From: a virus
IMG/VR virus record: IMGVR_UViG_3300010885_004570
Span: 1 to 26,700 of that record
Direction: 5' to 3' (one strand)
Length of the DNA: 26,700 nucleotides
This document shows positions 1 to 26,700 of the stretch, in pieces. Positions within the stretch are counted from its first letter, which is position 1, and every line of letters starts with the position of its first letter. Both the position numbers and the translations under genes were made by a program. The notes beneath the pieces are model-generated. The model did not search any database, was not told where the DNA came from, and worked only from the letters and a program-made list of their open reading frames with translations.

Positions 1-220
1 AAAAATACTCTTTAGGAGACATTCCAGCAATCTTATTCTTAGATCGCTTCATTCCACCAAAGTCCCATACCCAGTTACGATGATCTAGTTCGCCATCGAA
101 CCATACTCGAAAGGATACTGCATACCCATGCAGGAATTTGCAATGCGTATCTTCTGCTTTCCATTGACGGAAACAAGTTGAGTACCCATCAAATAATTTT
201 GTTGAACTGTATCTTCCCAT
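1..220 (-). CDS. queD: QueD/PTPS-family protein (6-pyruvoyl-tetrahydropterin synthase-like), 3' end outside window
   Basis: Partial gene: 73 codons are visible from the ATG at 220, then it runs off the window start. The translation contains C27-x-x-LHGY (residues 27-33), a beta-strand stretch SFRVWFDGELD and WVWDFGGMK (about 50-58). These match the C-x3-HGH and (V/I)xDFxxLK signatures of the tetrahydropterin synthase fold. The family includes QueD, which makes 6-carboxytetrahydropterin in the queuosine/7-deazaguanine pathway, and phage copies are common. Two expected zinc ligands differ: the second His of HGH is Tyr33, and the N-terminal His is replaced by Cys16/Phe17. The exact reaction is therefore uncertain. 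The ATG lies 2 nt after the stop of the upstream 146-aa gene, so the two are probably co-transcribed. Family assignment is good; QueD activity is inference. Confidence 0.72.
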   Translation of the reverse strand, partial: MGRYSSTKLFDGYSTCFRQWKAEDTHCKFLHGYAVSFRVWFDGELDHRNWVWDFGGMKRSKNKIAGMSPKEYF

Positions 221-222
221 TT

Positions 223-663
223 TTAATTACTTTTAATTGTTTGTTCTGCTGTTTCTTGGTAAGTGAAATATAGGTCTTTTAAGTCACCTTTGCAACTTTT
301 TATTGCATTATCCCATACATCAACTCCGAACTCTACACAAAGACGTAACTTTAAGTCAGTCAAAGTTCTTAGCTCTGTAATATAGAAATCCTCCATCAGC
401 TTATTGTAGCGCTTAATGTGCTTGCGTTCGATCTCGTCTATCTTATCTCTAAGAGAGTCTGGACCTGCCTTCCATGTTTCCTTTGTTTTGATTATTTCTT
501 GCTCACATCGCTTCATCACATTACGTGCATCTGAAAGATATGGAGCTAGATCGTAGTCGCCGTGCTCGATCTGCTGAAGTAAGAACGGTCTGCCTTTTAA
601 TGCTTCCGATCTTTTAAGTTTGGGTTTTAATTTGGACTCCCTCCACCAATTGAATCTACTCAT
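223..663 (-). CDS. conserved-looking hypothetical protein, 146 aa
   Basis: I do not recognise this protein. It is charged, soluble and predicted mostly helical, with no signal peptide or membrane segment. The N-terminus is very basic (RESKLKPKLKRSEALKGR, about residues 8-25). Residues 45-95 are a Lys/Glu-rich helical stretch that could form a coiled coil, and there are only three Cys. It begins inside the last codons of the 65-aa gene (8-nt overlap) and ends 2 nt before the QueD-like gene. That indicates a tight three-gene operon behind the terminator/TATTTATA site at 856-896. The basic N-terminus would suit nucleic acid binding, but nothing specific supports this. Confidence 0.7.
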   Translation of the reverse strand: MSRFNWWRESKLKPKLKRSEALKGRPFLLQQIEHGDYDLAPYLSDARNVMKRCEQEIIKTKETWKAGPDSLRDKIDEIERKHIKRYNKLMEDFYITELRTLTDLKLRLCVEFGVDVWDNAIKSCKGDLKDLYFTYQETAEQTIKSN

Positions 664-853
664 GTGTTTCTTCTATAACTTGTGCTTCTTCTATTATTCT
701 ACAAATATATAAAATTCCTTCTTTTTTTAAAACAGTTTCACTAAGATAGTATTCTTTAGCTTCTGTGATAGGAAAGTCTGGATGATCTTTGAATTTACGG
801 ACTACCTCGTAGAGGTGATCGTTATAACTTATTATCTCTTTGTTGAATGACAT
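656..853 (-). CDS. small hypothetical protein, 65 aa
   Basis: Unrecognised short protein containing a single Met, so the start at 853 is the only ATG option. It is acidic towards the C-terminus (IIEEAQVIEETHE). It is the first gene after the terminator at 866-896. The TATTTATA motif sits only 2 nt before its ATG, much closer than at other genes. Either this gene is made from a leaderless or upstream transcript, or the motif here serves the next gene. Its stop overlaps the start of the 146-aa gene by 8 nt, which supports translational coupling and a real gene. Confidence 0.6.
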   Translation of the reverse strand: MSFNKEIISYNDHLYEVVRKFKDHPDFPITEAKEYYLSETVLKKEGILYICRIIEEAQVIEETHE

Positions 854-855
854 GA

Positions 856-863
856 TATAAATA
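856..863 (-). promoter_or_regulatory. TATTTATA motif, candidate phage promoter
   Basis: On the coding strand this reads AGTA-TATTTATA-TC followed directly by ATG. It is one of eight copies located just upstream of minus-strand start codons. It lies immediately behind the terminator hairpin at 870-895. The 2-nt distance to the start codon is unusually short. Confidence 0.4.
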
Positions 864-865
864 TA

Positions 866-896
866 CTAAAAAAGGCTCACGTATGCAAGCCTTTTG
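866..896 (-). terminator. rho-independent terminator after the 253-aa gene
   Basis: On the minus strand the arms AAAAGGCT and AGCCTTTT (888-895 and 870-877) form an 8-bp stem around a 10-nt loop, followed by a T-run. It lies 22 nt after the stop of the 253-aa gene at 918. It probably ends the operon of the left cluster. Confidence 0.75.
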
Positions 897-917
897 TAAT
901 TTATTTTTTATCTGCTT

Positions 918-1679
918 CTATTTTTGTTTAATTCGTAGTATTTGTTTGTATATTGATTCATTAATGCTACCACTCTCTTCTTCAAAATCTGAAAAGTATT
1001 GTCCGAAGTCTTCTCGATGCTTCTTTTTAGTTATGATATTACGGACTATGCTATTTATATCAAAGCCATCAGTATCATCCATACTACTATCACCATAATC
1101 ACTGACTAGATCTTCTCGTGTAGCTGTGTCTTCTAAAGCGCTAGCTAGGTATTCTTCAAATTTTTGTTTTAGACTTGGGTCTTTTTTGAATTTCTGTAAT
1201 GCTTCTTCTGCTTTAACTAAATTGTCCATACCTGCAGGCTCTGGGCTCTGTTTCGCTAATGGGTTATTTTTAGCATACTCGGCAAAGCCATTTATTGTAC
1301 CGTTTGCAATTACCCCAAATCCTTTTGCATAAGCTCTTACAAGTTCAGTTGCTGCTTGTTCGCCTTTTTTATCAAACAAGTCTTTAACTTTTAATCCAAA
1401 CTTACTATAATCTTGTTTCCGCGTTGGGGAACCTCCACCATTATCGTACTTCCATGATGAAGCTTCTGCGCCTGCTTGTGTGTTGACTAAGTAGGTCAGT
1501 AACTCCTGCCATCCATCTAAACCAATCGATTTATTTCCATCCCTAGCTTCTTGTGCTCCGTAATAAAGCATGGTACCAATGTTTGCTCCTCCTCTTACGT
1601 TTCCATCTGAAGCTTCCTTATACCATGATTGATTTTTTGGATTTCTTGGTAGATCCTTTATGTTCATGTAGCTTTGCAT
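918..1679 (-). CDS. unknown protein, second half of stop-split pair B, 253 aa
   Basis: Not recognised. The N-terminal half contains a Gly/Asn-rich segment (DGNVRGGANIGTMLYYGAQEARDGN, about residues 25-49) and GWQELLTYLVNTQAGAEASSW. The middle is helical and Lys/Glu-rich, followed by an acidic Asp/Ser stretch (about 195-209). The C-terminus is ESIYKQILRIKQK, which resembles ESLHEQLLRAAKNK at the end of the 145-aa protein at 2119-2556. The ATG at 1679 is in the same frame as the upstream 126-aa gene. Only the TGA at 1689-1691 and three codons (Q-P-S) separate them, and no Shine-Dalgarno is visible. It may therefore be the distal part of an originally longer protein, or be made by readthrough or reinitiation. 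A terminator follows it. A head-packaged or structural role is conceivable but unproven. Confidence 0.68.
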   Translation of the reverse strand: MQSYMNIKDLPRNPKNQSWYKEASDGNVRGGANIGTMLYYGAQEARDGNKSIGLDGWQELLTYLVNTQAGAEASSWKYDNGGGSPTRKQDYSKFGLKVKDLFDKKGEQAATELVRAYAKGFGVIANGTINGFAEYAKNNPLAKQSPEPAGMDNLVKAEEALQKFKKDPSLKQKFEEYLASALEDTATREDLVSDYGDSSMDDTDGFDINSIVRNIITKKKHREDFGQYFSDFEEESGSINESIYKQILRIKQK

Positions 1680-1688
1680 ACTCGGTTG

Positions 1689-2069
1689 TCAAATATTGTC
1701 TACAAATTGTTTGGTCCTATTACCTTGATCCGTATTAGGAATAACAACTGCTCGTGATAGCAAATTTGAGTCTGGTCCATTTACTCCATAGCGATCAGTA
1801 AGGCTCTTATAGATTTTTTCTGCAATTTGTTGTTTAGATACTGCAAATGCTCCTGATATATTAGGACTTGAAAGCTCGGTACTAATTGCTTGTATAATTT
1901 CTGATTTATTTTCTTGGAGAAAGTTTACAAATAGTTCCGATGCGGCAAACTCATGCATACCCTTGGTTGCTTCTGACCAGGTATTAATGTATGCTTGAAC
2001 ATCTAAATCACTACCTTCTTTTATTAACAATCCTGCCAATTCCATTAATCGTAATCTTGTTGATTTCAT
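1689..2069 (-). CDS. unknown protein with RLMELAG-IKE N-terminal peptide, first half of pair B, 126 aa
   Basis: Residues 1-19 (MKSTRLRLMELAGLLIKEG) closely match the N-terminus of the 139-aa protein at 2605-3024. A second shared block (ENKSEIIQAIS...AFAVSKQQI here, KNKAALTAAIS...AYEAVESLI there) shows the two are paralogues. The N-terminal peptide ends in I-K-E followed by Gly, which fits the (L/I)-x-E cleavage site of T4-type prohead proteases. A capsid-targeting, processed internal protein is therefore possible (inference). The gene ends with TGA at 1689-1691, and the following 253-aa frame continues in phase. A TATTTATA motif lies 15 nt before the start. The 39-nt repeat shared with 3025-3063 lies directly upstream. 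Confidence 0.68.
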   Translation of the reverse strand: MKSTRLRLMELAGLLIKEGSDLDVQAYINTWSEATKGMHEFAASELFVNFLQENKSEIIQAISTELSSPNISGAFAVSKQQIAEKIYKSLTDRYGVNGPDSNLLSRAVVIPNTDQGNRTKQFVDNI

Positions 2070-2073
2070 TTAC

Positions 2074-2112
2074 AGTTTATTTATTATAAATAGTCTTCTT
2101 TTAACTCAACAG
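2074..2112 (-). repeat. 39-nt direct repeat, copy 1
   Basis: Matches 3025-3063 at 36 of 39 positions. The last 25 positions (2088-2112) are identical. Copy 1 is mostly intergenic, between the 145-aa and 126-aa genes. In copy 2 the same bases encode the C-terminus VELKEDYLL of the 440-aa protein. Both copies sit directly upstream of paralogous MK-x-x-R-x-RLMELAG genes, so the repeat is probably the edge of an old tandem duplication. Confidence 0.85.
2085..2092 (-). promoter_or_regulatory. TATTTATA motif, candidate phage promoter
   Basis: The coding strand reads AGAC-TATTTATA-ATAA, 15 nt before the ATG at 2069. It lies within repeat copy 1. The corresponding position in copy 2 has mutated to TATTTACT. 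Confidence 0.45.
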
Positions 2113-2118
2113 TTGTTG

Positions 2119-2556
2119 CTATTTTGTTTGCAGTTTATTTTTTGCAGCTCTCAACAGTTGCTCGTGCAAGGACTCACCTACTATATTAAGCTCGCTTTTA
2201 AGCTCGCTTTGGATTTGAGAGCACTCTGGAACTTTCACTTTCCCATTAAGTGCTGGATTAACATCTTTGTGTAGATTAAGCTCAGATCGTACAATTGATG
2301 ATTCGAGCCCTGCTGTCTTCAACTTTGCAACTAATACGTCTCTTATTCCAATCGCAGTTGGATCTTGTGATAAAGGACCCTTATTAAGGTATACGTCCTC
2401 TTCAATGTTGTTATTTTTAACCCGAACAATCCCAACAGGTGCTGTGTTTTTGTTAGGGAATGTTGGCAGAAAGATTATATATACGTCTTCTTTATCCTTC
2501 ACTACAATACTATCTGCATAATTCCAATTGTCCATTTTTGATTTAGCAGCCTCCAT
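2119..2556 (-). CDS. unknown protein, second half of stop-split pair A, 145 aa
   Basis: Not recognised. The central part (DVYIIFLPTFPNKNTAPVGIVRVKNN) looks like beta-strands. The C-terminus, GESLHEQLLRAAKNKLQTK, resembles the end of the 253-aa protein. The frame is open upstream of the ATG at 2556 as far as the TAA at 2605-2607, reading IYVLGLGNRDAIRKRMEAAKSK. This looks like coding sequence, and it continues in phase from the 139-aa gene, so the two may once have been, or may still be, one polypeptide. After its TAG stop, another frame reads TTVELKEDYL then a stop, echoing the C-terminus of the 440-aa protein. The true start is uncertain because no Shine-Dalgarno is visible. Confidence 0.62.
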   Translation of the reverse strand: MEAAKSKMDNWNYADSIVVKDKEDVYIIFLPTFPNKNTAPVGIVRVKNNNIEEDVYLNKGPLSQDPTAIGIRDVLVAKLKTAGLESSIVRSELNLHKDVNPALNGKVKVPECSQIQSELKSELNIVGESLHEQLLRAAKNKLQTK

Positions 2557-2604
2557 TCTCTTGCGAATTGCATCTCGGTTGCCAAGACCTAGGACATAAA
2601 TACC

Positions 2605-3024
2605 TTAAGTGGCTGCGCGCATCGGAATTTTTTCAGTGTCTTTAGGACTTAAACCTCTACTATCGGGTTGGTTAGAATTATCAGGTTGATTGGAACCATC
2701 TGGATTTTCAATCATATCAGTAAGATCTTCTTTAAGTCTTTCAAGATCATCTTTAACGGTACTTTCACCTGGTACTGCGTAAGCTTCCATCCACGGGAAA
2801 TCCTCTGCATACTTCTTAGGCACTCCTGCTTCGATAGCTGTCTTAATAATTAAGGATTCTACAGCTTCATATGCAGATGTGTCTTCATCGTTTTTTAACC
2901 TCTTGCTAATGGCTGCAGTGAGTGCTGCTTTGTTTTTTGCAATTGCTGCAATTACATCTGCTGCTGTATTCTCTTTGATCGGAATACCAGCCAATTCCAT
3001 TAAACGTGTTCTTATTGTTTTCAT
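2605..3024 (-). CDS. unknown protein with RLMELAG-IKE N-terminal peptide, first half of pair A, 139 aa
   Basis: Paralogue of the 126-aa protein at 1689-2069. The shared N-terminus here is MKTIRTRLMELAGIPIKEN, with I-K-E as a possible prohead-protease site after residue 18. It continues with an Ala/Lys-rich helical domain (about 20-75). Near the C-terminus a short tandem repeat DGSNQPDNSNQPDS (about 109-122) forms a likely disordered linker. Such a linker would fit a joint between two domains of one longer protein. It ends in TAA at 2605-2607, after which the reading frame stays open into the 145-aa gene. It starts 7 nt after the stop of the 440-aa gene. A role as an internal virion protein is inference. 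Confidence 0.68.
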   Translation of the reverse strand: MKTIRTRLMELAGIPIKENTAADVIAAIAKNKAALTAAISKRLKNDEDTSAYEAVESLIIKTAIEAGVPKKYAEDFPWMEAYAVPGESTVKDDLERLKEDLTDMIENPDGSNQPDNSNQPDSRGLSPKDTEKIPMRAAT

Positions 3025-3063
3025 AGTTTATTTATAGTAAATAGTCTTCTTTTAACTCAACAG
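3025..3063 (-). repeat. 39-nt direct repeat, copy 2
   Basis: Partner of 2074-2112 (36/39 identical). It encodes the last residues VELKEDYLL and stop of the 440-aa protein and the short spacer before the 139-aa gene. Confidence 0.85.
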
Positions 3064-4354
3064 AAGTAAGAACATCTTGAGCTTGACTTTTTTGTGAAGT
3101 TGTTGGTGATCCAATCTTAAACTTTGTAGAGAATATTTCGACTAATTTGTTAAAGTCCTCAGCAGGGTCTATCATAAAGAATTTTCCTGGACCTGAAATT
3201 GCTATAAAGTAATCAAAGTGTGGAGTTCCAGTGTTAGCTCCAGCGTATATATAAAACTCGAATGCTGCTAATCTTTGATAGAATTGAGGACCTACACTAC
3301 CATCAGCTTCAACTGCTGGATCTACTACTAGGCTCTTAATGTCAGCTGCAGATGATGATTTATACACTTTAGCTAGTGCACTAGCCCAAATATCTTTTAT
3401 TACCTCTAACGTTGTGTTGTTCTCTCTAAGCAACCTTTCGAAGGCCACGAAAGCCCAACTGTCAGTTTTTTTGAGATAGTATATGTTCTCGTTAGATTTA
3501 GCTCGTAGATCTAGGATGTCTGCAGGAATTGATGATTGTTGTGGATCCTCTGCTTGACGTATATCACTACCACCTCCAAACAACTGATTTATCCGTACAG
3601 TCATATATTTTGCAACATCGTTTCCAGATCCTATCTTCTCTTGACTTCTAAGACGGAAACCAGATCTAATCTTCGTTGCCTTCACTTCAAGCTTAACATC
3701 ACCCACCATAACATCCGCTGCTTCTCCTCCTCGAGGTGATCTTCCTCCTTCAAGAAATAATCGCAAAAACATTTCATAGCGTCCCATTTTTACAGAAGTA
3801 TACGGAACTAAGTCTGCTACGTACTGCATGAAATCCTTAGACACTCCGGTCTTGTCAACCACATCAAAAAGATTACCTTCACCCATCTGTACTAGGGTAT
3901 TAATGGAGATCAAACCTCCTGGTTCTGTTAATATTTTTTGAAGTTGTTTATAAGAATTAGTTTCTGCAGCTTCCCTAAATATAAGCTTAGAATCGACAGC
4001 TGTGAAGTTCTTTAATTCGGATAGAGATTTCATTACACTATCGCTAGTCTGCTTTGCATCGACTATTCTAAATACCTGCAATAAATCTGATTGCTCTAAG
4101 TTAGCTGCTTTAAGTGTGCTGATTAGGGTTTCAAGAGTAATGTCTGTAGGAGTTTCAGATGCCTCCTCTCTTACTGGAGTAGGAGCTTTCTTTGTAAAGT
4201 CTGGCATCTCATTGATTCCATTCTCAGCTAGAACCTCTTGTAATACTTTTAATTCACTCTTGACTGTAAACTTACCATTCTTCATGGTAGGAAAGCCTTT
4301 TGGTAATCTATACGACCACTCAGCTATAATATCGTCCCAATTTATATTTTTCAT
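3032..4354 (-). CDS. 440-aa protein with possible PD-(D/E)XK nuclease core
   Basis: The N-terminal about 50 residues (INWDDIIAEWSYRLPKGFPTMKNGKFTVKSELKVL) form a compact Trp/Tyr-rich segment. I have the impression of similar N-termini in other marine phage proteins, without a known function. A helical middle follows. Residues about 190-230 then read GRYE194, GGRSPRGGEAAD214, and LE223-V-K225-AT. A helix Glu, a strand Asp and E-x-K at this spacing are the layout of PD-(D/E)XK nucleases. This is suggestive, since the family is short on sequence identity. V-L-A-E-N at 41-45 could be a prohead-protease site. The C-terminus VELKEDYLL is duplicated out of context at 2088-2112. The gene lies between the ligase-like gene (19-nt gap) and pair A. 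It could instead be a structural protein with a chance motif. Confidence 0.65.
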   Translation of the reverse strand: MKNINWDDIIAEWSYRLPKGFPTMKNGKFTVKSELKVLQEVLAENGINEMPDFTKKAPTPVREEASETPTDITLETLISTLKAANLEQSDLLQVFRIVDAKQTSDSVMKSLSELKNFTAVDSKLIFREAAETNSYKQLQKILTEPGGLISINTLVQMGEGNLFDVVDKTGVSKDFMQYVADLVPYTSVKMGRYEMFLRLFLEGGRSPRGGEAADVMVGDVKLEVKATKIRSGFRLRSQEKIGSGNDVAKYMTVRINQLFGGGSDIRQAEDPQQSSIPADILDLRAKSNENIYYLKKTDSWAFVAFERLLRENNTTLEVIKDIWASALAKVYKSSSAADIKSLVVDPAVEADGSVGPQFYQRLAAFEFYIYAGANTGTPHFDYFIAISGPGKFFMIDPAEDFNKLVEIFSTKFKIGSPTTSQKSQAQDVLTSVELKEDYLL

Positions 4355-4373
4355 TAACTTCGTTTTTATATTC

Positions 4374-5471
4374 TTACTTCTTAAAAGAGCTTGCTAATCC
4401 ACCCAATATAAACTTACCAGTTATTTTAAAAGGTTTATTATATATTCTTTCATCTCTTATTACAATTCCCTCATGCTCAGACACTGGTCCTAGAGGTGAG
4501 GATAGCTGTTCTAACACTGCATCCCCTAACTTCATAGTAGCTAAGTAAATTACAAATCCATCTACAGCTGCTTTGTAATCTGCAGGATCTGCTATGTAAT
4601 CCGATAATGGTACTCCTTCCGAGATTTTAATTAATACGTCTTTAGATAAAGCAGATATTACTTTTCCGTCTTTTGTTTTAATTGTGGTATCTGGTACTGT
4701 TGCTTGAGCTAACCACTGAGAAAGAGTTTTGGTTTCTTTCTTATCCCCATAGTCTACAGTATATTTTTCATTCAATGCTGAACTAAAGTCTGGCTTATTG
4801 TCTAGGGTAGTTGGTATTGAACCCAACACCTCATATCCACGCTTAGATGCAACCTCTTGTAAATTGTTTAATAAATCTTGCATTGCATCTTCGTTATAAT
4901 CAATTTCTTTAGTTCCTCTTCTTTTAGGAGTCACTTGCTCTAATTCAAGTAATCCATGAACTGCTAGGAAATTTTTGTTATACGATAACACGTTAGTACT
5001 ACCCGCTACATATTCTAAATTAAACATTATATTTGGATTGTTCCAAAGACCTAATTTCTTAATTGCAGGAGTAATTTTAGGAAGAGACTCATTGAATATA
5101 TCTAATACTGTACCTCCTATTTGAATCATACCATGACCTTCACCAAATCTATCAGTTAACTCTGCTTTAGTAATTCCTTTAACATCTAAAGGTTTCATTG
5201 AACCTCTATCCATTACAAATTGCTTTTTTCCGTCTAAAGTTATAAATCGAATTGATGCATTTACTCCATCAATCTTGACTGCTGCTGGTCCTTTTTCTAG
5301 ATAATTAACTGACATTTCAAATACTTTTAATATGTCTTTCCCTGTCTTTACCCAATCTATATTAAATGGATGCGCCATATGTCCACCTGCTCCACCTTCA
5401 TATAACAACGACTTAGCTGTTTTTGAAGGAATATTATAGGCTTTTGGAATTAGTGATTTTAGCTTGATCAT
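4374..5471 (-). CDS. covalent nucleotidyltransferase / nucleic acid ligase-like protein, 365 aa
   Basis: The ligase-superfamily motifs appear in order: motif I K66-I-D-G69 (nucleotidyl acceptor Lys), a central FNLE153YV resembling motif III/IIIa, motif IV E334-G-I-V-I, and motif V K349-I-T-G-K353. Enzymes with this set form a lysine-NMP intermediate and seal or cap nucleic acid ends. The block GGAGGHMAHPFNIDW at 26-40 resembles a phage-specific subgroup of unknown function. There is no separate OB-fold domain that I can recognise after motif V. The N-terminal 25 residues are basic and end in L-Y-E followed by Gly-Gly, so a cleavable capsid-targeting peptide is possible. The gene starts 1 nt after the DUF5522 stop. 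DNA versus RNA substrate cannot be told from sequence. Confidence 0.75.
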   Translation of the reverse strand: MIKLKSLIPKAYNIPSKTAKSLLYEGGAGGHMAHPFNIDWVKTGKDILKVFEMSVNYLEKGPAAVKIDGVNASIRFITLDGKKQFVMDRGSMKPLDVKGITKAELTDRFGEGHGMIQIGGTVLDIFNESLPKITPAIKKLGLWNNPNIMFNLEYVAGSTNVLSYNKNFLAVHGLLELEQVTPKRRGTKEIDYNEDAMQDLLNNLQEVASKRGYEVLGSIPTTLDNKPDFSSALNEKYTVDYGDKKETKTLSQWLAQATVPDTTIKTKDGKVISALSKDVLIKISEGVPLSDYIADPADYKAAVDGFVIYLATMKLGDAVLEQLSSPLGPVSEHEGIVIRDERIYNKPFKITGKFILGGLASSFKK

Positions 5472-5472
5472 A

Positions 5473-5700
5473 CTAATAAATATGCTCTAAAGTTGAATTT
5501 CCTTTTTTATATTTTGGTTGATAGGGACAATGCTTACATCCATTACCACAACAACTACCTCTCCTCTTATGATACTCTTCTGTTAGCACTATACGGCCAT
5601 CCTCGTTATAATAGAAATCAGTAGGAAGAAGCTTTGGTTTGCTAAGCTCCTTCACGTATTGTTGAAATATCCAATCTTGTGATGAATGTACTATTGCCAT
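5473..5700 (-). CDS. DUF5522 family Cys-rich protein, 75 aa
   Basis: Residues 29-63 carry the family signature: FYYNEDGRIVLTEEYHKRRG followed by S-C-C-G-N-G-C-K-H-C-P-Y. The four clustered Cys plus His suggest a metal or Fe-S site; the biochemical function is unknown. I know this family mainly from Bacteroidota genomes, where its members read D/F-Y-Y-x-E-x-G-x-x-V-x-T-x-x-Y-H-x-x-R-G-x-C-C. It is the best host clue in the window. It begins 2 nt after the ribonucleotide reductase stop and ends 1 nt before the ligase-like gene, so it is co-expressed with both. A redox or metal service role for the reductase is only a suggestion. Confidence 0.85.
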   Translation of the reverse strand: MAIVHSSQDWIFQQYVKELSKPKLLPTDFYYNEDGRIVLTEEYHKRRGSCCGNGCKHCPYQPKYKKGNSTLEHIY

Positions 5701-5702
5701 TA

Positions 5703-7559
5703 TTATACAATTTCACATGCACCACCTGCACAAGCTGCTTCTCCTTTAAGGTCTGTTGCATCTTCTAACTCAACTACTTGACTCAAGTCAATACCCTTCA
5801 AAGATTTCATCATGTCGTTGTAAACCTCTTCTGTAATATCTTCAAAGGGAGCTTGGATATAAGTACCTCCATTATATGGTAATACGCTTAATCCATTATA
5901 GTGCTTTCTGTTTTCCCACATCCATTCACCAGCCATATCCCATTCGTCATCTCTTAGTGATACTGTTGCAGATACATTGTGTGTGTTGTTTCCTGATCTG
6001 TGACCAGGCTTCACCCACTCCATATGCACCTTCTTGATTCGATCTAGTAACTCAAATGGTGATTCTGTTCTCAAGATTGCTCCTTGTGGTGCCTTTTGTG
6101 GTATAGAAATTACTGCTGTATCGTGTGGACGGAAGTATTCATCTTCTACTAACTCAGGGTGATTGATTGCTAAGTAGCTGTATATAGCTTCGTTCTTTCC
6201 AACTCGGATTCGACGTACATAGAAGTCGTTATGCCATGCATGGATTCCTGAAGAAGTACCTAATGTTAGAGATGTTGTTCCAGCTGGTTTAACAGTAGTC
6301 GTTCTAGCAGACTTGTTAATTCCTATGATAGCTGCTACTCTTTCGTTCTCAGCATTAACAACTTTTGCAGCTGCTTTCATGTCATAACCTAATACTGTAC
6401 CTGATCCGATACCAGTCATTGAAATTCCAATCAATGCATCTTTCTCAGTTGTACGTTTCCATACATCACGTAGGTAGTGGAAGTTAGTGTATCCTGCTTG
6501 TAGTGTTCCAATAAACGAAGCTACACGTACTCGGTTTTCAAAGTCTTCTTGAGATTCAAGATCCGATACATTTACTTCACATAAGTTGCAGAATTGGAAT
6601 GGACGTAGTGCAATCTCGCAACATGGGTTAGTTCCCCAATCTTTATCATTTGTAAGATAAATTCCTGGCTCTCCTGCTCCCGATAACTCAACACGCTTCC
6701 AAAGATCCATAAAGAACTCCTTTGTTAGTTTGTGTCTCATCAATGCAGCTGAATTGTTAGCACGACCTCTTTGCGGATTAGTTTCCCACCAGTTTCCTGA
6801 CTTACAAGAAATCATATCTTGGTCATCAGCACTAAAGAGGCTAATGAGAGCTGCTCTGCGGATACCACCGGCCAATACAGCATCTGCAATATGACATACC
6901 ATGTCGTGTACTTCAATTGGTGATAGCTTGTCTCCATTTTCTTTTCCATCTAAAATTCCTTGTAATTTCATCAAACACTCTTTTAGCGGTTGAGGTCCTG
7001 GAGCTTTACCTCCAGATGTAACTAGTCTTGCACCCTTTGCACGAATATCTGAAAAGTCAAAGTTATAAGAAGACCCACCAGTAAAGTGAGATTTGACTAA
7101 AAGCTTAACTGCATCAGCCCATCCTTCAATTGAATCTGCTATTAAGTAACGACGCTTTCTGTTTGGATTTGGTTTTCTAATTTCTGGTAGACTATCTACA
7201 TGGTGCTGTTGTACTGAGTAACCTACCCCTGTTCCTCCTAAGAGTAAGAACATTGCTTCACCAAAAGCACGAACATCGTCGATTGGTAAATAAGCACAGT
7301 TATAGATTCTGTTTGGTGAGATCTCGATTGGCTTACCTGCGAACTGCATAGATCGCATAGATGGTAAAATCTTTTTGTTTAAAACATACTCGTAAGCTTT
7401 TTCAATCTCTTCAGCGAGTATCGGGTACTTCTTGATATGCATATTCTTGTTACGCGTTACTAGCTCGTGCCAGGTTTCGCGTCTTTGCAATTCAGGATGG
7501 TACTTAGCATACTTCATGAAGACAGTGATATCGCTTAGGATTTCATTCGAAAGTGTCAT
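5703..7559 (-). CDS. nrdJ: adenosylcobalamin-dependent (class II) ribonucleotide reductase, monomeric type
   Basis: Reduces ribonucleotides to deoxyribonucleotides for phage DNA synthesis. The active-site triad N311-P-C313-C-E315 (thiyl-radical Cys flanked by Asn and Glu) is present. C324 lies 11 residues later and C88 (YNCAYLP) is the other redox-pair member. This is the spacing known from the Lactobacillus leichmannii enzyme (C408/C419/C119). The C-terminal shuttle pair C610-AGGA-C615 is present too. Other family blocks are LLLGGTGVGYSVQ (105-117), TSGGKAPGPQPL, GGIRRAALIS and KPAGTTSLTLGTSSG. At 618 residues it is shorter than the bacterial monomeric enzyme (about 740 aa). Activity needs coenzyme B12 from the host and no oxygen-dependent subunit. 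A 62-nt gap with a TATTTATA site precedes it, so it may have its own promoter. Confidence 0.95.
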   Translation of the reverse strand: MTLSNEILSDITVFMKYAKYHPELQRRETWHELVTRNKNMHIKKYPILAEEIEKAYEYVLNKKILPSMRSMQFAGKPIEISPNRIYNCAYLPIDDVRAFGEAMFLLLGGTGVGYSVQQHHVDSLPEIRKPNPNRKRRYLIADSIEGWADAVKLLVKSHFTGGSSYNFDFSDIRAKGARLVTSGGKAPGPQPLKECLMKLQGILDGKENGDKLSPIEVHDMVCHIADAVLAGGIRRAALISLFSADDQDMISCKSGNWWETNPQRGRANNSAALMRHKLTKEFFMDLWKRVELSGAGEPGIYLTNDKDWGTNPCCEIALRPFQFCNLCEVNVSDLESQEDFENRVRVASFIGTLQAGYTNFHYLRDVWKRTTEKDALIGISMTGIGSGTVLGYDMKAAAKVVNAENERVAAIIGINKSARTTTVKPAGTTSLTLGTSSGIHAWHNDFYVRRIRVGKNEAIYSYLAINHPELVEDEYFRPHDTAVISIPQKAPQGAILRTESPFELLDRIKKVHMEWVKPGHRSGNNTHNVSATVSLRDDEWDMAGEWMWENRKHYNGLSVLPYNGGTYIQAPFEDITEEVYNDMMKSLKGIDLSQVVELEDATDLKGEAACAGGACEIV

Positions 7560-7597
7560 TGTAGATTAATTTTTAAATTTATAATTGGGGGTGTAGA

Positions 7598-7605
7598 TAT
7601 AAATA
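7598..7605 (-). promoter_or_regulatory. TATTTATA motif, candidate promoter of the RNR gene
   Basis: The coding strand reads AAAC-TATTTATA-TCTA, 38 nt before the RNR start, in the 62-nt gap after the helicase gene. This spacing suits a real promoter with a leader of about 30 nt. No hairpin terminator is visible in the gap. Confidence 0.5.
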
Positions 7606-7621
7606 GTTTCCATCATTGCTT

Positions 7622-8992
7622 TTACTTTGAAAAACTGTTCAATTCTGAAAATTTATTTGCTAAGGCTTTCCTGACTACCTCCGAGTCATTCTGCATCAAA
7701 CCTTTTGCTTCTTTTCCTAGGACTGTATTTTCAGCATATATGTCTATCTTTGATACTGACATATTCATCTTGCTTGGAAAAGTCAATCCATCTGGCCCAA
7801 AGCGATTTTTAATAACGTGCCACCTTCCAGTTCCACTTATCTTATCTGCCACCTTTCGTGACAACGATACAACAAAGTCAGCTACCATCACCTTTGAGTA
7901 AGATTCTGCAATCTTATCTGCTTCAATGATGTCTTCTTCCAATGCTGATCTATTTGCTTGAGATGCTGTATAGATTGGAATCTGATATGTTCCAGCCATT
8001 CCTCTCAAGTCTTCGTAAATGTTTCCCAACATGATGTCATTACGAACTGCACCTTTTGAAGTTGAATCTCTTAGTAGATCGGCGTAATCGACTATTACTA
8101 GATCTGGTTTGAATCCTTGCATAGCACACTTATCTAAGTGAGCAGCAAGCATTGTTACAGTAGCTGTCTTAGTTGGATAATACTTTATGATCAATCGACC
8201 TTTAAGTTTCTCTAGCTTTTCGATTACCTCTTCTTGATGAAACTTCAAGTCTTGAGATGGTATTCCAGTATAGTGAGAGTCAAATCTAGCTCCTACATAG
8301 GTTTCAGATAATTCTAAACTATAGTAGATTACATTCATTCCAGCCTTCACTGCACCTGCTGCTATATTAACTAATGCCATAGATTTGCCAATACCGGCTG
8401 GAGCTACAAAGACTCCCATCTCACCACTACCTAAACCACCATCCATGATCTCATTAATAACATCCCATGGTGTTGGAATTGTGTTACGCTTATTTTCTAC
8501 AAATCGAGCTGCTATATCTTCCAAGTACTCATGACCAACATTTCTATCTGATCCAGCCTTCATAGCTTCATCAATAGCTGTCTTAATGTCATCATATCTT
8601 CCAACTTGCAGCAACTGTACTGATTCTAGAATTGCAGCTTTGATCTTTTGATTCTTACAGAACTCTAGTGTTCTATCTTTTGTGAAATCTAAATCTGTTG
8701 AGTCTGTGTACCTAATAACCTCTTTAAGGTTTTCAACTACAGTAGTCTTTAGCAGATCCACATCTACCTCATCCAGATACACCTTTAATGCTTCTAGGGT
8801 TGGTGGGCATTTGTATTGCGAGAAGTACTTTAAAACAGTAGTAGTAATCCACTGAGCTGACTCAGATGAAAAATATTTAGGATCAATTATATCGTGAATC
8901 TGTGACAGAAAAGTTCTATCCTTTATTAGCACAGCTAACACTTTATTTTGAAACCCAGTACCGTAAAACTGTAATGTATCTTGTTCTTGCAT
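7622..8992 (-). CDS. replicative DNA helicase, DnaB/T4 gp41 type
   Basis: The C-terminal RecA-like motor carries Walker A APAGIGKS (197-204), a conserved SLELSE block (225-230) and Walker B VIVDYADLL (299-307). YTASQANRS follows (about 340-350, motif H3/sensor-like), and the terminal part contains the typical GRWHVIKNRFGPDG arginine-finger region. The N-terminal about 150 residues are helical, as in DnaB/gp41 N-domains that stack into the hexamer ring and contact primase. It unwinds the fork 5'-3' ahead of the polymerase. The length (456 aa) is normal for the family. It sits directly downstream of the FEN nuclease gene (23-nt gap) within a replication operon. No primase is visible in the window. 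Confidence 0.92.
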   Translation of the reverse strand: MQEQDTLQFYGTGFQNKVLAVLIKDRTFLSQIHDIIDPKYFSSESAQWITTTVLKYFSQYKCPPTLEALKVYLDEVDVDLLKTTVVENLKEVIRYTDSTDLDFTKDRTLEFCKNQKIKAAILESVQLLQVGRYDDIKTAIDEAMKAGSDRNVGHEYLEDIAARFVENKRNTIPTPWDVINEIMDGGLGSGEMGVFVAPAGIGKSMALVNIAAGAVKAGMNVIYYSLELSETYVGARFDSHYTGIPSQDLKFHQEEVIEKLEKLKGRLIIKYYPTKTATVTMLAAHLDKCAMQGFKPDLVIVDYADLLRDSTSKGAVRNDIMLGNIYEDLRGMAGTYQIPIYTASQANRSALEEDIIEADKIAESYSKVMVADFVVSLSRKVADKISGTGRWHVIKNRFGPDGLTFPSKMNMSVSKIDIYAENTVLGKEAKGLMQNDSEVVRKALANKFSELNSFSK

Positions 8993-9015
8993 ATGTATAA
9001 CTTACTACTTTTAAT

Positions 9016-10068
9016 TCAATCTTGCAAGGTAAATTGGTCTAACTTTTGAGTTATTTCTTTAAGCCACATTTCAACATTGCGGATTGCGTTTGTTATGCCA
9101 TCCTCAATCATCATTGTATGGAATTTCATTTTTGCTAATTTATCTACCTTTGTCTGTAGGTTGTCAATAATTCGCAGTTTTGTATGTCCTGGAATCCCAC
9201 TATCCGATAACTGCATGATTTGATGAAACAATCTGATATCTGCTTCCGCCTCCACTACTCTAGCATAAAGCTTTGACTTAGGATTATTTGCATATAACTC
9301 TTTTGCATACTCAACAAACTCATCAACACTTAATATGTCAGAGCCATTCATCTTAGGGAACTTGCTAACAATTGTTTTAGCTCCTAGTCCTGGTACTCCT
9401 GGAATATTATCACTATCATCTCCGATTAGTGCACGAAACAGAGCAAAGTTCTTAGGCATGATGCCGTATTGATTATACACGTCATCTGTATAGTACAATT
9501 GCTTTTTTGTTGGACTCCAAATGTGAATACGCTCATCAACTAGTTGTAAGAAATCCTTGTCTGAGGACATTATAAATACTTGAGAGTTTCTTTCCTTCAA
9601 GTAGTCTTCCCCAATATAAGCTATGACGTCATCAGCCTCAACTCCATCTGAAACGATTACATTCATAGGTAAGACTTCTAGATACTCAATAAGCCTTATC
9701 AGCTGTTGAAGTTGGTTATCTTCTTTATCTACAGTCTCTGCTCGATTCAATCTTATCTTGAATTTTCGATTTGCCTTGTACTCTGGATAAAGTGCTTTAC
9801 GCTTTGCAGAACCATCCTTACCATCAAACACCACAACAACTCGTGTTGGATTGATTGACTTGATTGCATGGCCTACACTAAGCAGAAATCCCGATAGACC
9901 TCCTACGTGTTCACCATTAACATTTGTTGTTGGACTTGCTGCATATGCTCTAATGAATGTGTTGAGACCATCAACAACTAATACTCGAGAATTCTTTGTA
10001 TCGTTGTTGACTGTCTCTTCACCTCTAAGTTTAACTTCATTAAAGTATGCGAGATACTTTTTGTTCAT
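9016..10068 (-). CDS. 5'-3' exonuclease / flap endonuclease (T4 RNase H-like)
   Basis: A classic FEN-family protein. It has VVDGLNTF (D33), VVVFDGK (D82), the basic arch with R-x-x-LYPEYKANR (90-101) and VEADDVI (E144, D146, D147). SSDKDFLQL (D170, D172) and the helix-3-turn-helix metal site GDDSDNIPGVPGLGAKT (216-232) follow. All expected acidic metal ligands are present, so it should be active. The family removes RNA primers and 5' flaps on the lagging strand; in T4 this job belongs to RNase H (rnh). The length (350 aa) is normal. Two early Met exist, and the start at 10068, 4 nt after the recombinase stop, best fits the compact spacing. It is part of the gp32-recombinase-FEN-helicase operon. 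Confidence 0.93.
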   Translation of the reverse strand: MNKKYLAYFNEVKLRGEETVNNDTKNSRVLVVDGLNTFIRAYAASPTTNVNGEHVGGLSGFLLSVGHAIKSINPTRVVVVFDGKDGSAKRKALYPEYKANRKFKIRLNRAETVDKEDNQLQQLIRLIEYLEVLPMNVIVSDGVEADDVIAYIGEDYLKERNSQVFIMSSDKDFLQLVDERIHIWSPTKKQLYYTDDVYNQYGIMPKNFALFRALIGDDSDNIPGVPGLGAKTIVSKFPKMNGSDILSVDEFVEYAKELYANNPKSKLYARVVEAEADIRLFHQIMQLSDSGIPGHTKLRIIDNLQTKVDKLAKMKFHTMMIEDGITNAIRNVEMWLKEITQKLDQFTLQD

Positions 10069-10072
10069 AACT

Positions 10073-11218
10073 TTAGTCTTCTAATTCTCCTTCATCTACT
10101 GAAACGTCATCCGGATCAATCATTGCTTGATCTTTGTACTTCATAACGTAGATGTCACAGACTTTTTTGTAACAATATTGTTTTAAATCTGCATCACCGT
10201 CTAACATGCCTTTCCACTGTTTTGACATGAATCGTGTCTCTTCACCAGTCTCTTCGTTAACCAAAGTGTAGTATGCACCTGATGAAGATATCATTCCGTG
10301 ATCTTTCATCATTGACAACCAACTGTTATAGTCATCGATTCCTGAATTAAAGTAGATATCAAAGGTTGCTTTTTTGAATGGAGGACCCATACGATTCTTG
10401 ATTACTTGAGCTTCTGTTTGTACTCCAATAATCTTCTCAGTCTTACCTGATCCACTTTTCAATTTACCAACTCCTTTTAATCTAATTCGACAGCTTGCAT
10501 GGAAACCTAAAGCTTTACCACCTGATGTTGTGTATTTGTCTCCAAACATTACTCCCATCTTTTCACGTAACTGTGATGTACATAAAAGTAGTACTCTCTG
10601 CTTTGCAATGATGTTTGTAATCTTACGCATTGCTTTTGACATTAAGATAGCTTTTGTAGTTGCCCAACCATCTTTCTCATAGTCAGCATCTTGCTCAACC
10701 TTAGTTGTAGCTGCTGAAACTGAATCGATTGCTATTGTTACTAGTCTATCTTTTGAGCTCTTGCGTACCGTTTCTATAATACTCTCAACTGCTTCAAATG
10801 CATCTTCAATTGTTTCCAAAGGAACATAAAGCATATTCTTTACATCAACTCCAACAGCTATTAGAAACTCCTCACTTAAAGCATTCTCTGTATCGATGTA
10901 GACTGCAAGCCCACCTTTCTTTTGAGTATTTGCTAATGTGTGAGCTACTATTAAACTCTTTCCTGATGCCTCCATTCCCTGCAACTCTACAATTCGACCT
11001 ACTGGAAAACCTCCGTCAGGTCTATTAGAGATTGCCAAGTCTAACAGAGATGAGCCGGTTCCGACCCACTCTGTTAAATCTGTAGGAGTTTCTTCAGCTC
11101 CACTTAAGAAATGGGCAGCCTTGAAGTCCTTAAACTTTTTGTTGAGACTATCCGCCAGCGCTGAAGCTAGTTCGTCCCTTCCCGATATCTCATCGGGTGT
11201 CTTCATAGACTTTGCCAT
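10073..11218 (-). CDS. uvsX: RecA/UvsX-type recombinase
   Basis: ATP-dependent strand-exchange protein for recombination and recombination-driven replication. Walker A is G81-MEASGK87-S, Walker B is in VTIAIDSVSA (160-169), and an E-N-A block (DTENAL) follows strand 3. The L2 region reads TSQLREKMGVMFGDKYTTSGGKALGFHAS (about 214-242), closer to bacterial RecA (NQxREKxGVMFGxPxTTxGGxALxFYAS) than to T4 UvsX. The C-terminus is acidic (DPDDVSVDEGELED), like the regulatory tail of RecA. It starts 5 nt after the gp32-like gene, consistent with the functional partnership of recombinase and single-strand binding protein. No UvsY-like mediator is recognised in the window. Confidence 0.93.
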   Translation of the reverse strand: MAKSMKTPDEISGRDELASALADSLNKKFKDFKAAHFLSGAEETPTDLTEWVGTGSSLLDLAISNRPDGGFPVGRIVELQGMEASGKSLIVAHTLANTQKKGGLAVYIDTENALSEEFLIAVGVDVKNMLYVPLETIEDAFEAVESIIETVRKSSKDRLVTIAIDSVSAATTKVEQDADYEKDGWATTKAILMSKAMRKITNIIAKQRVLLLCTSQLREKMGVMFGDKYTTSGGKALGFHASCRIRLKGVGKLKSGSGKTEKIIGVQTEAQVIKNRMGPPFKKATFDIYFNSGIDDYNSWLSMMKDHGMISSSGAYYTLVNEETGEETRFMSKQWKGMLDGDADLKQYCYKKVCDIYVMKYKDQAMIDPDDVSVDEGELED

Positions 11219-11223
11219 AACTC

Positions 11224-11958
11224 TTAGGTATTAAATAATGAATCGAATGCTGAAGAAATATCGTCCGTTCCAGTTGCTGTTGTAGCTCCTGAGATTGGCT
11301 TAGTTGCAGGTTTAGTGCCTTGAGCGTCTGCATCAGATGATGGATCTAACCACTTACCTAAAACTTCTGTCATCTCCTCATAAGTTGGTTCTGTGAACAA
11401 CTCAGTGATTTGTTTTTGATTTGATACAATCATCTCTGCTACATCTTTCTCAGTTGTAGCTGGAGTTGTATTTGGTTTAACACGCACTGTGAAAGATGGA
11501 AAAGCTCCTTCTTTTTCCGCAGCAGTGTGCTCTACTGTAACGTCACGACCATTCATTAAGTCTGTAATATCTCCGTAATCAGGATCAGAAATTAATGATA
11601 ATAACTCAGTGTATATTTGTTTTCCAAAAGACCAAAACTTAACTCCTTCATGTTCAGAACCACGTACGATAACTGGTGCATATACTCGGAACTTTGGTTC
11701 AATTTTCTTTCCTAATTTCCAATCATCTTTATCTCCAGATTTTTTTAATTTTTCTGCAAACTCAACTACTGGGTCAGGACGTCCGAAAGAGATTGGGGAT
11801 ACCATTGTACGTTTTCCAATTTCGTAATGAAAGTACAATTCCAAGAAAGGATTGTTTTTGTCGAATGCGTAGGGTACGATACGTACTTGAGATTTTCCTA
11901 CTGGTGGTTTCCACATGAACTCACTTGCCTTTGTTCCGCCACCGGATGTTTGTTGCAT
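11224..11958 (-). CDS. gp32: single-stranded DNA-binding protein, T4 gp32-like
   Basis: The core contains SEFMWKPPVGKSQVRIVPYAFDKNNPFLELYFHYEIGKRTMVSP, then AEKLKKSGDKDDWKLGKKIEPKFRVYAPVIV and GVKFWSFGKQIYTELLSLI. These resemble the OB-fold core of marine gp32 proteins. The zinc-finger Cys/His set of T4 gp32 is absent. The low-complexity Thr/Ala linker and acidic/aromatic tail DDISSAFDSLFNT are typical C-terminal partner-binding features of single-strand binding proteins. The start given (MQQTSGGG) is probably not authentic. The +1-offset frame from 11999 encodes MAINLDAIKAKFNR, a plausible gp32 N-terminus. One added base near 11957-11963 would join the two. Neighbours are the recombinase downstream and a repeat-bearing A-rich leader upstream. 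Confidence 0.85.
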   Translation of the reverse strand: MQQTSGGGTKASEFMWKPPVGKSQVRIVPYAFDKNNPFLELYFHYEIGKRTMVSPISFGRPDPVVEFAEKLKKSGDKDDWKLGKKIEPKFRVYAPVIVRGSEHEGVKFWSFGKQIYTELLSLISDPDYGDITDLMNGRDVTVEHTAAEKEGAFPSFTVRVKPNTTPATTEKDVAEMIVSNQKQITELFTEPTYEEMTEVLGKWLDPSSDADAQGTKPATKPISGATTATGTDDISSAFDSLFNT

Positions 11959-11999
11959 CTGTTGAACTTTGCTTTGATCGCATCTAAATTGATTGCCAT
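11959..11999 (-). other. probable out-of-frame N-terminus of the gp32-like gene
   Basis: From the ATG at 11999 the sequence encodes MAINLDAIKAKFNR, then runs out of phase with the gp32 body. The offset is 41 nt between the two ATGs, i.e. one base missing for fusion. The N-terminal segment of gp32 is needed for cooperative binding in T4, so either a single-base sequence error or a real mutation is suspected. Confidence 0.55.
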
Positions 12000-12103
12000 A
12001 CTTACTTTGTTTTTATTTGTTTATTACTGACCTTACTGAGAAACTTTTCCTCTTCTTACTGGCCTTACTTAACTATACTGCTTTTTTTCTGATTTGGCAA
12101 CAC
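12000..12103 (-). promoter_or_regulatory. gp32 leader with paired 14-nt repeats and hairpin; candidate autoregulatory operator
   Basis: This is the longest gap before a gene in the replication block. Two near-identical 14-nt direct repeats (12056-12069 and 12024-12037, 13/14 matches; coding strand AGTAAGGCCAGTAA and AGTAAGGTCAGTAA) flank a small hairpin at 12038-12052 (GAGGAA-AAG-TTTCTC, one G-U pair). An A-rich unstructured stretch then runs to the ATG. T4 gp32 represses its own translation through a pseudoknot about 40-70 nt upstream plus an unstructured A/U-rich leader, so the layout is similar. Confidence 0.45.
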
Positions 12104-12484
12104 TTAACGTGAAAGCTCTTCTATTTTTATTGCTCTGCAATTATATTCACTGTCTGACAATAGAATCATGTCTTGGTAGTGGGTCCAATCTACTCTAAAG
12201 GTTTTATCCAAAACTCCATTGTTTAGACTTTGGATTAATGAGTTTAGAGCATTTATACTATAAAATGTATTTGTTTCTTTTTTTCTATTAATTGAGATTG
12301 TATCCTTCATTCGCTTGGTACTACCCTCAACGTTGTATATGCACACTACGTTGTTTGACTCTTCAACGTAAGAATAGCACTTGACATTGGATACTGCCTC
12401 TACTGTATAGGTTTTGTAAACTTCTCCTAAGCAGTGAGGTAATTTGTCAATATAGGTAAATGTGCAGAGTAGTTGTGGTCTCAT
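12104..12484 (-). CDS. conserved-looking hypothetical protein, 126 aa
   Basis: Function unknown. The C-terminal half reads INRKKETNTFYSINALNSLIQSLNNGVLDKTFRVDWTHYQDMILL. This looks like a compact alpha/beta domain with conserved-type charged and aromatic residues. The N-terminal half is rich in beta-strand residues and has four Cys scattered without CxxC pairing (C7, C18, C36, C48). It overlaps the last base of the 80-aa gene stop and is followed by the gp32 leader. Being placed between polymerase and gp32, it may be a replication accessory factor, but no motif supports a specific role. Confidence 0.68.
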   Translation of the reverse strand: MRPQLLCTFTYIDKLPHCLGEVYKTYTVEAVSNVKCYSYVEESNNVVCIYNVEGSTKRMKDTISINRKKETNTFYSINALNSLIQSLNNGVLDKTFRVDWTHYQDMILLSDSEYNCRAIKIEELSR

Positions 12485-12726
12485 TATTTCTTCTCAATCG
12501 CATCAATCTGCAGCTTTAATTTAGCAATCTCTCCATCCATTCCAGCTTTTTGCTTTTCTTTGTCTGCTTTCTGTGCCTGCAACTGAGCGACCTTTTGATC
12601 ATCTTGAGCATTAGCTGCTGATTCAGTTTCTTTTAAAGTTGATTTACGTTTAAATTTAACTTTCTTTTCACGTAGAATTGCTTCAATTTCTTCTCGTATA
12701 TAATCTTTAATAGACGCCCTCTTCAT
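12484..12726 (-). CDS. small coiled-coil protein, 80 aa
   Basis: Highly charged. Residues 1-30 are basic/amphipathic (MKRASIKDYIREEIEAILREKKVKFKRK). After an Ala/Asn-rich hinge, residues 45-80 form a Gln/Lys/Glu heptad-rich coiled coil ending LKLQIDAIEKK. No known domain. It is preceded by a TATTTATA site 16 nt upstream and shares its last base with the next gene start (coupled translation). The length and composition suggest a small structural or scaffolding-type protein, with no firm assignment. Confidence 0.65.
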   Translation of the reverse strand: MKRASIKDYIREEIEAILREKKVKFKRKSTLKETESAANAQDDQKVAQLQAQKADKEKQKAGMDGEIAKLKLQIDAIEKK

Positions 12727-12742
12727 AATGTATGTCTTTAGT

Positions 12743-12750
12743 TATAAATA
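12743..12750 (-). promoter_or_regulatory. TATTTATA motif, candidate phage promoter
   Basis: The coding strand reads TGAC-TATTTATA-ACTA, 16 nt before the ATG at 12726, in the 33-nt gap after the polymerase gene. It shares the upstream GAC/AAC context with the copies at 2085 and 7598. Confidence 0.5.
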
Positions 12751-12759
12751 GTCAGCAAA

Positions 12760-14064
12760 TTAATAAACGGTTAAGTTCGCAATATTGGATCCAACTTTTG
12801 TTTTGATAGGAAACTTTGCAAAATCAATAGCATTTGGTATAACTGTCTCTAATAAATAGTCTACTCCACCCTTAGGTACATCAAAAAGAATACTATCGTA
12901 TGTGTATAGTATCGGCTTTGTTTGCATGCCAATTAAACCTAATAGAATTGGTTGTAACATCAGTACGTTAAACTCAGTCTCATACATTTGAATAAAGTAA
13001 TTGAATAATGTGTATTCGGATATATCTTGATAATTGGCTAGTATAAGCCTCCTACCTGATATTGGACTCTCTATGTACCCATGCTCGTTTCCATAAGTCC
13101 ATAGTGATCTTGCAAGATTGCTTGCTGCTTTAAAAAACGGAACATGCATATACTGCTTACTTATTCCTCCGTATATCTGACGAAATGTAGCTTCTTTTGC
13201 TGAAGTAATCTGTGCTTTAGTTGGGTTGTCTGTGTTGTTGTAATGCTTGGCTAAATGCTCGTATACATCGTCTGTGCCGAAGTCATACCCTACAAGTGAT
13301 GCAATTAGCCTCGGGTGATACGCATTGAAATCAATCTCTACTAATTTACCATCTTCAAACCTACTCTTAAAGCATTCTCTTGTTCCATCCTCTTTATTGA
13401 GAGCTGCGAAGTTAATGCCATCAAATCTATTACTTGGTCGACCAGTTGTTGTATAATAATTGTATTGAGTATAACTCCTTTCTCCTACCTTAGAAAAACT
13501 CTTTCCAAACCTTTCCTCAAAGGATGTATTATCAATTTGAATACCATTCTTTTCAATCATATAAAACGAACTCAGCAATCTTTGCTGATAGAAAAGCAGT
13601 CCAGGTTGTTTCTCCTCTACAAATACTCGAGTAAATAAATCATAAGCAATCGACTCGTGCTTTGGTAAACTAACTAAGGAACCTAACACTCCACAATCCG
13701 AAAGATATCGTGTGTAGTGGTTTATGATTGTTGGTGTTTCAAAGTTGCAGCTTTTGTTTGTCTGTAGGTAGTATTGCATTTGAACATCTGTAAAGCGATC
13801 TGTTTCATAACCTGCATACTTGAATATGATTGTATCATAACTAAATACTTTACAGTCATCCAAGAAATAATAATCCTTAACTTGGAATAATCCATCTGGA
13901 TGACTTTTACTTACTGAAAAAGTTTCTTTAGTATTTACATCTATCATAACCAGAGCAATAATATCACTCTCGATGCGATGTCTTTTGCTATCCTGCAGTA
14001 TTGGATATACGAATAGGGTTCTATCGTATAGGGATTCTAATTGCTGTATGCTATCTATAATCAT
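12760..14064 (-). CDS. polA: divergent family A DNA polymerase, 434 aa
   Basis: The palm and fingers motifs of family A are present but altered. The TTTGRPSNRFDGINFAALN block (205-223) matches the TxTGRxS...NLQN region. Motif A is VEIDFNAYHPRL (catalytic D245, normally DYSxIELR). Motif B is K290-x3-F294-x3-Y298-G-G. Motif C is LYTYD390SILF, where HDE is usual. Both metal-binding Asp are kept. The motif A Glu is His, the motif B Arg is absent and the motif C Glu is Ser. The N-terminal about 170 residues may be a decayed 3'-5' exonuclease domain; no intact DxE set is evident. T4 itself uses a family B polymerase, so this is a notable replacement. It begins 30 nt after the tail module and opens the replication block. 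Confidence 0.82.
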   Translation of the reverse strand: MIIDSIQQLESLYDRTLFVYPILQDSKRHRIESDIIALVMIDVNTKETFSVSKSHPDGLFQVKDYYFLDDCKVFSYDTIIFKYAGYETDRFTDVQMQYYLQTNKSCNFETPTIINHYTRYLSDCGVLGSLVSLPKHESIAYDLFTRVFVEEKQPGLLFYQQRLLSSFYMIEKNGIQIDNTSFEERFGKSFSKVGERSYTQYNYYTTTGRPSNRFDGINFAALNKEDGTRECFKSRFEDGKLVEIDFNAYHPRLIASLVGYDFGTDDVYEHLAKHYNNTDNPTKAQITSAKEATFRQIYGGISKQYMHVPFFKAASNLARSLWTYGNEHGYIESPISGRRLILANYQDISEYTLFNYFIQMYETEFNVLMLQPILLGLIGMQTKPILYTYDSILFDVPKGGVDYLLETVIPNAIDFAKFPIKTKVGSNIANLTVY

Positions 14065-14094
14065 GCATACAATATACTAATTAAATTCCGATTA

Positions 14095-14769
14095 TCAAAA
14101 TCTTGTAAAGCGAGCAAATTCAGTAAAGCTTTTTACTGAGTAAAGAATACTTGGGATAACTTTTTGTGCTTTAAATAATGCTAACTCATTTTGTTGAGCA
14201 ATAATATCATGTGCACCGACTAGCTTCCATGTCACTCCAATAAAAGCATATAATCCATCATCAATTCCTTTATACTGACCTATCGTCTCCCACTGCTTAC
14301 TATCAATCTCAACAGCATAGCTGTCATCACTTCCTCTCTTTTGTACAAAGTATCTTACACCTTCTCCTGAATCGTAAGCTGAATCTTTGGGTACATATAG
14401 ATATGGTATTGGATCAATAAAATCTAAAATAGGAATATTAAATGCTTTTATTCTTTCGTAATCATATTGGTAATGCTCTTGATACACCCTTCTTAATAAC
14501 TTTCCGGTTTCAGCAGCTTTGGGTGTTATAAGTCTTATTTTTGGATTAACAAGATCAGGATCTCCCACATGATTGATATCCTCATTAATGCCTATTGGAG
14601 CAGGTCCAGTAAATGGTGAATCTCCTTCTAGATAGTATTCACCTATATAATCTTCACCATTCAAACTAAACTCACCACCCTTTGTATACAAGTGTGTGCG
14701 AGTCTTCTTTCGTGAAGAAAAGCTACTTATATTTCCTACTCTATTTTTCTTTTTAGACCTTACCGCCAT
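14095..14769 (-). CDS. putative virion/baseplate-associated protein, 224 aa
   Basis: The very basic N-terminus (MAVRSKKKNRVGNISSFSSRKKTRT) is followed by HLYTKGGEFSLNGEDYIGEYYLEGDSPFTGPAP. That is a motif style I associate with marine myovirus structural proteins: a YT-x-GGEF...Y-x-G-x-Y-H/Y block before a proline-rich segment. Later segments (PIPYLYVPKDSAYDSGEGVRYFVQKRG) look like beta-rich structural modules, and the C-terminus is helical. It starts 2 nt after the hub-like gene and is the last gene before the polymerase, so a baseplate or tail accessory role is most likely. The specific subunit is unknown. Confidence 0.65.
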   Translation of the reverse strand: MAVRSKKKNRVGNISSFSSRKKTRTHLYTKGGEFSLNGEDYIGEYYLEGDSPFTGPAPIGINEDINHVGDPDLVNPKIRLITPKAAETGKLLRRVYQEHYQYDYERIKAFNIPILDFIDPIPYLYVPKDSAYDSGEGVRYFVQKRGSDDSYAVEIDSKQWETIGQYKGIDDGLYAFIGVTWKLVGAHDIIAQQNELALFKAQKVIPSILYSVKSFTEFARFTRF

Positions 14770-14771
14770 GC

Positions 14772-16733
14772 TTAGTGTTTTTTATATCTAGCAACTGTGC
14801 TTACTGTTGTTGTCCAATCCTGTATAGATATATCATGCTCTACGCAGGTTATCTGAAAATCAAAAGATTTTGCTACTTCTGGTGGTATTCTATCAGAAGT
14901 AACAACTTGTCCAAAGGCAAACCCTCCAACTCCATCTACTGTGAATCCAAAATTAAATGGTAGTGGAGTTCCATTACAAGTATCATTAACATTACCACTT
15001 CCGTTTACTGCTTCAGTAACTGCAGCGATTGCGGCAGAAGTAGTCCCATTATCCACACAGTTAAACATCTCAGCAAAAATATCAGAGTAACTTTTCTTTT
15101 CAGACTTTCCTGCTTGCTTTGTTTCAGAGCAATCACATGGTGGTGGATCGGCAGCTCTAGGTTTTGCTTTGTCTGTTATAGCACCATCACCAGCAAGACC
15201 AAATGGTACAAAACCTATAGTATCGCACTTACTTCCTTTTGCACTTTGCTTTGCTCCATTTGAGTAAAGTGCTTGACTTTTCATAGCTCCCGTAAGCTTC
15301 ATGTCTAATGTTAAATCACGAATCACGGAGTTGTTTGGATTAGTTGGAACTGCATACGCTCCCGGTGATTTGAATTTTCTAAGATCAACTAGCGATAGTG
15401 TTGGTACTTCTTTAGGATTAGCACAGTCTTCGGTAGTACTAACTATTTCAAGCATATCATTCCAATAGCCACCACACGTATTACTTATTTTTTTTATTAC
15501 GTTTGTAAGAAATGTATGAACTTTATTATCACCATCCTCTACTGCCTTCAACTCCTGCATTAAGTAAATGCAGTTAATCATTATACCTCCAAAGTCTAAC
15601 TCATCAGGACCCCATGCTGATGGAACAGATGTGCCCACCCACTGCCAATCTACAGGACTATTTACCACTTGCGGAGATCCTGGTATTACACATATTCTTG
15701 GATCACCAGATTCAAGTTTAGGGTGAGACTTTACCATGAGATCAGTACTATGTACTCTTCCTAAAATATGCTTTCCACCATTGGTTGGCATAGAATAGCG
15801 ATTAATAGCTGCTTCTAGTGTTGCATAGGATATATACCCTTCAACTGTATCAAAGTTTCCCATGGAAAACATTGATTGAGCAGACCCTCCACTAGCATCC
15901 CTATCTTCACCTTCATAATTTCCTGCTGCGATCATAGGAGTATTTGGCGCCATAGCATCAGTAAATCTACTCTTAAAGTCACCAAAGAACATTTCGCCAT
16001 CGCTAGCATCAGCATCGACATCATAGAAGAAGGTAGCTAGTAAACTTTTCTTATCAACTACATCCTTAGATTCGCCACCTTCACTTTCACTCTTATAAGT
16101 TCGTTCACAGCCAGTACACTTATCATTTGATACAGCAACTTTTCCATCTCCAGTTGCTTCTGCAGCTGCTACCATTTCAAAACTACAATCCCAAATATTA
16201 TCGCTATTTAACTTGTAGTTAAAATTTGTAATTAGACCCTGCATGCCATCGTAGATTGCACTACTTCCAGCTTTTTTTTGCATTTGGCAGATTGCCTTTC
16301 CATCAGATAAGGGACCTTCTACTGGTTCTGGAGCTACTTGTCCAGTTGCCGCTACAGACCAACCCCATTGCACTCTAGCTGTCATGCCTGGTATAAAATA
16401 GCACTTTTGTAATGCTATCAATTGTACGTCAGTATATGCTTTCATTTCTACGGTACAACTTCTTGTTGTTCCTAGCTCACCTTGTTTTTTTACTTTTACT
16501 CCGGTTATAGTTGGTTTCGGTCTTACCAATCCAGCTTCATAAGAATTACCAATACTCCCATCAGTTCTACTTTCCATGACAGAGTACTGACCACAAGCAC
16601 TGCTCATAGATGAAACTCTGATCCAAGGGAAGCGCTGTGCAGCCCATTTAACACCCTTTACTGTTGAACGTGCTGTTAACTCAGCTTGAGTACCACCAGG
16701 TACTGACTTTAAACTGAATAGATTATTACCCAT
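14772..16733 (-). CDS. baseplate hub-like structural protein, 653 aa
   Basis: The N-terminal region contains RSCTVEMKAYTDVQLIALQKCYFIPGMTARVQWGWSV (about 91-127). This has the QL-x(5-8)-Y-x-PG-x-x-x-x-x-WGWS pattern I associate with hub/baseplate proteins of large myoviruses. The C-terminus (FDFQITCVEHDISIQDWTTTVSTVARYKK) resembles the closing strand of gp27/late-control-D type hub proteins. It is unusually Cys-rich for a virion protein, including C-T-G-C (about 206-209) and C-D-C (about 526-528), which may bind metal. The genomic position directly after the LysM wedge protein (3-nt gap) supports a baseplate role. Exact homology to gp27 is inferred. Confidence 0.72.
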   Translation of the reverse strand: MGNNLFSLKSVPGGTQAELTARSTVKGVKWAAQRFPWIRVSSMSSACGQYSVMESRTDGSIGNSYEAGLVRPKPTITGVKVKKQGELGTTRSCTVEMKAYTDVQLIALQKCYFIPGMTARVQWGWSVAATGQVAPEPVEGPLSDGKAICQMQKKAGSSAIYDGMQGLITNFNYKLNSDNIWDCSFEMVAAAEATGDGKVAVSNDKCTGCERTYKSESEGGESKDVVDKKSLLATFFYDVDADASDGEMFFGDFKSRFTDAMAPNTPMIAAGNYEGEDRDASGGSAQSMFSMGNFDTVEGYISYATLEAAINRYSMPTNGGKHILGRVHSTDLMVKSHPKLESGDPRICVIPGSPQVVNSPVDWQWVGTSVPSAWGPDELDFGGIMINCIYLMQELKAVEDGDNKVHTFLTNVIKKISNTCGGYWNDMLEIVSTTEDCANPKEVPTLSLVDLRKFKSPGAYAVPTNPNNSVIRDLTLDMKLTGAMKSQALYSNGAKQSAKGSKCDTIGFVPFGLAGDGAITDKAKPRAADPPPCDCSETKQAGKSEKKSYSDIFAEMFNCVDNGTTSAAIAAVTEAVNGSGNVNDTCNGTPLPFNFGFTVDGVGGFAFGQVVTSDRIPPEVAKSFDFQITCVEHDISIQDWTTTVSTVARYKKH

Positions 16734-16736
16734 AAC

Positions 16737-17030
16737 TTATTTATTTAATCGTGCATACTCCATAAGTACATCCTCATACTGCTTTGGTATTCTTAGTAGT
16801 GTACCTGGAGGAATTGTAAAAGTTCCTTTGCCTATAGCATTTGCTTCAGCTATTAACCACCACATACTTACGTTACCGTAATATTGATTTGCGAGAAGAT
16901 CCAATCTATCTCCTGGAGTAGTACGGACATATATGTCTGTATCCTTTCTAGGAATCGGTGGATATAGTGTAGCTCTTACAATTCGTCTACCACTTTCATC
17001 AATCTTACTTGGTACTTCTTCGTATCTCAT
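16737..17030 (-). CDS. gp53: LysM-domain baseplate protein (T4 gp53-like), 97 aa
   Basis: A single LysM-like domain spans residues about 36-84: YVRTTPGDRLDLLANQYYGNVSMWWLIAEANAI followed by GTFTIPPGTLLRIP. The GDRLDLLA...YY, WWLIAEAN and (I/L)PPGxxLRIP pieces are the standard LysM blocks. In contractile-tailed phages such small LysM proteins are baseplate or tube-junction subunits, for example the LysM fold of T4 gp53. It lies 2 nt after the repeat-bearing baseplate gene and 3 nt before the hub-like gene. There is no signal peptide, consistent with a virion part rather than a secreted lysin. Confidence 0.82.
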   Translation of the reverse strand: MRYEEVPSKIDESGRRIVRATLYPPIPRKDTDIYVRTTPGDRLDLLANQYYGNVSMWWLIAEANAIGKGTFTIPPGTLLRIPKQYEDVLMEYARLNK

Positions 17031-17032
17031 GT

Positions 17033-18952
17033 TTAGTGATTGTAATACTTATTTGTATCTGCATTAAACAGCTGTCCGTCATTTGACGTTAAAATTGCCA
17101 CATCCATTGATACATCTGCTAACATTGGTAATTGCTTATCCTTATCCCAAGTAAACTCTCCTGGGTTGAAATCTATTTTTAATGAATTACAAGCACAGTA
17201 AACCTTACTAAATAAATTTCCTACTGTTAATTGAATTAAAGGACCTTTAATATATCCAGGTCCAGTTGGTGAACCTACTGAAGTAATCTTTGCTAGGGTT
17301 TCAAGCTTTTGAAACATTACTGTAGCATTGCTCCATGCTACAACTTTAAATCCTAAACTAACACCACGAGTTACTCCTTTGAATACTTTTAAAGTATCTT
17401 GGCGTCCAACGTAGTTTTGGTCAGTCCAACTAGGAGACCAACTATCACTGAAGGATGATAGGAGTGCTTTAAATTTAATACTCCCACCCGAGACTTTATC
17501 TATCTGTAATGTAATAAAATCACTGTCGCTTTCAACATCGGGCTTTATTCCTAAACTCCTCCTCTCTACTTTACCAGGCTTGTTTGTTTTTGTACTTGTA
17601 TTCCACGCAGTTGGTATTGTTTGGTTTACAACCCTTACATTACCTTCAGGAGCAGCTCCTTGTCTTGCGTTTGTTTTTTCATACTTCCAACCTCTAATTG
17701 CTCCTCTCAAAAGATCCTTTGCTGCAGAATCACTAAGTTGGTTTGTTAGTAGCTTTGAAATATCCGTTTCTCCTACTGCAGGTCTATTAATACCAAACCA
17801 ATCTTCTCCTTGAGCTTTTCTTAATGTCTGTCCATTGAAGTTTTTATTCTGAAAGTCAGATATTTGTAAGGTGACTGCGCCTTGATTAAATACCTCAGTA
17901 CTGAATGATATTCTCCTTAAGAAGGCGCTTCCATGTTCTACTCTAGGAAGTAAAATTGATATTGCTCGGTTAGCTAAATACTGTTCATTTTTTAATACTA
18001 TGAAGCCTTGATCGTATAGTAAAGCACTAAAGTTTGTTTGCTGAAGTACTGGTGTTGTTGTTTCTGGTTTTGGTAGGTCAATTGGTTTTAGTGGCTTAAT
18101 ATAGCTTCGTAAGTTACCTGCATTATCTATAGTAAGACCTTGCGACAATCTAACCACCAATGGTGATATAGCTTTTATTGGATCTAAACCTCCTTGATTT
18201 CCAGTCTTAACTGGTTTATTTAACCTTATTGCAGAAGTAAAACTTCCATTAGAAAATACAGCTCCTTGTCCGTTAAGTATAGCATCTTGTGATATAGCCC
18301 GACCTACAGTTGTTTGCGATATAAATGCTCCATTAGTAAAAAAAGTACCTTGAGCTATTAGTACGCTCGTAGGTGGTGTGTGTGTAGTCGTACTAGAAAT
18401 GTACCCACCATTTGAAAAAATAGCTCCCTGATTAGCAAGCGCATTAAATACAAACGGGTACACATCGGTACCATTTCTATTTCCAGCAAAGTTAAATTTA
18501 GGAACAACTATATCACTAGTGTGGTTAAATATACCTAATGGTTTAATCTTTATATAGCCAGTATAGGTGTCAGACAGGTAGAAGTGTGGTAGATGGTTTG
18601 TATTCTCAACCTTAGCTGATTGCTTTAGTCTATCCTCCAATTGCATTGTTTTACCAAACTTAGTATCTGCTTTTGGTATTATAAACGAAGTTAGTGGTGG
18701 TGTTATAAATTGCCCAACTGCAGGTAGTGGATTATTTATCCTTGACTTTTGTATTGTTTTTATAAGCTCCTCGTTGCGTCTTTTATTATCTGGAATAGCT
18801 TTTATTTGTATGTCTGTTGTTTTTCTTGGAGCTATAGTATTTTTTAAATCAACTGCACCCTGAGCCGTTTCAGTATTTGGTTTTACTGAGATATCATTGT
18901 AGGAACTTGCTTTAAGTCTATCTACTAAGCTTATAGTTTTAAACGGCTTCAT
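17033..18952 (-). CDS. baseplate/tail-tube-initiator-like protein with internal repeats, 639 aa
   Basis: Directly follows the tape measure (1-nt gap), the position of tube-initiator genes (T4 gp48/gp54). The C-terminal about 190 residues contain FKALLSSFSDSWSPSWTDQNYVGRQDTLKVFKGVTRGVSLGFKVVAWS. This reads like a tube-fold protein of the gp19/gp48 type. The N-terminal half is different. L-x-DRLK-x-S occurs twice (9-15 and 105-112). Three copies of Q-G-[AT]-x-F-[ST]-N-G-x-[FY]-[IT]-S occur at 175-186, 201-212 and 229-240, with weaker QG repeats later. Such spaced short repeats could be strands of a beta-structure or peptide hooks for neighbouring subunits. Function as a tube initiator is inferred from position and C-terminal pattern. 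Confidence 0.7.
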   Translation of the reverse strand: MKPFKTISLVDRLKASSYNDISVKPNTETAQGAVDLKNTIAPRKTTDIQIKAIPDNKRRNEELIKTIQKSRINNPLPAVGQFITPPLTSFIIPKADTKFGKTMQLEDRLKQSAKVENTNHLPHFYLSDTYTGYIKIKPLGIFNHTSDIVVPKFNFAGNRNGTDVYPFVFNALANQGAIFSNGGYISSTTTHTPPTSVLIAQGTFFTNGAFISQTTVGRAISQDAILNGQGAVFSNGSFTSAIRLNKPVKTGNQGGLDPIKAISPLVVRLSQGLTIDNAGNLRSYIKPLKPIDLPKPETTTPVLQQTNFSALLYDQGFIVLKNEQYLANRAISILLPRVEHGSAFLRRISFSTEVFNQGAVTLQISDFQNKNFNGQTLRKAQGEDWFGINRPAVGETDISKLLTNQLSDSAAKDLLRGAIRGWKYEKTNARQGAAPEGNVRVVNQTIPTAWNTSTKTNKPGKVERRSLGIKPDVESDSDFITLQIDKVSGGSIKFKALLSSFSDSWSPSWTDQNYVGRQDTLKVFKGVTRGVSLGFKVVAWSNATVMFQKLETLAKITSVGSPTGPGYIKGPLIQLTVGNLFSKVYCACNSLKIDFNPGEFTWDKDKQLPMLADVSMDVAILTSNDGQLFNADTNKYYNH

Positions 18953-18953
18953 A

Positions 18954-21659
18954 TTATCTTACGTTTGATGTATTAAGACCTAGTCGAATTATTTCTCCAA
19001 CCTTTCTACCATCCATATTAACTTCACCACCTTTAGATGCAACTGCAATTAGTTGATCTAACTTATCTGCTATAACTTGCATCTTATCTTCTTCACCTTT
19101 TCCACCACCACCCATCAATCCTGATAGTGCTGGTGCAACTGCTGCTAATCCTATTAACGCTCCGATGATCGGTAACGCCATTAATCCACTCAATGACATT
19201 AGGCTTAAGCCTCCTGCAATTCCTACTAAGGATGCTCCAACTAATGCTAAACCTGGACCTGCTGCTCCTAATGCAGATAAGCTTTCAGCTAGTGATCCAA
19301 GAGCGTTCATCTGTGCTATTTGGTTTACTATTGTTAATCCCGGTATCATTAGAGCTAATCCAGCTGCTGCTAACATAAGCCCTGGAAAAGCGAAGTATGA
19401 TGCTACTCCGAGTGATAGTAAACCTGCTCCCAATACTCCCAAACTTATTCCTACCGGAATTAGTATCATCCAATTATCTGCAAATACTTGGAATATCTTA
19501 ACAAACGCATCTGCAATTGCTCCTATAAGAACTGCCATTCCTTCGAACACTGCAGTGATTACTGTTCCAAATGCCTCAATGACTGGAGCTAATAAACTTA
19601 GTGCAAATGTCAATGGAATCAATGCTGCACCAAATGCTGCTAGTAGGAGTACTCCTAACCATGTCATCGGGTCAGCCGCAGCCTGACCTAGACTAGACAA
19701 TCCTTGAGAAACTCCTTTCATATTCATTGCAAATCCAACTCCAATTCCAGGTATTGCTAATAAGAATATAGTAGGAAGTCCTAAGAGCATTGCTGCCAAG
19801 CCTATTCCGACTGGTATCAATGCTAGTGCTCCTAGTACAACTTTTCCATTAGCAAATTCTTTTAATCCCTCTGCTACATCTTTAAATGTTGATGCAATTC
19901 CTCCCTTTCCAGGTTTAATACTATTAGCTTTGTCTGCTGCTCCTGCAGCTCCTTCTGTTGCTTTACTTGCTAAATCAGCTCCAACACCGGCTGCACCTGC
20001 TCCTGCCTTTGCTGCTCCACCACCCATTCCTAGGGCAGATTGAGCTTTTACCCAAAGCATGTGTGCTTTTTCTTTTACCCAGTGTGCTGATTCCATTGCA
20101 AAGATTGCAGCTTTTTTGAGACCGCCATCAACTAAAAATTGTGTACCTGACAATATCAATTCTGCATTTTCTTTCATGAATCCAACTGCGGCTCCTCCGT
20201 ACTCCACTACACTTCCTAAGGCTTTATCAGCTAAACTAGCTCCTTCTCCAAAGTATTTATTAGACTCCTCCTGAGCATCAATTGATTTTTGTAATTCTTC
20301 TACAGACATTCCAGTAGCCTCAGCTAGTGCTTTTTTCTGCATTACATTCATCTTTTCGAACTCAGCTGAACCTCCTATGTTCTTTAGTACCTCAGCGGTG
20401 GATCCTGCTAAGTCACCACTCATTGCTAATTCTCTAGCTTTGTCTAAGTTAATCTCTCTACCTAATAGCACAGATGCTTCCATCTGCTTATTAATACTAC
20501 TTTCAAAGTCTAATAGACCATCAGCCATTTTTGCTGCTGTACCTATTTCAACTCCCATTTTATGTAATTCAATTGCTGCTTTACCAAATCCTTCTGCGCC
20601 ACCCTTACTGTAAAGTGCCATTGCTCCGGTATTCTTTGCCATATCAGCAAATACCTTACTACCTGCAATTCCTTGAGCTTCTGCTAAGTGTGCAGTATGC
20701 TCCATTGCTTTGGCTGCTGATTCTGAAGTCTCTCCACCCATTTGGGATAGAGATGCATTAAGTTTCATGGCTTCTTGACCTGAGATACCGAGATGGTGTG
20801 CCATTGATCCAAGCTCGTTTACAGTCTCACTACTCAATGCATTCACGTTACCAAACTCCTCAACGACTCCTTCCATAACACCTTTGGTGTCTGAAAGACC
20901 TAACATGGACTCAAAAGATATTCCTTTGAATTGAGCTGAAACCGCTTGTCCAGCACTAAGTCCCATCTTACGGAAACCTTCAAAACTTTCAACTGCTTTA
21001 TCTAGCTTTTTTATTACAGCATCAGCAAAGAGTGCTTTTGCCATTTCCGGTGTGCGTAGTTGATCTAACAACTCATCAGTGATTCCTATACGAGCTTTAA
21101 GGTTTGCATTTATTTCTTTAAACTTCTCATTTACCTCATCCTGCTGCTTATTTAGCTTGTCTTCTTGCTCTTGTTGTTTTAGTTTTTTGTCTAGTAAGTT
21201 TTTGCTAATTGTTAACTCGACATTTTCAGCCATTAGGCCATTAACAACCTCTTGTGATAGCTGCACTCGCTCTTTGTAAGAGTTAGCAAGATCGACATTA
21301 CCAGCTTGCTCCGCTTGAAGACGTAAGATCTCCGTTTCTTGCATTATAAGCTTTTCTGTCAGAATAGCTTGATTATTCTTATTCTTCTGCTGTTCTACAG
21401 CTACTTGTACCTGAGCTCGCTCTAAAGATATACCCTTAGCGAGGGACTTGTTTAAAACTTCAGCCTGAAATGCATCCTTCTTTCTCATTTCAGCAATTTC
21501 ATCTAGGCGATCTTTCATCTCCCCTAGTAGGTCAGCTCCTCCAAAGGACTTCTTTCCTTTATTGGCACCTTGCTGCATACCCGCAGTGACTGCGTCAGCT
21601 ATCTGTTTAGTTAGATTCTGAAACTCACTTGGATCAATATTTAGCTTATTGTCGGCCAT
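18954..21659 (-). CDS. tail tape measure protein, 901 aa
   Basis: Sets tail tube length and is ejected with the DNA. Features are standard: a long N-terminal Gln/Glu/Lys coiled-coil region (about 60-200), a central Ala/Gly/Met-rich helical part, and a Gly/Ala linker (about 550-590). Several strongly hydrophobic membrane-like segments follow (about 600-860, e.g. VVLGALALIPVGIGLAAMLLGL and PMTWLGVLLLAAFGAALIPLTFALSLL). The end is amphipathic (EEDKMQVIADKLDQLIAVASKGG). At the roughly 0.15 nm per residue known for tape measures, 901 residues predict a tail of about 130-140 nm. The reverse complement of the alanine-rich region is also open over 500 bases, but only as a composition effect. It follows the gp26-like chaperone and the 110-aa gene. 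Confidence 0.92.
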   Translation of the reverse strand: MADNKLNIDPSEFQNLTKQIADAVTAGMQQGANKGKKSFGGADLLGEMKDRLDEIAEMRKKDAFQAEVLNKSLAKGISLERAQVQVAVEQQKNKNNQAILTEKLIMQETEILRLQAEQAGNVDLANSYKERVQLSQEVVNGLMAENVELTISKNLLDKKLKQQEQEDKLNKQQDEVNEKFKEINANLKARIGITDELLDQLRTPEMAKALFADAVIKKLDKAVESFEGFRKMGLSAGQAVSAQFKGISFESMLGLSDTKGVMEGVVEEFGNVNALSSETVNELGSMAHHLGISGQEAMKLNASLSQMGGETSESAAKAMEHTAHLAEAQGIAGSKVFADMAKNTGAMALYSKGGAEGFGKAAIELHKMGVEIGTAAKMADGLLDFESSINKQMEASVLLGREINLDKARELAMSGDLAGSTAEVLKNIGGSAEFEKMNVMQKKALAEATGMSVEELQKSIDAQEESNKYFGEGASLADKALGSVVEYGGAAVGFMKENAELILSGTQFLVDGGLKKAAIFAMESAHWVKEKAHMLWVKAQSALGMGGGAAKAGAGAAGVGADLASKATEGAAGAADKANSIKPGKGGIASTFKDVAEGLKEFANGKVVLGALALIPVGIGLAAMLLGLPTIFLLAIPGIGVGFAMNMKGVSQGLSSLGQAAADPMTWLGVLLLAAFGAALIPLTFALSLLAPVIEAFGTVITAVFEGMAVLIGAIADAFVKIFQVFADNWMILIPVGISLGVLGAGLLSLGVASYFAFPGLMLAAAGLALMIPGLTIVNQIAQMNALGSLAESLSALGAAGPGLALVGASLVGIAGGLSLMSLSGLMALPIIGALIGLAAVAPALSGLMGGGGKGEEDKMQVIADKLDQLIAVASKGGEVNMDGRKVGEIIRLGLNTSNVR

Positions 21660-21665
21660 TTAAAG

Positions 21666-21998
21666 TTAATAAAATTTTGCCCATCGCGATTTGGAAGCAT
21701 CGAATGCTAACATATCCATAAACTTTTGTGGATCTTTTTTAACTAACGCAGAAGCCTTTGCCATAAATTCTTTTTCGCTCATGTTAAACTTTTTGTGAAG
21801 TTCTTTAAACTTAGGATCTGACATGAGTCTAGCATACTGGTAATCCTTTACGTGATTAAAATGCCCTTTTGCAAAGTTACTTACTTTGTCCAGCATCCAA
21901 TTAACTAATGACTCCTCTAGCATTCCTTCTGCTATTTTCTTTTTAGCTAACCTTCTTACCTCTTGTCGTAATATCTCCTCGAAGTTTTGATTACTCAT
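21666..21998 (-). CDS. hypothetical protein between chaperone and tape measure, 110 aa
   Basis: Helical, charged and soluble, with no recognised domain. The N-terminus EEILRQEVRRLAKKKIAEG is amphipathic. The C-terminal part alternates Lys-rich helices with FNMSEKEFMAKA and KDPQKFMDML. It has its own TATTTATA site (12 nt upstream) and follows a terminator, so it begins the tape-measure transcription unit, with only a 6-nt gap to the tape measure gene. A chaperone or tape-measure-binding role is plausible from position only. Confidence 0.68.
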   Translation of the reverse strand: MSNQNFEEILRQEVRRLAKKKIAEGMLEESLVNWMLDKVSNFAKGHFNHVKDYQYARLMSDPKFKELHKKFNMSEKEFMAKASALVKKDPQKFMDMLAFDASKSRWAKFY

Positions 21999-22010
21999 AG
22001 TTGATTTTAA

Positions 22011-22018
22011 TATAAATA
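22011..22018 (-). promoter_or_regulatory. TATTTATA motif, candidate promoter of the tape-measure operon
   Basis: The coding strand reads TCGA-TATTTATA-TTAA, 12 nt before the start at 21998 and directly behind the terminator at 22024-22054. Confidence 0.55.
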
Positions 22019-22023
22019 TCGAC

Positions 22024-22054
22024 AGAAAAAGAAAGCCAACGCTTGGTTGGCTTA
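22024..22054 (-). terminator. rho-independent terminator after the short chaperone frame
   Basis: On the minus strand AGCCAAC-CAAGC-GTTGGCT forms a perfect 7-bp stem with a 5-nt loop, followed by TTCTTTTT. It overlaps the stop codon of the 22052 frame, so the chaperone unit ends here and the tape-measure unit starts just after. Confidence 0.8.
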
Positions 22055-22237
22055 TCTTCTTGATTTAGATCTTATTTCAGCGGCTTGCTTTTCTTCTGCC
22101 TCGTTTTCTTTCTTCCGAATGTCTGCTAGTTTTAGATAGAAGTACTTTCTTAAGTGGACTGGAAGACAATACAATTCAGTATAGGTCCATCCCATTTTTC
22201 CGTAATACATCAGATCGAATATCTGATCTTGCATCAT
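22052..22237 (-). CDS. small tail-assembly protein (or C-terminal frameshift extension of the gp26-like chaperone)
   Basis: The coding part reads MMQDQIFDLMYYGKMGWTYTELYCLPVHLRKYFYLKLADIRKKENEAEEKQ. It ends in a basic Arg/Lys/Ser tail. The pattern Y-x-x-x-Y-x-L-P-V-x-L-R-x-Y/F-x-x-x-x-L resembles the C-terminal part of baseplate/tail chaperones next to tape measures. The frame is open back to 22345, overlapping the end of the 291-aa gene in the +1 phase. The first in-frame Met clear of the overlap is at 22237, 11 nt beyond the upstream stop, with no Shine-Dalgarno. It is therefore either reinitiated after the gp26-like gene or fused to it by a +1 (or -2) frameshift at the T7 run 22262-22268. 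The fusion would be about 356 aa. T4 has gp51 at the comparable place. Confidence 0.68.
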   Translation of the reverse strand: MMQDQIFDLMYYGKMGWTYTELYCLPVHLRKYFYLKLADIRKKENEAEEKQAAEIRSKSRR

Positions 22238-22268
22238 GGGTCTATAACTAGACCCCAGGCCAAAAAAA
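22238..22268 (-). promoter_or_regulatory. candidate programmed ribosomal frameshift site with stem-loop
   Basis: Coding strand: codons GGG TTT TTT TGG (T7 run at 22262-22268), a 6-nt spacer, then a perfect 7-bp hairpin GGGTCTA-GTTA-TAGACCC (22238-22255) that includes the zero-frame TAG stop. The next frame is +1. A Phe-tRNA on TTT re-pairs perfectly after a +1 slip. This is the usual geometry of a recoding signal, at the usual place (just before a tape measure). A homopolymer-length error would look the same. Confidence 0.55.
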
Positions 22269-23123
22269 CCCCACACCAATGGGCAAAGCCATCTTTTCTT
22301 GTTCAAACTGACAATGAGGACACTCAAAACCAAATGTCGTATCAATATCTGGAGTAACTTCTTTTAGGTACTTACGCAATTCCAAAGAGTCACGTGATAG
22401 CATACTATCAACAAACTTATTGATAACTCCTTTATCTTCGTTCCCATCAACAGCTATAATTATATGCTTCAATCGTGTAGATAGTTCTGGATCAATTCCT
22501 GATACCTTACTTAATTTTTTATATCCTTTTACTGCCTCTTCAATCTTTTTCTCATCTCCGTGAGTTAAGAATTTTAAAATAAGTTTATTTTTACCAATTG
22601 GTAGTTCAAATGTGTGAGTAGTTTGTCCTTTTACAAAGCCATCCCAATTAATCCCTTTATCATCGAACTCACCTAAGTCAATACTATGTTTAGATTTTTC
22701 TCCACAACTTGGACAAGCAATCTCTACTTCATAGTCTTTACCATAAGCTAAGATACGAGCTGCAATAAAGATTGCATTCTTGTCTACCGTAAGTAAATCG
22801 TTGTAGTTGATCTTAGTAACAATAAGTGCTTGTAGCAGCTTATCAATTACTACCCCTTGTTTAATAAGGTTTTGAGAAGAAAGAATATCCTCTTCTTTTG
22901 CAGTCATGTACTTCATCTCAATCTTTCCTTCCGAAAGTGGATGTCCTTCTGGGTAGAACCAACCTTTTGATGGTAGTTCAATTACTTCAGTAGGTACAAT
23001 TGATGGAGTTGATACAGTCTCTAGAGTTCCAGTGTTAATGGACTCAGCCATAAACTTGGCTTTGATTTCTTCGTCTGTGAGCATCTTTCCTGCTGGATAC
23101 TCATCATTTAAAACTTTTGACAT
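22248..23123 (-). CDS. gp26: gp26-like baseplate/tail assembly chaperone with zinc ribbon, 291 aa
   Basis: Residues 46-130 match the T4-type baseplate (gp26) domain as I know it: IELPSKGWFYPEGHPLSEGKIEMKYMTAKEEDILSSQNLIKQGVVIDKLL...IFIAARILAYGKDY. Two Cys pairs, C137-x2-C140 and C268-x2-C271, probably form one zinc site. A Lys/Glu-rich helical region lies between them. The final residues are MALPIGVGFFWPGV before TAG. The coding end carries a slippery T7 run and hairpin that could switch translation into the next frame. Its transcription unit starts with a TATTTATA site 33 nt upstream, right behind the tail-tube terminator. The protein is expected in the infected cell during assembly, not necessarily in the virion. 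Confidence 0.8.
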   Translation of the reverse strand: MSKVLNDEYPAGKMLTDEEIKAKFMAESINTGTLETVSTPSIVPTEVIELPSKGWFYPEGHPLSEGKIEMKYMTAKEEDILSSQNLIKQGVVIDKLLQALIVTKINYNDLLTVDKNAIFIAARILAYGKDYEVEIACPSCGEKSKHSIDLGEFDDKGINWDGFVKGQTTHTFELPIGKNKLILKFLTHGDEKKIEEAVKGYKKLSKVSGIDPELSTRLKHIIIAVDGNEDKGVINKFVDSMLSRDSLELRKYLKEVTPDIDTTFGFECPHCQFEQEKMALPIGVGFFWPGV

Positions 23124-23156
23124 AAATTAAAACTTTTTTAGTAACTTTGATTCCTT

Positions 23157-23164
23157 TATAAATA
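23157..23164 (-). promoter_or_regulatory. TATTTATA motif, candidate promoter of the chaperone unit
   Basis: The coding strand reads TGCA-TATTTATA-AAGG, 33 nt before the start at 23123 and immediately behind the strong terminator 23171-23203. Confidence 0.55.
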
Positions 23165-23170
23165 TGCACG

Positions 23171-23203
23171 TAAAAAGAAAAACCCCATCACAAGGATGGG
23201 GCT
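23171..23203 (-). terminator. strong rho-independent terminator after the tail tube gene
   Basis: On the minus strand CCCCATC-CTTGT-GATGGGG is a perfect GC-rich stem, extendable by A-T and G-T pairs, followed by TTTTTCTTTTT. It lies 25 nt after the tube gene stop. It would give high-level sheath and tube mRNA a defined end. Confidence 0.9.
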
Positions 23204-23227
23204 TAAATTTGTTACTATGTTTTGATC

Positions 23228-23716
23228 TTAGTATTCTAGTACGCAGTAATCAACTCCTAATGTTAAAGATACCTCAACTGGTGTCTCTGTTGACCAGTCC
23301 ATATCTCCAAACGTTGCTGTTTTGATATATGCACCTTTGATTTTCCAGTTCTCTACTTTATCACCTACCGGTCCAAGTACGAATATATCAAAATCTCTTT
23401 TGTAGAAATCTGCATATCCATCACGACCTGTTACTGATTCGTGAGCTACACGTACCCACTCCATTACTGATTGTGCTCCTGATGGTACGATTGCGTCGTA
23501 CATAGAGATTGTAATGTCATTCCACTTACATTTTCCTTTCATCTTGCGGATAATGTTAATGTGGTCTAAAACTACTTCTCCACACTCAATACCTGGACGA
23601 GACACTTTCTTACATAAGAATGCTGGAATGCCTTCTACAGATAAGATGAATCTATTCTGTACCTTTGGTTCGTAAGGTGTGTAGAAGATTTCGTTGTTTT
23701 CAATTAAATTTGCCAT
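23228..23716 (-). CDS. gp19: tail tube protein, T4 gp19-like
   Basis: 162 aa, the same size as T4 gp19 (163 aa). The fold markers are VQNRFILSVEGIPAFLCKKVSRPGIECGEVVLDHINIIRKMKGKCKWNDITISMYDAIVPSGAQSV in the first half and WKIKGAYIKTATFGDMDWSTETPVEVSLTLGVDYC at the end. They match the tube fold: the R-F-x-L-x-(V/I)-x-G-(I/V)-P start and the (W/F)-x-(L/I)-x-G-(A/C)-(W/Y/F)-(I/V) and D-(M/L)-(D/S)-(W/Y)-x-x-x-x-P-(V/I)-x-(I/V) closing strands. Subunits stack as hexamer rings inside the sheath. It lies 19 nt after the sheath gene, the T4 order 18-19, and ends before a strong terminator. Confidence 0.95.
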   Translation of the reverse strand: MANLIENNEIFYTPYEPKVQNRFILSVEGIPAFLCKKVSRPGIECGEVVLDHINIIRKMKGKCKWNDITISMYDAIVPSGAQSVMEWVRVAHESVTGRDGYADFYKRDFDIFVLGPVGDKVENWKIKGAYIKTATFGDMDWSTETPVEVSLTLGVDYCVLEY

Positions 23717-23735
23717 CTGTCGTTTATATTAAGTA

Positions 23736-26114
23736 TTAAGCGTTATCAAAAGTTGCTCCAGTAGGAAGGATATTAAAGTCTAATACGATAAATTCTGCTG
23801 CTTTTGCTGGTTGTAAGTAAATCTGACCGTACATGATGTTTCTGTCGATTACATCAGGAGTGTTATTTGTCTCATCCATGATTACACGGAAAGCATACAA
23901 TCCTTGACGAGATTTAACAGTCTCTAAGTATGGTGTTACGATGTTTAAGAATCTCTGACGAGTAGTTGTTGTATTGTTTTCAAATACTAAATAACGACTT
24001 GAAGATGCAATAAACTTTTTCAATGTGATTAGCAAACGACGTACGTTGATTCTATCTAATGCTGATGGTTTAGCTTGTAGTGTTTTTTGACCCCAGATAC
24101 ATACTCCTTGGTTAGGGAATGTTGCAATTGCGTTTACTTTATTTTCATAAAGGTCATTTCGTTGCGCTTGGTTCAATCTCAACTCTACATCAACTGCTTC
24201 AGATACACCTCCACGGTTTAGACCTGCTGGTGCAAACCATTCGTATGCTACTGAATCATTGTATGCCATTACACGCGGTACAACAACACTTGGTGGTACC
24301 CATACCGGTTTATTTTTATCTGTATCAATGATCTTAACCCAAGGCCAGTAAGTACCTACATAGTTTGAATCAATTCCTGAGTCAACTACTGCTGCAACTG
24401 CTGCTGCTACAGAACCTCCTTGTGTGATAGGATCTGCTAATACAAATGCATCTCCACGGTCTTCTGCTACTTCGATTGCTTTGTTGATAATAGCTGAGTG
24501 ATCTTTAATTGTTGCTCCTGGAGTAACTATTAAGTTGATATCATACTCATCTGCGTTTGCAATTGTATTAAGAGCTTTTATGTAAGCTGCTCCACCTGCA
24601 GTTGTTGCAGAACTACAATTCATTCCAAATAAGTTGGTTGGTGTAGCGTAAGCTCCAACATTCTTAGCGATTGCTGGATCCATTCCGTCAAATCCACCTT
24701 GTAATGGGACATTGAATTTAAGTACGTTATTTACATCTAGTCCTACAAATACAGAAGCTGAAACACTTGAACCTCCTACGAATGTAGAGTTAGCGTTTGC
24801 TTTAGATGCACTTGGGTGAACAAAACATTCATCTAAGTTAAATCCAGTTCCAAGTTGTACTGTTCCTTTAGCTAAAGGCTTTAAGAAGTTAGCATTATCG
24901 TTTGAGTTATAATCCCATCCGTAATAAGCCTTCCTATTAAAAGATCCGTTAATTTGTGTTAACTGACTTACTACAGAAGCTGTTGGCATTGAATAACTAG
25001 AAGATATTGGTTGAATTAAAGCTTCAAATCCAAATGGCTTAACATTTGCACTAATTGCCTTATTCTGCACATCGTCCGTTACATCAATACGAATATATTT
25101 TGATACATTATTATAGTCACCAATTCTAGTTACTACTCCACTTGCATCTACTGTGAATGATCTGTCACCAATTCTTCTTATAATGTAGTTAGCTGAATCT
25201 GGATTCAAATTTAGGTTTGTATAAGATTCAAGAATGATAGGTCTTTGATCGGTGTCATTGTAGTCACGAACCAACAAAGTAAATGAACCATAGTCTGATC
25301 CTGGATCTGATCCTGGAAGTAACGTATTAAGTATACTAATCTTGTAAGAAGTGTTAGTATCTGTTCCGTCTGCTAATGATATTACTTTGAAAAGTTGTAA
25401 TTTGTTACCTCCAATAATTTGTGATGTAATATAAGGAGTTGTAGCTGGTGCATAGTTTCCATATGCAGAGCTTGAGTAATCCACAAAAGCTGTAGTTGAT
25501 CCTGTATCAAAGCTAACAGATCCTGATAAACCTGCAGTTGTTGCTAAGAAGTCACTGAAGTAGGTGTATACATATCCTTTGTTAGCTCCTTTCACAGATG
25601 TACCTAATACATTTGTAAATGAATCCACACTTGCTGGGTTAGCAGATGCTGTTAATATTTGCTGATTTGCTCCTGATCCTGATAAAAAGAATCCTTTAGA
25701 TCCAGTTACACTGATAGAAGATGTAAAATAAGATTTATCAAATCCGTTTCCAGTTGAGAATCCAAGTGCAGTAGATGGCATGATAACACCAACTAATTTA
25801 GACCCAAGTGAACTTGAGTGAATGATGTGAACTGCTTTTGCATTATATCCTCCTGAAGTAAGAACACGAACAACAGTCACAGTAGCTGCGCTGTTTAAGT
25901 AGCTCTTAACTGCATAAGGTACGTAAGTCTCTTCACTTAATCCACCAAATTTTGCAATAAAGTCATTAAAATTGTTTACCACTGTTGGTACAAACGCTGG
26001 TCCTTTCATTGTTGGTCCAACTATTGCCGCTCCAATCGCTGCAATTCCTGCAGGTAAAAACGAAAGGTCTTTCTCGTTTGTAAATACTCCTGGTGATACT
26101 ATTCTTTCGGCCAT
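23736..26114 (-). CDS. gp18: tail sheath protein, T4 gp18-like, 792 aa
   Basis: Forms the contractile outer tail. The N-terminus (MAERIVSPGVFTNEKDLSFLPAGIAAIGAAIVGPTMKGPAFVPTVVNNFNDFIAKFGG) is a standard sheath opening. The C-terminal about 200 residues have the polymerisation core: VCIWGQKTLQAKPSALDRINVRRLLITLKKFIASSSRYLVFENNTTTTRQRFLNIVTPYLETVKSRQGLYAFRV. They end with IDRNIMYGQIYLQPAKAAEFIVLDFNILPTG. At 792 residues it is larger than T4 gp18 (659). The Ser/Thr/Gly-rich middle (about 130-480) is probably an enlarged outer domain. It has a TATTTATA site 25 nt upstream and is followed by the tube gene. Confidence 0.95.
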   Translation of the reverse strand: MAERIVSPGVFTNEKDLSFLPAGIAAIGAAIVGPTMKGPAFVPTVVNNFNDFIAKFGGLSEETYVPYAVKSYLNSAATVTVVRVLTSGGYNAKAVHIIHSSSLGSKLVGVIMPSTALGFSTGNGFDKSYFTSSISVTGSKGFFLSGSGANQQILTASANPASVDSFTNVLGTSVKGANKGYVYTYFSDFLATTAGLSGSVSFDTGSTTAFVDYSSSAYGNYAPATTPYITSQIIGGNKLQLFKVISLADGTDTNTSYKISILNTLLPGSDPGSDYGSFTLLVRDYNDTDQRPIILESYTNLNLNPDSANYIIRRIGDRSFTVDASGVVTRIGDYNNVSKYIRIDVTDDVQNKAISANVKPFGFEALIQPISSSYSMPTASVVSQLTQINGSFNRKAYYGWDYNSNDNANFLKPLAKGTVQLGTGFNLDECFVHPSASKANANSTFVGGSSVSASVFVGLDVNNVLKFNVPLQGGFDGMDPAIAKNVGAYATPTNLFGMNCSSATTAGGAAYIKALNTIANADEYDINLIVTPGATIKDHSAIINKAIEVAEDRGDAFVLADPITQGGSVAAAVAAVVDSGIDSNYVGTYWPWVKIIDTDKNKPVWVPPSVVVPRVMAYNDSVAYEWFAPAGLNRGGVSEAVDVELRLNQAQRNDLYENKVNAIATFPNQGVCIWGQKTLQAKPSALDRINVRRLLITLKKFIASSSRYLVFENNTTTTRQRFLNIVTPYLETVKSRQGLYAFRVIMDETNNTPDVIDRNIMYGQIYLQPAKAAEFIVLDFNILPTGATFDNA

Positions 26115-26139
26115 GTCGTAATAAATTGTTAAAGTTTTA

Positions 26140-26147
26140 TATAAATA
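26140..26147 (-). promoter_or_regulatory. TATTTATA motif, candidate promoter of the sheath-tube unit
   Basis: The coding strand reads GTGA-TATTTATA-TAAA, 25 nt before the sheath ATG, in the 62-nt gap behind the coiled-coil gene. A strong late promoter would be expected here. Confidence 0.55.
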
Positions 26148-26176
26148 TCACAACGGAACTCGAAACCTTGTTTTTG

Positions 26177-26449
26177 CTAAGAATTTGGTGTAAATTCACC
26201 AGATTCAACATTAAGAGATCCTTCCCCATATTTAGAGTCTAATTCCCTAGCTAATTCCTTTTCTTCAACGTTTGTTTCGAAAATCTGCTGTTCTACTAGT
26301 TGTTCCTGTTCTTCTAGGGATTGTAAGTACTCTTTGCCATTCTTCGTTGCAAGCTTAAGCTGTACTAGTTGTACACCTAATGTATTGTACTTGTCTTGAA
26401 GTAATTTAATTTGGTCAATCTCCTCTTGTGTAAAAACTGTCTTTGTCAT
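26177..26449 (-). CDS. small coiled-coil protein upstream of the sheath, 90 aa
   Basis: FTQEEIDQIKLLQDKYNTLGVQLVQLKLATKNGKEYLQSLEEQEQLVEQQI forms long heptad repeats. The end is YGEGSLNVESGEFTPNS. I recall small hypothetical proteins of marine T4-like phages with the same layout (FTQEE start, coiled coil, YGxGxxxxxxGEFTP end), but no function is known to me. It has its own TATTTATA site 15 nt upstream. It could be a structural accessory or a DNA-packaging or head-tail factor; position alone does not decide. Confidence 0.75.
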   Translation of the reverse strand: MTKTVFTQEEIDQIKLLQDKYNTLGVQLVQLKLATKNGKEYLQSLEEQEQLVEQQIFETNVEEKELARELDSKYGEGSLNVESGEFTPNS

Positions 26450-26464
26450 TATAACTTATTTTAA

Positions 26465-26472
26465 TATAAATA
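26465..26472 (-). promoter_or_regulatory. TATTTATA motif, candidate phage promoter
   Basis: The coding strand reads AGCA-TATTTATA-TTAA, 15 nt before the start at 26449. Confidence 0.55.
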
Positions 26473-26519
26473 TGCTTTTGATTTTGTAAACGTATCTACA
26501 CATTTGCTTTAGTACCGGC

Positions 26520-26700
26520 TTAAACAGCCCCACCTCCAGCTTTTGCTCCACCCATCATATCAACAAGTGTCATATAATTTTTGTATATATTTGCAATCAA
26601 GTTTGACTTGGTTCTAACATCACCCGTTAATGTAGTATATGTTGCTAATTTTGTATATAAATTATATAAATCTTCTACCTCTATCGGTATACCATTATTT
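26520..26700 (-). CDS. C-terminal end of an unrecognised protein (5' part outside window)
   Basis: The last 60 codons of a gene that begins beyond the right edge. The visible sequence includes PIEVEDLYNLYTKLATYTTLTGDVRTKSNLIANIYKNYMTLVDMMGGAKAGGGAV then TAA. It is helical, with a Gly/Ala-rich tail and no motif I recognise. The frame is open through the window edge and the downstream spacing (about 70 nt to the next start) is normal for this genome, so a real gene is likely. In T4-like phages the terminase large subunit lies upstream of the sheath, but this tail does not look like a terminase end. Confidence 0.6.
   Translation of the reverse strand, partial: NNGIPIEVEDLYNLYTKLATYTTLTGDVRTKSNLIANIYKNYMTLVDMMGGAKAGGGAV

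Follow-up and report, generated by a model that had tools for sequence, protein, structure and literature searches.

In 2022 Vladimirov, Gautam and Davidson reportedly identified the proteins that act as tail assembly chaperones in T4-like phages (Virology 566:9-15), and they are said to name genes 26 and 51 as those of T4 itself. Frameshifting chaperones govern the meeting of tape measure and tail tube, and hence tail assembly, and most known cases shift by −1. The lambda G/GT system is the model: a single gene lying ahead of that for the tape measure gives a short and a long chaperone, the long one by a −1 frameshift, while +1 frameshifting is rare among the chaperones of long-tailed phages, HSTV-2 being very likely a +1 case (PMC5009743). 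Two papers that cite Vladimirov and colleagues describe separate short and long chaperone genes in some T4-like phages and poly-T −1 sites in others (PMC10885494, PMC12846349). Outside this group, +1 sites include CUU_UGA of prfB, which encodes RF2, and UCC_UUU_CGU of influenza PA-X (PMC10885494, PMC3498833).

The locus considered here comes from IMG/VR record IMGVR_UViG_3300010885_004570, of which positions 1-26,700 were analysed; this whole stretch of 26,700 nucleotides is hereafter called the window. On its minus strand lies a T4 gp26-like gene that had been predicted, from the letters of the window, to be fused to the next frame by a programmed +1 frameshift. I report here how this locus compares with its relatives and with the systems described above.

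Results

The genes of the window follow the order sheath, tube, chaperone, a small ORF of 110 aa and a 901-aa tape-measure-like ORF (Table 1), which is also the gene order of Flavobacterium phage immuto, where the tape measure is annotated. The gp26-like gene, whose zero-frame product is here called TAC-N, thereby occupies the place between the tail tube and tape measure genes that is expected of a frameshifted tail assembly chaperone. TAC-N matches PF12322 (T4_baseplate) with 53.8 bits (E 2.8e-14; the curated cut-off is 24.5) and phrog_150 (baseplate hub) with 1.5e-17. An AF2 model of TAC-N computed with 48 homologues reached a pLDDT of 88 and, in BFVD, matched the SP-15 protein and other T4-like hub proteins. 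Its best counterpart in the PDB was the HK97 tail assembly chaperone 2ob9 (Z 5.2, 80 residues, rmsd 4.5), a match of the predicted N-terminal domain that lies below the level regarded as safe and is suggestive only. A single-sequence AF2 model of the 356-aa fusion, with a pLDDT of 33, is meaningless, and a sequence search of solved structures returned no relative of TAC-N or of the extension, TAC-C. The best explanation of the locus is that the gene encodes the tail assembly chaperone of a contractile phage of the T4 gp26 lineage.

Table 1. Features of the chaperone locus and neighbouring tail genes (window coordinates)
Feature	Position	Strand	Evidence or remark
Tail sheath	23736..26114	-	PF04984 1.8e-13; PF17482 4.4e-13
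Tail tube protein, T4 gp19-like, upstream of TAC-N	23228..23716	-	phrog_4542 tail tube 2.1e-25
TAC-N, T4 gp26-like, 291 aa, zero frame	22248..23123	-	PF12322, phrog_150, AF2
Codons at the site: GGG; TTT; TTT; TGG	22271-22269; 22268-22266; 22265-22263; 22262-22260	-	
T7 run (TTT TTT and first base of TGG), putative +1 slippage site	22262..22268	-	TTTTTTTGGCCT invariance; broken variants elsewhere
7-bp hairpin GGGTCTA-GTTA-TAGACCC, 6 nt past the T7 run, TAG in stem and loop	22238..22255	-	
TAC-N zero-frame stop TAG	22248..22250	-	direct
TAC-C, +1-frame extension, 69 aa and stop TAA, begins GLGSSYRPMMQDQIFDLMYYGKMGWTYTELY	22052..22261	-	conserved domain; gp51 hhalign
Intrinsic-terminator-like hairpin directly 3' of the TAC-C stop	22033..22053	-	computed
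901-aa ORF in tape measure position	18954..21659	-	position and length; in immuto, same place annotated tail tape measure protein

Read directly on the minus strand, TAC-N ends with GGG TTT TTT TGG CCT GGG GTC TAG, the zero-frame stop standing four codons past TTT_TGG. No stop interrupts the +1 frame between 22363 and a TAA at 22054-22052; before the shift point it comprises 34 codons counted from the upstream stop, or 28 counted from a TTG at 22345, and past it 69 codons. The T7 run, the spacer, the hairpin with its TAG and the 28- and 69-codon stretches of the original prediction are all present in the sequence. Directly 5' of the T7 run, at 22270-22283, lies a terminator-like inverted repeat, CCCATTGGTGTGGG. 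The possibility that this repeat and the T7 run form a terminator, with the run as its tract, was rejected because the repeat is not conserved among relatives.

Three sets of relatives were compared at this site. In the first, made up of 80 IMG/VR relatives (P0001) of which 78 were readable, the +1 frame was open past the stop in all 78, whereas the −1 frame mostly closed a few codons on; the extension is in this respect not of the −1 type found in cyanophages and KVP40. The second and third sets, seeded from immuto and from a huge phage, comprised 97 loci, 95 of which showed this pattern too. The +1 arrangement of the window is also seen in two isolates, Mel-JY01 and immuto, and in a pair of MAG contigs, of which one is from Flavobacteriales. 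About 160 loci, drawn from independent assemblies, show the site and the open +1 frame with one conserved domain, so that a chance overlap is ruled out; the count overstates the number of events, since some loci share contigs and all are related and so not independent. In these relatives the second frame is conserved and continues without a stop through the end of the first ORF, and it lacks a conserved start of its own. This conserved dual frame supports the programmed +1 fusion originally predicted, TAC-NC, of about 356 aa and with the junction GVGFFGLGSS.

The extension itself behaves as a protein. Past the stop, differences distribute over the three codon positions of the +1 frame as 0.34/0.25/0.56, a pattern that indicates protein-coding constraint, that is, purifying selection, on TAC-C. 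The alignment follows the pattern GL..YRP.L..QIFDLVYYGKGGF....YNMPVWLR.FY, and its conservation begins at the motif itself (GL...), ahead of the ATG ATG that the window carries just past the stop, at TAC-C residues 9-10 (RPMM). These two ATGs are not conserved, relatives having Ile, Leu and similar residues there. Between the last upstream stop of the +1 frame and TAC-C codon 15, no ATG, GTG or TTG is found in 51 of 162 loci, which means that a separate start is not the general route to TAC-C. Furthermore, a +1-frame stop lies at most 6 nt upstream of the motif in 24 loci, so that the shift must take place at the motif or within the short stretch of codons between it and the zero-frame stop.

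TAC-C is homologous to the C-terminus of gp51. Aligned by hhalign with a profile of gp51 C-termini (P-SSM2, KVP40, PhiW-14, S-RIM8, Melnitz-1 and T4) that also took in the −1-frame extensions of Atu_ph07 and PA5oct, it gave a probability of 94.8 and an E-value of 4.9e-8. Matches to phrog_634 were weak, as were those of the 356-aa fusion aligned directly with single T4 gp26 or gp51. The two T4 proteins, gp26 and gp51, are also homologous to each other (E 9e-5).

The motif YTTYTTT GG is conserved in nearly all relatives. TTTTTTTGGCCT is invariant across 34 aligned relatives, and TTT TTT is used at 54 of 56 sites, compared with 79% use of TTT elsewhere in the gene. The variants found among relatives are TTC TTT TGG (14), TTT CTT TGG (34) and TTT CTA TGG (4), and in some relatives the A-site TGG is replaced by one of the codons TAC, TAT or TTC. 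Many relatives have T runs of only 3-4, and not the long homopolymer that transcriptional slippage would use. The zero-frame stop falls 4-12 codons past the A-site codon. One rule may cover all these variants: a peptidyl-tRNA on (U/C)UU_U or UUU_C would re-pair one base forward on UUN. Slippage on a run of seven T and a slow Trp codon in the A site had both been part of the original prediction; the run is there in the window but, given the variants in use elsewhere, is not essential, and a slow Trp codon, though possible, is not required.

Folded as RNA, the window hairpin has an energy of −12.7 kcal/mol (z −2.3). Among 34 colinear relatives its pairing is kept in 81.5% of cells, against 17-48% in slid controls. 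Two-sided changes number 24, and covariation is seen at six of the seven pairs, as in GGGTCTA/TAGACCC, GCCTCTA/TAGAGGC, GGGCCTG/CAGGCCC and GGTCTTA/TAAGGCC. The hairpin is missing in about half of 56 representatives and cannot therefore play a general part. The element singled out at the outset is therefore real in the window's clade but lineage-specific, and is likely to be a stimulator acquired in that clade or retained only there.

Other arrangements of the two domains were also seen. At loci L184 (about 2206-2530) and L189 (about 2206-2500), the TAC-C domain is a separate ORF with an ATG start just past the chaperone gene. Neither has a good shift motif, and such loss of the motif in split forms speaks for the frameshift reading. 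L189, while split, retains CTT TGG, a point that counts against it. Two bacterial loci of the phylum Bacteroidota, L202 and L203, hold at 859-1626 one continuous ORF of 255 aa with both T4_baseplate and DUF6760 domains, adjoining tail-tube-like genes; in a third locus, L201, the same two domains lie in overlapping frames. The continuous ORF is a natural single-ORF long chaperone, possibly of contractile injection systems, and its possession of both domains shows that a fused product can occur in nature. In gp26-type genes of four further phages, the +1 frame is open at TTT CAC (Bacillus phage SP-15), TTT AGT (Listeria phage LIS04), TTT CGT (Streptococcus phage SagM-GXN1) and TTT TGG (Rhodothermus phage RM378). 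The extension is annotated as a separate hypothetical with an improbable start at L082 (5857-6093), L083 (5833-5943) and L089, the RM378 locus (3701-3877).

Discussion

The comparison of relatives makes it very probable that programmed +1 frameshifting at this locus yields both TAC-N and TAC-NC. Most ribosomes would stop at the TAG and release TAC-N. In a minority, the peptidyl-tRNA-Phe on the second TTT (UUU_U) would slip +1 while TGG waits in the A site, re-pair on the overlapping UUU, and allow GGC to be read next, so that translation would run on through the 69 codons of TAC-C to give TAC-NC. The downstream hairpin, with the zero-frame stop in its loop, probably boosts the efficiency of this event in the window's clade. 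If lambda G/GT is a guide, the less abundant long product may link the tape measure protein and the tail tube. Against the frameshift, the TGG in the A site is not a stop and is not known as slow in this case.

The same extension could be reached by slippage of the polymerase on the T7 run, one U being dropped or two added, after which ordinary translation would give TAC-N-C. The run is found in the window and most close relatives, and deletion of a U leads to the correct frame. However, that frame is also reached from runs of 3-4 T, where polymerase slippage is unexpected; such broken runs argue against it and for +1 slippage of the ribosome, and a ribosome also fits better with the strictness of the zero-frame register and with the covariation of the hairpin. 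Transcriptional slippage is for these reasons very unlikely. A −2 shift of the ribosome would arrive in the same frame with one extra residue (FFFG instead of FFG), and a T run permits −2 re-pairing, but at TTC TTT TGG it would oblige tRNA-Phe to pair with UCU, whereas +1 re-pairing is good in all variants; by this reasoning a −2 shift is an even more distant prospect.

That TAC-C might be a separate gene with a weak start of its own and without any fusion, like genes 26 and 51 of T4, is suggested by the ATG ATG that the window has in the +1 frame, by the small separate coding sequences annotated in public records, and by the true split forms L184 and L189. Yet the window's ATGs are unconserved, protein conservation starts upstream of them, and nearly a third of the loci offer none of the three start codons; I consider a separate gene scarcely credible here. 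Homologues with separate genes, which the original prediction had placed on the opposing side, do exist, in the form of these two loci with their own ATG. As for a sequencing error or a recent decay that split one gene, homopolymers are error-prone, but an identical break with its motif across independent assemblies, its presence in the isolates Mel-JY01 and immuto, and the purifying selection on TAC-C leave this cause effectively refuted.

With the +1 frameshift as the preferred reading, the balance of evidence leans towards a broader proposal, that within this one chaperone family some lineages use the Phe-Phe pair for a −1 shift and others use it for a +1 shift at sense codons, (U/C)UU_U-GG, with the same kind of fused product. 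The +1 form would be that of Flavobacteria and Microcystis phages, and the frame is open in phages of Bacillus, Listeria, Streptococcus and Rhodothermus. If true, bacteria would host a widespread +1 shift that requires no stop codon and no obviously rare codon, and to which a hairpin was added in one clade. The large natural set of +1 sense-codon sites, with four motif variants and with or without hairpin, makes the rules of +1 slippage directly testable, and it suggests that a programmed shift can switch direction and still yield the same product. Annotation of such phages misses the long chaperone, TAC-C being recorded as a separate small hypothetical or as a gp51 gene.

Compared with lambda G/GT, the window likewise has short and long forms encoded ahead of the tape measure, with the shift −1 in lambda and +1 here. 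It had been supposed that T4-like phages with gp26-type proteins were not known to frameshift, and that the shift, if confirmed, would be a G/GT-like strategy moved to an unrelated chaperone. Neither supposition stands: gp26 is itself the chaperone, and a −1 form at TTT TTC or TTT TTT is visible in P-SSM2, KVP40, PhiW-14, S-RIM8, Melnitz-1, Atu_ph07 and PA5oct. The mechanism proposed for the window family resembles that of prfB and PA-X in that a P-site (C/U)UU re-pairs one base forward; CTT_T of the immuto-like relatives equals the slip codon CUU_U of prfB, and TTT_CGT of SagM-GXN1, or UUU_C, is of the PA-X type. In prfB, however, a stop occupies the A site, where the window has TGG, and no conserved Shine-Dalgarno-like element, unlike in prfB, was seen upstream of the shift motif. 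The closest likeness is to the T4-like gp26/gp51 proteins, with which the window shares PF12322, a gp51-type C-terminal extension and a Phe-Phe shift pair near the gene end. In T4 itself, 26 and 51 are two separate genes where the window has one gene and a frameshift extension, and the split of L184 and L189 into genes with their own ATG parallels T4 as a split-gene form outside it. In P-SSM2 and KVP40 the extension lies directly downstream, as in the window; cyanophages, KVP40 and PhiW-14 shift −1 at T_TTT_TTC with the stop close behind, whereas in the window the shift is +1, at TTT_TGG, and the stop comes four codons on. The strategy is thus already known in T4-like phages, and what is new, as far as the literature surveyed shows, is that these Phe-Phe codons are used for a shift in the +1 direction.
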